A stretch of 49,408 nt of DNA, taken from Chryseobacterium gleum. Its GTDB lineage: Bacteria; Bacteroidota; Bacteroidia; Flavobacteriales_F; PHOS-HE28. The translations under genes and the position numbers were made by a program. The notes below the pieces were generated by a model, which worked only from the letters and a program-made list of their open reading frames with translations, was not told the DNA's origin and ran no database searches. Location: positions 1 through 49,408 of the forward strand of contig CAMCAZ010000022.1 in the NCBI GenBank assembly GCA_945872795.1, given 5' to 3'. This document shows positions 1 to 49,408 of this stretch, in pieces; within the stretch, counting starts at the first letter, position 1; each line of letters begins with the position of its first letter.

Positions 1-672
1 GAATGGAGCGCCGCCGGCTGGGTGGCCCTGATCACCATCGTCTTCAGCTGGTGGAACTACGCCCACCTGCCCGTCCGGGACTACCGCGCCTACGCCATCG
101 GAAAGAGCATCGCCGAGCAGAAGGTGATGGGCAAGCCTCCCGTGCAGCAGATCTTCATGCTTTACAAGGACAAGCGCAGCGGCGAGGTGAAGGAGTATGA
201 GAGCACCGGTGCCTACCCTTGGGATGACGAGAACTTCGAGTATGTGGACCGTCGCATCGTAGAGGTCGAATCCGGTATCGAATCGCCCGTGCAGGACTTC
301 CTGCTCACCGATGTGGACGGCGTGGACATCACCGCCGACGTGCTCGCCGAACCGGGGCCGATCCTGCTGATCATGATGTACAACGTGGAGACCAGCGCCA
401 CGGATTGCCTGCCGGCCATCGCCGCCCTCGCGCAGGAGGCCTTCACCAACGGCTGGTATGTCTACGGCGTCAGTGCCAGTCCCTTCGAGAAATGCGAGGA
501 GGTACGGCATGCCCACCAGCTGCCCTTCGACTTCGTGCAGTGCGACGAGAAGACCATCAAGACCGCCATCCGCAGCAATCCCGGTGTGATGCTCCTGCAG
601 CAGGGCACCGTGAAGGGCCTGTGGCATTGCAACGATGCACCGCCCTTCGCCGAGGTGAAGGCGGCGCTGTGA
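1..672 (+). CDS. DoxX-type membrane protein of the BT_3928 family, C-terminal part
   Basis: The reading frame is open to the left edge, so the N-terminus and the main DoxX membrane segments are missing. About 223 residues remain. They begin in a Trp/hydrophobic stretch that looks like the end of a membrane helix, followed by a soluble part with the motifs DYRAYAIGKSI and YPWDDENFEYVDRRIVEVE. I recognise these from the DoxX-like proteins that precede tpiA in many Bacteroidota. The last 110 residues (from about GPILLIMMYNVETS) look like a thioredoxin/AhpC-like fold, but no CxxC pair is present. In this phylum the gene usually sits directly upstream of tpiA, as it does here, 119 bp away on the same strand. 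Its function is unknown. A GTG at 22 could be read as a start, but the frame clearly continues upstream of it. Confidence 0.8.
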   Translation, partial: EWSAAGWVALITIVFSWWNYAHLPVRDYRAYAIGKSIAEQKVMGKPPVQQIFMLYKDKRSGEVKEYESTGAYPWDDENFEYVDRRIVEVESGIESPVQDFLLTDVDGVDITADVLAEPGPILLIMMYNVETSATDCLPAIAALAQEAFTNGWYVYGVSASPFEKCEEVRHAHQLPFDFVQCDEKTIKTAIRSNPGVMLLQQGTVKGLWHCNDAPPFAEVKAAL

Positions 673-749
673 GCGAAGGGCCGGTCCTACGCTCGTCGGG
701 CTGTTGATATCCCGCCAACGTTAACGGCCGCGCCGCCTGGCCTGGTGCG

Positions 750-757
750 CATCTTTG
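750..757 (+). promoter_or_regulatory. possible -7 box for tpiA
   Basis: CATCTTTG differs by one base from the Bacteroidota -7 consensus TAnnTTTG and ends 34 nt before the tpiA ATG. No convincing -33 TTG is visible, so this is only a candidate. Confidence 0.3.
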
Positions 758-791
758 TCTTCATGCGCTCGGAGCGCGTGTCCTTTCGACC

Positions 792-1556
792 ATGAGAACG
801 ATCGTAGCAGGCAACTGGAAGATGCACAAGGACCGCTCGGAAGCGGCCGACCTGATCAACGCGCTGGTGCAGCGCAGCGAAGGTTGGTCTTCTTCCGTGC
901 AGGTGCTGGTGGCCCCGCCGTACCCCTTCCTGGCCGATGCCGTGGAGCACCTGCGCGGGACACGCATCGTGGTGGCTGCCCAGAACTGCCATGAGGCTGC
1001 ACAGGGTGCCTACACCGGTGAGGTCAGTGCGGGCATGCTGGCCAGCATCGGCGTGGGCGCCTGCATCGTGGGGCACAGCGAACGCCGGCAGTACTTCGGC
1101 GAGACCGATGCGGCCGTGGGGCGCAAGATCGGCGCGCTGCTCACCGCCGGCATCTTGCCCATTTACTGCTGTGGCGAAGTGCGCCGTGAGCGTGAGGAGG
1201 GCCGGCACTTCGAGGTGGTGGGCCGCCAGATGGACGAAGCCCTGAAGGACCTCGATGCCGCGTCCCTGTCGAGGCTCGTCGTCGCCTACGAACCCGTATG
1301 GGCCATCGGCACCGGTCTCACCGCCTCGCCCGACCAGGCGCAGGAGATCCACGCCTTCATCCGCACCCGCTTGCGCGAACGCTTCGGTGCTGCGGCCGAT
1401 ACCGTTCCGCTGCTCTACGGCGGCAGCTGCAAACCCGAGAACGCCGCCGGCCTCTTCAGCCGCGCCGACATCAATGGCGGGCTCATCGGCGGTGCAGCGC
1501 TCGACGCCGGGCAGTTCGCACAGCTCGTCCACATCGCAGGCGGAACCCAGGCCTGA
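792..1556 (+). CDS. tpiA: triosephosphate isomerase
   Basis: This glycolytic enzyme interconverts dihydroxyacetone phosphate and glyceraldehyde 3-phosphate in the cytoplasm. The 254-residue length is normal for the family. All catalytic elements are visible: Lys10 in GNWKMH, His95 in GHSERR, and the general base Glu167 in the YEPVWAIGTG segment that opens catalytic loop 6. The phosphate-binding motifs near the C-terminus (LYGGSC and NGGLIGGAAL) are also present. The ATG at 792 gives the conserved N-terminus MRTIVAGNWKMH with nothing in front. The gene lies between the DoxX-type gene and prmA, with only 35 bp to the prmA start, so co-transcription with prmA is likely. Nothing unusual was seen. 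Confidence 0.97.
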   Translation: MRTIVAGNWKMHKDRSEAADLINALVQRSEGWSSSVQVLVAPPYPFLADAVEHLRGTRIVVAAQNCHEAAQGAYTGEVSAGMLASIGVGACIVGHSERRQYFGETDAAVGRKIGALLTAGILPIYCCGEVRREREEGRHFEVVGRQMDEALKDLDAASLSRLVVAYEPVWAIGTGLTASPDQAQEIHAFIRTRLRERFGAAADTVPLLYGGSCKPENAAGLFSRADINGGLIGGAALDAGQFAQLVHIAGGTQA

Positions 1557-1591
1557 TCATCGTCACCACCGATCCACACCCCACGACCACC

Positions 1592-2446
1592 GTGCCGTAC
1601 ACCCAGGTCACTTTCCTGCTCGCTCCCGTCGATCCCTGGCGCGACATCCTCACCGTTGAGCTCGCCGACATCGGTTATGACAGCTTTGAGGAGGGCTTCA
1701 CCGACCAGCTGTCCACGCGCGGCGAACTGCGGGCCTATATCCCCAGCGCCCACTTCAACCCTACGAAGCTCTCCGAACTGCTCACCCTGCGTGATCCGCA
1801 CGTGGCCGTGAACTGGACCAGCGAGGAGATCGCCGACCGCAATTGGAACGCGGAGTGGGAGAGCAGCTTCTCTCCGGTGGAGGTCGGCGACCAGGTACGC
1901 ATCCGCGCGGATTTCCACGCCCCGGCCGAGGGTTTCACGCATGACCTGGTGATCACCCCGCGCATGGCCTTTGGCACCGGCCATCATGCCACCACGCGCA
2001 TGATGGTGCTCGCCATGCTGCCGCTGGACCTCAAGGGAAAGGACGTCTGCGACCTGGGCTGCGGCACCGGTGTGCTGGCCATCCTTGGCGAACGGATGGG
2101 TGCCCGCAGTGCGGTGGCCATCGACATCGATCCCGGGGCGGTGGACAATGCCCGGGAGAACATCATCCGGAACGACTGCCGGGCCATCACCGTGGAGGTG
2201 GGCGATGCCTCATCGCTGGAGGGCCGGACCTTCGACCTGATCCTGGCGAACATTGAACGCAATGTGCTGCTGGACGCCATGCCCCGCTTGGCAGCGGCAC
2301 TGAAGCCCGGAAGCGCCGTGTTCCTGAGCGGCTTTGTGGTGACCGACCGGCACATGCTGGCCCAGAGCGCCAAGGACAATGGCCTGGAAATTGCCGAACG
2401 TTTGGAAGAAGGCGACTGGGCGCTGCTCGGTTGCCGCAAACCGTGA
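1592..2446 (+). CDS. prmA: ribosomal protein L11 methyltransferase
   Basis: PrmA is a SAM-dependent enzyme that methylates ribosomal protein L11. The SAM-binding motif I DLGCGTG is at residues 154-160, preceded by FGTGHHATTRMM, a family hallmark, and followed by the ANIERN motif (Asn about 220). I chose the GTG at 1592, which gives 284 residues and the N-terminus PYTQVTFLLAPVDPWRDIL, close to the size of Bacteroidota PrmA. The frame is open further upstream into tpiA, but that extension is Arg/His-rich out-of-frame tpiA sequence and should not be used. No Shine-Dalgarno sequence is visible, as is usual in this phylum. The next gene begins within 2-41 bp of the stop codon. Confidence 0.93.
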   Translation: MPYTQVTFLLAPVDPWRDILTVELADIGYDSFEEGFTDQLSTRGELRAYIPSAHFNPTKLSELLTLRDPHVAVNWTSEEIADRNWNAEWESSFSPVEVGDQVRIRADFHAPAEGFTHDLVITPRMAFGTGHHATTRMMVLAMLPLDLKGKDVCDLGCGTGVLAILGERMGARSAVAIDIDPGAVDNARENIIRNDCRAITVEVGDASSLEGRTFDLILANIERNVLLDAMPRLAAALKPGSAVFLSGFVVTDRHMLAQSAKDNGLEIAERLEEGDWALLGCRKP

Positions 2447-2459
2447 GATGGGAACAGGG

Positions 2460-5400
2460 ATGAATGATCGCTGTAACATGACTGCAATGCCCGCTTCCTT
2501 GCTCAGCGCCGGGCGCCTGTTCACGGTGCTGGTGTGCACCCTGCTGTGGGTGCTGCCCGGCCAGGCACAGACCAAACCCTTCCCCACCGACCAGGCGCTC
2601 TTCCTGCAGGAGATGACCACCTTCCTGGTGGCGGCCGACAAGAAGGAGGGGAGGCCCTTCATGGAACAGGTCTTCACCCCCGTGTGGAACGGAACCTACT
2701 ACAGCGAGCGCCAGCGCGTGCGCATCGTGGAGGTCGCCAACTTCATGCTGAAGAAACGCTTCGACGCCTTCCCCCACTTCCGCGATTACCTCGCCTCCGT
2801 GGCCGCCTTCCCCAACAGCGGGCGCGTTACCACCGAGTTCGATGCGTGGATGCAGGGCCTGGACAAGCTTGTGCAGGACGGCCGCAAGCAGAACGTGGTC
2901 GCCTTCATTTCCACCTGTGCCGGGCTCTTCACGGACAACACCCTGTTGGCCAGCCCCAGCACATCCTGGCGCAGCCGCTCCAGCGCCTTCACCTTCGCTT
3001 TTGACAGTGTGCCTTTGGTGAAATTCGCCAAGACCGACCTCGTGTGTTCGGCCAAAGGCGATAGTGCGGTGATCCTGGGCACCTCGGGCACCTTCTTCCC
3101 CACCAGCGGCATTTGGCGCGGAACCGCCGGAAGGGTCACCTGGGAACGGGCCGGCCTGAAGCCCAGCGCCACCTTCGCCGAATGGTCCCATCCCTACGAA
3201 GTACGCATGAAGAGCTCCTCCTTCGTGGTGGATTCCGTGGAGTTCAACGACCCCTATTTCGAGCGTGTGATGCTGGGCACCCTCAGCGACAAGGTGCTGG
3301 CCAACGTGGACGAAGAGAACGCCAGCTACCCGCGTTTCGAGAGCTACGACCGCCGCATGAAGATCCGCGACATCGTGGAAGGCATCGACTTCGAGGGCGG
3401 TTTCTCCATGCAGGGCGCGAAGCTCCAGGGTTACGGCACCAAGGAGCAACCCGCCTTCCTGTCGTTCTACCGGGACAAGCGTCCCTTCATCATCGCCCGT
3501 GGACTGCGTTTCAGCATCGAGCCGGAGCGGATCACCAGTGACGATGTGTCCATCCAATTGCGGCTGGAGGGCGACTCGCTCTACCACCCCAGCGTGAGCC
3601 TGCGCTACATGCGCGACAAGAAGTTCCTCTCGCTGATCAAGAAAGAGGAGGGCCTTAGCAAGGCGCCCTTCTACAGCACCTACCACCAACTGGACATGTT
3701 CTTCGAGGTGCTCACCTGGAAGCAGGGCGATCCCGTGGTGCAGATGGGCAACCTGCAGGGCAGCACGCAGACGCGCGCCAGCTTCGAGAGCTTCGACTAC
3801 TTCAAGGAGAAACGCTACATGGCCATGCTGGGCATCGATGCCGTGCATCCACTGGTGCGCATCAACGATTTCAGCAAGCAGAACGGCGGCACCTTCTATG
3901 CCCAGGAGTTCGCCGTGTACAGCCGCATGCAGAAGCAGGAGGTGATCCCGCTGATGATCGACATGGCCAACAAGGGCTACCTGATGTATGATCCGGAGAC
4001 CGAATGGGTGGAGGTGAAGCCCCGTCTGCGCCAGCACATCCTCAACAGCGCCGGCAAGCAGGATTATGACGTGCTGCAGTTCAACTCCAACGTGGATGAT
4101 GGCGTGAACGCCTCGCTGAACCTGCTGAACAACGACCTTACCATGAAGGGCGTCGCACGTATCGTGATGAGCGATTCGCAGGACGTGCGCATCTTCCCGG
4201 CCGAGCGCACCATCACCATCAAGAAGGGCCGCGACTTCACTTTCGGGGGCAACATCCAGGCGGGAAAGCTCTCCTACTACGGTAAAGAATACTACTTCCA
4301 TTACGCGCCCTTCACCATCGACCTGCTGAACGTCGACTCCGTGAGCTTCATGGCGGACAGCTTCGAGAAGAACGAGGAGGGGCAGACCACCCTGGTGAAG
4401 GTGAAGAACGTGCTGGAGCAGGTCACCGGCACCCTGGAGATCGATGCGCCCAGCAACAAGGGCGGCATGCACCAGAAGGACTACCCGAGCTATCCGAAGT
4501 TCAACAGCACGAAGGAGAGCTTCGTGTTCTACGACAAGGGCACTATCCAGCGCGGGGTATACGGTCGCGACAAGTTCTACTACCGCAGCGATCCCTTCCA
4601 GATCGATTCGCTGGACAACTTCACCAATTCCGGTCTGTACTTCAGTGGCACGCTGGTCAGCGCCGGCATCTTCCCGGACATCAAGGAACCGCTGCGCCTG
4701 CAGCCCGACTACGCACTGGGCTTTGTGCGCAGCACCGGTGATGGCGGCATGCCGCTCTACGGCCGCAAGGCCCGATTCACCAGTACAGTGGCCCTCAACA
4801 ACCGCGGTCTGCAGGGGGATGGCGAACTGACCTACCTCACCAGCACCCTGCGTTCGAAAGCCTTGGTGTTCTGTCCGGATAGCACTCTGGGCCGCGCGGA
4901 CACGCTGATGAACACCGCGTCCCTCACGCCCTCCTCGGTGCCCACCGTCAATGCCTCCGATGTATTCGTGCGCCTGGAACCCGCACGCGATGTGCTGCGC
5001 ACCGAGAAGTTGAAGAAGCCCTTGGTGATGTATGACGACCAGGCCCTGTTGCACGGCCTCACCGAGCTCACGCCCAAGGGTATGATGGGCCGCGGCCTCA
5101 TCGACTTCCGCAACGCCACCCTGCGATCGGACCTCTTCGACTTCACCAACATGCAGATGCATGCCGACACCTCCGACTTCCGGCTTACGGAGGGGGACAC
5201 GGCCAGCATCGCCTTCCGCACGGACAACGTGAACGCCACTGTGAAGCTTGACGAGCGCGTGGGTGAGTTCGTGAGCAACGGCACCGAGACCAAGGTGGAG
5301 TTCCCGGTGAACCAGTACATCTGCTACATGGACCGCTTCAAGTGGTACATGGACCAGGGTGACATCGAGCTCGAGAGCGACCGCACGGCCGCCGAGGGCA

Positions 5401-6947
5401 GCGAGGACCTGCAGCTATCGGGTTCCAACTTCGTGAGCATCCGGCCCGACCAGGACAGCCTCAGCTTCATGGCCCCCAAGGCGCGCTACGACCTGAAGAA
5501 GCACCTGATCACCGCCACCGATGTACAGTACATCCAGGTGGCCGATGCGCTGATCACGCCGGACAGCATGCGTGTGCGCATCCGCCGCAACGCCGAGATG
5601 GACCCCCTGCTGAACACCGTGATCACGGCCAACTACGTCACCAAGTTCCACCGCATCTACAACGCCAAGGCGAACATCAGGGCCAAGCGGAGCTACACCG
5701 CCACCGGCGTCATCGACTACGTGGACGAGAACGAGAAGGCCTTCCGCATCAACCTCACCTCCGTGGAGGTTGACACCTCGTTCCAGACCGTGGGCAGCGG
5801 GCGGATCGCGAAGGAGGAGGACTTCCAGTTGAGCCCGGCCTTCGACTTCTTCGGCGATGTGGCCCTCAGTGCCAGCGTGAAGGAGCTCACCTTCAAGGGC
5901 AGCACCCGCATCCAGCACGGCTGCAGCTCACTGGCCCGCAACTGGATGAAGTTCAGCGGCGCCATCGACCCCAAGGAGGTCTTCATCCCTGTTGCCGACA
6001 CGCTTTACGACGACCTGGGGGCCATGCTCGGCGCGGGAACCTTCCTTTCCGCAGAGGACCCCTTCAAGGTCAACGGCACCTTCCTGAGCCCGCTCGCCGA
6101 CCGCAAGGACATGCCGCTGATCACCGCCAAGGGCCTGCTGTTCTATGACAAGGGCCGCAAGGAGTACATGATCTCCAACAAGGACAAGATCCGCCAGCGC
6201 GAACTGCCGGGCGACCTCGTGAGCCTGGCCACGGAGAACTGCGTGCTCATCGCCGATGGTCGCATCTCCCACGGCGTGGACCTGGGACGTGTCAACGTCT
6301 CCACCGTGGGTTCCATGCGCTACGAGATCGACGGCCAGAAGGCCTCCTCCAGCGGGGTGCTCATCGCCGACTTCCACTTCCTGGACAATGCCTTGGAGCG
6401 CATGGCCACGGAGATCCTCGCCTATCCCGAGCAGAAGCCCCTGGACATCACCAAGACCTATTATGAGAAGATGCTCCGTGAGCTGCTGGGGCTGGAGCGT
6501 TCGGACAAGCTGATCAGCGAACTGAGCATCAAGGGCGAGATCAAGAAGCTGCCCGACGAGGTGGTGAAACCGCTGGTGCTGGGCGATGTGCGCATGGTCT
6601 GGAACGGTCCGGAGCAGAGCTGGCTCAGCGAGGGTGCGATCGGCGTGGCCACCATCCTGAAGAAGCCCGTGTACCGCTACATGAAGGGTAAGGTGCACCT
6701 GGAACGAAAGCGCAGTGGCGACATCATGACCATCCTGCTGATGCTCGATGAGCAGACCTATTACTTCTTCCAGTACAGCCGGAATTACCTTTATGCCTAC
6801 AGCAGCGATGCCCAGTTCAATACCATGCTGGGCGAACTGAAGGACGACAAGCGTGTACTGGAGGCGAAGAAGGATGAACCGGCCTACCAGTTCATCGTCA
6901 CGAACAAGAAGAAAGTGGACGACTTCCGCGACCGATTCGGTCTTTGA
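2460..6947 (+). CDS. large exported protein of unknown function (about 1495 aa)
   Basis: I do not recognise a named family. A signal peptide is clear: a hydrophobic core SAGRLFTVLVCTLLWVLPG ends in the AQA-like cleavage region GQAQ|TKP. In-frame ATGs at 2448, 2460, 2478 and 2487 are all possible starts; 2487 gives the most compact signal peptide. The mature protein is beta-rich and has no transmembrane helix in the middle. Between roughly residues 600 and 1300 it carries loosely repeated segments of the kind FMAPKARYDLKKHLITATDVQYI and FYDKGTIQRGVYGRDKFYY, which recall stacked beta-strand folds such as OstA/LptA-like proteins; that resemblance is an inference from pattern only. It sits between prmA and plsY, 3 bp before plsY, so it probably belongs to the same transcription unit. 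Location is likely the periplasm or outer membrane. Confidence 0.75.
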   Translation: MNDRCNMTAMPASLLSAGRLFTVLVCTLLWVLPGQAQTKPFPTDQALFLQEMTTFLVAADKKEGRPFMEQVFTPVWNGTYYSERQRVRIVEVANFMLKKRFDAFPHFRDYLASVAAFPNSGRVTTEFDAWMQGLDKLVQDGRKQNVVAFISTCAGLFTDNTLLASPSTSWRSRSSAFTFAFDSVPLVKFAKTDLVCSAKGDSAVILGTSGTFFPTSGIWRGTAGRVTWERAGLKPSATFAEWSHPYEVRMKSSSFVVDSVEFNDPYFERVMLGTLSDKVLANVDEENASYPRFESYDRRMKIRDIVEGIDFEGGFSMQGAKLQGYGTKEQPAFLSFYRDKRPFIIARGLRFSIEPERITSDDVSIQLRLEGDSLYHPSVSLRYMRDKKFLSLIKKEEGLSKAPFYSTYHQLDMFFEVLTWKQGDPVVQMGNLQGSTQTRASFESFDYFKEKRYMAMLGIDAVHPLVRINDFSKQNGGTFYAQEFAVYSRMQKQEVIPLMIDMANKGYLMYDPETEWVEVKPRLRQHILNSAGKQDYDVLQFNSNVDDGVNASLNLLNNDLTMKGVARIVMSDSQDVRIFPAERTITIKKGRDFTFGGNIQAGKLSYYGKEYYFHYAPFTIDLLNVDSVSFMADSFEKNEEGQTTLVKVKNVLEQVTGTLEIDAPSNKGGMHQKDYPSYPKFNSTKESFVFYDKGTIQRGVYGRDKFYYRSDPFQIDSLDNFTNSGLYFSGTLVSAGIFPDIKEPLRLQPDYALGFVRSTGDGGMPLYGRKARFTSTVALNNRGLQGDGELTYLTSTLRSKALVFCPDSTLGRADTLMNTASLTPSSVPTVNASDVFVRLEPARDVLRTEKLKKPLVMYDDQALLHGLTELTPKGMMGRGLIDFRNATLRSDLFDFTNMQMHADTSDFRLTEGDTASIAFRTDNVNATVKLDERVGEFVSNGTETKVEFPVNQYICYMDRFKWYMDQGDIELESDRTAAEGSEDLQLSGSNFVSIRPDQDSLSFMAPKARYDLKKHLITATDVQYIQVADALITPDSMRVRIRRNAEMDPLLNTVITANYVTKFHRIYNAKANIRAKRSYTATGVIDYVDENEKAFRINLTSVEVDTSFQTVGSGRIAKEEDFQLSPAFDFFGDVALSASVKELTFKGSTRIQHGCSSLARNWMKFSGAIDPKEVFIPVADTLYDDLGAMLGAGTFLSAEDPFKVNGTFLSPLADRKDMPLITAKGLLFYDKGRKEYMISNKDKIRQRELPGDLVSLATENCVLIADGRISHGVDLGRVNVSTVGSMRYEIDGQKASSSGVLIADFHFLDNALERMATEILAYPEQKPLDITKTYYEKMLRELLGLERSDKLISELSIKGEIKKLPDEVVKPLVLGDVRMVWNGPEQSWLSEGAIGVATILKKPVYRYMKGKVHLERKRSGDIMTILLMLDEQTYYFFQYSRNYLYAYSSDAQFNTMLGELKDDKRVLEAKKDEPAYQFIVTNKKKVDDFRDRFGL

Positions 6948-6950
6948 GCC

Positions 6951-7601
6951 ATGAGCTTCCCCTGGATCTACAGCATGGCCGCCGTGGTGCTGGCCTACCT
7001 CTTCGGGAGCATCCCTTCCAGCGTATGGTGGGGACGCTTCTTCCATGGCGTGGATGTGCGGGAGCATGGCAGCCGCAATGCCGGGGCCACCAACACCTTC
7101 CGCGTGCTCGGCTGGCGCTCCGGGGTTCCGGTGCTTATCCTGGACATCCTCAAGGGCTTCCTGCCCGTGCGCCTGCTGCCCAACTTCAGCGGTCTGGAGG
7201 TGGACTCCGCGCCGTGGATGTGGTTGCGCATCGCGCTGGTCGTCGCCACGGTCATCGGTCACCTCTATCCGGTGTTCGCCGGCTTCAAGGGCGGGAAAGG
7301 CGTGGCCACCTCGCTGGGTGGCATATTGGCGGTACATCCCGGTGCGGCAGGCATCTGCATGTTGGTCTTCTCCGCGGTCTTCCTGCTGTCGCGCTACGTC
7401 TCGCTGGGCTCCCTCTGCGCGGCACTCACCTTTCCGCTGGCGGTGACGCTGCTCTTCCAGGAGACCAATCCCGTGAAGATCGGCTTCGCCATCGCACTCT
7501 GCCTGATGGTCTTCTACACCCATCGCGAGAACATCGGTCGCCTGTTCCGCGGCGAGGAGAACCGCATGACCCTCGCCGGTCGCCCCCGTGATGAACAATG
7601 A
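6951..7601 (+). CDS. plsY: glycerol-3-phosphate acyltransferase PlsY
   Basis: PlsY is an integral membrane enzyme that transfers an acyl group from acyl-phosphate to glycerol-3-phosphate, the first step of phospholipid synthesis. The 216-residue protein shows all three family motifs: GSIPSS at 19-24, GSRNAGATN at 40-48 and GHLYPVFAGFKGGKG from about 103. Hydrophobic segments surround them in the expected multi-pass pattern, and the C-terminal THRENIGRL motif is also typical. The ATG at 6951 lies 3 bp after the stop of the preceding gene. The stop codon overlaps a possible ATG of the next gene (ATGA at 7598-7601), which suggests tight coupling. Confidence 0.95.
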   Translation: MSFPWIYSMAAVVLAYLFGSIPSSVWWGRFFHGVDVREHGSRNAGATNTFRVLGWRSGVPVLILDILKGFLPVRLLPNFSGLEVDSAPWMWLRIALVVATVIGHLYPVFAGFKGGKGVATSLGGILAVHPGAAGICMLVFSAVFLLSRYVSLGSLCAALTFPLAVTLLFQETNPVKIGFAIALCLMVFYTHRENIGRLFRGEENRMTLAGRPRDEQ

Positions 7602-7642
7602 AACCCTGGGTACCATACCGCTGTACAAGGGCCCACTCTCGG

Positions 7643-10600
7643 ATGACGACCCGTTCTGTGGTCATAGTTGTTGCGTTGTTTCTCCCGTTCCTGGTTCCGG
7701 CCCAGGGCGGTGACCAACAGCTGCGCGTCAAGGCGGATGCCCTGTTCCAGGAGCGCCGTTTTGCCGAGGCCACATCCATGTACTCTCAGTTGGTGAGCCT
7801 CACACCGGGCGATCGCGAACTGAACTACCGCTTCGGGACCTGCCTGCTGCATGGCGGCGATGACAAGGAGATGGCCATCGGTCATCTCAAGTTCGCCACC
7901 GAGGACCCCGCCGGACCCGCCGCTGCCTGGTATTGGCTGGGCCGTTCCTACCACCTCAATTACCGGTTCAAGGAGGCCCAGGTGGCCTACCAGCGTTTCC
8001 GTGGCACCGGCGACAAGAAGGCCCTGGCGGAATGGCCGGTGGAAGGTTTCGAGCAACAGTGCCGCAACGGCGAGAAACTGCTCTCCAGCCTCAAGGACAT
8101 CCGCGTGCGAAGCAAGGTGGAGGTGAAGGATAGCGAGTTCTTCCGCTTCTATGAACTGGGCGATATCGGGGGGCGCATCGTGGTGACGCCCGAGGAGCTG
8201 ATGACCGGCCTGGACAAGAAGAGCAAGCACCGCAGCCTGGTCTACCTGCCCGATCGCGGCGGGCCCATCTACTTCAGCAGCCTGGGTAAGGACGGACGCA
8301 CCGGCCGCGACATCTACCGCACCGAACTGCTGCCCGATGGCAGCTTCGCGACGCCCGTGAAGCTCGCCGGCTACATCAACACCGACCTCGACGAGGACTA
8401 CGCCTTCATGCACCCCGATGGGCGCACCTTCTACTTCAGCAGCAAGGGCCACAGCAGCATGGGCGGCTACGATGTGTTCCGCACCACCTACGACAAGGGC
8501 CTCGACGCTTTCGGTCGTCCGGAGAACCTGGACTTCGCGGTGAGCACACCGGACGACGACATCTTCTACATGGTGGACGGCGAGCACAAGGAGGCCTGTT
8601 TCGCCAGCGGTCGCAGCAGCACACAGGGCATGCTCCACGTTTACCGCGTCAGCACCGAGCAGGTGCCCGTGGTCATCACCATCCTCAAGGGCACCTACGC
8701 CAGCGAGTTCGACAAGGAGGACCGCAAGGCGCACATCACGGTGGTGGATGCCCTCACGCAGGAGCAGGTGGCCGATGTGCGCACCGACATCAACGGCAGC
8801 TACGTGCTGTCGCTGCCGCGCAGCGGGCGCTTCCGCTTCATGGTGGAATGTGGACCCAGCGGAAAGACCCACGGTGGCATGGTGGAAGTGCCACGCGCCG
8901 ACGGTCCCCGGGCCTATCGCCAGGAGCTGAACCTGACCCAGAGCGGCGACCTCGAAAAGCTCGTCATCCGCAACTACTTCGATGAGCCGCTGGAAGGCGA
9001 CTTCATCGCCATGGCCCTGGATGAGATCAAGCGCCGTGCCCGTCTGGACGTCAGCACCGGCAGCGATGCCGTGGCGCAGGCCCCTGCCGTGGTGCAGGCC
9101 CCTGCCGTGGAGGAGCCCGTGACCGATGTGCTCACCGCCGCCGGCTTCACCGGTGATGTGGACAAGGCCGCTGCCGTAAAGCTCGCCGCGGACGATGCCG
9201 CCGAACTGGAGCGCGAGGCCATGGACCTGGACAGCCGATCGAAGGAGGCCCTCGTGATCGCCGTGGAAGCCCTGGAGGATGCCGACCGCAACACCACCGA
9301 GGCCGAACAGCTCGTGGCCGAAGCGGCGAACATGGAGAACGAGGAGCAGCGCAATGCCCTGATGGTGGAGGCCGCCCGCAGCCGCCAGCGCGCCCGGGAG
9401 TCCGGCATGCGTGCCCGCGCCGCGCAGCGCACCGCCGAGGACCTGGCCAACGAGAGCCTCGCCACCAAGCAACAGGCCCTCACGGCCGCCAAGCTCGCCA
9501 CCGATGTGCGCACCACCATCGGTGCCGCACGGGACCAGGAGGCCCTGCCGCACCTCATCGCCCTGAAGAAGCAGCACGATTCCCGAGTGGGCCCCACCGC
9601 CACGCCCGATGCGGCCGAGCGCACGCGTCGCGCTGTCACCGAACAGCAGGTGCTGGCCGAACGCGCCATGCGCCAGGTGCAGGCCAAGAGCACCGAGGAG
9701 AACGAGCTTACCACACGCATCGGTCGCCTGAAGCGCGACCAGGAGGCCACCGGCAGCCGCAGCAAGAAGGACGAGCTGCAGAAAGAGATCAACGTACTGG
9801 AGGAACAGCTTTCCGCCCTGCGCGATGAGACGCGGACTGCGAAGGCCACCGCCATCACCCTTGAGCGCGAGACCGCTGTACTGCGCGGTCAGGCCTCGCT
9901 GACCCGCCACCTGAGCACCACGGCGACCACCACCACCGGCACGGTGCCCACCGCTGTGGCCGATGCCCTGCCACAGCGCATCACCGCCACCGAATCGCGC
10001 ATGACGGCACTGGCCATCGATGAGCGCTACGAGGCCCTCCTCAATGAACCCGTTGCCGCCAGGGAGGCCCGCATGTTCAATTGGGACCTTGAGAGCGCGG
10101 CACCCGGAGTGCCCACCGACCGCGCCACCACACCGACCGCGGACCCCAGTACGGGCACCGATGCCCAACAGGCCAGCGTGCGCACCGCCGCCATGCAGCC
10201 CGGTGAAGTGGCCGGCGCCGGTGTGAACGATGTGAACGTAGCGCAGGTGCCCGTTTCCCAGGACGGCGGCGCCGACGTTGAAGCCAGCGATACCGACATC
10301 AACGCTGCGGCAGACAGCGACACCGAAGCACGTGACGTCGCCGTCGAGACCAGCACGAGCGACGCGAACACGGCACAGACCGGGATCGAACAACAAGCCC
10401 GTACCGGCGACCAACGTTCGGGTGGTACGGAGACCGCGCGCAACGCCGCTGCAGTGGGGGGCGTGGTCGCGGGCGGTGCCGTACGCGCAACCGATGGGGC
10501 AGGAGCGGAGCGGGCCGATGCCAGCGCTGGGAGCACCGGCACAGGCATCGCCGGTGGCAACGAGGCTGCCAAAAAGGACAGCGGGCGCAACGCCGATCAA

Positions 10601-13600
10601 CAGAACGCCGGAGCGGCTGACGCACAACCTGCGCAGCGCGATGCCGACCGCCAGGCGGCCGAAGCAACAGCTGCAGGAACGAGCGCGACCCGCACCGCGG
10701 ACCAGCAGGCCAGCGCCAAGGACACGGAGTTGGGTGAAGGAGACGAGCTCTCCATCACCTCCACGGAGCCCTTGGATGACATGTCCACCGAGCGATTCCT
10801 GCTGGAGAACGAGCGCGCCGAACTGCAACAGTCCTTGCCGAGCATCCGCGACCGGGCCGAACGCGAGCGTGTGGAGCAGCGCATCAGTGCCGTGGATGGC
10901 GAGCTGAAGCAGCTGGATGCCGCCGCTGTCGCTGCCCAGGAGGCCCCCGAGGCCGCTGCTACCGAGGACCTCAGCGATGTGGAACTGGACCGCTCGCAGC
11001 AACCGCTGGTCTTCACCGACCGGACGTCCGAGGAACTGATCCTCGATTCGCTCTACGCCGATCATCGCCGCGATCGTGAACGCCTTTACAAACTGGCCGA
11101 TGCGGATGAACGTGCCGCCGGACTCAACGGTCTGGAGCTGATGATCGCCGACAGCCTGCGTGCCGAGATGGCCCTGCAGCTCAGCGTGCTCGAGCTCGAT
11201 CCCCAGCAGGCCTCGGTGATCCTGCCCCGCGTGGAACGCCTGCGCCAGTTGCGGGAGGCCCACCGCGCACAGGCCGATCGTCACCTCAGCGAGCGCCAGG
11301 ACGAGATCGCCGCGCTCACCGCAGCCAGTGCGCAAGCAGGCGCAGCGAAGACCGCCACCACCACGGCCAGCGGCAGGGATCCCATCAACGACCGTTTCGT
11401 CGCCGTGGATGAGAAGCTGGTCTTCGCCAGCGAGATCGAGCACCGCGCCACCACGGTGGACGATGCCGTAGCCCTGAAGAACGCCGACCTCGCCCGCATC
11501 GAAGTGCTCGACAGCGAGCTCGATTCCCTGAACGACCGCATGAAGGGCATGGCCCGCGATCGCGAGTACCAGCGCCTGGAGAAGGCCCGCGACCAGCGCC
11601 TCGATGAGCGCTACATCGTACGGACCGACCTGGGCCACCGCAGTGCCTACCTCACCAAGGAGGAGTGGAGCCACGGCACCGACAGCCTGAAGCAGCAGAC
11701 CAAGGAACTCGCCACCAAAGGCCTGGCCCCGAACGAACCGCTGGTGGTGATGGCGCAGACCATGAAGGCCGATGCCGAAAGCAAGTTCCGCTCCGGTGAA
11801 CAACTACGGAAACAGGCCGATCGTTCCGAGGACATCTTACTGCGCGATAGCCTCTACCAGCGTGCCTACCGCGTGGAGCTCGAGGCCCTGCGCGAGCTTG
11901 ACCGTGCGATCACCGTCAACGCCTACCTGATGGGTGAGGACCACCTTCCCGGCCAGGTCCTGAGCTATCAGGAGGTGGCCGCCAGCGTGCTCGGCATCGA
12001 GGAGCCGATGTTGGCCGCACAGCCTGCCGCAAGCCCGGAGAACGTGGCCACACGCTCCACGGGAACGGAGGAAGGAGCAGAGGACCGTGAGGACGTCTCC
12101 GCCCTTGTCGTCCCCCGTCCCACCACCACCGAACAGACCACCGAAGGCTTCATCAACCAGCCACCTGGCACGGGTCGCACGACCACCAGCACGGCGGTCG
12201 TCGCTGGTGCGGAAGGGGTGGAACCCACCGCTGCCGGACAGGTCATCGGCGCGGCTGCGGCCACCACCACCGCTGTTGCCGCGGCGACCGATACGGAGCT
12301 TACCCCGGGCACCACCATCGTGGAAACGGCCGGTTCGAACGTGGACAGCGATGCCATGCTGCGTCAGGCGGAAGCGCGCCTCACAGAGCGTGACCGTTTG
12401 CCCGTGGGTCTCTATGAGCAGTACCTCAGCGGCGAGCCGGGCAGCATCACCATCACCGGCGACAGCGCGCTGCGCGATCCGGCGATGATGACCAAACGCC
12501 TGGTGGCCGCACAGCAGGAATCGGATGCGCTGAACACGATGGCCGCTGAGAGCGCCGACCGCGCCGTCGCATTGCAGCAGAGCTCCGTGGGTGCGAAGAG
12601 GAAGGATCGTGAGCGCCTCGAGCTGATGGCCGTGCGCGAACGCTCCACCTCCGATTCGTTGCGTCGTGAAGCCGATCTGCGTGTGGTCGAGATCCGCACG
12701 CTGGAGGCCGACCGCGACGAGGCCCTGCGCCTGCAGGACCAGCGCCAGCGCGTGATGAAGTTCTACTACCTATCTCCTGAGGAGCAGAACATCGTGTTCT
12801 CCAACACGGATGCGAGCCGCTATTTCCAGGTCCGCGCCCGCGCCATGCAGCAACAGGAGGCCGCCGATGAGGCCGGACGCGCAGCGGCCAGCAACCGCGA
12901 GGTGGCACGCACCGTGCAGGGCAGTGCCGCCGAGGCCCGCCGCGCCGCCGGTGCTGATGCATCGTCCGCCACCATCGACCAGATCTCACGCCTCGAGATG
13001 CGCGCCGGTGAACTGCTCGCCCGCGCCGATTCGCTGGACGGTGTGGCCGTCCGCCTCCGCAGGGCCGCCGACATCAACGAGAACCAGGCGAGCGTGATGC
13101 TGCAGGGCATGGACGCCCAGCGCTCCACCGAGATCCAGGCCATGGAGCTGCGCACCCGCCGCACCGATGCCCTGATCGCCGAAGCACGCGGACAGGCCGG
13201 GTCGACCAATGCACCCCGCGGCACGGATGGAACGGCCGGTGCCGCACCCACGATCACCGGCACGGCGGTACCCACCACAGGGCGCACGGCCGATGCGACC
13301 GCAGGCACCGAGCGTGCCGGCAGCGATGGCCCCGCCATCGAACGCACTGCAGGTACCATGGTACCGGCCACCACGACGGGCAGCGAACGTGCAGGAACCG
13401 ACCGGAGCGGTACGGAGCGCAACGCGGGGAACACGGTATCCACCGGGACCGAGCCTGCGGCCGCCACCACCGTACCTGCCAACACCAGTGGCGTGGATGC
13501 AGCACGTACGGCAGACACTGCAGCCAACTCCACCGCACCTGGCGCGCGCAGCGCTTCCGTTGGCGATATTGCCAAGCAGCCCTTCCGCATGCCGGATGAA

Positions 13601-14539
13601 CTGGTCACCGACATCTTCGAACTGCGTCCCGTGGAGTCCCGTGTCGTGGCACCCATCGCCATGGACCAGCAGCTGCCCGACGGCATCGTCTTCAAGGTGC
13701 AGGTCGGTGCCTTCCGCAAGCCCGTGCCAGTGGAGGCCTTCAGCGATATGACCCCCGTGATGGGCGAGACCGTCAGCAACGACCTCGTGCGTTACACGGC
13801 CGGTCTGTTCACGGGCTTCCAGCAGGCGGCGGAGGCCAAGGACAAGGTGCGCGGTCGAGGCTACAGCGATGCCTTCGTGGTGGCCTATCGCGATGGCAAA
13901 CGCATCCCGCTGGGTGAGGCCATGCGCGCCGCGAACGCCGCCTCGGATGTGGCCGGCATCCCGGGTACCATCGACGGCAGCGCACGCGCCACCACCGGCA
14001 CGCAGCCCACCAGTACTGCGCAACCCACCGTCAGTACGCAGCCCGCCGTGGCCCGCCCCGAAGGACCCACCGTGGTCATCCCTGCAGCGGCCGCCACCAT
14101 CGATCCCGCCACCACGGACCCCGCCGTCATCCTGGCCAGCTACCCGGCCACCGCCGACGAGGTGCTCGCCCGTTTCACCCCGGCACCCGAGGCCACCGAC
14201 TACTACAACGTGCCCGGTGCCGCACCCGCCCGCCAGGTGGAGACCGTCAAGGGCCTGTTCTTCACCGTGCAGGTGGGCGTTTACAGCCGTCCCGTTGCGC
14301 TGGACAAGCTCTTCAACATCACCCCGCTCAACAGCGAGCGCACCGAGACCGCCAAGGTGCGCTACACCACCGGTGTCTACACCGACATGGTCCTCGCCCG
14401 CCAGCGCCGCGAGGAGACCATCGCCCTGGGCGTGAAGGACGCCTTCATCACCGCCTACCTCAACGGCAAACGCATCCCCATGCGCGAGGCCACTGTCCTC
14501 CTCGAGAAGTTCGGCCCCTCCATCCTGGCCCGCCCCTGA
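7643..14539 (+). CDS. giant exported TPR / PD40 propeller / coiled-coil / SPOR-like protein (about 2298 aa)
   Basis: The N-terminus MTTRSVVIVVALFLPFLVPA is a good signal peptide when the ATG at 7643 is used. An earlier ATG at 7598 overlaps the plsY stop and would add 15 residues. The order of regions is: TPR-like helices (about 20-140), PD40 repeats with IYFSSLGKDGRTGRDIY and FYFSSKGHSSMGGYDVF motifs (about 200-340), a small beta domain like those found after PD40 in OmpA-family proteins (about 360-420), and long Ala/Glu/Arg-rich coiled-coil blocks (about 500-760, 1046-1443 and 1570-1853). These are joined by Thr/Ala/Gly-rich linkers. Two related SPOR-like domains close the protein: FKVQVGAFRKPVP (about 2011-2096) and FTVQVGVYSRPVA (about 2203-2296), each ending in DGKRIP or NGKRIP. 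PD40 plus TPR is typical of envelope proteins near gliding and T9SS machinery, and SPOR domains bind denuded peptidoglycan, so a periplasmic scaffold is a reasonable inference. No OmpA domain is present. Confidence 0.8.
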   Translation: MTTRSVVIVVALFLPFLVPAQGGDQQLRVKADALFQERRFAEATSMYSQLVSLTPGDRELNYRFGTCLLHGGDDKEMAIGHLKFATEDPAGPAAAWYWLGRSYHLNYRFKEAQVAYQRFRGTGDKKALAEWPVEGFEQQCRNGEKLLSSLKDIRVRSKVEVKDSEFFRFYELGDIGGRIVVTPEELMTGLDKKSKHRSLVYLPDRGGPIYFSSLGKDGRTGRDIYRTELLPDGSFATPVKLAGYINTDLDEDYAFMHPDGRTFYFSSKGHSSMGGYDVFRTTYDKGLDAFGRPENLDFAVSTPDDDIFYMVDGEHKEACFASGRSSTQGMLHVYRVSTEQVPVVITILKGTYASEFDKEDRKAHITVVDALTQEQVADVRTDINGSYVLSLPRSGRFRFMVECGPSGKTHGGMVEVPRADGPRAYRQELNLTQSGDLEKLVIRNYFDEPLEGDFIAMALDEIKRRARLDVSTGSDAVAQAPAVVQAPAVEEPVTDVLTAAGFTGDVDKAAAVKLAADDAAELEREAMDLDSRSKEALVIAVEALEDADRNTTEAEQLVAEAANMENEEQRNALMVEAARSRQRARESGMRARAAQRTAEDLANESLATKQQALTAAKLATDVRTTIGAARDQEALPHLIALKKQHDSRVGPTATPDAAERTRRAVTEQQVLAERAMRQVQAKSTEENELTTRIGRLKRDQEATGSRSKKDELQKEINVLEEQLSALRDETRTAKATAITLERETAVLRGQASLTRHLSTTATTTTGTVPTAVADALPQRITATESRMTALAIDERYEALLNEPVAAREARMFNWDLESAAPGVPTDRATTPTADPSTGTDAQQASVRTAAMQPGEVAGAGVNDVNVAQVPVSQDGGADVEASDTDINAAADSDTEARDVAVETSTSDANTAQTGIEQQARTGDQRSGGTETARNAAAVGGVVAGGAVRATDGAGAERADASAGSTGTGIAGGNEAAKKDSGRNADQQNAGAADAQPAQRDADRQAAEATAAGTSATRTADQQASAKDTELGEGDELSITSTEPLDDMSTERFLLENERAELQQSLPSIRDRAERERVEQRISAVDGELKQLDAAAVAAQEAPEAAATEDLSDVELDRSQQPLVFTDRTSEELILDSLYADHRRDRERLYKLADADERAAGLNGLELMIADSLRAEMALQLSVLELDPQQASVILPRVERLRQLREAHRAQADRHLSERQDEIAALTAASAQAGAAKTATTTASGRDPINDRFVAVDEKLVFASEIEHRATTVDDAVALKNADLARIEVLDSELDSLNDRMKGMARDREYQRLEKARDQRLDERYIVRTDLGHRSAYLTKEEWSHGTDSLKQQTKELATKGLAPNEPLVVMAQTMKADAESKFRSGEQLRKQADRSEDILLRDSLYQRAYRVELEALRELDRAITVNAYLMGEDHLPGQVLSYQEVAASVLGIEEPMLAAQPAASPENVATRSTGTEEGAEDREDVSALVVPRPTTTEQTTEGFINQPPGTGRTTTSTAVVAGAEGVEPTAAGQVIGAAAATTTAVAAATDTELTPGTTIVETAGSNVDSDAMLRQAEARLTERDRLPVGLYEQYLSGEPGSITITGDSALRDPAMMTKRLVAAQQESDALNTMAAESADRAVALQQSSVGAKRKDRERLELMAVRERSTSDSLRREADLRVVEIRTLEADRDEALRLQDQRQRVMKFYYLSPEEQNIVFSNTDASRYFQVRARAMQQQEAADEAGRAAASNREVARTVQGSAAEARRAAGADASSATIDQISRLEMRAGELLARADSLDGVAVRLRRAADINENQASVMLQGMDAQRSTEIQAMELRTRRTDALIAEARGQAGSTNAPRGTDGTAGAAPTITGTAVPTTGRTADATAGTERAGSDGPAIERTAGTMVPATTTGSERAGTDRSGTERNAGNTVSTGTEPAAATTVPANTSGVDAARTADTAANSTAPGARSASVGDIAKQPFRMPDELVTDIFELRPVESRVVAPIAMDQQLPDGIVFKVQVGAFRKPVPVEAFSDMTPVMGETVSNDLVRYTAGLFTGFQQAAEAKDKVRGRGYSDAFVVAYRDGKRIPLGEAMRAANAASDVAGIPGTIDGSARATTGTQPTSTAQPTVSTQPAVARPEGPTVVIPAAAATIDPATTDPAVILASYPATADEVLARFTPAPEATDYYNVPGAAPARQVETVKGLFFTVQVGVYSRPVALDKLFNITPLNSERTETAKVRYTTGVYTDMVLARQRREETIALGVKDAFITAYLNGKRIPMREATVLLEKFGPSILARP

Positions 14540-14991
14540 CCGGTCCCGGCCTGTGTGTCCGAGCGCATGTGCGGAGCGTCATCGCTGCACCGCTCACCGA
14601 CCATCGTTCCCCACCGCTCCGTGTTCGGCCCGCCCTACTGCGGGCGCGCAGAGAATTGCACCCCTGCACGCCTTCGCTTTCGACCCAGGAGCGGGTCGCA
14701 GATATTCTCTCACACCCGCACACGCACTAGTATTTCGACCCCAGCGGGCCGGCCGGCAGGGTCGCAGAGCATAGCACGTGCGTCCCGTCGTGTTCGCATT
14801 CGCCCTGCCGGACAGCGGGCCGCAGATAGTAGCCAACGCCCCGCACGCGCATTTTCATTCGACCCCGGAGCGGGCCCGCCTGCCGGCCGGCGGGTCGCAG
14901 AACACCCCCATTTCCTTGTCCCGACCGTTCCCCAACCGATGGGGCATCCCCACCACACGCAACCCTTCGCCGCACCGTTACCTTTACACCC
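14540..14991. repeat. intergenic tandem array of degenerate REP-like palindromic units
   Basis: No gene is visible. From about 14660 to 14905 the spacer contains four head-to-tail units of about 55-75 bp. Each has a left half close to TTCGACCCC and a right half close to GGGTCGCAGA, separated by a variable GC-rich centre. The palindromic cores are at about 14680-14701, 14735-14767, 14799-14826 and 14859-14900. Between cores, similar stretches recur (CGCACACGCACTAGTATT, CGTCGTGTTCGCATT, CGCACGCGCATTTTCATT). The core resembles the palindrome in the 29.1-29.4 kb spacer, so both probably belong to one dispersed family. Confidence 0.7.
14979..14986 (+). promoter_or_regulatory. -7 box for clpS
   Basis: TACCTTTA fits TAnnTTTG except for the last base and ends only 5 nt before the clpS ATG. 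If used, the transcript would start at or next to the start codon. Confidence 0.5.
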
Positions 14992-15273
14992 ATGATCGCC
15001 CACTACAGCCCCGAAGAAGCCCTGCTCGAGGAAGTGCTCTGCGAGACAGGTCCCGTCAAGGAGATCGTCCTGCATAACGACGACGTCAACACCTTCGACC
15101 ACGTGATCATCAGCCTCATGGAGGTCTGTGGCCACGAACCCATCCAGGCCGAACAATGCGCGTGGATCGTGCACCACAACGGCAAATGCAGCGTCAAGCG
15201 CGGCACCTTCGATCAACTTGAACCACGCTGCACGGCCCTGCTCGACCGCGGGCTCAGCGCCGAGATCCAATGA
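14992..15273 (+). CDS. clpS: ATP-dependent Clp protease adaptor ClpS
   Basis: ClpS binds the N-domain of ClpA/ClpC-type unfoldases and delivers N-degron substrates. The 93-residue protein has the conserved LHNDDVNTFDHVI segment that forms the N-degron pocket, and the later AWIVHHNGKCSVKRG region matches the family's helix and the VHxxG(K/R) area. The ATG at 14992 follows a -7-like box by 5 nt, which supports the start. The stop overlaps the first ATG of the following M48 peptidase gene (ATGATG), so the two genes are translationally linked. The clpS product is cytoplasmic while its partner is an exported lipoprotein, so the pairing may be only transcriptional. Confidence 0.93.
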   Translation: MIAHYSPEEALLEEVLCETGPVKEIVLHNDDVNTFDHVIISLMEVCGHEPIQAEQCAWIVHHNGKCSVKRGTFDQLEPRCTALLDRGLSAEIQ

Positions 15274-16076
15274 TGGACCAGACCTTCAAGGTCGCCCTGG
15301 TGATGGGTGGCATCCTCCTGTTCCACGGTTGCGCCAAGGTCCCCATTACCGGCCGCAGCCAGATGAACCTGGTCGGCGAGTCGCAATTGATGGTCATGGC
15401 GGCCACCGAGTACACGTCCTTCCTCTCGGAGAACCCGCCGATGCCCGCCAGCGATGCGCGGGTGAAACAGGTGCGCACAGTGGGTGACAAGCTCGCCACC
15501 GCCGCCGCACAGTACCTCGCCGACAACCGCGCCAGCGACCGCATCGAAGGCTTCACGTGGGAGTTCAATGTGGTGAACGACAACAGTGTGAACGCCTGGT
15601 GCATGCCCGGCGGAAAGGTGGTGGTCTACACCGGGATCCTTCCCGTCACGCAGAACGATGCCGGCCTCGCCGTGGTGATGGGCCATGAGATCGCACACGC
15701 CATCGCCCGCCACGGCAACGAGCGCATGAGCCAGGGCATCGCGCTGCAAGGTGCCGGCATGACGCTCGACGTGCTCACCGCACAGAACCCCGGCATGACC
15801 CGCGACATCTTCATGCAGAGCGTGGGCGTCGGCGGACAGCTGGGCATGCTGGCCTTCAGCCGCACCCACGAGACCGAGGCCGACAAAATGGGCCTCGTCT
15901 TCATGGCCATCGCCGGTTACGACCCGCGCGAGGCACCCCAGTTCTGGCAGCGCATGGGCCAGCAGGGTGGGGGACAGGCACCGCCCGAACTGCTGAGCAC
16001 CCACCCCAGCGACGAGACCCGCATGCGCGACCTCGAGGCCTACATGCCCGAAGCGCTGAAGTTCTACAAGCCGTAA
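15270..16076 (+). CDS. M48 family zinc metallopeptidase lipoprotein
   Basis: An envelope protease of the LoiP/BepA-like M48 group. The N-terminus MMDQTFKVALVMGGILLFHGC ends in a lipobox, with lipidated Cys21. The zinc motif HEIAH is at 139-143 and the third ligand Glu203 lies in ETEADKMG. The segment VNAWCMPGGKVVVYTGIL just before the zinc site is a family hallmark. Length is 268 residues, as usual for the compact lipoprotein form without TPRs. It overlaps clpS by 4 nt. A bipartite hairpin lies directly after the stop codon. The role is probably quality control of outer-membrane or periplasmic proteins; this is a family-level inference. Confidence 0.92.
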   Translation: MMDQTFKVALVMGGILLFHGCAKVPITGRSQMNLVGESQLMVMAATEYTSFLSENPPMPASDARVKQVRTVGDKLATAAAQYLADNRASDRIEGFTWEFNVVNDNSVNAWCMPGGKVVVYTGILPVTQNDAGLAVVMGHEIAHAIARHGNERMSQGIALQGAGMTLDVLTAQNPGMTRDIFMQSVGVGGQLGMLAFSRTHETEADKMGLVFMAIAGYDPREAPQFWQRMGQQGGGQAPPELLSTHPSDETRMRDLEAYMPEALKFYKP

Positions 16077-16116
16077 GGCACCGTGTTTTCCCGCCATCGT
16101 TGGCGTGCACGGTGCC
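16077..16116 (+). terminator. hairpin directly after the M48 gene
   Basis: GGCACCGTG (16077-16085) pairs with CACGGTGCC (16108-16116), and a second stem CGCCA/TGGCG (16092-16105) lies inside. No T-run follows, so it may be a weak terminator or an mRNA-stabilising hairpin. Confidence 0.5.
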
Positions 16117-16392
16117 TGAAGGTCGGCGAGCTTCGGTGCAGATCAGGCACCGCCAGCCACCCATATTTCGCCCTTAGGAGGCTTTCTGCTCCGGAATGCC
16201 TGTGAAAGCCCATCCCGACCGTTCGCCTCACCCCATTCAGCGTCGTTCCGTCTTTGCGTCCCTGCGCCTCTGCGGCTCATCCACCAGTAGGCGCATGTCC
16301 TGTGTTTCCCCACCGCGAACGGAACCCTGCCCTGAACCCGCATCCCCCGCTACCCGATCCCCCACAACCCGCCTTCAAATTACCTTTCCCCC
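16117..16392. other. spacer with an unusual C/T-rich motif, no gene
   Basis: No coding sequence is evident. The segment 16249-16276 reads as periodic TTTGCGTCCCTGCGCCTCTGCGG-like sequence, of a type I associate with dispersed non-coding repeats in environmental genomes; that association is from memory. The -7 box of the next gene lies at the right end. Confidence 0.4.
16381..16388 (+). promoter_or_regulatory. -7 box for the YdcF-like gene
   Basis: TACCTTTC fits TAnnTTTG at seven of eight positions and ends 4 nt before the ATG at 16393, implying a leaderless or near-leaderless mRNA. Confidence 0.5.
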
Positions 16393-17136
16393 ATGTCCGC
16401 CCTCACCGAGCTCCGCGACACGGCCTGCATGATCGTGGCCTCGCTCTGGCACGGCATCGCTGCACCCCTGCGTCTGCTCGTCATTGGCCTGGGCACCATC
16501 GCTATGGTGATGGTGGTGCTGGCCGCCACGCGCCTGCCCTTTGATGCCCACCGCACGCTGGGCACCTCCGCCGGGGAATGCATCGCCCCGGCCGACCTGA
16601 TCGTGGTGTTGGGGGGCAGCGGCATGCCCTCGGCCGCCGAACTGCGCCGCTTGTACCACGCCGCCGAAGTGGCCCAGGCCATGCCTGCCGCCGCCGTGCT
16701 GGTCATACACCCCGGAGACCCGGCCGTGCTACAGGCCATGGTGGCCGAACTGCAACTACGCGGGGTGGGGGCGGAGCGCCTCCGCAGCCACAACGAGGGC
16801 GACAACACCCGGGCGCAGGCCCTCGCCGTGCGGGCATACCTGGGCAGCGCGCGCCCCGCGATGGTCCTCGTCACCGCGCCGGAGAACATGTACCGCAGCG
16901 TGCGGGCCTTCCGGGCCGTGGGCCTGGCACAGGTCTGCGGCTCACCCGCCTGGGACCATGCCATGGACCATGCCTTCAGCTATGCCCACCGCGGCATCGG
17001 CGGCAAGGCTTACGTGCCCGATGTCTCCCATGCCACCGGCTTGCGCTACACCTGGTGGAACTACCTCAAGCTGCAGGTCACCTGCCTGCGCGAGTACGTC
17101 GCCATCGCCTACTACGCGCTGAACGGCTGGATCTGA
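16393..17136 (+). CDS. YdcF/ElyC-like DUF218 membrane protein
   Basis: A 247-residue protein with one clear N-terminal membrane helix (about residues 26-46, PLRLLVIGLGTIAMVMVVLA) and a DUF218-type domain after it. Typical DUF218 features are the strand ADLIVVLGGSG at about 68-78, the SHNEGDNTRAQA segment that corresponds to the family's E-x-x-S-x-(N/D)-T motif, and VLVTAPENMYRSVRAF, matching the VT(S/D)xxHxxRA motif except that His is replaced (PENMYR). Members such as ElyC and SanA act in envelope homeostasis and possibly undecaprenyl-phosphate metabolism; the substrate here is unknown. The conserved His being absent is worth noting. The gene has its own -7 box. Confidence 0.8.
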   Translation: MSALTELRDTACMIVASLWHGIAAPLRLLVIGLGTIAMVMVVLAATRLPFDAHRTLGTSAGECIAPADLIVVLGGSGMPSAAELRRLYHAAEVAQAMPAAAVLVIHPGDPAVLQAMVAELQLRGVGAERLRSHNEGDNTRAQALAVRAYLGSARPAMVLVTAPENMYRSVRAFRAVGLAQVCGSPAWDHAMDHAFSYAHRGIGGKAYVPDVSHATGLRYTWWNYLKLQVTCLREYVAIAYYALNGWI

Positions 17137-17200
17137 GGGCCTCATGCATCGTCCACAGAACTTCCATCGTCAGGCTCCATGTTCAACTGAAATATTCCTC

Positions 17201-17208
17201 TATCTTCG
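17201..17208 (+). promoter_or_regulatory. -7 box for tRNA-Arg
   Basis: TATCTTCG fits the TAnnTT(T/C)G form seen several times in this window. A weak TTC lies about 19 bp upstream at the -33 position. The tRNA begins 44 bp downstream, leaving a short leader with a small hairpin. Confidence 0.45.
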
Positions 17209-17251
17209 CAGCCGCTTTTTGACCCCCTCACCTCGGTGATGGGGTGGACCA

Positions 17252-17328
17252 GCACCCGTAGCTCAATTGGATAGAGCACCTGACTACGGATCAGGAGGTT
17301 TGGGGTTCGACTCCCTACGGGTGCACCA
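17252..17328 (+). tRNA. tRNA-Arg (anticodon ACG)
   Basis: A 77-nt cloverleaf can be drawn by eye. The acceptor stem is GCACCCG/CGGGTGC with discriminator A and an encoded CCA end. The anticodon stem CCTGA/TCAGG encloses the loop CTACGGA, giving anticodon ACG at 17286-17288. The T arm is GGGGTTCGACTCC. It reads CGU and, after A-to-I editing, other CGN codons. It is followed 12 nt later by a strong terminator. Confidence 0.97.
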
Positions 17329-17340
17329 GCACACGGAGAG

Positions 17341-17365
17341 GCCCTCGCGAAAGCGAGGGCTTTTT
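17341..17365 (+). terminator. rho-independent terminator of tRNA-Arg
   Basis: GCCCTCGC and GCGAGGGC form a perfect 8-bp stem around a GAAA tetraloop, followed directly by TTTTT. Confidence 0.95.
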
Positions 17366-17420
17366 GCGTTCCGGCAGGAACGAACGGAGTCGAGGTTCAT
17401 CCCGGCCGTAGAGCCGGGAA

Positions 17421-17494
17421 CTCCCTACGGGTGCACCAGCACACGGACAGCCCCTTGCGAAAGCGGTGGCCTTGTTTGTTCCCGCAGGAACGAT
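17421..17494 (+). repeat. duplicated tRNA-Arg tail plus decayed terminator
   Basis: This segment repeats 17311-17384 at a constant 110-bp offset with no gaps. The first 27 nt (T-arm end, acceptor 3' strand and CCA, then GCACACGGA) are identical. The terminator copy has decayed: the GAAA loop is kept, but the stem has lost several pairs and the T-run is broken. The upper half of the tRNA is absent, so it is not a functional tRNA. It looks like the product of a tandem duplication or an old att-type integration event. Confidence 0.85.
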
Positions 17495-17661
17495 CGGTGG
17501 GGAAGGGGCCGAGACCTGATCGCCCCCTCCCGGATCCCCCTGAGCTTAAGTCTTCAACGATCCGTCGGACGATCCCCGGTAAGGCGTAATTTGCACCGCC
17601 CAAACGACGTACCCTACCCATTCCCCGGCCGCCCTGCCGGTGTCCAAAATCCCTGTTCCCC

Positions 17662-20600
17662 ATGAGTAAGCTCTCTACGCTTCGCAAAGTGGCCCTTGCC
17701 ACGAATGGCGATCAAGAATCCGAAGCTCCGCACGCATTGACCTTCAACCCCAGTCCCAAGAAGACAGTTCAACGCACGCAGCACGAGTTGATATCGGACC
17801 GGCACACACCTGGTGCCTCCATCCCGTTGGCAGCGGTCTCCAATGGCATCCTGCGCAAGGCATCGCAGCTTGGGCGATGGTGGAAGGTGGGAATACTCGG
17901 CGCCGCATTGGCGCTGCTGGGAGGGCAGGTGAATGCGCAGGTGAGCGGCTACACCTTCGGGCAGAGCTCGGGCACCTACACCGCCATCACCGGCGGTACC
18001 AACCTGACCGGGTTCACATTAACAACCACTTACGTTGATGATGACGTCTCGACTGCCTTGGCGCCCATCGGCTTCACCTTCACCTACAAGGGGACGGCCT
18101 ACACCCAATTTGGCTACAATGCCAATGGTTTTATCACCTTGGGCGCTCTTCCAACCAGTTCATACTTGGCGCTCTCCTCGGGCACGTCCAATAACGTGAT
18201 CGCTGCGATGAACAACGACCTCATCTGCAGAGGTTCACTGTTGATCAACAGGACTGCTGGAAGCCCGACCGTGACGGTCACCGGTGGTGACATTGCGCTG
18301 ATCCAGGTCGGTGACCGGGTTTCTGGAACCGGTTTGAGCACCGCATCAACAGTGGTATCCAAGACCGCCACCACGGTAACGCTTTCGGCTAATGCGTCCA
18401 CCGCGGGGACGGGAAGCCATATGCGTTTCGTCTCGGCGAACAGCGGCATCCGCTATGTGACCATCGGCTCGGCGCCGAACAGGACCCTGGTGGTTCAGTG
18501 GACCGGGTTTCAGCGCTATACCACATCCGGCGCGTTCGGTGAACTCTACAATTTCCAGATCCAACTTCAGGAAACGACGAATGTCATCTCCGTTGTCTAC
18601 AACATTCTTGGGCCTACCTCCACGGCCGCGAACACTTACCAGATAGGACTGCGCGGCGCATCATCCGCTGATTTCAACAACCGCACAACCACCACCAACT
18701 GGGCAAGTACCGTTGCTGGTTCATCGAACTCAGCCACGGTCACGCTAAGAAATACCGTAAAACCGGCTAGCGGCCTCACCTACACGTGGACCCCCCCCGC
18801 CGCCTGCTCCGGCACCCCCACGGCCGGCACGATCCCGGCCACGGGTGGTTTCTGCGCCCCCAGCGGCACGGTGAGCCTCTCGGCCACCGGCTTTACCACG
18901 GGTTTCACGGGCATCACCTTCCAATGGGAGGAGAGCAACGACAACGGCGTGGGCGATGCATGGGCCAACGCCGTGGGCGGCACCGGAGCCACCACCAGCA
19001 ACTACACCAGCCCCACGCTCAGCGCGAACATCTTCTACCGCTTGCGCGTGACCTGCACGGCCAGCGGCCTCAGCGCCACCACCAACGCCAGCGCGATCAC
19101 CGTGGTGAACTGCTCCTACGACATCAGCGGCCCCAGCTCCTCCAGCTTCACCTCCATCATGCCCGCCAACGGCGGCAGCGGCACGGCCTACGCGGGCTGG
19201 GTGGATGGCACCAGCGGCGATGACAACACCAGCACCACGGTCAGCCTCGCGGGCACCACGTTCCAGTACCGCGGCAACGTGGTCTCCGGCTTCCGGGCCT
19301 GCACCAACGGCTGGATGACCTTCAATACCGCCAGCACCTCAGTGCAGTGGACCAACGACCTGACCAGTGCTGCACAGAACCAGATCCTCGCTCCCTTCTG
19401 GGATGATCTGGTGGTGACGGGCCAGGCCTTCGCCAACCTGAACGGCAGCATGCGCTACCAGGTCAGTGGCACGCTGGGCAGCGGCAGCGCCGTGATCACC
19501 CTGGAGTGGGCCGGCATGGAGCGCTTCAACATCGCAGGACCGAACCTCAACTTCCAAGTGAAGCTGTACGAGGCCGGCAACGTCGTGGAGTTCATCTACG
19601 GCAACTTCGAAGGTTTCGACGGTACGGTGACCAGCGCCTACAGCTACAGCATCGGCTACAACGGAACTGCTCCTGGCACGGTGAGCGCGAACGAGCGCTT
19701 CAACATGACCACGGCGGTGACCAACCATTGGACCACCACCGCCTCGACCAGCAACGTGGTGATGCCTTCGTGCTTCACCAAGTTCGTGCTCACGCCCGGC
19801 GTGTACACGGGACCGGTGAGCGCACCGGCCATTCCCGCACCGGCCAATGATAACAGTGCCTCGGCACAGGCCCTTACGGTCAATGCGGCCCCCTGCACCA
19901 GCTACTGCCCCATCTACTTCACCAGCCGCAGCGCCACGAACAGTGGACTGGGACAGGCCGGTTGCACCACCACGGTGGGCAACGAGGATGATGATGTATG
20001 GTTCAGCTTCACGGCGAACGGCACCAGCAACTACGTGCTCACCTTGCGTAATTCGCCCTCCTACGATGGCGTATTGCAACTCTTCCAGGGCGATGCAACC
20101 ACCAACATCGCGTGCGTGAACGCAACAGCCGGCGGCCTCATTGAGACCTACACCAGCAGTGGCCTTACGGCCGGGACCTACTTCGTGCGCGTGTTCCACA
20201 ACGGTGCCGGCATCGGCACCAGCAGCGGCCAGTTCGCGCTGTGCGTGAGCGAGGTGGTGCCCCCGCCCGCCAACGACAACATCTGCGGCGCCATCAGCCT
20301 CGCCACGGGACTCACCTGTACCACCACGGCCGGCAACACCCTCAACGCCACGGCCAGCCCGCAGACCGCTTGCGGCGGCACGCCGGACGATGACCTGTGG
20401 TATGCCTGGACGGCGAACGTACCCAACGCGACCATCACGGTGCAATCCGGCACGGGCTTCAACGCCCACGCGCAGGTGTACACCTCGGCGGACAACACCT
20501 GCACCGGCACGCTCACCTCGCAGGGATGCTTCAACGCGACCTCCACGGCCGGTGCCGAGGTGATCACGGCCTCCAACCTGGTCCCGGGTACAACGTACTT

Positions 20601-23600
20601 CATCCGCGTATACCACACGGCCGCTGGTGCGGCCACGGGTGCCTTCACCATTTGCGTCACGGGCACGCTGCCCACCTGCAGCGCCCTGGGCGCCCCGGCC
20701 GACCTGTCCAGCATAACGGCCAGCCCTGTGGCGCTGTCCTGGACGGCCTCCACCAACGCCAGCGGCTACGATGTGTATGCCGACCAGTCCAACCCGCCCA
20801 CCACGCTGGTAAGCAGCAACCAGGCGGGCCTCACCTTCAACTACACGCCCAGCAACCCCACGGCAGGCCAGGTGTACTACTGGACGGTGGTGCCGCGCAA
20901 TGCCTTGGGCACGGCGAGCGATGCCCCCTGTACGGTGCGCAGCTTCACGCTGGCGGTCCCTGCCTGCCCGGTGCTCACGGCCCCGGCCGACGGCTTCAGC
21001 AGCACCAGCGGCGCCGAGACCCTCACCTGGAACGCCAGTGCGGGAGCCACGGGTTACAACGTGTTCCTGGACAACAACCCTACGCCTGCCACGCAGGTGG
21101 GCACCAACCAGGCCGGCCTGAGCTTCGGCCCGAGCGCCACCAGCCCCGGCCTCACGTATTACTGGACGGTGAACGCGGTGGGTGCCTACGGTACGTCCAG
21201 CTCGTGCACGGTTCGTTCCTACAACACCAACCCGCCCGCGTGCGTGGCCACCCCGACGGCACCTGCCAATGCGGGCCTCTTCTGCGCCAACAGCGGCAAC
21301 GTGATCCTGAGCTGGCCAGCCAGCCCAGGCAGCACGGGCTATGACGTGGTGTTGGATGGCAGCACGGTGAGCACGAACCAGGGCGGCACCTCCTATGATG
21401 CCGGCGCTTTGGCATTGGGCGCCCATACGTGGAGCGTGATCCCACAGAACAGCAACGGCCCGGCCACGGGCTGCACCACGTGGAATTTCACGGTGGTGGC
21501 CAACCCGGTGGTTGCCCTGACGCCCACTCCGGCCATCGCTGCAGTGTGCAGCGGTGCCCCGGTGACCCTGGAAGCTGTTGGAGCCAGCGCCTACAACTGG
21601 AGCCCGGCCACCGGCCTGAGCGGCACCACGGGCGCCAGCGTGAGCGCCACGCCCACCAGCACCACCACCTACACGGTGACGGGCACCGATGGCAACGGCT
21701 GCACGAACACGGCCACGCAGCAGGTGAACGTCGGGCCGAACCCTACCATGGGCAGCACCACGGCCACCCCGGCCTCGGTGTGCGATATCGGCAACAGCCA
21801 GCTGAACACCTCCGCCACGGTGCTGGGCAGCAGCGTTTCCACCGGCGGGGCCCTCACCATTTCCACTGCCCTGGGTAATGCCAGCCCCTATCCATCCACG
21901 ATGAACGTGTCCGGACTTTCCGCGAGCGTCAGTACCATCACTGTGACGCTGACCAACCTGAGCCACACTTGGCCAAATGACCTGGATGTGGTGCTCTTCG
22001 GTCCCACCGGTGCGCATTCCATCCTGTTCACCGATGCCATCGGTGGCTCAGGTGGTATCACTGGTCGTACCTACACCTTCCAAACGGGTTCCACCCCACT
22101 GCCCACAAGCGGTTTCCCCGCGTCGGGTACCTATGGCGTGGTGAACGGCGAGGCCTGGAATGGTGCAGGCACGCCCAGCGCGGTGAGCAATGCCAACCTG
22201 GCCGTGTTCAACAACACCAACCCCAACGGGAACTGGACGTTGTACGTCTACGATGACGCGAGCAGCGATGGCGGTTCGATCGGCAGCTGGAGCATCACCT
22301 TCAACACGTCGGAGCCGGTGACCAACTACAGCTGGAGCCCGGCCACCTTCCTGAGCGCCACGAACATTGCGAACCCCGAGGCGCAGAACCTGAACGCCAC
22401 GACGGCCTACACGGTGACGGCCACCTCGGCGATCGGTTGCACCAATACGGGTTCCGTGACGGTCACCGTCACCCCCCTGCCCACGGCCAATGCCGGTGGC
22501 CCATACAGCGTCTGCGGTACAGCGGCGGTGAATATTTCGGCCACCACCAACGGCACGGGAACCTGGAGCGGTGGGGCGGGCAGCTTCGGCAGCGCCACCA
22601 GCGCCAGCACCACCTACACGCCTGCTTTGGCCGAGCTGGGTACAACGGTCGATCTGGTCTGGACCACAAGCGATCCGGACGGTGCGGGCCCCTGCGCCAG
22701 CACTGCCGATACCACGACGCTATCCGTGAACAACTGCGCCTATTACAGCCGGAGCACCGGGAACGTGAACGACCCGATCTGGGCCACCACGCCCCTGGGT
22801 ACGGCCGGTCCCGCCGTGTGGTCCGCCGCCAGCAACATGGTGGTGCAGAACGGGAACACCGTCACCACGGCGGGGTCGACCGATATCAACACCCTGAACG
22901 TGGAGGCCGGTGGCACCCTGGTGCTCGCCGCATCCAGCACCCTCTCGGTGAACGGCACCTCGGCCACCTTGTCCGGAACGGTGACCGCTGCGGACAACAG
23001 CACCCTGGCCCTTGTAGGCTCCGGGGAAACCACCCTCACCAGCACGTCGCCCTTGTCGCTGTACGACCTCACGGTGAACACCCCCGCGGGTACCACCACG
23101 GCGGCCACCATCAGCATGCGTGGCACCTTGTCGCTGCAGGCCGGTGCCTTCGATGCCACCGCTGCCAACATCACCTTGGTGAGCAATGCAGCTGGCACGG
23201 CACGCCTGGGCCCGGTGGGTGTAACGGCGGATTACGTGGGCAACACGCTCACCGTGCAGCGCTACATCCCCGCGGGCCTCACCAACTGGCGCCTGTTGGG
23301 CAGCCCGGTGGCAGGGCAGAACGTGGACAGCTGGGACGACGACTTCGTCACCGCGGGCTTCCCTGGTTCCGACTACCCCAACTTCTTCGATCCCCCGGGC
23401 AGCGGCATTCTGTGGTCCAGCGTGCGCGACTATGTGGAGGGCCTTGAGGGGACCGATCCCAACACGGGCGTGGTAAGCGTGGAGAGCGCCACCAGTCCCT
23501 TGGTGGCGGGCAAGGGCTTCGCGGTATGGGCCGGTGACAACTTCAGCACCACCGCGGCCTTCACCATCGATGTGACGGGAGACCCCTTCGTGGCCAACAC

Positions 23601-25329
23601 GCCCATCACCCTGCCGTTGACGTACACGAACAACAGCGCGCCCCTGGCCGATGGCTGGAACCTGGTGAGCAACCCGCTGGCAAGCCCCATCAGCTTCAGC
23701 GCCATCAGCCGCGGGGCCAACGTGCTCAACCAGTACTACATCTTCGATCCGGCCGCCGGTAACAACATTGCGTGGACCAACGGCATCGGACAAGGTGGTG
23801 CCAACGGTACCATCCAAAGCAGCCAGGGCTTCTGGATGCGCACCAACGGCGCCGCGGTGACCACCACGGTGAGCGAGTCCGCCAAGGTGCTCGCACCCAC
23901 GGGCGGCGTCTTCGGCGGTGGCGATCAGGAGCCGACCTTCCCGATGCTGCGCCTGAACATCAGCGGTGATCAGAACACCTTCCGTGACGAGAGCATGGTG
24001 ATCTTCGAGCAGGGCACCCCCGCGTTCGATGAGATCGATGCGACGAAGCTGGTGTACGCGCACCCGCAGGCACCCCAGCTGGCCACCCTGTCCAGCGATG
24101 GTCGCGATCTGGCCATCGACTTCCACGGTGCCTACGTGGATGCCCTCACCATCCCGGTGACCGTGAAGGCGGGCGTCACAGGCATGTACACCATCGCGGT
24201 GGGCCTCAACGGCATCACCAGCCTCGGCTGCCTCTCCCTGGAGGACCTTGTCACCGGCAGCATCACCCCGATCGCCGACGGTGCCACCTACACGTTCGCA
24301 CTCGAGGCTACGACCGAGCCGGTGCAGCGCTTCATCATCCGTGGCAGCGTGCCCATGACGCTGGATGTGTTGGATGCCACCTGCGGTGGAGTGAACAACG
24401 GCCAGGCCACGGTGAACGTACCTGCCGGTCCCGTGGACATCACCTGGACGGACGCCTTCGGCAACGTGCTGTTGCAGCAGAACGGCATATCCGCTGGTAC
24501 AGCCACCTTCGGGGGTATCGGAGTTGGCAGCTACACCGTGCGGGTCAACAGTGGCGAGGTATGCGGTGAGCTCGTGAGCGACTTCGGCATCACGGCACCC
24601 TTCGTGCTGGAGGCCGCCGTGGAGGCCATGGGCAGCAGCTCGTGCCCCAACACCGATGATGGTACCCTGGACATGCTGGTGCTGGGCGGAACCGCGCCCT
24701 ACGATTACAGCTGGAGCAACGGTGCCGACACCGAGGACCTGGTCGCCGGTCCCGGCACGTACACCCTGGTGGTGACCGATGCCAACGGCTGCGAATGGAT
24801 GAGCACCCCGCTCGAGATCGCTTCCGGCGCGGGACCTGTGGCCGGCATCACTACGGATGAGCTGACGGTGGTGAACGCCCCTGTCGCCTTCGTGAGCACC
24901 AGTGCCTTGGCCGACGGCTGGGCGTGGGACTTCGGCGATGGCGCCACCAGCACGGAAGCCGCACCGGTGCACGTCTACTCCCTGCCCGGTGTGTATACCG
25001 TGACCCTTGTGGTCACCTACGGCGGGTGCAGCGATGTAGCCACCTTCGAGGTCAGCGTGGAGCAGAACGTCGGTGTCGGGTCGCTCACCTCCGGTGCGGG
25101 CGTGCGCGCCTGGGCCACGGTGGACCACATCATGGTGGAGCACGCCTTCAACGGTGCGGTACAGGTGGAACTGCTGGATGCCACCGGGCGTCTGGAGCAC
25201 AGCCAGGGCAGCACGTCCGGTCCGGGTGTGATCGTACTGCAGGGCAACGACCTGGCCGCCGGGATCTGGTTCGTGCGCATCACCCATGCGGGCGAGCAGC
25301 ATACCGTGCGTGTGCCGCTGATGCGCTGA
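17662..25329 (+). CDS. giant secreted multidomain adhesin, paralogue 1 of the T9SS-type family (2555 aa)
   Basis: An unusual N-terminal extension of about 74 residues precedes a signal-like segment WWKVGILGAALALLGGQVNAQ. Visible regions in order: beta domain copy A (about 94-376) and its better-conserved copy B (about 485-718), with a Cys-containing Ig-like region between them; two PPC-like domains, each opening with PANDN (about 723-863 and 867-1003); three Fn3-like repeats (about 1007-1280); Ig-like region; a proprotein-convertase P-like domain (about 1390-1553); Ig-like region; then the family module from about 1694. That module holds a beta-solenoid-like part, a TNWRLLGSPV block, an AHPQAPQLAT block, a SprB-like repeat, a PKD domain (WDFGDG) and a sorting-type C-terminus ending GIWFVRI...RVPLMR. 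It is presumably exported by T9SS and surface-attached. It is followed by a strong terminator. Confidence 0.85.
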   Translation: MSKLSTLRKVALATNGDQESEAPHALTFNPSPKKTVQRTQHELISDRHTPGASIPLAAVSNGILRKASQLGRWWKVGILGAALALLGGQVNAQVSGYTFGQSSGTYTAITGGTNLTGFTLTTTYVDDDVSTALAPIGFTFTYKGTAYTQFGYNANGFITLGALPTSSYLALSSGTSNNVIAAMNNDLICRGSLLINRTAGSPTVTVTGGDIALIQVGDRVSGTGLSTASTVVSKTATTVTLSANASTAGTGSHMRFVSANSGIRYVTIGSAPNRTLVVQWTGFQRYTTSGAFGELYNFQIQLQETTNVISVVYNILGPTSTAANTYQIGLRGASSADFNNRTTTTNWASTVAGSSNSATVTLRNTVKPASGLTYTWTPPAACSGTPTAGTIPATGGFCAPSGTVSLSATGFTTGFTGITFQWEESNDNGVGDAWANAVGGTGATTSNYTSPTLSANIFYRLRVTCTASGLSATTNASAITVVNCSYDISGPSSSSFTSIMPANGGSGTAYAGWVDGTSGDDNTSTTVSLAGTTFQYRGNVVSGFRACTNGWMTFNTASTSVQWTNDLTSAAQNQILAPFWDDLVVTGQAFANLNGSMRYQVSGTLGSGSAVITLEWAGMERFNIAGPNLNFQVKLYEAGNVVEFIYGNFEGFDGTVTSAYSYSIGYNGTAPGTVSANERFNMTTAVTNHWTTTASTSNVVMPSCFTKFVLTPGVYTGPVSAPAIPAPANDNSASAQALTVNAAPCTSYCPIYFTSRSATNSGLGQAGCTTTVGNEDDDVWFSFTANGTSNYVLTLRNSPSYDGVLQLFQGDATTNIACVNATAGGLIETYTSSGLTAGTYFVRVFHNGAGIGTSSGQFALCVSEVVPPPANDNICGAISLATGLTCTTTAGNTLNATASPQTACGGTPDDDLWYAWTANVPNATITVQSGTGFNAHAQVYTSADNTCTGTLTSQGCFNATSTAGAEVITASNLVPGTTYFIRVYHTAAGAATGAFTICVTGTLPTCSALGAPADLSSITASPVALSWTASTNASGYDVYADQSNPPTTLVSSNQAGLTFNYTPSNPTAGQVYYWTVVPRNALGTASDAPCTVRSFTLAVPACPVLTAPADGFSSTSGAETLTWNASAGATGYNVFLDNNPTPATQVGTNQAGLSFGPSATSPGLTYYWTVNAVGAYGTSSSCTVRSYNTNPPACVATPTAPANAGLFCANSGNVILSWPASPGSTGYDVVLDGSTVSTNQGGTSYDAGALALGAHTWSVIPQNSNGPATGCTTWNFTVVANPVVALTPTPAIAAVCSGAPVTLEAVGASAYNWSPATGLSGTTGASVSATPTSTTTYTVTGTDGNGCTNTATQQVNVGPNPTMGSTTATPASVCDIGNSQLNTSATVLGSSVSTGGALTISTALGNASPYPSTMNVSGLSASVSTITVTLTNLSHTWPNDLDVVLFGPTGAHSILFTDAIGGSGGITGRTYTFQTGSTPLPTSGFPASGTYGVVNGEAWNGAGTPSAVSNANLAVFNNTNPNGNWTLYVYDDASSDGGSIGSWSITFNTSEPVTNYSWSPATFLSATNIANPEAQNLNATTAYTVTATSAIGCTNTGSVTVTVTPLPTANAGGPYSVCGTAAVNISATTNGTGTWSGGAGSFGSATSASTTYTPALAELGTTVDLVWTTSDPDGAGPCASTADTTTLSVNNCAYYSRSTGNVNDPIWATTPLGTAGPAVWSAASNMVVQNGNTVTTAGSTDINTLNVEAGGTLVLAASSTLSVNGTSATLSGTVTAADNSTLALVGSGETTLTSTSPLSLYDLTVNTPAGTTTAATISMRGTLSLQAGAFDATAANITLVSNAAGTARLGPVGVTADYVGNTLTVQRYIPAGLTNWRLLGSPVAGQNVDSWDDDFVTAGFPGSDYPNFFDPPGSGILWSSVRDYVEGLEGTDPNTGVVSVESATSPLVAGKGFAVWAGDNFSTTAAFTIDVTGDPFVANTPITLPLTYTNNSAPLADGWNLVSNPLASPISFSAISRGANVLNQYYIFDPAAGNNIAWTNGIGQGGANGTIQSSQGFWMRTNGAAVTTTVSESAKVLAPTGGVFGGGDQEPTFPMLRLNISGDQNTFRDESMVIFEQGTPAFDEIDATKLVYAHPQAPQLATLSSDGRDLAIDFHGAYVDALTIPVTVKAGVTGMYTIAVGLNGITSLGCLSLEDLVTGSITPIADGATYTFALEATTEPVQRFIIRGSVPMTLDVLDATCGGVNNGQATVNVPAGPVDITWTDAFGNVLLQQNGISAGTATFGGIGVGSYTVRVNSGEVCGELVSDFGITAPFVLEAAVEAMGSSSCPNTDDGTLDMLVLGGTAPYDYSWSNGADTEDLVAGPGTYTLVVTDANGCEWMSTPLEIASGAGPVAGITTDELTVVNAPVAFVSTSALADGWAWDFGDGATSTEAAPVHVYSLPGVYTVTLVVTYGGCSDVATFEVSVEQNVGVGSLTSGAGVRAWATVDHIMVEHAFNGAVQVELLDATGRLEHSQGSTSGPGVIVLQGNDLAAGIWFVRITHAGEQHTVRVPLMR

Positions 25330-25352
25330 GGCAGGCCCCACGCTACGAGGCT

Positions 25353-25388
25353 CGAAGCCCCGCCGGATCCCGGCGGGGCTTCGTTTTT
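25353..25388 (+). terminator. strong terminator after adhesin paralogue 1
   Basis: A perfect 14-bp stem CGAAGCCCCGCCGG/CCGGCGGGGCTTCG with loop ATC is followed by TTTTT. Paralogue 2 therefore probably has its own promoter. Confidence 0.95.
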
Positions 25389-25471
25389 CACAGCGGGCTG
25401 CACGGCCGGGGCAACCATCCGGGGCCGTTCTGCGATTAAGGGACCGGTCGATCAGCACCGACCCCCATCAC

Positions 25472-27010
25472 ATGCATCAACACGTGCCCTTCCGGATGCC
25501 CTGCACCAAGCGCCCACACACCTTGCTGGCGCTGGTCCTCCTACTGTCCTTCAGCCTGGCTTCTGCGAGCCCGGTGTTCGCTCCCCTTGGAGAGGGCGGC
25601 GGCGATGAGCGCGATGGGGAGCCGCCCGTACTGAGGATGCACCTCACCAGTACGGTCAATACATTCTTCGATCAGACGACCCTTGTCTTTGCTGATGGTA
25701 CCCCGGCCTTTGACATACAGGACGCACCGAAGTTCGTCTTCGCCCACCCCCAGGCGCCGCAGATCGCCGTCAGGAGCGTGGACGGTGTGAACCTGGCCAT
25801 CGACTTCTTCGGAACCTATGCCACCTCCATCACCATTCCCGTGCTGCTGAACGCTGCCATCACGGGTACGTACACCGTCACCGGCGAGATGAGCGGGGTG
25901 CACCCCCTCAGCTGCCTGCGCATCGAGGACCTGGCCACCGGTGCCATCGTGCCCTTCGGCCATGGCATGAGCTACAGCTTCGAGATGCAGGCTGATGATG
26001 ACCCAACGGCTCCCCGCCTGCTGTTGCACGCCTCCACTCCGCTCGCCGTCCGCGTGCTGGACATCACCTGTAATGGGGCTGCCGATGCCAGTGCCCGTGT
26101 TGATGTGGGCACGGAGCCGGTGGACCTCAGCTGGGCCATGGAAGGTTACGCGCTGCAGACCCTTTCCGGTGTCACTGGCGAAGTGGTGTTGTCTGGCCTG
26201 TCCGCCGGCGACTACATCGTGGAGTTCGCCATGCCCGGGGGCTGCGGCATGCTGCTCGATGGATTCACCGTCACGGAGCCGGAGGTGCTGCAGGTGGACC
26301 TGGTCGGCGAGATCCCGGCTTCCTGTCCCAATAGCACCGATGGTGTGGTGGAGTTCGCGACGAGCGGGGGCGAGGCACCCTACTACCAACTATGGTCCAC
26401 CGGCGCCACGGGTCCCATTCTGGTGGCCGGTCCCGGCACCTACGCGGTGGAGGTGGGCGATGCGCGTGGCTGCTCCATGTTACTGACCGATGTGGTCATC
26501 GGCGCGGGTGAGGGCCCTGTGGCCGGCATCGCAGCGGAGTCCAGTGTGCTCGTCAACACCCCGGTGAGTTTCGTGAGCACCAGTGCACTGGCCGATGGTT
26601 TGTCCTGGGACTTCGGCGATGGCACGGTGAGCAGCGAAGAGGCTCCGGTGCACACCTACGCACTGCCCGGCGTGTATGCCGTAACCCTCGTGGTGACCTA
26701 CGGGGAGTGCGGGGATACCGCCAGCACCGAGGTGGCCGTGGAGCAGAACGTGGGGCTCACCTCCTTGAACGAAGGTGCTGCGCTGAACGCCTGGGCCACC
26801 GCGGAGTACATCATGCTGGAGCATGACCTGGACGGACCGTTTCACGTTGAACTGCTGGATGCCAATGGTCGCTTGCACCGCACCTTCAACAGCACGGCGG
26901 GGGAAGGCAGTGTGCGCCTGCCTGCCGCTGGCCTCTCGGACGGCCTGTGGTTCGTGCGCGTGACGCATGCCGGTGCGCAGCGTACCCTGCGTGTGCCACT
27001 GGTGCGTTGA
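25472..27010 (+). CDS. mini secreted protein, paralogue 2 (512 aa): signal peptide plus family module
   Basis: A signal peptide with core TLLALVLLLSFSLASAS follows either ATG 25472 or ATG 25496. After a short linker the protein goes straight into the shared module: LRMHLTSTVNTFFDQTTLVFADGTPAFD, FVFAHPQAPQIAV, LRIEDLATGAIVPF, a degenerate then a canonical SprB-like repeat (about 283-337), a PKD domain with SWDFGDGTVSSEEAPVHTY (about 358-427) and the sorting-type C-terminus ending DGLWFVRVTHAG...RVPLVR. Identity to the C-terminus of paralogue 1 is obvious both in protein and in long runs of DNA. All adhesive domains of the giants are missing. The frame is intact and the signal and C-terminus are kept, so it looks functional rather than a pseudogene. 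Function unknown. Confidence 0.85.
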   Translation: MHQHVPFRMPCTKRPHTLLALVLLLSFSLASASPVFAPLGEGGGDERDGEPPVLRMHLTSTVNTFFDQTTLVFADGTPAFDIQDAPKFVFAHPQAPQIAVRSVDGVNLAIDFFGTYATSITIPVLLNAAITGTYTVTGEMSGVHPLSCLRIEDLATGAIVPFGHGMSYSFEMQADDDPTAPRLLLHASTPLAVRVLDITCNGAADASARVDVGTEPVDLSWAMEGYALQTLSGVTGEVVLSGLSAGDYIVEFAMPGGCGMLLDGFTVTEPEVLQVDLVGEIPASCPNSTDGVVEFATSGGEAPYYQLWSTGATGPILVAGPGTYAVEVGDARGCSMLLTDVVIGAGEGPVAGIAAESSVLVNTPVSFVSTSALADGLSWDFGDGTVSSEEAPVHTYALPGVYAVTLVVTYGECGDTASTEVAVEQNVGLTSLNEGAALNAWATAEYIMLEHDLDGPFHVELLDANGRLHRTFNSTAGEGSVRLPAAGLSDGLWFVRVTHAGAQRTLRVPLVR

Positions 27011-27078
27011 CCGCTTGGGGTCCTCTGCTACTTCCTGATCATGGGCAAAGGGTTACGTACACCCATTCCAGGACGTGT

Positions 27079-27135
27079 CACATGGGACAGGCCGACCGTT
27101 TCGGGCAGCCCTGCAACCTGCGCGTGATGCGCTAA
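27079..27135 (+). pseudogene. 54-nt in-frame scrap of an HD-hydrolase gene
   Basis: Positions 27079-27132 align without gaps to 36983-37036 inside the HD gene, with 43 of 54 bases identical by hand count. Translated in the same frame it reads HMGQADRFGQPCNLRVMR then a stop, against HKGQVDRFGKPYILHVMR in the intact protein (12 of 18 identical). Flanking DNA shows no further similarity that I can follow by eye. It is a relic, placed right after mini paralogue 2 as the intact gene is placed after paralogue 4. Confidence 0.7.
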
Positions 27136-27276
27136 GCATCCCACAACGTCCTGCGCATTCCCGACCAATGGCAAGGCTTTTCATGTGGGGCAGTGGATAG
27201 GCGCCGACGGCCTGCCGGCACTGTAACATTTGGCGACCGGTCTTCGATAAAAGGGTAGCATAGATCCTGCCTGACG

Positions 27277-28947
27277 ATGAGACCAGCCATACTCCCCCGG
27301 TACGCTGCTGCAACCCTTGCAGCAGACCAATACCCTAAAGCAGCCCTGTTGTTCCTGGGCCTTTGCTTCTCGATCCTTGCGGCAGCACAACAGCCCATGG
27401 ATGAGGGGCGCCGGTGGACTTTCGATGCCGCGACGGGCAATAATGCGGCCTGGACGAACGGCGTGGGTAGCGGTGCGCTGAGCAGTGCGGGCCATGCGGG
27501 CATGGGGCAGGGGAGGCAGGAGGGTTCCGATGCGCGCGAGCTTCCCATACTTCGCCTGTCCATCACCAACGCGATGAACTCGTTCTCTGATGAGACCGTG
27601 GTGGTGTTCGATCAAGGCACACCCCTGTTCGACCCCTTCATGGATGCCCAACAGTTCGTCTTCGCCCATCCCCAGGCCCCGCAGATCGCAACGCGCAGCA
27701 GTGATGGGGTGAACATCTCCATCGACTTCTACGGCCAGTACGATGCCGACATCATCATTCCGCTCGTGGTGAACGCAGGGGTGACCGGTGATCATACCAT
27801 CACCCCCACCATCAGCGGAATGAACAACCTGAGCTGTCTCACCCTCGAGGATATTCAGACCGGAACCGTCACGCCGCTCACCAATGGCAGCGGTTACACC
27901 TTCTCCATGAACGCGGATGACGACCCCGCCATTCCCCGGTTCAGGCTGCACGCCTCGGCCCCCATTCCCCTGATGGTGCAACACGTGACCTGCACCGGTA
28001 TGGCAAACGGCCTGGCCACCTTGGAACTTGGCGAAACAAGTGCTGGTGTCACCTGGATGACCGCCGGAGGACAGGTCATCCTTGAACAAGCGGCCATGAC
28101 GGGACAATGCGCGCTGGGCGGATTGCCGGGCGGTGAATACCAGGTGATGGTCGCAATAGGCAGTGCGTGTGCCAACCTGATGGCCAGCTTCACCATTGAT
28201 CAGCCCCTGGTGGCTCTGGATGCCATGATACTCTCCGTGGATGGCGCCAGTTGCCAGAATACCAACGACGGTTTCGTCAATGTACAGGTCTACGGTGGTA
28301 GTGCTCCCTACCAGTATCTCTGGAGCAATAATTCCACCGCTGAAGACCTTACCGCCGGGCCGGGTGAGTACACCCTTACGGTGACCGATGCCAATAACTG
28401 CGTATGGTCAAGCGGGGGGCTGAACATCATGGGCGGCGCGCTGCCCTCCGCTGCCATTGTGCCACCTCTCGAACCTGTCATTGCGGGTTTCTCCTGCATC
28501 ATGCAGGCCCTCCCCGCCGACGATGCAAGCTACTATTGGGACATGGGCGATGGGTCCACGGCCATGGGTATGGTGGTTGAACACACCTATCCAATGCCGG
28601 GTACCTATACGGTGTTGCTCACGGTGGATGATGGCATCTGCTCCGATACTTCATCCAGGGATATCCAGGTGGAACTGAGCACCGGTATCGCCGAGGGTGG
28701 CTTGGATAATGGCCTTCGGGCCTGGTGCGTGGGGGGGATGTTGAATATCCACCATGCCTCCCGGCAGGCATCGGATATCGACATCGAGCTGATCAGTGCC
28801 AGCGGACAGCGCGTGCGAACCATCCGCAGCAGCCCGCTTACGCCCGTTGCCTTGATGCCGCTCCACGATCTGGTCAATGGTGTCTATTTCGTCCGGGTGC
28901 ATGAGCATGATGGGCAGCGTGTGATCCGTATTCCGGTGCTGCACTGA
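27277..28947 (+). CDS. mini secreted protein, paralogue 3 (556 aa) with a stub of the longer module
   Basis: The signal peptide core ALLFLGLCFSILAAAQ lies at about 22-38. The next segment FDAATGNNAAWTNGVGSG matches FDPAAGNNIAWTNGIGQG, which in paralogue 1 lies about 60 residues before the point where the mini proteins align; it is a stub of the upstream module joined directly to a signal peptide. The shared module follows: LRLSITNAMNSFSDETVVVFDQGTPLFD, FVFAHPQAPQIATRSSDGVN, LTLEDIQTGTVTPL, a degenerate and a canonical SprB-like repeat (about 320-378), a PKD domain with YWDMGDGST (about 402-467) and a C-terminus ending NGVYFVRVHEHDG...RIPVLH. Frame intact. Probably T9SS-exported; function unknown. 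No clear terminator separates it from the long repeat-rich spacer behind. Confidence 0.85.
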   Translation: MRPAILPRYAAATLAADQYPKAALLFLGLCFSILAAAQQPMDEGRRWTFDAATGNNAAWTNGVGSGALSSAGHAGMGQGRQEGSDARELPILRLSITNAMNSFSDETVVVFDQGTPLFDPFMDAQQFVFAHPQAPQIATRSSDGVNISIDFYGQYDADIIIPLVVNAGVTGDHTITPTISGMNNLSCLTLEDIQTGTVTPLTNGSGYTFSMNADDDPAIPRFRLHASAPIPLMVQHVTCTGMANGLATLELGETSAGVTWMTAGGQVILEQAAMTGQCALGGLPGGEYQVMVAIGSACANLMASFTIDQPLVALDAMILSVDGASCQNTNDGFVNVQVYGGSAPYQYLWSNNSTAEDLTAGPGEYTLTVTDANNCVWSSGGLNIMGGALPSAAIVPPLEPVIAGFSCIMQALPADDASYYWDMGDGSTAMGMVVEHTYPMPGTYTVLLTVDDGICSDTSSRDIQVELSTGIAEGGLDNGLRAWCVGGMLNIHHASRQASDIDIELISASGQRVRTIRSSPLTPVALMPLHDLVNGVYFVRVHEHDGQRVIRIPVLH

Positions 28948-29119
28948 CCCACGGGCGTTCAACGCCATCCCTTGATGCGCAACCCCTGCGCCCCCGCCCA
29001 GCCGTTTGCACTGCCCGAAATTCCGCGCGAACATGCGGCTTCGCGCTGTGTGGGCCTTCAGCGACGCCACGGTGTCCATCGTGTCGAAGCACTGGCCGAA
29101 GGGTGAGATCCCATCCGCG

Positions 29120-29270
29120 GCCCTGTTGGGATGACACCGTAGGGGGCACAGCATGTTGTTCGCACCTACAGCGGGCCCTCCGGGGTCGTGATTCCGCCAT
29201 AGATACCAGAACAACATGCTGTGACCCTGCCCTCCGGGAGGCGGGCCCTCCGGGGTCATCCCAACAGGGC
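29120..29270. repeat. nested inverted-repeat (REPIN/MITE-like) element
   Basis: The outer arms GCCCTGTTGGGATGA (29120-29134) and TCATCCCAACAGGGC (29256-29270) are perfect 15-bp inverted repeats. Inside them CACAGCATGTTGTTC (29147-29161) and GAACAACATGCTGTG (29209-29223) are a second perfect 15-bp pair. A 17-nt direct repeat, GCGGGCCCTCCGGGGTC, lies at 29171-29187 and 29241-29257. The whole can fold into a long branched hairpin of about 150 nt. Confidence 0.9.
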
Positions 29271-29280
29271 AGCGGGTTTT

Positions 29281-29354
29281 GACCCCGGAGGGGTCACAGC
29301 ATATAGCCCGAAGGGCGTTGAACGGTGCGTTGCATTTCCGACCCCGGAGGGGTC
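29281..29354. repeat. two copies of the GACCCCGGAGGGGTC palindrome
   Basis: Identical 15-nt palindromes lie at 29281-29295 and 29340-29354, each followed by (A/G)CAGC. They share their core with the two CCCTCCGGGGTC copies inside the adjacent nested element and resemble the cores in the clpS upstream array. Confidence 0.9.
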
Positions 29355-29912
29355 GCAGCCGGTGTTAGGTAAGCCGTGGAGTACGTGAGCCCCTTGGATC
29401 ATGACTTTTGCTAGTGCTTGATAGATCAGCAGTTCAAAGCGTTGCACAGTTTTCCCCGGACACCAATGGTTCGACACTCAAGACCGGCCAAGAGGTGCGC
29501 GGCGATCTTTTCGGAGGGCGATACGCGGAACAGGCTGCGTAGCGGGGCCTACGGAACCTGTTCGGCGAAGAAGTCATCCGGAAAGAGGGCACCCAGATCG
29601 GCTGGTAGTAAGTGTCGAATTGGTGTTCTGCGAGGCGGCAGTGATGGCCGGCCGTGCCGTAGCGACCCGGCAAGGACCAGCACCTGGCCGTGCTCTCCTT
29701 TCCAAGGTCCACCGCGAAAGGTTGACGAGGTGACCGTGTAACCCCCGCACAGTGGGCTGCGTAACACGGCACCGTTCCCGGCCATTCCGGGGCGTAGTAC
29801 AACGTGTGTTTGACAACCAACCTCCCACAGCTGCCCCCTACAGGCAACCCGCGCCCCTCTCCCCACCGGATGCGGACCGAGTTCATGCGGGCACTTGACA
29901 AAAATCGACGGA

Positions 29913-29988
29913 TCGACAAATATTTCGGGCCAAAGCCCTGCATTTGTCGACCAGTCGATAAGAACAGCATCTTGAAACACCAGTCGAT
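29913..29988. repeat. hairpin and short direct repeats upstream of paralogue 4
   Basis: TCGACAAAT (29913-29921) and ATTTGTCGA (29942-29950) form an inverted repeat around a second small stem GGGC/GCCC. CCAGTCGAT then occurs twice, at 29951-29959 and 29980-29988. The last copy ends 20 bp before the start of the 2033-aa gene. Either an operator or the end of an old element is possible. Confidence 0.55.
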
Positions 29989-30008
29989 CAACCAATAACG
30001 ACCCAGCT

Positions 30009-33000
30009 ATGCAGCGGAAAGGAACACACAGTTATTCGGGTCCCACTGCTGGGATACGCCCCATTGAACAATGGAGGTGTATCCTGGACCGGGCCCAGCG
30101 AACGGCCATGGCATGGATGAGCATGCTGTTCATAGGCCTTGTTGGTGGGGCAACCGCACAGGTGAGCCAGACCTATTCCTCCAACGCTACATGGACAGCG
30201 CCGCCCGGGGTTACCCAGGTCACCGTTGAATGTTGGGGCGGTGGTGGACGAGGGGGCTCTACTTCCAATAATGGAACGGAGACCGGCGGTGGCGGTGGCG
30301 GCGCGTATGCTCGCAAGATACTGACCGTCGTGCCGGGCACCAACTATGCGGTGAGCGTTGGTGCAGGCAGTACAAGCACCTCCGCAGGTGGTGATTCGCA
30401 TTTCATCAATGCGAGCACCGTAATGGCCAAGGGAGGCAATTCTGTAGGCTCGAACAGTGCCACCGGCGCCTCTGGTGGTTCCGCCAGCAGTTCGGTGGGA
30501 GATGTGAAATTCTCCGGTGGCAACGGTGCAAATGGTTCCAACGGCAATAATGGAGGGGGAGGCGGGTCCTCTGCCGGTACTGCCGCAAACGGGGTTACCG
30601 CCACCTCTTCGACTGGTGCCTCCGCACCCACGGGAGGTGGTAGCGGTGGGAATGGCCGCACTTTTTCGAACGGCAATGGATCTGCGGGCAGTTCACCTGG
30701 CGGAGGCGGGGGCGGGGTGCGTTCAGCCAATACCGATTCTCGCACCGGTGGCGCAGGTGGTACTGGTCAGGTGGTGATCACCTACGCCGCCTATTGCATA
30801 CCTACCGCCACAATGGACGATGCCACCGGACTGACGAACGTGTCCTTCAACACGATCTCCAGCAGCTCCACCGGCACCCCTGCGTACACCGATTTCCTTT
30901 CCACTTCCACCACGGTCGTGACCGGCACAAGCTATACCCTCTCGGCCCGCGTCAATACGGCGGGCAATTACACGGTGAATACCAAGGCCTGGATCGACTG
31001 GAACCAGAACCTGGTCTTTGATGCCAATGAAGAATACAACCTGGGCGCGGCGACCAACGTTACCGATGGCTCCACCTCATTGTCACCGGTCAGCATTGCC
31101 GTACCAGCAACGGCCGTTGTCGGCACCACCCGGATGCGCGTACGTGCAACATACAATACCGCACCCACCGCATGTGGAAACCAGAGCTACAGCGAGACCG
31201 AGGACTACTCCGTGATCGTGCAAGCACCGAGCGCATGCTCCGGCACCCCTGCGGCAGGCACCGCGGCCTCTTCCGCGGCCAGCCCGTGCGCCGGTATCAA
31301 CTTCAACCTGAGCGCGAGCGGACTGAGCGTCAGTACGGGCATCTCCTACCAATGGCAGAGGTCCACGAACGGTGGAAGCACTTGGGACAATATTGCCTCA
31401 GCCACCAACGCAACAGCCACGGTGAGCATCAGTGCGACCACGAGCTTCCGCATCCGCACCACCTGCTCCAACGGTGGCTTGCAAGCCTTCAGCACACCCG
31501 TAGTTGTCACCGAGAATACCACACCCAGTTGTGTGGGCGAGGATTGCAATTCCGCAACGACCATCCCGGTGGCCGCAAGCCTGGCCGCCTGCAGCTACAC
31601 CAGCGTCCCCAGTGGCTCTGCGCAGAACGGCCCGGTGGGCAACTGCTCCAACAGCACCGGCAACACCCCTGACGACGATCGCTGGGTGAAGTTCGTGGCA
31701 CCCAGCGGCGGCAGCAAGCTGGTGATCACCACCACCGCGGGCAGCAACAACGATTGGATAATGGAGCTTTGGGATGGTTGCAGCGGCAGCAAGCTGGCCT
31801 GCAATGACGATGCCAATGCCTACATGCCACAGATCGAGCTGTGCCAGTTCCAGTACACCGCCGGGCAAACCTACTATGTGCGCCTGTGGACCTACGCCGC
31901 GGGCGGTGCCGGCTCCACCTGCAACCTCTGCATCTACCAGGCTGCCGCATGCCCCGCTCCGCCGGCCAATGACATGTGCGTGGATCCAGCCTCGCTGGCC
32001 TTCCAGACCAGCGGCAACTGCCCCGCCAACCAGACCGCCGGCACCACGGTATCCGCCACGGCCGGTCCCAACCAGACACCCACCTGCGACGCCTTCGGTG
32101 TGATCAACGACGTGTGGTACAGCGTCACCACCAACGCGAGCACGGCCCAGATGCAATTGCGCATCGCCAGCACCAGCGGCACCCACGAGGCGGCCCTCTA
32201 CAGTGCGGTCACCTGCGGCACCGTGGCAACAGAGGTAGGCTGCTACACGCCGATCAACGGCAACCAGGGACCCATCAACGTTTCGCCCAACACCACCTAC
32301 CGGATCCGTGTGTGGTCCAACCCGGGTGCTGCCGGGGCCTTCAACATCTGCGCCAGCAGCCTGTGCACCACACCCCCCAGCGCCACCATCAGCTATGCGG
32401 GTTCGCCTTTCTGCAGCACGGGTGCCACGGCCAGCGTGACCAGCACGGGCACCAGCGGCGGTGCGTACACCGCCTCCCCGGCCGGTCTATCGATCAATAG
32501 CGGCACCGGCTTGGTGACCTTGGGCACCAGCACCCCGGGCACCTACACGGTGACCTACACGGTGGCAGCATCCGGAGCCTGCGCCCAATTCCAGACCACG
32601 GCGAGCATCACCATCAACGCGGCCACCACCTGGTATGCCGATGCGGACGGTGACGGCTTCGGCGACCCTGCCGTGACCCAGCAGGCCTGCACGCAGCCCA
32701 ACGGCTATGTGGGCAACAACACCGATGGCTGCCCCAACGATGCCAGCAAAGCGGCCCCGGGCAACTGCGGCTGCGGCAATCCAGAGCCCGGCATGTCCTG
32801 CGATGATGGCAATGCGGCCACCGGGAACGATGTGGTCAACGCCTCCTGTGTCTGTGCGGGAACACCGATCATGCTGTACTCCATCGGCACCGGCAACTTC
32901 ACGGACGGCAACATCTGGAGCTTCACCCAGGGCGGCCCACCTGCAGGGGTGTATCCCGTGGGACATGATATGATGGTCGTTTCCGGCACTGCCATTACAG

Positions 33001-36000
33001 TGTCCGGCCAGCAGCTCGTGAGCAACCTCACCGTACAAAGCGGTGCCACCCTGTCGTTCCCTGTGAGCGAAGTGCTGCTTTCCGCTACAGGCAGTACCGT
33101 GGTGCTCGACGGTGATGTGACCGGCGACGGCGTGCTATCGCTGGATGGCCAGTCCGCCACCACCCTCACGCGTACCACAGGTGTGCTGAACATCACCAAC
33201 CTGACCATCTCCTGCCCGCAGGGCGTGACAGCCATCGGGGCGTTCAATGTGCTTGGCACCTTGCAACTGGCCGATGGCAACTTCAACGCTGCGGCTGCGA
33301 GCGTCACCCTGCGTAGCACGGCCAACGGAACGGGTCGCCTTGGGCCAGTGGCAGCAGGGGCCTCGTATTCGGGCAACATGAAGTCCGAGCGCTTCATTCC
33401 GGGTGGTGCCACCAATTGGCGTTTGTTGGGCTCACCGGTCGTGGGTGCAACCGTCAATGACTGGAAGGACGATTTCTTCATGGCGGGCTTCCCCGGTTCG
33501 CACTACCCCAACTTCTACAGCGGCGGCCAGCTGTGGCCCAGCGTGCGCAAGTACGACGAGACCGTGTCGAGCAGCGACCTCAACGCCGGCCTGGTGGGCG
33601 TGGTGAATGTGTCCGAGACCCTTCAGGTCGGTCGCGGCTATGCCAACTGGAGCGGCGATTCGAATAGTGGCACGCAGCCCTTCGTGGTGGATGTGACCGG
33701 CCCTCCGGTGATCGCCACTTCCCCCATCACCCTTCCGATGACCTATACCAATTCGGGCACCATTGGCGCTGATGGCTGGAACATGGTTTCCAATCCGCTC
33801 CCGAGTCCGATCCTTTTCTCGGGCATCACCCGTGGTGCAGGTGTTCTGAACAACTATTACATCTACAACCCGGCCAACGGTAACTCGGGTGTTTGGAACG
33901 GTGCACTGGGAATTGGCACGAACGGGGCCAACGGTATTCTGCAGAGCGCCCAGGGTTTCTGGCTGAAGGCTGTGGGCCCCGATGTCACGGTCACAGTGGG
34001 CGAAAATGCCAAGGTGGCGAACCAGACCGGTGGCGCGTTCGGCGGTTCAGAGCAGGCCCAGCTGGCCATGGTGCGTCTGCAGCTGAGGGGCCTTAGCGGG
34101 ACCTTCAATGATGAGGTCGTGGTGGTGTTCGGGTCTGATCTCGAGGACTCCGAGAAGCTGGCGTTCGGCCATAGCGGCGCCCCCGGCATTGCCACGCGCG
34201 ACAGCGCCGGTCGATTCCTTTCGATCGATGTACAGGCTGCTACGAACGAGGCCATTTCCGTTCCTGTACTGGTGCGCGGCGGAGCTGCCGGCACCTACTC
34301 GATCTCCGTATCGCAGTTGGAGATGCTTGCAGGCATGAGTTGTGTGGTGCTGGAAGACCTGGTGACGGGTGTCAGGACGCCTCTCGTCGATGGTGCCAGC
34401 TACTCCTTTGCATTGCCCGCCACCGCCGGAGTATTGACCGAACGGTTCAGGCTGCACGTTTCGGCCCCAGTGAGCCGCACCCTGGTGGATGCCACCTGCC
34501 ACGGCCTGGCGAACGGTGAGGCCCAGGTATTGCTGCCCGGCGGCACCAGCGAGGAAGTGATCTGGATGACGGCCAACAACCAGGTGTTGCTTGAGCAGCA
34601 GATGGTTGACGGCGTCGCTTCGATCACCGGATTGGTGGCCGGCAATTACAACGTGAGCGTGGCCACGGGTGGCGAATGCCCCATCATTGTGGGTTCCTTC
34701 TCCATTGATCAGCCCCCTGTGCTTGAGCTGCTCACCGAGGTGCGTGCACCGCGTTGTGCCGATGCCACGGATGGAGCCATCGCCGTGGATGTGCTCGGCG
34801 GTGTGGAACCCTATTCCTACGGATGGTCCGATGGCAGTGCATTGGACAGTGTGACCGTTGGTGCCGGTCAGCATAGCGTGCTGGTCACCGATGCCAATGG
34901 CTGCACAAGCCAGACGCTTGTCACGGTGGTGGCCCCTGCGGCCATCGAGGCCCAGGCTGCGATCACACAGGTAAGCTGCCCGGACAATGCCGACGGCGTG
35001 GTCAGTGTGAGCGTATCGGGAGGTGTTGCACCCCACGAGTTGCTCTGGTCGAACGGCACTGTGGGCCCCGTGCTCGTGGGTGGTTCTGATGTGTACCAGT
35101 TGACCATCACCGATGCCAACGGCTGTTCACTGGATGAGGAGCACTATATCCCGGCTCCTGCGGCCATTGCTCTGCAGGCGACGATCACCCCGGTGAGCTG
35201 CAATGGACTTGCCGATGGTACGATCGGTGTGGGTGTGACGGGTGGCACGCAGCCCTTGCAGTTTGCCTGGAGCACCGGTGCACAGGACCCACTGATCGTG
35301 GGTGCGGCGGGCAGCTACGAACTGCTGCTGACCGATGCACAGGGTTGCACGGAACAGGCATCCTTCAACATCCCCGGTCCCGCTGCACTGGTCATTGACC
35401 AGCAGACGGTTCCGGCCAGTTGCCAGGCGGCAGCTGATGGGCAGGCCTCGGTGTTGGTTGCCGGCGGTGTGGCCCCCTATGAGGTCGCGTGGTCCACGGG
35501 TTCACAGGAGCCTGTCATCACCGTGGCTCCGGGCACCTACACGGCAACGGTCACCGATATGAACGGTTGTGAGACGGCCGTGGAGGTCATCGTGGGCAGC
35601 CTCAATGGTCCCGTGGCTGGTATTGGGCCGGTTGAATCCTTTGTTTCGGTGGGTTCGTCCATCCAGTTCATCAGCACGGCGACGAATGCCGGGGCTCATC
35701 TGTGGTCCTTCGGCGATGGCAGCACCAGCACGATCACCGATCCGGTCCATGCTTACCTGCAGGCCGGCATCTACACCGTGACACAGTCGGTGGGCAGTGG
35801 CCCTTGCGCCTCAGTGGCGACCACTTCGGTAAACGTGGAACTGACCACGGCGATGGCTGAGGCTGCGGCCACGGAAGGCATCTCCGCCACGGTGGCGGCG
35901 GGCAGCTTCGTGATCCGGTTCGCGGGCACGCACGGCGCAGCCAATATCCGGGTGCATGATGCCTCCGGCAAGCTGTGCCATTCCATGGAACACCGCGTTG

Positions 36001-36110
36001 TTTCCGAACAGCTGACAGTTCCGGTGGGAGATATTCTTCCCGGGGTGTACTTCCTCACGGTGGAGACCGGTGAGCTGAACAGGACCTTCAAGCTACCGGT
36101 GGTCCGGTAG
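30009..36110 (+). CDS. giant secreted multidomain adhesin, paralogue 4 of the T9SS-type family (2033 aa)
   Basis: The signal segment AWMSMLFIGLVGGATAQ sits at about 35-51; an in-frame ATG at 30108 would give a compact signal peptide, while 30009 adds 33 residues. Order: Gly/Ser/Asn-rich domain (about 74-257) with runs of glycine; a GEVED-like domain containing WIDWNQNLVFDANEEYNLG (about 263-407); Ig-like region; two PPC-like domains (about 508-650 and 651-787); a calcium-loop and Cys-rich segment with DADGDGFGDP and CGCGNPEPGMSCDDGN (about 871-954); then the family module from about 955. Here the module has four canonical SprB-like repeats (about 1578-1864) instead of one, a PKD domain (LWSFGDGST) and a C-terminus ending PGVYFLTV...KLPVVR. 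Presumably exported by T9SS and involved in surface adhesion or motility; the substrate is unknown. Confidence 0.85.
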   Translation: MQRKGTHSYSGPTAGIRPIEQWRCILDRAQRTAMAWMSMLFIGLVGGATAQVSQTYSSNATWTAPPGVTQVTVECWGGGGRGGSTSNNGTETGGGGGGAYARKILTVVPGTNYAVSVGAGSTSTSAGGDSHFINASTVMAKGGNSVGSNSATGASGGSASSSVGDVKFSGGNGANGSNGNNGGGGGSSAGTAANGVTATSSTGASAPTGGGSGGNGRTFSNGNGSAGSSPGGGGGGVRSANTDSRTGGAGGTGQVVITYAAYCIPTATMDDATGLTNVSFNTISSSSTGTPAYTDFLSTSTTVVTGTSYTLSARVNTAGNYTVNTKAWIDWNQNLVFDANEEYNLGAATNVTDGSTSLSPVSIAVPATAVVGTTRMRVRATYNTAPTACGNQSYSETEDYSVIVQAPSACSGTPAAGTAASSAASPCAGINFNLSASGLSVSTGISYQWQRSTNGGSTWDNIASATNATATVSISATTSFRIRTTCSNGGLQAFSTPVVVTENTTPSCVGEDCNSATTIPVAASLAACSYTSVPSGSAQNGPVGNCSNSTGNTPDDDRWVKFVAPSGGSKLVITTTAGSNNDWIMELWDGCSGSKLACNDDANAYMPQIELCQFQYTAGQTYYVRLWTYAAGGAGSTCNLCIYQAAACPAPPANDMCVDPASLAFQTSGNCPANQTAGTTVSATAGPNQTPTCDAFGVINDVWYSVTTNASTAQMQLRIASTSGTHEAALYSAVTCGTVATEVGCYTPINGNQGPINVSPNTTYRIRVWSNPGAAGAFNICASSLCTTPPSATISYAGSPFCSTGATASVTSTGTSGGAYTASPAGLSINSGTGLVTLGTSTPGTYTVTYTVAASGACAQFQTTASITINAATTWYADADGDGFGDPAVTQQACTQPNGYVGNNTDGCPNDASKAAPGNCGCGNPEPGMSCDDGNAATGNDVVNASCVCAGTPIMLYSIGTGNFTDGNIWSFTQGGPPAGVYPVGHDMMVVSGTAITVSGQQLVSNLTVQSGATLSFPVSEVLLSATGSTVVLDGDVTGDGVLSLDGQSATTLTRTTGVLNITNLTISCPQGVTAIGAFNVLGTLQLADGNFNAAAASVTLRSTANGTGRLGPVAAGASYSGNMKSERFIPGGATNWRLLGSPVVGATVNDWKDDFFMAGFPGSHYPNFYSGGQLWPSVRKYDETVSSSDLNAGLVGVVNVSETLQVGRGYANWSGDSNSGTQPFVVDVTGPPVIATSPITLPMTYTNSGTIGADGWNMVSNPLPSPILFSGITRGAGVLNNYYIYNPANGNSGVWNGALGIGTNGANGILQSAQGFWLKAVGPDVTVTVGENAKVANQTGGAFGGSEQAQLAMVRLQLRGLSGTFNDEVVVVFGSDLEDSEKLAFGHSGAPGIATRDSAGRFLSIDVQAATNEAISVPVLVRGGAAGTYSISVSQLEMLAGMSCVVLEDLVTGVRTPLVDGASYSFALPATAGVLTERFRLHVSAPVSRTLVDATCHGLANGEAQVLLPGGTSEEVIWMTANNQVLLEQQMVDGVASITGLVAGNYNVSVATGGECPIIVGSFSIDQPPVLELLTEVRAPRCADATDGAIAVDVLGGVEPYSYGWSDGSALDSVTVGAGQHSVLVTDANGCTSQTLVTVVAPAAIEAQAAITQVSCPDNADGVVSVSVSGGVAPHELLWSNGTVGPVLVGGSDVYQLTITDANGCSLDEEHYIPAPAAIALQATITPVSCNGLADGTIGVGVTGGTQPLQFAWSTGAQDPLIVGAAGSYELLLTDAQGCTEQASFNIPGPAALVIDQQTVPASCQAAADGQASVLVAGGVAPYEVAWSTGSQEPVITVAPGTYTATVTDMNGCETAVEVIVGSLNGPVAGIGPVESFVSVGSSIQFISTATNAGAHLWSFGDGSTSTITDPVHAYLQAGIYTVTQSVGSGPCASVATTSVNVELTTAMAEAAATEGISATVAAGSFVIRFAGTHGAANIRVHDASGKLCHSMEHRVVSEQLTVPVGDILPGVYFLTVETGELNRTFKLPVVR

Positions 36111-36134
36111 ACACCGCTGGCTGTATGACATGTG

Positions 36135-36164
36135 GCGGGGCCGTCTCTCACGAGGCGGCCCCGC
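36135..36164 (+). terminator. hairpin after paralogue 4
   Basis: GCGGGGCCG (36135-36143) pairs with CGGCCCCGC (36156-36164). No clear T-run follows, so the termination strength is uncertain. Confidence 0.6.
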
Positions 36165-36215
36165 TGCGTTCAGGCCCGATACCGCAATGCCTGCTCACCC
36201 TGGGGCGGTGGTGAT

Positions 36216-36223
36216 TAGATTTG
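36216..36223 (+). promoter_or_regulatory. -7 box for the small lipoprotein gene
   Basis: TAGATTTG is a perfect match to TAnnTTTG and ends 7 nt before the ATG at 36231. Confidence 0.65.
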
Positions 36224-36230
36224 CCACGAT

Positions 36231-36917
36231 ATGCACATCAAGATCATCCCTCTTTTCTTCCTGCTGGTCTTGTTCACCGGCTGCCTCACCATCGAAGAGC
36301 AGTACACCTTCAAGCGGGATGGCAGCGGCACCATGACCTACGTGGTGGACCTCAGCGAGATGGGTGAGATGATGAAGAGCCTGGAGGGCATGAGCGAGGC
36401 TGCCGGCGAGACCGATGGCTCGGAGAAGCCCGAGATGATGGAGCTGGAGGAGGAGGCCAAGGCACTGAAGGCCATTCCCGGCATCAGCAAGGTGAAGGTC
36501 TCCACAAAGAAGGAATGGATCCGCAGCATCACCTTCGCCTTCAAGGACCTGAACGCCCTGAATGAAGGGCTGAACACCCTGATGCCGGACAGCACGGGTG
36601 TGAAGCACACTTTCTTTGCCTGGGACGGCAACACCCTGGTGCGCACCAGCAACCGCTTTGCCAATGAGCTGGGCGCGAGCATGGGCGAGGCGGGGAGCAG
36701 CGAGGAAGGGGAGGAGGGCATGGACATGGGCATGCTGTTGGGCACCATGAAGTACAAGTACTCCTTCAAGTTCGCGGACGATATCGGCACCACCACGTCC
36801 GCCGAGGGAGTGAACAAGGAGGAAGTGAGCGCGCGTGAGGTGAAGCTGGACACCGATTGGGGCGTCATCGCCAAGGACCAGCACGCCCTCGATCTCCGCA
36901 TTCAGCTGAACAAGTGA
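36231..36917 (+). CDS. small lipoprotein of unknown function (228 aa)
   Basis: The N-terminus MHIKIIPLFFLLVLFTGC is a clear lipoprotein signal with Cys18 as the lipidated residue. The start is backed by a perfect -7 box 7 nt upstream. The mature protein has an early motif YTFKRDGSGTMTYVVDLSEM, typical of small Bacteroidota envelope lipoproteins of unknown function, then an acidic Met/Glu-rich helix (about 45-85), an alpha/beta part and another acidic linker (about 150-165). No catalytic motif is visible. It ends 20 bp before the HD gene start, and the two are probably one transcript. Confidence 0.85.
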   Translation: MHIKIIPLFFLLVLFTGCLTIEEQYTFKRDGSGTMTYVVDLSEMGEMMKSLEGMSEAAGETDGSEKPEMMELEEEAKALKAIPGISKVKVSTKKEWIRSITFAFKDLNALNEGLNTLMPDSTGVKHTFFAWDGNTLVRTSNRFANELGASMGEAGSSEEGEEGMDMGMLLGTMKYKYSFKFADDIGTTTSAEGVNKEEVSAREVKLDTDWGVIAKDQHALDLRIQLNK

Positions 36918-36937
36918 TCGACCTGCAACCCCTTCCG

Positions 36938-37411
36938 ATGGACCACCTGTTGGAGACCGCCATCCGACTGGCCGCCAAGGTCCACAAAGGCCAGGTGGAC
37001 CGTTTCGGGAAGCCGTACATCCTGCATGTGATGCGCGTGATGATGCGGGGCCATGACTTCGATGAGCAGGTGCTCGGTGCCCTTCATGATGTGCTGGAGC
37101 GTTCCAGCCTCACCATGGCCGACCTGGAGAAGAAGGGCTTTTCGCCCCGCATACTCAAGGGCATGGTGCACATCACCCGGATCCCGGAGGAGACCTACGA
37201 GCAGTACATCGACCGGGTGATGGAGGACAACCTCGCGATCAGGGTGAAGCTGCACGACCTGGCCGACAAGATGGACCTGCTGCATGTGGAGCAACTGGAC
37301 CCTTCGGACCTGAAGCGCTACAACAAGCAGCTGGCGGCCTACCACCGCATGAAGCGCATGGTACAGGAGGCCAAGGCCAACATGGCCCTGCAGCCCGTGC
37401 GCCGTCCCTGA
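36938..37411 (+). CDS. small HD-domain hydrolase, RelA/SpoT-type (157 aa)
   Basis: The protein matches the short HD_4-type family related to the hydrolase domain of RelA/SpoT. Motifs are HKGQVDRFGKPYILH (first His region), ALHDVLERS (the HD pair) and VKLHDLADKMDLL (the last metal Asp). Compared with the usual HDVVED and K-L-x-D-x-x-x-N pattern, the Asp after the Glu is Arg (HDVLER) and the Asn is Lys. The metal-binding His, His-Asp and Asp are kept, so hydrolase activity is possible but substrate handling may differ. There is no synthetase domain. The ATG at 36938 is preferred over a GTG at 36914. Alarmone hydrolysis is only a family-based guess. A 54-nt relic of a homologue lies at 27079. 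Confidence 0.8.
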   Translation: MDHLLETAIRLAAKVHKGQVDRFGKPYILHVMRVMMRGHDFDEQVLGALHDVLERSSLTMADLEKKGFSPRILKGMVHITRIPEETYEQYIDRVMEDNLAIRVKLHDLADKMDLLHVEQLDPSDLKRYNKQLAAYHRMKRMVQEAKANMALQPVRRP

Positions 37412-37484
37412 GCCCCGCTTTCCGGCCCTGCGGCCTGCCGACCGGACATGGTGCCGCTCAGGGAAGTCCGATCGGAAGGACCTT

Positions 37485-37492
37485 TACCTTCG
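37485..37492 (+). promoter_or_regulatory. -7 box for the DPP III gene
   Basis: TACCTTCG fits the TAnnTT(T/C)G form and lies 24 nt before the ATG at 37517. Confidence 0.45.
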
Positions 37493-37516
37493 CCGGATAA
37501 CCCCTTCAACGTTCCC

Positions 37517-39556
37517 ATGCGATCCATAGCTCTTGCACTGCTGGCAGCGCCACTGTTCGTGGCCTGCGGCGACCATGCCGATGGCGGCAAGGCACCCGCC
37601 AACGACACCACGGCCGTGGTCGATACCTTCCAGTGGGAGGTGGACCAGTTCGCCGATGTGCGTGTTCTGCGCTACCAGGTCCCCGGATGGGACCAACTGA
37701 GCCTGCAGCAGAAGCAACTGTGCTACTACCTGAACATGGCCGGCCTTGCCGGTCGTGACATCATGTGGGACCAGAACTACCGCCACAACCTGAAGATCCG
37801 CCGCGCGCTGGAGGCCATCCTGGCCAACGACAAGGTGCAGCGCACGGGTGCCGACTGGGACAACTTCCTGGTCTATGCCAAGCAGGTGTTCTTCAGCAAT
37901 GGCATCCACCACCACTACAGCAACGACAAGCACGCTCCCGCCTTTTCGCAGACCTACTTCGAAGGGCTGTTGAAGGAGAGCGGTGCCACCCTCGCGCCCG
38001 AGGTCCTCGCGGCCATCTTCGATCCCACGGTGGATGCGAAGAAGGTGAGCCTCGATGCCACGAAGGACCCCATCCTTGCCAGCGCTGTGAACTTTTATGG
38101 CGATGACATCAACATGAAGGAGGTGGAACTGTTCTACGCCGCCATGGAGAAGAAGGGTGATCCGCGGCCACTGAGCTACGGCATCAACAGTCGCCTGGTG
38201 CGCGGCAAGGACGGCCAGCTGATGGAGCAGGTCTACAAGGTGGATGGACTCTACGGTACAGCGCTTGCCGAGAGCGTGATGTGGCTGGAGAAGGCCGTGT
38301 CCGTGGCTGAGAACCCCCAGCAGAAGGCGGCCTTGGAACTGTTGATCGCATACTACCGCACCGGAGACCTGAAGACCTGGGACGACTTCAACGTGGCCTG
38401 GGTGAAGGACACCGCGAGCACCGTGGATTACATCCTTGGGTTCGTGGAGGTGTACAACGACCCCATCGGCAAGCGCGGCAGCTACGAGGCCATCGTGGAG
38501 GTGAACGATCCGGAGGCCAGCAGGAACATGGCCATGATCATGGAGAACGCCCAGTGGTTCGAGGACAATTCCCCCCTGTTGCCCGAGCACAAGAAAGAGA
38601 ACGTGGTGGGCATCACCTACCGCTTCATCAACACCGTGGGCGAGGCCGGTGATGCAGCGCCAAGCACCCCGGTGGGCGTGAACCTGCCCAATGCCGATTG
38701 GATCCGGGCGGAACACGGCAGCAAGAGCGTGAGCTTGGGCAACATCAGCGAGGCCTACGAAAAGAGCAGCGGCCAGAGCAGCCTCGAGGTGTTCTGCCAC
38801 GATGCCGAGGAGATCGAACGCGCCAAGCTGCACAGCAGCCTGGCCGGCAAGCTGCACACGGCCCTGCACGAGGTGGTGGGCCATGCATCGGGCAAGCTGG
38901 AACCCGGTATCGCCGGTACCGATGTCACGCTGAAGACCTACGCCAGCACCCTGGAAGAAGGCCGCGCCGACCTGGTGGCCCTGTACTTCATCATGGACCC
39001 CAAGCTGGTGGAACTGGGCGTGATGCCGAGCCTCGAAGTGGGCAGGGCTGAGTACGATGGCTACATCCGCAACGGTCTCCTCGCGCAGTTGCGTCGCATC
39101 AAATTGGGCAAGGATGTGGAGGAGGCCCACATGCGCAACCGGATGTGGGTGAGCGCCTGGGTGTATGAGAAGGGTATGGCGGACAGCGTGATCGTGAAGG
39201 TGACGCGCAACGGCGAGACCTACTACGATATCCGCGACTACGAGAAGCTGCGCACGCTCTTCGGCGATCTGCTGCGCGAGACCCAACGCATCAAGAGCCA
39301 GGGCGACTACGAGGCCGGCAAGGCCTTGGTGGAGAACTACGGCGTAAAGGTGGATCAGGCGTTGCATGCCGAAGTGCTCAAGCGTTCGGAGAAGATCAGA
39401 ACGGCGCCGTATTCCGGATTCGTTCAGCCCGAGATGCAGGCCGTGACCGATGCGCAGGGGAACATCACTGACGTGACGCTGAGCTATCCCACCGACTTCA
39501 TCGGTCAGATGCTCCGCTATGGCAAGCTTTACAGCCACCTGCCGGATGTGAACTGA
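37517..39556 (+). CDS. dipeptidyl-peptidase III (M49) lipoprotein
   Basis: DPP III removes dipeptides from the N-terminus of oligopeptides. The zinc motif is HEVVGH at 451-456 (family pattern HEXXGH), followed by ASGKLEPG, and the second motif is EEGRAD at 480-485, supplying the third ligand. Length is 679 residues, close to bacterial DPP III. I chose ATG 37517, because it opens a lipoprotein signal MRSIALALLAAPLFVAC with Cys17; the longer GTG start at 37448 would bury this signal. The protein is therefore predicted to act at the envelope, unlike the cytosolic eukaryotic enzyme. It has its own -7-like box and ends in a strong hairpin shared with the convergent SGNH gene. Confidence 0.92.
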   Translation: MRSIALALLAAPLFVACGDHADGGKAPANDTTAVVDTFQWEVDQFADVRVLRYQVPGWDQLSLQQKQLCYYLNMAGLAGRDIMWDQNYRHNLKIRRALEAILANDKVQRTGADWDNFLVYAKQVFFSNGIHHHYSNDKHAPAFSQTYFEGLLKESGATLAPEVLAAIFDPTVDAKKVSLDATKDPILASAVNFYGDDINMKEVELFYAAMEKKGDPRPLSYGINSRLVRGKDGQLMEQVYKVDGLYGTALAESVMWLEKAVSVAENPQQKAALELLIAYYRTGDLKTWDDFNVAWVKDTASTVDYILGFVEVYNDPIGKRGSYEAIVEVNDPEASRNMAMIMENAQWFEDNSPLLPEHKKENVVGITYRFINTVGEAGDAAPSTPVGVNLPNADWIRAEHGSKSVSLGNISEAYEKSSGQSSLEVFCHDAEEIERAKLHSSLAGKLHTALHEVVGHASGKLEPGIAGTDVTLKTYASTLEEGRADLVALYFIMDPKLVELGVMPSLEVGRAEYDGYIRNGLLAQLRRIKLGKDVEEAHMRNRMWVSAWVYEKGMADSVIVKVTRNGETYYDIRDYEKLRTLFGDLLRETQRIKSQGDYEAGKALVENYGVKVDQALHAEVLKRSEKIRTAPYSGFVQPEMQAVTDAQGNITDVTLSYPTDFIGQMLRYGKLYSHLPDVN

Positions 39557-39612
39557 GGCGGGCAGGCGCAGTGCTTCCGTGCCGCTCGGCACCGGGTCGC
39601 GCAAGGTCCCAA

Positions 39613-39658
39613 CAAGCAGAACCCCCACTTGGCCGGCGCCGGGTGGGGGTTCTGCTTG
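39613..39658. terminator. bidirectional hairpin between convergent genes
   Basis: CAAGCAGAACCCCCAC and GTGGGGGTTCTGCTTG form a perfect 16-bp stem with a 14-nt GC-rich loop. It sits between the DPP III gene (+) and the SGNH gene (-). T-runs are poor on both sides. Confidence 0.8.
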
Positions 39659-39711
39659 CCTGGCAGCGGCTCAACGCATGTGCACGGACGAACTGCTCGG
39701 TTGGCGGCCCA

Positions 39712-40635
39712 TCACTGGTCCTGCTCCAGGCTCCAGCGGGTGAACAGCTCGGCGCCTTCCCGGTCGAAGTGGTCCGCATCGCAGAACAGGCTGTCCGGCC
39801 ACTGGCGGACGTGGGCATCCACCAGACGGTGCCCCAAGGGCAGCAGAATGCTGCCAAGGCGCGCCACGTGGGCTTGTGCGACCGCTTCCCCTTCGGAAGT
39901 GCGCAGGCCATCACGGTGCGGTGAGCAGATCACCAGGAACTCCACCTGTTCGGAGCGGAGGAAGCGAGCGAGGTCCTGGAAGGCCTTGTAGCGGTCCTCA
40001 TCGATCTCCTCGGCAGCGGGGATCGGCTCGTTATAGCGACCGGGATGGATGCTCTGGTCGGGCACGCTGAGCGCTGCACCGCCATAGGCATCGAAGCCCA
40101 GGTACTCATAGTTGGCCGCGTCGTGGAAACGGATGCGGTTCGCACTCATCTGGCGCAGGTAGTAGGGCGCGTTCCAATGGGTGAGGTAGGGTCCGATGCC
40201 ACCGGGTGAACGGAGGTGTTCCGCGATCGCGGCCGTATACTTGTCCGTCATGGTCGATACGGGTGTGAAGTCCACCAGGTTGCTCACCATGATCACCTGG
40301 CGTGGGCGCAGATGGCGCACCAGCGGAGGTGCCATCCGGCTGACCGCCAGCGCGCCGATCCCCCAGGCCCCGGCGTTCACGTAATGGGTGGTCCCGAAGT
40401 GCTCCACCACCGGGCCCGATGCCAGGTTGTTCAAGGTCATCGAGGATCCCAGCGCCAGCACGTCCACGTTGCGCTGCCCGCTGAGCGCCACCCGGTGCAC
40501 CTTCTCGTTCACCGAGATGTTGGAGGTGATGGGCGGCGCCGGGAAGGTGTCCCATCCCCATGCCACGTAAAGCGCCACACCGATCACGATGGGCAGCGCC
40601 CTGAGCGCACTTTGGCGGAGGAAGCGCAGCACCAT
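39712..40635 (-). CDS. SGNH-like partner of an MBOAT O-acyltransferase
   Basis: A 307-residue protein with one N-terminal membrane helix (about 9-26, ALRALPIVIGVALYVAWG) and an exported SGNH-hydrolase-like domain. Block I is DVLALGSSMTLNNL with the candidate nucleophile Ser, and the last block is DADHFDREG with the Asp-His pair. This is the layout of AlgJ/AlgX/DltD-type partners of MBOAT proteins, which complete transfer of acyl groups to polysaccharides or other envelope glycans. The ATG at 40635 overlaps the stop of the upstream MBOAT gene by one base (TGATG), showing translational coupling. The longer frame upstream is MBOAT sequence read in another frame. The acceptor molecule is unknown. 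Confidence 0.85.
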   Translation of the reverse strand: MVLRFLRQSALRALPIVIGVALYVAWGWDTFPAPPITSNISVNEKVHRVALSGQRNVDVLALGSSMTLNNLASGPVVEHFGTTHYVNAGAWGIGALAVSRMAPPLVRHLRPRQVIMVSNLVDFTPVSTMTDKYTAAIAEHLRSPGGIGPYLTHWNAPYYLRQMSANRIRFHDAANYEYLGFDAYGGAALSVPDQSIHPGRYNEPIPAAEEIDEDRYKAFQDLARFLRSEQVEFLVICSPHRDGLRTSEGEAVAQAHVARLGSILLPLGHRLVDAHVRQWPDSLFCDADHFDREGAELFTRWSLEQDQ

Positions 40636-42083
40636 CAGAACTGGAAATAGATGAACGATGCCGTGGTGATCGGGGCGTAGGCGATGATCAGTGCCACCAC
40701 CCCGTAGTAGATGGTCCGGCGCAGCCATCGTGGGGCGAGGCCATCCAGTTGAAGACCATGCTGTCTTCCACGGGCCACCCACTCCAGGGTGAACAGCACC
40801 GCCAGGCAGAGGAACACCACCTTCATTTCCTTGGAGAACAGCTTGTCCGGCACGGTGAACAGGCTTTGGGAGAAGATCCCTTCATACACCGATAGAGCGT
40901 CGGGCAGGTCGTTGGCGCGGAAGAAGACCCAGGCCATGCAGGCCAGAAGGAAGGTGCCCGTCATGCCACCGACCTCGCGCAGTGAAGGCAGGTGGCTTCC
41001 TTCCGCCACGATGCCCAGGTTGTGCCGGTTGCGTTCCGACAGGATCAGGGGCAGGAAGTAAAGTCCGTTGAGGAAACCCCAGATCATGAAGTTCCAAGAG
41101 GCGCCGTGCCAGAAGCCGCTCACCACGAAGATGATCATGGCATTGCGTACCTGGAAGAACTTCCCGCCCCGGCTGCCACCCAGCGGGATGTACACATAGT
41201 CGCGGAACCAGGTGCCGAGGCTGATGTGCCAACGGCGCCAGAACTCCGCCATGTCACGGGAGAAATAGGGATATGCGAAGTTCTGCATCAGCTTGAATCC
41301 GAACAGTCGAGCCGTGCCGATCGCAATGTCGGAATAGCCGCTGAAGTCGCCGTAGATCTGGAAGGCGAACAGCGCGGTACCCAGCGCCAGGGTGCTTCCG
41401 CTCATCAGTTCGGGGGCGGAGTAGATCTGGTCCACATACTTGGCACAGGTGTCCGCGATCAGCACCTTCTTGAACAGACCCCAGAGGATCTGGCGCAGTC
41501 CGTCCCAGGCATCGGCGATGACGAAGACCCGTTCGCGTTTGAACTGGGGCATCAGGGAACTGGCCCGTTCAATGGGCCCGGCCACGAGCTGGGGGAAGAA
41601 CAGGACGTAAGCGGAGAAAGCGACCGGATCGCGTGTCGCCTCGATCTGGCGGCGATACACGTCGATGCTGTAGCTCATCGTTTGGAAGGTGTAGAAACTG
41701 ATGCCCACCGGAAGCACCACGTCCAGTGTGCGCATGCCGATGGGAACGCCCATCAGGGAGAAGGCCTCATTGAAGTTGGTGATGAAGAAGTCGTAGTACT
41801 TGAACACGCCCAGGATGCCCAGGTTGGCCACCATGCTGGCGGCGAGCAGCCACTTGCGGCGCGCTGGGGCTTCCGTTCGGTCCAGGGCGATGCCCACGGA
41901 CCAGTCGATCACCGAGCTCAGGAACACCAGCCCCAGAAAACGCCAATCCCACCAGCCGTAGAACAGGATGCTGGCCGCCAGCAGGAAAGCGTTCTGAATG
42001 CGCAGGTCACGGCCGAACACCTTCCAATAGAGCAGGAAGACGATCGGCAGGAAAAGGGCGAAATCGATGGAGTTGAATAACAC
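40635..42083 (-). CDS. MBOAT family O-acyltransferase (AlgI-type)
   Basis: A 482-residue multi-pass membrane protein of the AlgI type. It starts with the family N-terminus LFNSIDFALFLPIVFLLYW from a GTG codon at 42083. Conserved parts are LPVGISFYTFQTMSY, FFPQLVAGPIERA, the SFSDIA-like FSGYSDIAIG, FAYPYFSRDMAEFWRRWHISLGTWFRDYVYIPLGG and the catalytic His326 in SGFWHGASWNF. AlgI-like proteins move acetyl groups from the cytoplasm across the inner membrane to an SGNH partner, which is encoded directly downstream with one base of overlap. The target may be an exopolysaccharide or LPS glycan; no glycosyltransferases are nearby to decide. Confidence 0.95.
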   Translation of the reverse strand: MLFNSIDFALFLPIVFLLYWKVFGRDLRIQNAFLLAASILFYGWWDWRFLGLVFLSSVIDWSVGIALDRTEAPARRKWLLAASMVANLGILGVFKYYDFFITNFNEAFSLMGVPIGMRTLDVVLPVGISFYTFQTMSYSIDVYRRQIEATRDPVAFSAYVLFFPQLVAGPIERASSLMPQFKRERVFVIADAWDGLRQILWGLFKKVLIADTCAKYVDQIYSAPELMSGSTLALGTALFAFQIYGDFSGYSDIAIGTARLFGFKLMQNFAYPYFSRDMAEFWRRWHISLGTWFRDYVYIPLGGSRGGKFFQVRNAMIIFVVSGFWHGASWNFMIWGFLNGLYFLPLILSERNRHNLGIVAEGSHLPSLREVGGMTGTFLLACMAWVFFRANDLPDALSVYEGIFSQSLFTVPDKLFSKEMKVVFLCLAVLFTLEWVARGRQHGLQLDGLAPRWLRRTIYYGVVALIIAYAPITTASFIYFQF

Positions 42084-42374
42084 GCGAAAGCTTGAACGCG
42101 GGAAGGTGGGGGAAAGGTTCCCTGGTCCAGCTGTGCGACCGCAGGGGCCGTGCAGGTACCCATGGGAACGCGATGAAGGGAGTAGGGTCTCCCTTCCGCC
42201 AAGATCATGCCCCCGTGCACGGATGCGGTCCGCCCCCCTGCGCCATAGGTTGGTCGGCGCAGACCTCGGTGTTGGTGCATGTGCTACGCTGGGGCATCCT
42301 TGGTCCGGAGGGGGGGGGCGGTACCCCTCTTTTCCACATGTTCGGTAGCCGAAGGAACCTTTTCCAAGGTAGCG
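42084..42374. other. gene-free spacer upstream of the MBOAT gene
   Basis: No gene or RNA was recognised. A run of nine G (42309-42317) lies in a GGTCCGGAGG context that recurs in weaker form at about 42517, hinting that the duplication described next extends upstream. Confidence 0.4.
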
Positions 42375-42467
42375 CCGTTACAGGGCGTGTCCAAGTAGTT
42401 CAAAGGTCGGTCTGAAGAGTCACGTTGCCCTCGTCCCGTTCATACGGGGCGGGGGCTTCGTGCTTTC
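42375..42467 (+). repeat. 93-nt direct repeat, copy 1, with GC hairpin
   Basis: This segment and 42564-42656 align without gaps at a 189-bp offset with only a handful of mismatches. Both share CCAAGTAGTTCAAAGGTCGG and then a stem in which GCCCTCGTCCCGT pairs with ACGGGGCGGGGGC (13 bp, two G-T wobbles) around a 4-nt loop. It may be a small RNA with a terminator hairpin or a duplicated non-coding element. Confidence 0.75.
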
Positions 42468-42563
42468 CGTAGCCCGGTGCTCGCGGTCGGACCCTGGAGG
42501 AACGGGTGCTGTCGTCGGTCCGGAGGAAAATGATCGAGGTCTTGGAACCTTCCCTTCGAGTTC

Positions 42564-42656
42564 CCGTTACAGGGTGTGTCCAAGTAGTTCAAAGGTCGGT
42601 CTGAAGAGTCACGTCGCCCTCGTCCCGTTCATTCGGGGCGGGGGCTTCGTGCGTTC
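42564..42656 (+). repeat. 93-nt direct repeat, copy 2, with GC hairpin
   Basis: Second copy of the unit at 42375. The differences include a C for T in the hairpin's flank and changed loop bases (TTCATT for TTCATA), but the stem is kept. It lies about 115 bp before tRNA-Leu. Confidence 0.75.
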
Positions 42657-42735
42657 CTTGGGGCGCTGTTCGGTGCTTGGAGAGCGGATCGCGCGCACTT
42701 TTTCGCAGGCGAAAGGTCGCATTGCGATGATCTGC

Positions 42736-42743
42736 TATATTTG
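42736..42743 (+). promoter_or_regulatory. -7 box for tRNA-Leu
   Basis: TATATTTG is a perfect match to TAnnTTTG, 28 nt before the tRNA 5' end. Confidence 0.65.
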
Positions 42744-42771
42744 CGGCCCCTGCAAAGGAAATGTTCCACTT

Positions 42772-42855
42772 ACCGAAGTGGCGGAATTGGTAGACGCGCA
42801 CGTTTCAGGGGCGTGTAACCGAAAGGTTGTGCGGGTTCGAGTCCCGCCTTCGGTA
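42772..42855 (+). tRNA. tRNA-Leu (anticodon CAG)
   Basis: A class II tRNA of 84 nt. The acceptor stem is ACCGAAG/CTTCGGT with discriminator A and no encoded CCA. The anticodon stem CACGT/GCGTG (one T-G pair) holds the loop TTCAGGG, giving anticodon CAG at 42806-42808. The long variable arm is TAACC-GAAA-GGTTG and the T arm is GCGGGTTCGAGTCCCGC. It reads CUG. A terminator follows within 5 nt. Confidence 0.97.
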
Positions 42856-42859
42856 CTCA

Positions 42860-42888
42860 GAGGCGGTCCCCCTAGGACCGCCTCTTTT
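42860..42888 (+). terminator. terminator of tRNA-Leu
   Basis: GAGGCGGTCC (42860-42869) and GGACCGCCTC (42875-42884) form a perfect 10-bp stem, followed by TTTT. Confidence 0.93.
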
Positions 42889-42928
42889 ACTTCCTGCCTG
42901 TGGGGTCCTCAGGGCTCCGGGCGGTCAA

Positions 42929-42936
42929 TAGCTTTG
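42929..42936 (+). promoter_or_regulatory. -7 box for the small membrane protein gene
   Basis: TAGCTTTG matches TAnnTTTG perfectly and lies 11 nt before the ATG at 42948. It lies inside the longer open frame, which argues against the 42900 start. Confidence 0.65.
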
Positions 42937-42947
42937 TGATCGGGGCG

Positions 42948-43523
42948 ATGGGTGAGACACGCTACAGGACACGGCGACAAAGGCACAACACGCTCATGGT
43001 GGTGTGGATGTCCCCCTTTGCCATTCTTATCGGTCTCATCGTCGCTGCATCCACCGGTCGTTTCGCCATGCTGATCACACTGCTTTCCCTGTTGGTGATC
43101 GGGCTCGGGGTGGCGCTATACCGCGATTTGAGCGGTCGCAGCACCTACCGCATCGATGGGGTGGAACTCTGCCTTATCAGACGCTCGGAACGGCTGGATA
43201 TCCCCCTCAGCCAGATCGCCGATGCCAGCCTGATCGACCGTGCCGGGGCCCGGGAATACATTCACCAACGTTCACTGATACACACCAAGGGATGGCGTGA
43301 ACTGCGGCGCAGGGGGAAAGCTTTCACGCGGTTCTGCACCGTGGACATCGGGTTGACCAGTTATACCCTGGGGGTCGGTCGCAACGTGATCGACCGTCTG
43401 CCCAATGCCAAGCATGACCTGGTATTGTTGCGTCTGCGCAATGGAGATGACCTGCTGCTTTCACCGCAGTACAACCAGGACCTGGTGGATTCCCTGAGCC
43501 GCAGGCTGAGCGAGCGGCACTAG
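42948..43523 (+). CDS. small membrane protein with a possible PH-like domain (191 aa)
   Basis: Two adjacent hydrophobic helices (about 16-34 and 38-57, around MSPFAILIGLIVAAS and MLITLLSLLVIGLGVAL) follow a basic N-terminus, then a soluble region with YRIDGVELCLIRRSERLDIPLSQIADASLID. The arrangement of two helices plus a beta-rich domain suggests a bacterial PH-like domain protein, but I am not certain. The ATG at 42948 is chosen over 42900 because a perfect -7 box lies just before it and the first 16 residues add nothing recognisable. Its end overlaps the end of the convergent M23 gene by 4 nt. Function unknown. Confidence 0.7.
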   Translation: MGETRYRTRRQRHNTLMVVWMSPFAILIGLIVAASTGRFAMLITLLSLLVIGLGVALYRDLSGRSTYRIDGVELCLIRRSERLDIPLSQIADASLIDRAGAREYIHQRSLIHTKGWRELRRRGKAFTRFCTVDIGLTSYTLGVGRNVIDRLPNAKHDLVLLRLRNGDDLLLSPQYNQDLVDSLSRRLSERH

Positions 43524-44449
43524 TTGTACCGGATACGCTTGCCCAGCTGAAGTACGCTGGTCTGGCGCATGCCGTTCATTTTGCACAGTGTGTTCACAGA
43601 GGTCCCATAGCGCCGCGCGATGGCCGAGAGGGTGTCACCCCGGCGGACCGTATGGTATTTGCGTGCGCTTGCAGCGGCCTTGGCGGCGGCAATGCTGGCG
43701 AATGTTCCTTTGTGGATGTCGAAGGTGTGCGCTTTCAACTGGCCGCGTTCCACATCGAATACGAGCGAAGGGTCGATGGGCTGGTCGAGAAAACGGACCT
43801 CGAAGTGCAGGTGGCTGCCATAGCTCCGGCCCGTGTTACCACCCAGACCGAGGAGGTCGCCCGCCTCCACGTGCTGACCGGGCACCACGTTGCGGGCGCT
43901 CAGGTGGGCGTACAAGGTCTCCAGGCCGTTGAAATGGCGCACCACCACCACATTGCCGAAGGTGCTATTGTACTTCGAGATGCGCACCATGCCTGCGAAA
44001 GCGCTCTTTACGGGGTCGCCGGTCTGCAGCTTGAGGTCCAGTCCATAGTGCATGCGTCCTTTCCGCGGACCGAAACCGGAGGTCACGTGACCTTCACAGG
44101 GCATGGCGTGATCACATTCCGCATGACCCAGGACGAGACGCAGGGTGTCATGATGGATGGCATCGGGACGGCCGCCGAGGAAGATCGCGTCCGTGTTCCA
44201 GTCGCAATACATGTCGTAGCTCGGGATGAACGATAGCGAGTCGTTCACATCCCAGTTCATCCCCGCTGCATGTGCCGCGCGTTCGATCTCCGTGGTGGCT
44301 TCCTCGGAGGTTTCGGCACCCACGAGCTCCTCGAAGAGGTCTGCACCTTCAGGACCACCATAGGAGGAGGTGTCGGACTGGGCAGCGGAGCTCAGGGCCA
44401 GCACAACAGTGCAAACAGCTGCAATGATGGGGCGTGGCAGGGCGTTCAT
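43520..44449 (-). CDS. exported M23 endopeptidase with C-terminal LysM
   Basis: A 309-residue cell-wall hydrolase. The signal peptide MNALPRPIIAAVCTVVLALSSAAQ begins at the ATG at 44449; a longer start at 44485 is unlikely because the -7 box would lie inside it. The M23 (lysostaphin-like) zinc site is visible as HYGLDL and SHLHFEVR, with the middle of the fold GMVRISKYNSTFGNVVVVRH. The C-terminus has one LysM domain, YHTVRRGDTLSAIARRYGTSVNTLCKMNG, for peptidoglycan binding. Having LysM after M23 rather than before is less common but known. It probably cleaves peptidoglycan cross-bridges in the periplasm. It is divergent from the transglutaminase-like gene. Confidence 0.93.
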   Translation of the reverse strand: MNALPRPIIAAVCTVVLALSSAAQSDTSSYGGPEGADLFEELVGAETSEEATTEIERAAHAAGMNWDVNDSLSFIPSYDMYCDWNTDAIFLGGRPDAIHHDTLRLVLGHAECDHAMPCEGHVTSGFGPRKGRMHYGLDLKLQTGDPVKSAFAGMVRISKYNSTFGNVVVVRHFNGLETLYAHLSARNVVPGQHVEAGDLLGLGGNTGRSYGSHLHFEVRFLDQPIDPSLVFDVERGQLKAHTFDIHKGTFASIAAAKAAASARKYHTVRRGDTLSAIARRYGTSVNTLCKMNGMRQTSVLQLGKRIRYN

Positions 44450-44455
44450 GGGCGG

Positions 44456-44463
44456 CAAAACTA
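44456..44463 (-). promoter_or_regulatory. -7 box for the M23/LysM gene
   Basis: On the minus strand TAGTTTTG is a perfect TAnnTTTG box, ending 6 nt before the ATG at 44449. This fixes the start and implies a near-leaderless mRNA. Confidence 0.65.
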
Positions 44464-44582
44464 TTCGCGACACCGGACGGTGCAAGTTTGCACGGCCCCG
44501 TTCTGTCCACGGAGGTCCGTGCGAAGTGTGGATAACCCCTGGAACCCTTGCCTGACAAGGCGTTCAGCGGGGTTGTCCGGTC

Positions 44583-44600
44583 CGTTAAACTGTGTTAACG
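44583..44600. promoter_or_regulatory. short dyad in the divergent promoter region
   Basis: CGTTAA (44583-44588) and TTAACG (44595-44600) form an inverted repeat between the divergent M23 and transglutaminase-like genes. It could be an operator, but it is short. Confidence 0.3.
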
Positions 44601-44698
44601 AAAGGACATCAGGGTGGGGTGTGATGAACCCTGGCACTTCCTTCGCGTATCACTGTGCAGGATGGCGGGGTCTTGTGCCCCGGAGCACCGGATCGACC

Positions 44699-45643
44699 AT
44701 GGAAGAGCGGAATGCGAAGTTGGCAGGGGATGGGCAGCGGGAGAACCCGTTCGCGCATCGCCTGGCTCACTTGGTGGTCGTCTACCTCACCGCCTTGTTG
44801 CTCGGGTTGCCCTTGTTCATCATCATCGATGCATTCGTACCGGAGATCGTCCTTCCTTTGGGTGAAGGTCTCCGGGTCGACCAACTGCTGGTCTTTGTGG
44901 CGGTGGTGGGCGCCTTTGTGGTGCTGGTGCGCCGCTTCCAGTATGTCATGTACGGTGCGCTGATGCTTGGTCTGCTGGTCATCTCCTTCACCACCATCAC
45001 CGGTCTCTATCCGGTGTCCACGGTGTACAACAGTTATGCACAGTTCCTGCGCGATCTTCGGGAGACCGCCTCGGGGGTGCCCATGGCCGCCGATCGCCTG
45101 AGGCCCTTTCATGATGCGGACAAGCTGAGGTCCTTGGTGGACGTGACCGATCCGGCTGTGCGCAAGGCATCTGTTCAGATGGCCACGGCCCACTTCACGG
45201 AGGTGTCGGTGATGGAGAGCGAGCACACGCTGGTGCAGGCCTTCTCCATTTTCAAGGAGATCAACACGAAATGGCGGTATGTGTCGGACGTCAAGGGGGG
45301 CGAGTATTTCGCCACTCCCGCTGAAAGCCTGGACCTGCTCGCCGGGGATTGTGATGACCATGCCCTATTGATGGCGGCCAGCATCAAGGCCATCGGGGGC
45401 GAGGTACGGCTGGTGCGCACCACGGGCCACGTGTATCCGGAGATGAAGGTGGGGGATGATGCCGCGTTGGAGCGGGCCGCGATCCTGATCCGCAAACAGT
45501 TGTTCACCCGTGAGGTGGGCGATGCCCCGCTCTATCACCACACCGACGCCGATGGCCAGCATTGGATCAACCTCGATTACACACGCAACTACCCCGGTGG
45601 TGAGCTGATGAACGAGGAGATCGTGGGGGTGCTGGAGCTCTGA
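44699..45643 (+). CDS. membrane-anchored transglutaminase-like protein
   Basis: A 314-residue protein from the ATG at 44699; the open frame upstream overlaps the divergent M23 gene and looks non-coding. Three hydrophobic segments (about 21-48, 61-78 and 85-102) are followed by a soluble domain with a transglutaminase-like triad: Cys218 in LAGDCDDHALLMAA, His244 in TTGHVYPEM and Asp293 in WINLDYTRNYPGG. Proteins of this kind are cysteine peptidases or amidases, or inactive scaffolds; the substrate is unknown. It lies between cell-envelope genes, 50 bp before olsF, but olsF has its own -7-like box. Confidence 0.8.
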   Translation: MEERNAKLAGDGQRENPFAHRLAHLVVVYLTALLLGLPLFIIIDAFVPEIVLPLGEGLRVDQLLVFVAVVGAFVVLVRRFQYVMYGALMLGLLVISFTTITGLYPVSTVYNSYAQFLRDLRETASGVPMAADRLRPFHDADKLRSLVDVTDPAVRKASVQMATAHFTEVSVMESEHTLVQAFSIFKEINTKWRYVSDVKGGEYFATPAESLDLLAGDCDDHALLMAASIKAIGGEVRLVRTTGHVYPEMKVGDDAALERAAILIRKQLFTREVGDAPLYHHTDADGQHWINLDYTRNYPGGELMNEEIVGVLEL

Positions 45644-45673
45644 AGCGTTCGCGCCGCGCATTCCGGAACGGGA

Positions 45674-45681
45674 TACCTTCG
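45674..45681 (+). promoter_or_regulatory. -7 box for olsF
   Basis: TACCTTCG fits the TAnnTT(T/C)G form, 12 nt before the ATG at 45694. Confidence 0.5.
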
Positions 45682-45693
45682 CCGAAGGCAGCG

Positions 45694-47445
45694 ATGAAAA
45701 AATTGGTGGACCCGTCCGAATTGGCCAAGGCCAGTCACATGCGTCCGGGTGACCCGCGGATCTCCCTCCTGACCGAGGTGAGCGGGCTCAAACGCTTGGA
45801 ACGGTTCTACAATTCGGTGGAATCGCTGCACGACCTGGAGTTCGTCGCCGCCGTGTTCCGGAACCTGGAACTGGATATCGAGGTCTCTCAGAAAGACCTG
45901 GACAACATCCCGCGTGAAGGCGGACTGGCCTTCGTGGCCAACCATCCCTATGGTGCGATCGATGGCCTTGCGCTTGTGCACATCCTTGGCCATGTGCGTC
46001 CGGACCTTCGCGTGATGGCCAATTTCCTCTTGCAGCAACTGGAGCCGCTGAAGCACCGGTTCATCGGGGTCAATCCTTTTGAGCAACTGGGTTCGCTCAG
46101 TAGTTTCCAAGGCATGCGTCAGGCCTTGGGTCATGTATCCGAAGGCGGTGCACTGGCCGTGTTCCCGGCGGGGGAGGTGAGCAGCTTCCGCACGGAGCTT
46201 AAGGCGGTCGCGGACCCGCGTTGGAAGACCCCGGCGATCAAGCTGATCCAGCGCGCCAGCGTACCGGTGGTACCCATCTGGTTCGATGGTGCGAACAGCC
46301 TGGTGTTCCAGATGCTGGGGATGATCCACCCGAACCTGCGCACCATCGCATTGCCCAACGAGATGCTGCGGATGCGTGGCCGCTCTGTGCGGATGCGCAT
46401 CGGGAAGCCGATACCCGTGAAGGACATCGCCGGGTTCAACAGTGCCGATCAATTGGCGCGTTTCCTGCGCGCACGCACCTATGCCCTGGGCAGTGGCCTG
46501 CAGGTGAAGCGCGAGTTCTTCACACCATTGCGCTTTCCGCGCCGGCCCAAGGAGTTGGTGGAGCCTCAGGAGATCCCGCAACTGGAGCGCGAGATCGCCT
46601 CCATCGCGGACCTGCGCATCAACCAGCAGGCCGAGTTCGACCTCTATCTCGCCGGCAGTCACCGCATACCGCACATTCTGCGCGAGATCGGTCGGCTGCG
46701 TGAGGAGACCTTCCGTGCCGTGGGCGAGGGGACCAACAAGCCCATCGACCTGGACGAGTTCGACCTGTACTATGATCATCTCTTCCTCTGGGACCGCGAG
46801 AAACGTTGCCTGGTGGGGGCCTACCGTATCGGTGACGGGAAACGGATCATGTCGCGTTATGGCAAACGCGGGTTCTACACCCACACGCTGTTCCGCATGG
46901 ACCGCCACATGGAGAAGGTGCTGCGCAAGAGCTTCGAGCTCGGCCGCTCGTTCATCGCCATGGAGTACCAACGCCAGCGACTGCCGCTGTACATGCTCTG
47001 GCGGGGATTGCTGCTCCACATCACAGCCCACCCGGACCATCAATACCTGATCGGCCCGGTGAGCATCAGCGGCACCTACAGCCGGTTCTCGCGGGCGTTG
47101 ATCATGGAATTCGCCCAGCAGCATCACTATGATCCGGAGATGGCTGCGCATGTGACCCCCCGGAACCGGTTCAAGGTGAAGGCGGAGAAGGCGGATAGTG
47201 AGACCCTGGTGCAGGCGGCCACCGCCGACCTGAAGCGGATGGACCGACTGATCGCGGAAGTGGATCCCAAGGAGACAGCGATGCCGGTGCTCTTGAAGAA
47301 GTATCTACTGCTCAACGCGCGCATCATCGGCTTCAACCGTGACCCGCGTTTCAATGATGCCTTGGACGGACTGATGGTGCTGGACCTCACCAAATTGCCC
47401 GAGCGCACGGTGGAGGACCTGCGCAAAGGCATGTCTGAGGTCTGA
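45694..47445 (+). CDS. olsF: bifunctional aminolipid acyltransferase, OlsF-type
   Basis: A 583-residue fusion of two acyltransferases. The N-terminal half is PlsC/OlsA-like, with the NHPYGAIDG motif (His84, Asp90), a GVNPFEQLG segment, FPAGEVSSF and the VPVVPIWFDG strand. The C-terminal half, from about residue 320, is OlsB/GNAT-like with IASIADLRINQQAEFDLYLAGSHRIP, FDLYYDHLFLWDREKRCLVGAYRI and LIGPVSISGTYS. This is the layout of OlsF of Serratia and Flavobacterium johnsoniae, where the C-terminal part N-acylates an amino acid and the N-terminal part adds the second, O-linked acyl chain. Ornithine is the likely headgroup, but glycine or other aminolipids are also made in this phylum, so the product is uncertain. 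The gene ends one base before a MITE-like element. Confidence 0.88.
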   Translation: MKKLVDPSELAKASHMRPGDPRISLLTEVSGLKRLERFYNSVESLHDLEFVAAVFRNLELDIEVSQKDLDNIPREGGLAFVANHPYGAIDGLALVHILGHVRPDLRVMANFLLQQLEPLKHRFIGVNPFEQLGSLSSFQGMRQALGHVSEGGALAVFPAGEVSSFRTELKAVADPRWKTPAIKLIQRASVPVVPIWFDGANSLVFQMLGMIHPNLRTIALPNEMLRMRGRSVRMRIGKPIPVKDIAGFNSADQLARFLRARTYALGSGLQVKREFFTPLRFPRRPKELVEPQEIPQLEREIASIADLRINQQAEFDLYLAGSHRIPHILREIGRLREETFRAVGEGTNKPIDLDEFDLYYDHLFLWDREKRCLVGAYRIGDGKRIMSRYGKRGFYTHTLFRMDRHMEKVLRKSFELGRSFIAMEYQRQRLPLYMLWRGLLLHITAHPDHQYLIGPVSISGTYSRFSRALIMEFAQQHHYDPEMAAHVTPRNRFKVKAEKADSETLVQAATADLKRMDRLIAEVDPKETAMPVLLKKYLLLNARIIGFNRDPRFNDALDGLMVLDLTKLPERTVEDLRKGMSEV

Positions 47446-47446
47446 G

Positions 47447-47614
47447 CTAGTGTCGCAATCCGTAAGTTCCTTCACCATCTCCGCCCCTCTTTCACCTTCC
47501 TGCCGCGTTGGAACATTTCGTCGTAGCGCCCGCTACGCCGTACATGTTCCGCCTTGCATGAAGACGAAATAGTGGCAGACCTTCAGTGAAGCAACTTACG
47601 GGTTGCGACACTAG
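47447..47614. mobile_element. MITE-like inverted-repeat element
   Basis: Terminal inverted repeats of 29 bp with two mismatches lie at 47447-47475 and 47586-47614; both ends begin CTAGTGTCGCAA. The first four bases CTAG are palindromic and could be a target duplication. An inner hairpin is built from GGAACAT/ATGTTCC (47510-47516 and 47544-47550) and CGTAGCG/CGCTACG (47522-47528 and 47531-47537). There is no open frame of useful size. It fills the whole gap between two convergent genes and its right end supplies the TAG stop codon of the phosphoesterase gene (47611-47613). Confidence 0.85.
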
Positions 47615-48405
47615 GCGTACTCCAGTTCCTTCGCCACGCTGGATACGGTAGGCTTTGCCACCGCAGCCCGGCTCGGTTCATGGAAGTACAGGCTCCACTG
47701 CCCGTCCACATACTCCAGCGCGCTCATGTGCTCGATCCAGTCACCGGAGTTCATATAGTTCACCGAACCCTTGGCGGTGGTGATACGCCGGATCTGTGGT
47801 TGGTGGATGTGGCCACAGACCACGTGCTGGAACCCTTCGTGGACGGCGATGCTGGCGGCGGTCTCCTCGAAGTCGCCGATGTAGGCCACGGCGCGCTTCA
47901 CGCTGTTCTTGACCCGCTTGCTGAAGCTCATCCGGGGTTTGCCCAGAGCTGACAGCACATGGTTCACCACCGTGTTTATCCGGATCAGGAGGTCGTACCC
48001 GAATCCACCCAACTTGGCGAGCCATTTCGCATGTTTCATGCTCGCGTCGAAGATGTCGCCGTGGAAGAACCAGTAGCGCTCGCCCCCGATGCTCAGTGAC
48101 AGGCGGTCGAGCAGTTGCAGCTGACCCAATGAGGCCGGGCTGTAGCGCCGAAGGGCCTCGTCATGGTTACCGGTGATGTAATAGACGGGGATCTTGCCGG
48201 CCATCTTCAGCAGTCGCTTCAATACCTGCATATGGCTTTTGGGGAAGTAGCTCTTCTTGAACTGCCAGATGTCGATGATGTCCCCGTTCAGGACGACCAT
48301 GCGCGGCTTCACTGTGCGGAGGTAGGCGGTGAGCTCCTTTGCACGGCAGCCATAGGTGCCCAAGTGAAGGTCGGAGAGGACCAGGATGTCAATGGGGCGT
48401 TTCAT
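47611..48405 (-). CDS. LpxH-like calcineurin-type phosphoesterase
   Basis: A 264-residue metallophosphoesterase resembling UDP-2,3-diacylglucosamine diphosphatase-type proteins. All metal motifs are present: SDLHLG, NGDIIDIWQ, GNHDE, HGDIFD and CGHIHQP. The ATG at 48405 gives the natural N-terminus MKRPIDILVLSDLHLG; the longer frame upstream is unsupported. In the LpxH reaction, UMP is removed from UDP-2,3-diacylglucosamine to give lipid X for lipid A. No other lpx gene is nearby, and Bacteroidota often carry several LpxH-like paralogues, so the exact substrate is not settled. The last codons run into the MITE-like element, which provides the stop. Confidence 0.85.
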   Translation of the reverse strand: MKRPIDILVLSDLHLGTYGCRAKELTAYLRTVKPRMVVLNGDIIDIWQFKKSYFPKSHMQVLKRLLKMAGKIPVYYITGNHDEALRRYSPASLGQLQLLDRLSLSIGGERYWFFHGDIFDASMKHAKWLAKLGGFGYDLLIRINTVVNHVLSALGKPRMSFSKRVKNSVKRAVAYIGDFEETAASIAVHEGFQHVVCGHIHQPQIRRITTAKGSVNYMNSGDWIEHMSALEYVDGQWSLYFHEPSRAAVAKPTVSSVAKELEYA

Positions 48406-48524
48406 GGCGTTGTTCCGCATGCGTTGGGTGTGCACATGCAAAGCTCCGTTCGGTGTGTTGGCGGGCCGTGAATACCACGTTAAGCCGATCGTCACTGTGA
48501 ACAGGGCCTGTTGGCGAATGCCCC

Positions 48525-48532
48525 CACCTTTG
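48525..48532 (+). promoter_or_regulatory. -7 box for the CoA-binding protein gene
   Basis: CACCTTTG differs by one base from TAnnTTTG and ends 4 nt before the ATG at 48537. Confidence 0.45.
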
Positions 48533-48536
48533 CATC

Positions 48537-48902
48537 ATGGAACAGGGACTTCATGTGGTGCTGGGTGCCAGCCCACGGCCGGAGCGTTATGCGAACATGG
48601 CGGTGAAGCGCCTTCGTCGCGCAGGCATAGCGCTTTGGGCTGTGGGGCTCAGGCCCGGATGGATCGATGACACGCCCATCCATACGTCACTGCCCGAAGA
48701 CCGGCAGGTACACACCGTGACCCTTTATGTGGGTCCAGCCGGGCTGGAGTCGTGGATGGACCGCCTGCTCGCCCTGGAACCGCGCCGGATCATCTTCAAT
48801 CCCGGTACCGAGCATCCTGCATTTGCAGCCCGTGCCTCTGCCTCGGGGATGGAGGTGGTGGAGGGCTGCACCTTGGTCATGCTTTCCGCAGGCACTTACT
48901 GA
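48537..48902 (+). CDS. CoA-binding domain protein (YccU-like)
   Basis: A 121-residue single-domain protein with a Rossmann-like CoA-binding fold. Visible motifs are VLGASPRPERYANMAVKRL near the N-terminus (nucleotide-binding loop), RRIIFNPGTEHP and the C-terminal GMEVVEGCTLVML, a hallmark of this family. The length is typical. Members bind CoA or acyl-CoA in vitro or by similarity to succinyl-CoA synthetase, but their role is unknown. It is divergent from the LpxH-like gene, with a leaderless-type promoter, and is followed by a strong bidirectional hairpin. Confidence 0.9.
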   Translation: MEQGLHVVLGASPRPERYANMAVKRLRRAGIALWAVGLRPGWIDDTPIHTSLPEDRQVHTVTLYVGPAGLESWMDRLLALEPRRIIFNPGTEHPAFAARASASGMEVVEGCTLVMLSAGTY

Positions 48903-48912
48903 AGGGGCGAAA

Positions 48913-48951
48913 AACAGGAAGCCCCCGCCTGGTCGGCGGGGGCTTCCTGTT
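48913..48951. terminator. bidirectional terminator between convergent genes
   Basis: AACAGGAAGCCCCCGCC and GGCGGGGGCTTCCTGTT form a perfect 17-bp stem with loop TGGTC. A-rich sequence on the left gives a T-run for the minus-strand transcript. Confidence 0.93.
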
Positions 48952-48966
48952 CAATGGTGTCCCGGA

Positions 48967-49408
48967 CTATTGTCCGACGATCAGTTTCGTCACACTGCTG
49001 CCGGCGCTGTTCGCTGCGCGCAGCAGGTACATGCCATCGCTGAGCCCAAGGCCACGCCCGCTGAGCTCGATCAGCGCACCGCCGGTGGGCTGGTACACGT
49101 TCTGGTAGACCACTGCACCGCGGATGTCCGTGATGGTGATCTCCGTGCTGGACGCTTCCATGCCTGTCACCTGCAGGGTGAAGTGGTCATTGGTGGGGTT
49201 CGGATAGAGGTTCATGAACACCACATTGCCGTTCAGGTCGATGATCCCCACCGGAGTCCCGAAGTTGATGTCGTCAATGAAGAAGTTGTTCGAGAACTCG
49301 CTGCTGATGAAACGGAAGCGGAAGCGATTGTTCGGGCCCAGCGTCGAGTTCGGCAGGCTGACGGATTTCAGGCTCCATGCCGTGGGGGGCATCTGCGGGT
49401 TGTTCCCG
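48967..49408 (-). CDS. T9SS cargo protein with type A sorting domain, C-terminal part
   Basis: The frame is open to the right edge, so only the last 147 or so residues are seen. The upstream part FRFRFISSEFSNNFFIDDINFG is the end of a jelly-roll domain that in this phylum often follows a protease domain (for example M43), but the catalytic part is outside the window. The end is a classic type A sorting domain: LYPNPTNDHFTLQV, then ITITDIRGAVVYQ and DGMYLLRA...VTKLIVGQ. It therefore differs clearly from the four central paralogues, which lack YPNP. The protein should be exported by T9SS and processed at this domain. Confidence 0.88.
   Translation of the reverse strand, partial: GNNPQMPPTAWSLKSVSLPNSTLGPNNRFRFRFISSEFSNNFFIDDINFGTPVGIIDLNGNVVFMNLYPNPTNDHFTLQVTGMEASSTEITITDIRGAVVYQNVYQPTGGALIELSGRGLGLSDGMYLLRAANSAGSSVTKLIVGQ

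Follow-up and report, generated by a model that had tools for sequence, protein, structure and literature searches.

A MITE-like repeat in CTAG targets coincides with TAG stop codons and appears to leave the neighbouring LpxH-like protein untrimmed

Introduction

The TAG stop codon of an LpxH-like gene in the stretch of DNA analysed here (the window, 49,408 nucleotides) overlaps the edge of a short, palindromic repeat. This position raises the question as to whether the repeat has donated the stop and altered the protein, or whether it has inserted at a stop that was already there. The answer depends on where the element ends, on how often other copies fall on stop codons and on where the stops of element-free orthologues lie.

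Results

The gap between the two convergent genes at this locus is filled by a 168-bp near-palindrome (47447–47614) with 29-bp inverted ends. The arms are 93% complementary and enclose a spacer of 110 nt (Table 1). The LpxH-like stop reads CTA on the plus strand and lies within the right CTAG, and a single base (G47446) separates the olsF-like stop from the left CTAG. An earlier note on this DNA had described the repeat, its arms and the position of both stops in the same way, and these observations hold. Its limits for the element hold as far as the arms are concerned; the terminal CTAG, which it had assigned wholly to the element, probably belongs in part to the target, and the remaining 162 bp are too short for a transposase gene.

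Table 1. Coordinates of the repeat and of its two neighbouring genes in the window
Feature	Position	Strand	Basis
Element proper, non-autonomous near-palindrome (putative limits)	47450..47611		162 bp, starts with G, ends with C; 24-copy family and sister-genome boundary
Left inverted-repeat arm, including target C-TA	47447..47475	+	Arm complementarity
Right inverted-repeat arm, including target TA-G	47586..47614	-	Arm complementarity
Left copy of the probable TA target duplication	47448..47449		End comparison of copies
Right copy of the probable TA target duplication, shared with the LpxH-like stop	47612..47613		End comparison of copies
LpxH-like TAG stop	47611..47613	-	TA probably from target, G probably from element end; most orthologues end nearby
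olsF-like TGA stop, outside element	47443..47445	+	Sequence
olsF-like gene, acyltransferase and GNAT domains	45694..47445	+	Pfam PF19576, PF13444; name olsF from the earlier note
LpxH-like calcineurin-type metallophosphoesterase gene, 264 aa	47611..48405	-	Pfam PF00149

Folded as RNA, the 168 nt reach -83.4 kcal/mol, compared to -38.9 kcal/mol (sd 3.7) in 200 shuffles (z -12), and the opposite strand also folds far better than its shuffles (z -10). The stem of this hairpin begins at the stop codon. A search of 47200–47860 against Rfam returned four matches, all far below the gathering score (best 15.8 bits vs 69).

The element is not alone. The genome that contains the window (own genome, G000) holds 24 distinct copies that are 93–100% identical to the window copy, with a mean pairwise divergence of 4.4% among the 22 complete ones (L013 and L028 were omitted from the two-end count). 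Additional finds are a 53-bp mini-copy (L033), which comprises little beyond the two ends and coincides with a predicted gene's stop, and a partial copy at a contig end (L032), which was left out of the counts because its left flank is the same as that of L019. Matches to the family occur in 8 of 58 genomes, the own genome included, all in one genus. In the sister genome (G026) we examined 26 distinct, diverged places, after omitting L151 (the same copy as L131) and the contig-end fragment L172. Among named genomes, an exact 25-base core pattern matched only "Bacteroidetes bacterium isolate BJ7" and "Flavobacteriales bacterium isolate MAG_34", and plasmid and phage searches as well as one exact search of viral contigs gave no match to the element. 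Short length, terminal inverted repeats, multiple copies, TA duplication and lineage-specific insertion make this family MITE-like. The class had been proposed before, together with a search for further genomic copies, which the 24 copies and the mini-copy now supply.

Two places in the sister genome depart from the common form. At a contig end (C8, L172:3168-3296), a copy of the element is interrupted by a different insertion sequence, whose end GGGTTAATGGACAAAA is found again at several other contig ends of this genome; a related form occurs in relatives. This contig end was considered as the end of an autonomous partner and rejected, because it represents another insertion sequence inside a copy, and this end recurs beside many other flanks. 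The copy L150 (C82) combines the conserved core with ends like those of the own genome (TGTCGC...GCGACA, not TGTGGT...ACCACA), and its sequence suggests that different ends may be combined with the same core.

What did the element duplicate on insertion? Because most ends in the own genome read CTAG, these copies by themselves are ambiguous between duplication of CTAG and duplication of TA. Of the 22 complete copies, 12 end in CTAG on either side and 10 have a 4-mer that is changed at one or both ends; as outer bases, 21 show C and all 22 show G. Although only 36 of the 1198 TA sites that lie outside the interiors of predicted genes are CTAG, the element in this genome sits in C-TA-G targets. 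The sister genome is more informative. Among its 18 copies scored at both ends, 15 have G directly after the left TA, and the base directly outside TA on the right varies (G in 8, A in 7, C in 2, T in 1). Both TAs are intact in 7 of these copies, and only 2 carry the same 4-mer twice. Examples of unequal pairs are TTAG...CTAA (L133, L145), CTAG...CTAT (L037) and TTAG...CTAC (L150). With an inner base that is near-constant, an outer base that is variable and few identical 4-mers, these ends indicate that TA is duplicated and that the inner G/C is part of the element, which would place the element proper at 47450–47611. For the own genome this assignment is indirect, by way of the sister genome. 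Our initial model, a 4-bp CTAG duplication, was dropped because the unequal pairs fit TA but not 4 bp. As a separate observation, the 22 complete copies have 44 ends, and at 6 of these (L014, L021, L011, L025, right; L027, L029, left) TA, read outward, has become GA, a recurrence that seems too high for random decay.

With genes predicted by our own codon-usage script, the TAG of a neighbouring gene lies in the terminal CTAG of 12 of the 24 own-genome copies (L010 and L019 by weak calls), or of 10 of the 24 under a stricter gene-calling cut. At L018 the TAG stops of both convergent genes occupy terminal CTAGs, one per end. The sister genome shows such coincidence at 10 of 26 copies, and at L140 and L147 genes end in TGA one base off in addition. 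Stop-coincident insertion is general in the family and accounts for about half of the own-genome copies. Open frames of at least 200 aa that enter element ends in the own genome, the mini-copy included, do so in the TAG frame in 12 of 16 cases (p = 8e-4 against equal use of the frames); of the four off-frame ones, three fall short of the score set for coding frames and one runs antisense to a gene with a better score. At L029, where both end 4-mers have decayed, a weakly called frame runs a few codons into the element. In a Pfam scan of ten flanking proteins, the family domains were present in a BipA, an aldehyde dehydrogenase, an ion channel, a short-chain dehydrogenase and a WYL/WCX protein. 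C-terminal domains are complete in some (BipA_C, Aldedh and, in two, CHU_C), and the CHU_C signal of two secreted proteins lies close to the end (residues 615–685 of 701 and 355–431 of 449). The protein at L026 matched no Pfam family and that at L016 gave only a match below cut-off.

The high share of stops may follow from the target motif. In the window plus 400 kb of the own genome (L193-L212), CTAG is 6-fold depleted (76 in all vs 450 expected, ratio 0.17). GTAG/CTAC is 1.4-fold over-represented in the same sequence; depletion and excess together perhaps reflect restriction avoidance or repair bias. Outside the element, 449 kb of this genome contain 74 native CTAGs, 38 in genes, 21 intergenic and 15 at stops. 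The share of stops among those outside gene interiors (15/36) is similar to that among element copies (12/24; Fisher p = 0.6). Compared to all 74, interiors included, 12/24 is an excess (p = 0.008), and the fit therefore needs the loss of interior hits, which we assume. If interior hits are purged, no preference for stop codons beyond the preference for CTAG is required in the own genome. For the sister genome, with the background taken from the own genome, the stop share (10/26) exceeds that of all TA sites (111/1198, p = 8e-5) and is not clearly above that of YTAR sites (47/190, p = 0.16).

We then turned to orthologues. The LpxH-like gene has matches in 23 other same-genus genomes of 44. 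At 16 of these 23 loci the element is absent and the olsF-like stop lies -8 to 17 bp from the LpxH stop; among the rest, olsF is absent from the fetched stretch in six, and L075 was left out of the stop-gap count because of an unclear read-through. The window protein extends 46 residues past its NSGDW motif, and this tail measures 43–49 residues in 13 of the 16 element-free junction orthologues (53 in L082, 58 in L069 and L070). At the six loci without olsF the tail is 44–45 residues in two and 63–73 in four (L083-L086). TAG serves as LpxH stop at 6 of the 23 other loci. At L068 and L074 a single CTAG, without any element, is common to the stops of the olsF-like and LpxH-like genes, which overlap on the two strands. 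The best LpxH relative is only 82–86% identical, and the relatives include no near-identical empty site. A second locus gives the same picture: at copy L017 the element sits on the bipA/typA stop. BipA has 42 other matches, and in all 29 loci fetched from among these the stop falls within -3 to +1 residues of this position; three of the 29 (L219, L228, L240) end in CTAG with no element within the following 20 bases. For the ion channel at L018, TAG was found at the expected end in 0 of 22 other loci, several of whose translations were read in the wrong frame.

Since element-free LpxH-like and BipA orthologues stop at nearly the same residue, the position of the stop would predate the insertion. 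Judged by these comparisons, the element did not impose the LpxH-like stop and probably trimmed nothing. This outcome contradicts the earlier proposal that insertion changed or trimmed the C-terminus, given that 13 of the 16 element-free tails agree within 3 residues; the observation that its author had named as speaking against it, element-free orthologues with the same C-terminus, is made at both the LpxH-like and the BipA loci. The notion of a donated stop survives for one base. A target TA followed by the element's first base G spells TAG, and, with TA as the duplicated sequence, the G of the present stop is probably the element's own, so that the element would rebuild the third base of a stop whose TA and position are those of the target.

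Discussion

We consider it highly probable that the element is a MITE that was mobilised in trans into a stop-bearing CTAG, that the stop was restored on insertion, and that copies pile up on stops through the rarity of CTAG and through purging. This model builds on the repeat family, on the TA duplication read from comparison with the sister genome, on the stop positions of element-free orthologues and on the coincidence of copies with the stops of predicted genes. The mover would be a TA-duplicating transposase, presumably most like IS630/Tc1-mariner, which in this lineage uses C-TA-G targets. The insertion point would have been a CTAG at the junction of the convergent genes, presumably empty at the time in this very lineage and already holding the LpxH-like TAG. 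Duplication of TA, and restoration of TAG by the terminal G of the element, would then have kept both the protein and its stop, and the distance between the two stops would have grown from about 1 bp to 165 bp. Copies would accumulate on stops since CTAG is scarce, since stops account for many of the CTAGs outside gene interiors, and since interior hits would presumably be purged by selection.

The opposite reading, in which a CTAG-carrying element inserts randomly near gene ends, imposes a new stop and trims or changes the protein, can draw on the TAG at the element edge, on the G that is probably the element's own and on the weakly called frame that enters the decayed end of L029 by a few codons. 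Random insertion predicts equal use of the three frames, and this prediction conflicts with the bias toward the TAG frame; the similar ends of element-free LpxH-like and BipA orthologues conflict with trimming, and we regard stop donation as highly improbable. It is also quite unlikely that the hairpin has been kept as a functional 3′-end element of the flanking genes, either a bidirectional terminator or an mRNA stabiliser. The very stable fold on both strands and the start of the stem at the stop codon would suit such a function, as would the enrichment at convergent junctions: genes were called on either side of 20 own-genome copies, of which 7 lie between convergent genes, compared to 44 of 339 background gene pairs (p = 0.014; the other pairs are 254 tandem and 41 divergent), and in the sister genome 11 of 21 are convergent (p = 4e-5). 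Paired positions also vary together: 15 of 63 pairs are changed on both sides, in a comparison of 20 selected sequences with the structure taken from one of them; 0 of 500 shuffles score as high and all slid controls fall below this value. However, 23 of 500 shuffles reach the count of further pair types, and 9 of the 15 co-varying pairs lie in the outer helix, as recognition by a transposase would also give. Transposase recognition of both ends explains the covariation as well as RNA function does. The other 13 own-genome copies (12 tandem, 1 divergent) do not separate convergent genes, the element is missing from the olsF-like/LpxH-like junction of 16 relatives, and not one intrinsic-terminator-like site (GC-rich stem followed by a U-run) was detected in 47300–47760, which speaks against the earlier idea of a hairpin that terminates both genes.

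The nature of the mover allows for a further alternative, namely mobilisation by an IS5-type transposase that duplicates the 4-bp target YTAR/CTAG. This arrangement is reported for MITEPsy1, which duplicates CTAG or YTAA (excerpt of PMC3189936), and the 12 own-genome copies with CTAG at both ends would fit it; the unequal end pairs at L133, L145, L037 and L150 fit TA and not 4 bp, and we therefore find this mover unlikely. A mover of the IS630/Tc1-mariner type is likely, although we do not assign the element as an IS630-mobilised member. IS630-family genes exceed the cut-off in 9 of 45 genomes, and none of the 12 IS630 loci scanned (9 over cut-off, with 4 further over-cut-off places and contig gaps outside the scan) has matching ends; one end match with 4 mismatches at L158 was taken as chance. 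An end-pattern search of the own genome for a full transposon returned element copies and two chance-level matches only, so that the full transposon with the same ends that the earlier note had suggested looking for was found neither there nor at the scanned loci. IS481 elements target CTAG as well; as movers they were rejected, with none of 45 genomes exceeding the NF033577 cut-off. One relative in the own genome with a PF13683 match was inspected as an IS481 candidate, and, judged by eye, we take this transposase to be IS3-like.

The preferred model of trans-mobilisation into CTAG could be extended by the idea that the ends are adapted to stops. With G (or A) as the first base at both ends and TA duplicated, any TAA or TAG target would yield an in-frame stop on both sides, and selection could have favoured such stop-healing ends. 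We hold this extension to be doubtful. Were it true, landing on gene ends would be harmless, even on a stop common to two convergent genes, TAA stops would be converted to TAG, and gene termini would form a safe harbour, much like tRNA 3′ ends for integrating islands.

Several known repeats share parts of this behaviour. Nezha and Correia elements are similar to IS630-driven MITEs such as RUP. In Streptococcus pneumoniae, RUP is a short, multicopy repeat with terminal inverted repeats and TA-containing targets, for which IS630-Spn1 is the proposed mover (excerpt of PMC2229807). The present element resembles RUP in each of these structural features. Unlike RUP, it has no end-matched IS630 at the 12 loci scanned, it uses C-TA-G targets in the own genome, and its terminal G would rebuild TAG. 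TA duplication is described for IS630 in an excerpt of PMC2170065, and the title of a study cited there (Tenzen and Ohtsubo 1991) gives CTAG as the preferred target of IS630 of Shigella sonnei. Both traits match our observations, although IS630 of S. sonnei is an autonomous insertion sequence with a transposase. MITEPsy1 of Pseudomonas syringae, a 100-nt MITE at CTAG or YTAA, also inserts at CTAG; it differs by a 4-nt duplication and a possible IS5-type origin (PMC3189936, same excerpt).

The closest precedent for the stop-codon habit comes from BOX repeats of S. pneumoniae, which encode the stop in 36 of 58 overlapping CDSs without strong evidence for truncation (excerpt of PMC3049150). Repeats that supply stops without clear truncation are thus already known, and the enrichment at convergent junctions has likewise been reported for pneumococcal repeats in the same source. 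In contrast to the present element BOX repeats are modular, and the excerpt offers no mechanism for their coincidence with stops. A search of the open-licence literature with a few phrases found no account of the logic by which TA plus a terminal G restores a stop. Our analysis adds a quantifiable reason for this habit: in the own genome a target motif, its rarity in genes and a compatible end suffice, if interior hits are purged. The same idea can be tested on other elements that duplicate TA and begin with G or A. For annotation it follows that a stop within a repeat, as in BOX and in the element described here, does not by itself signify truncation.
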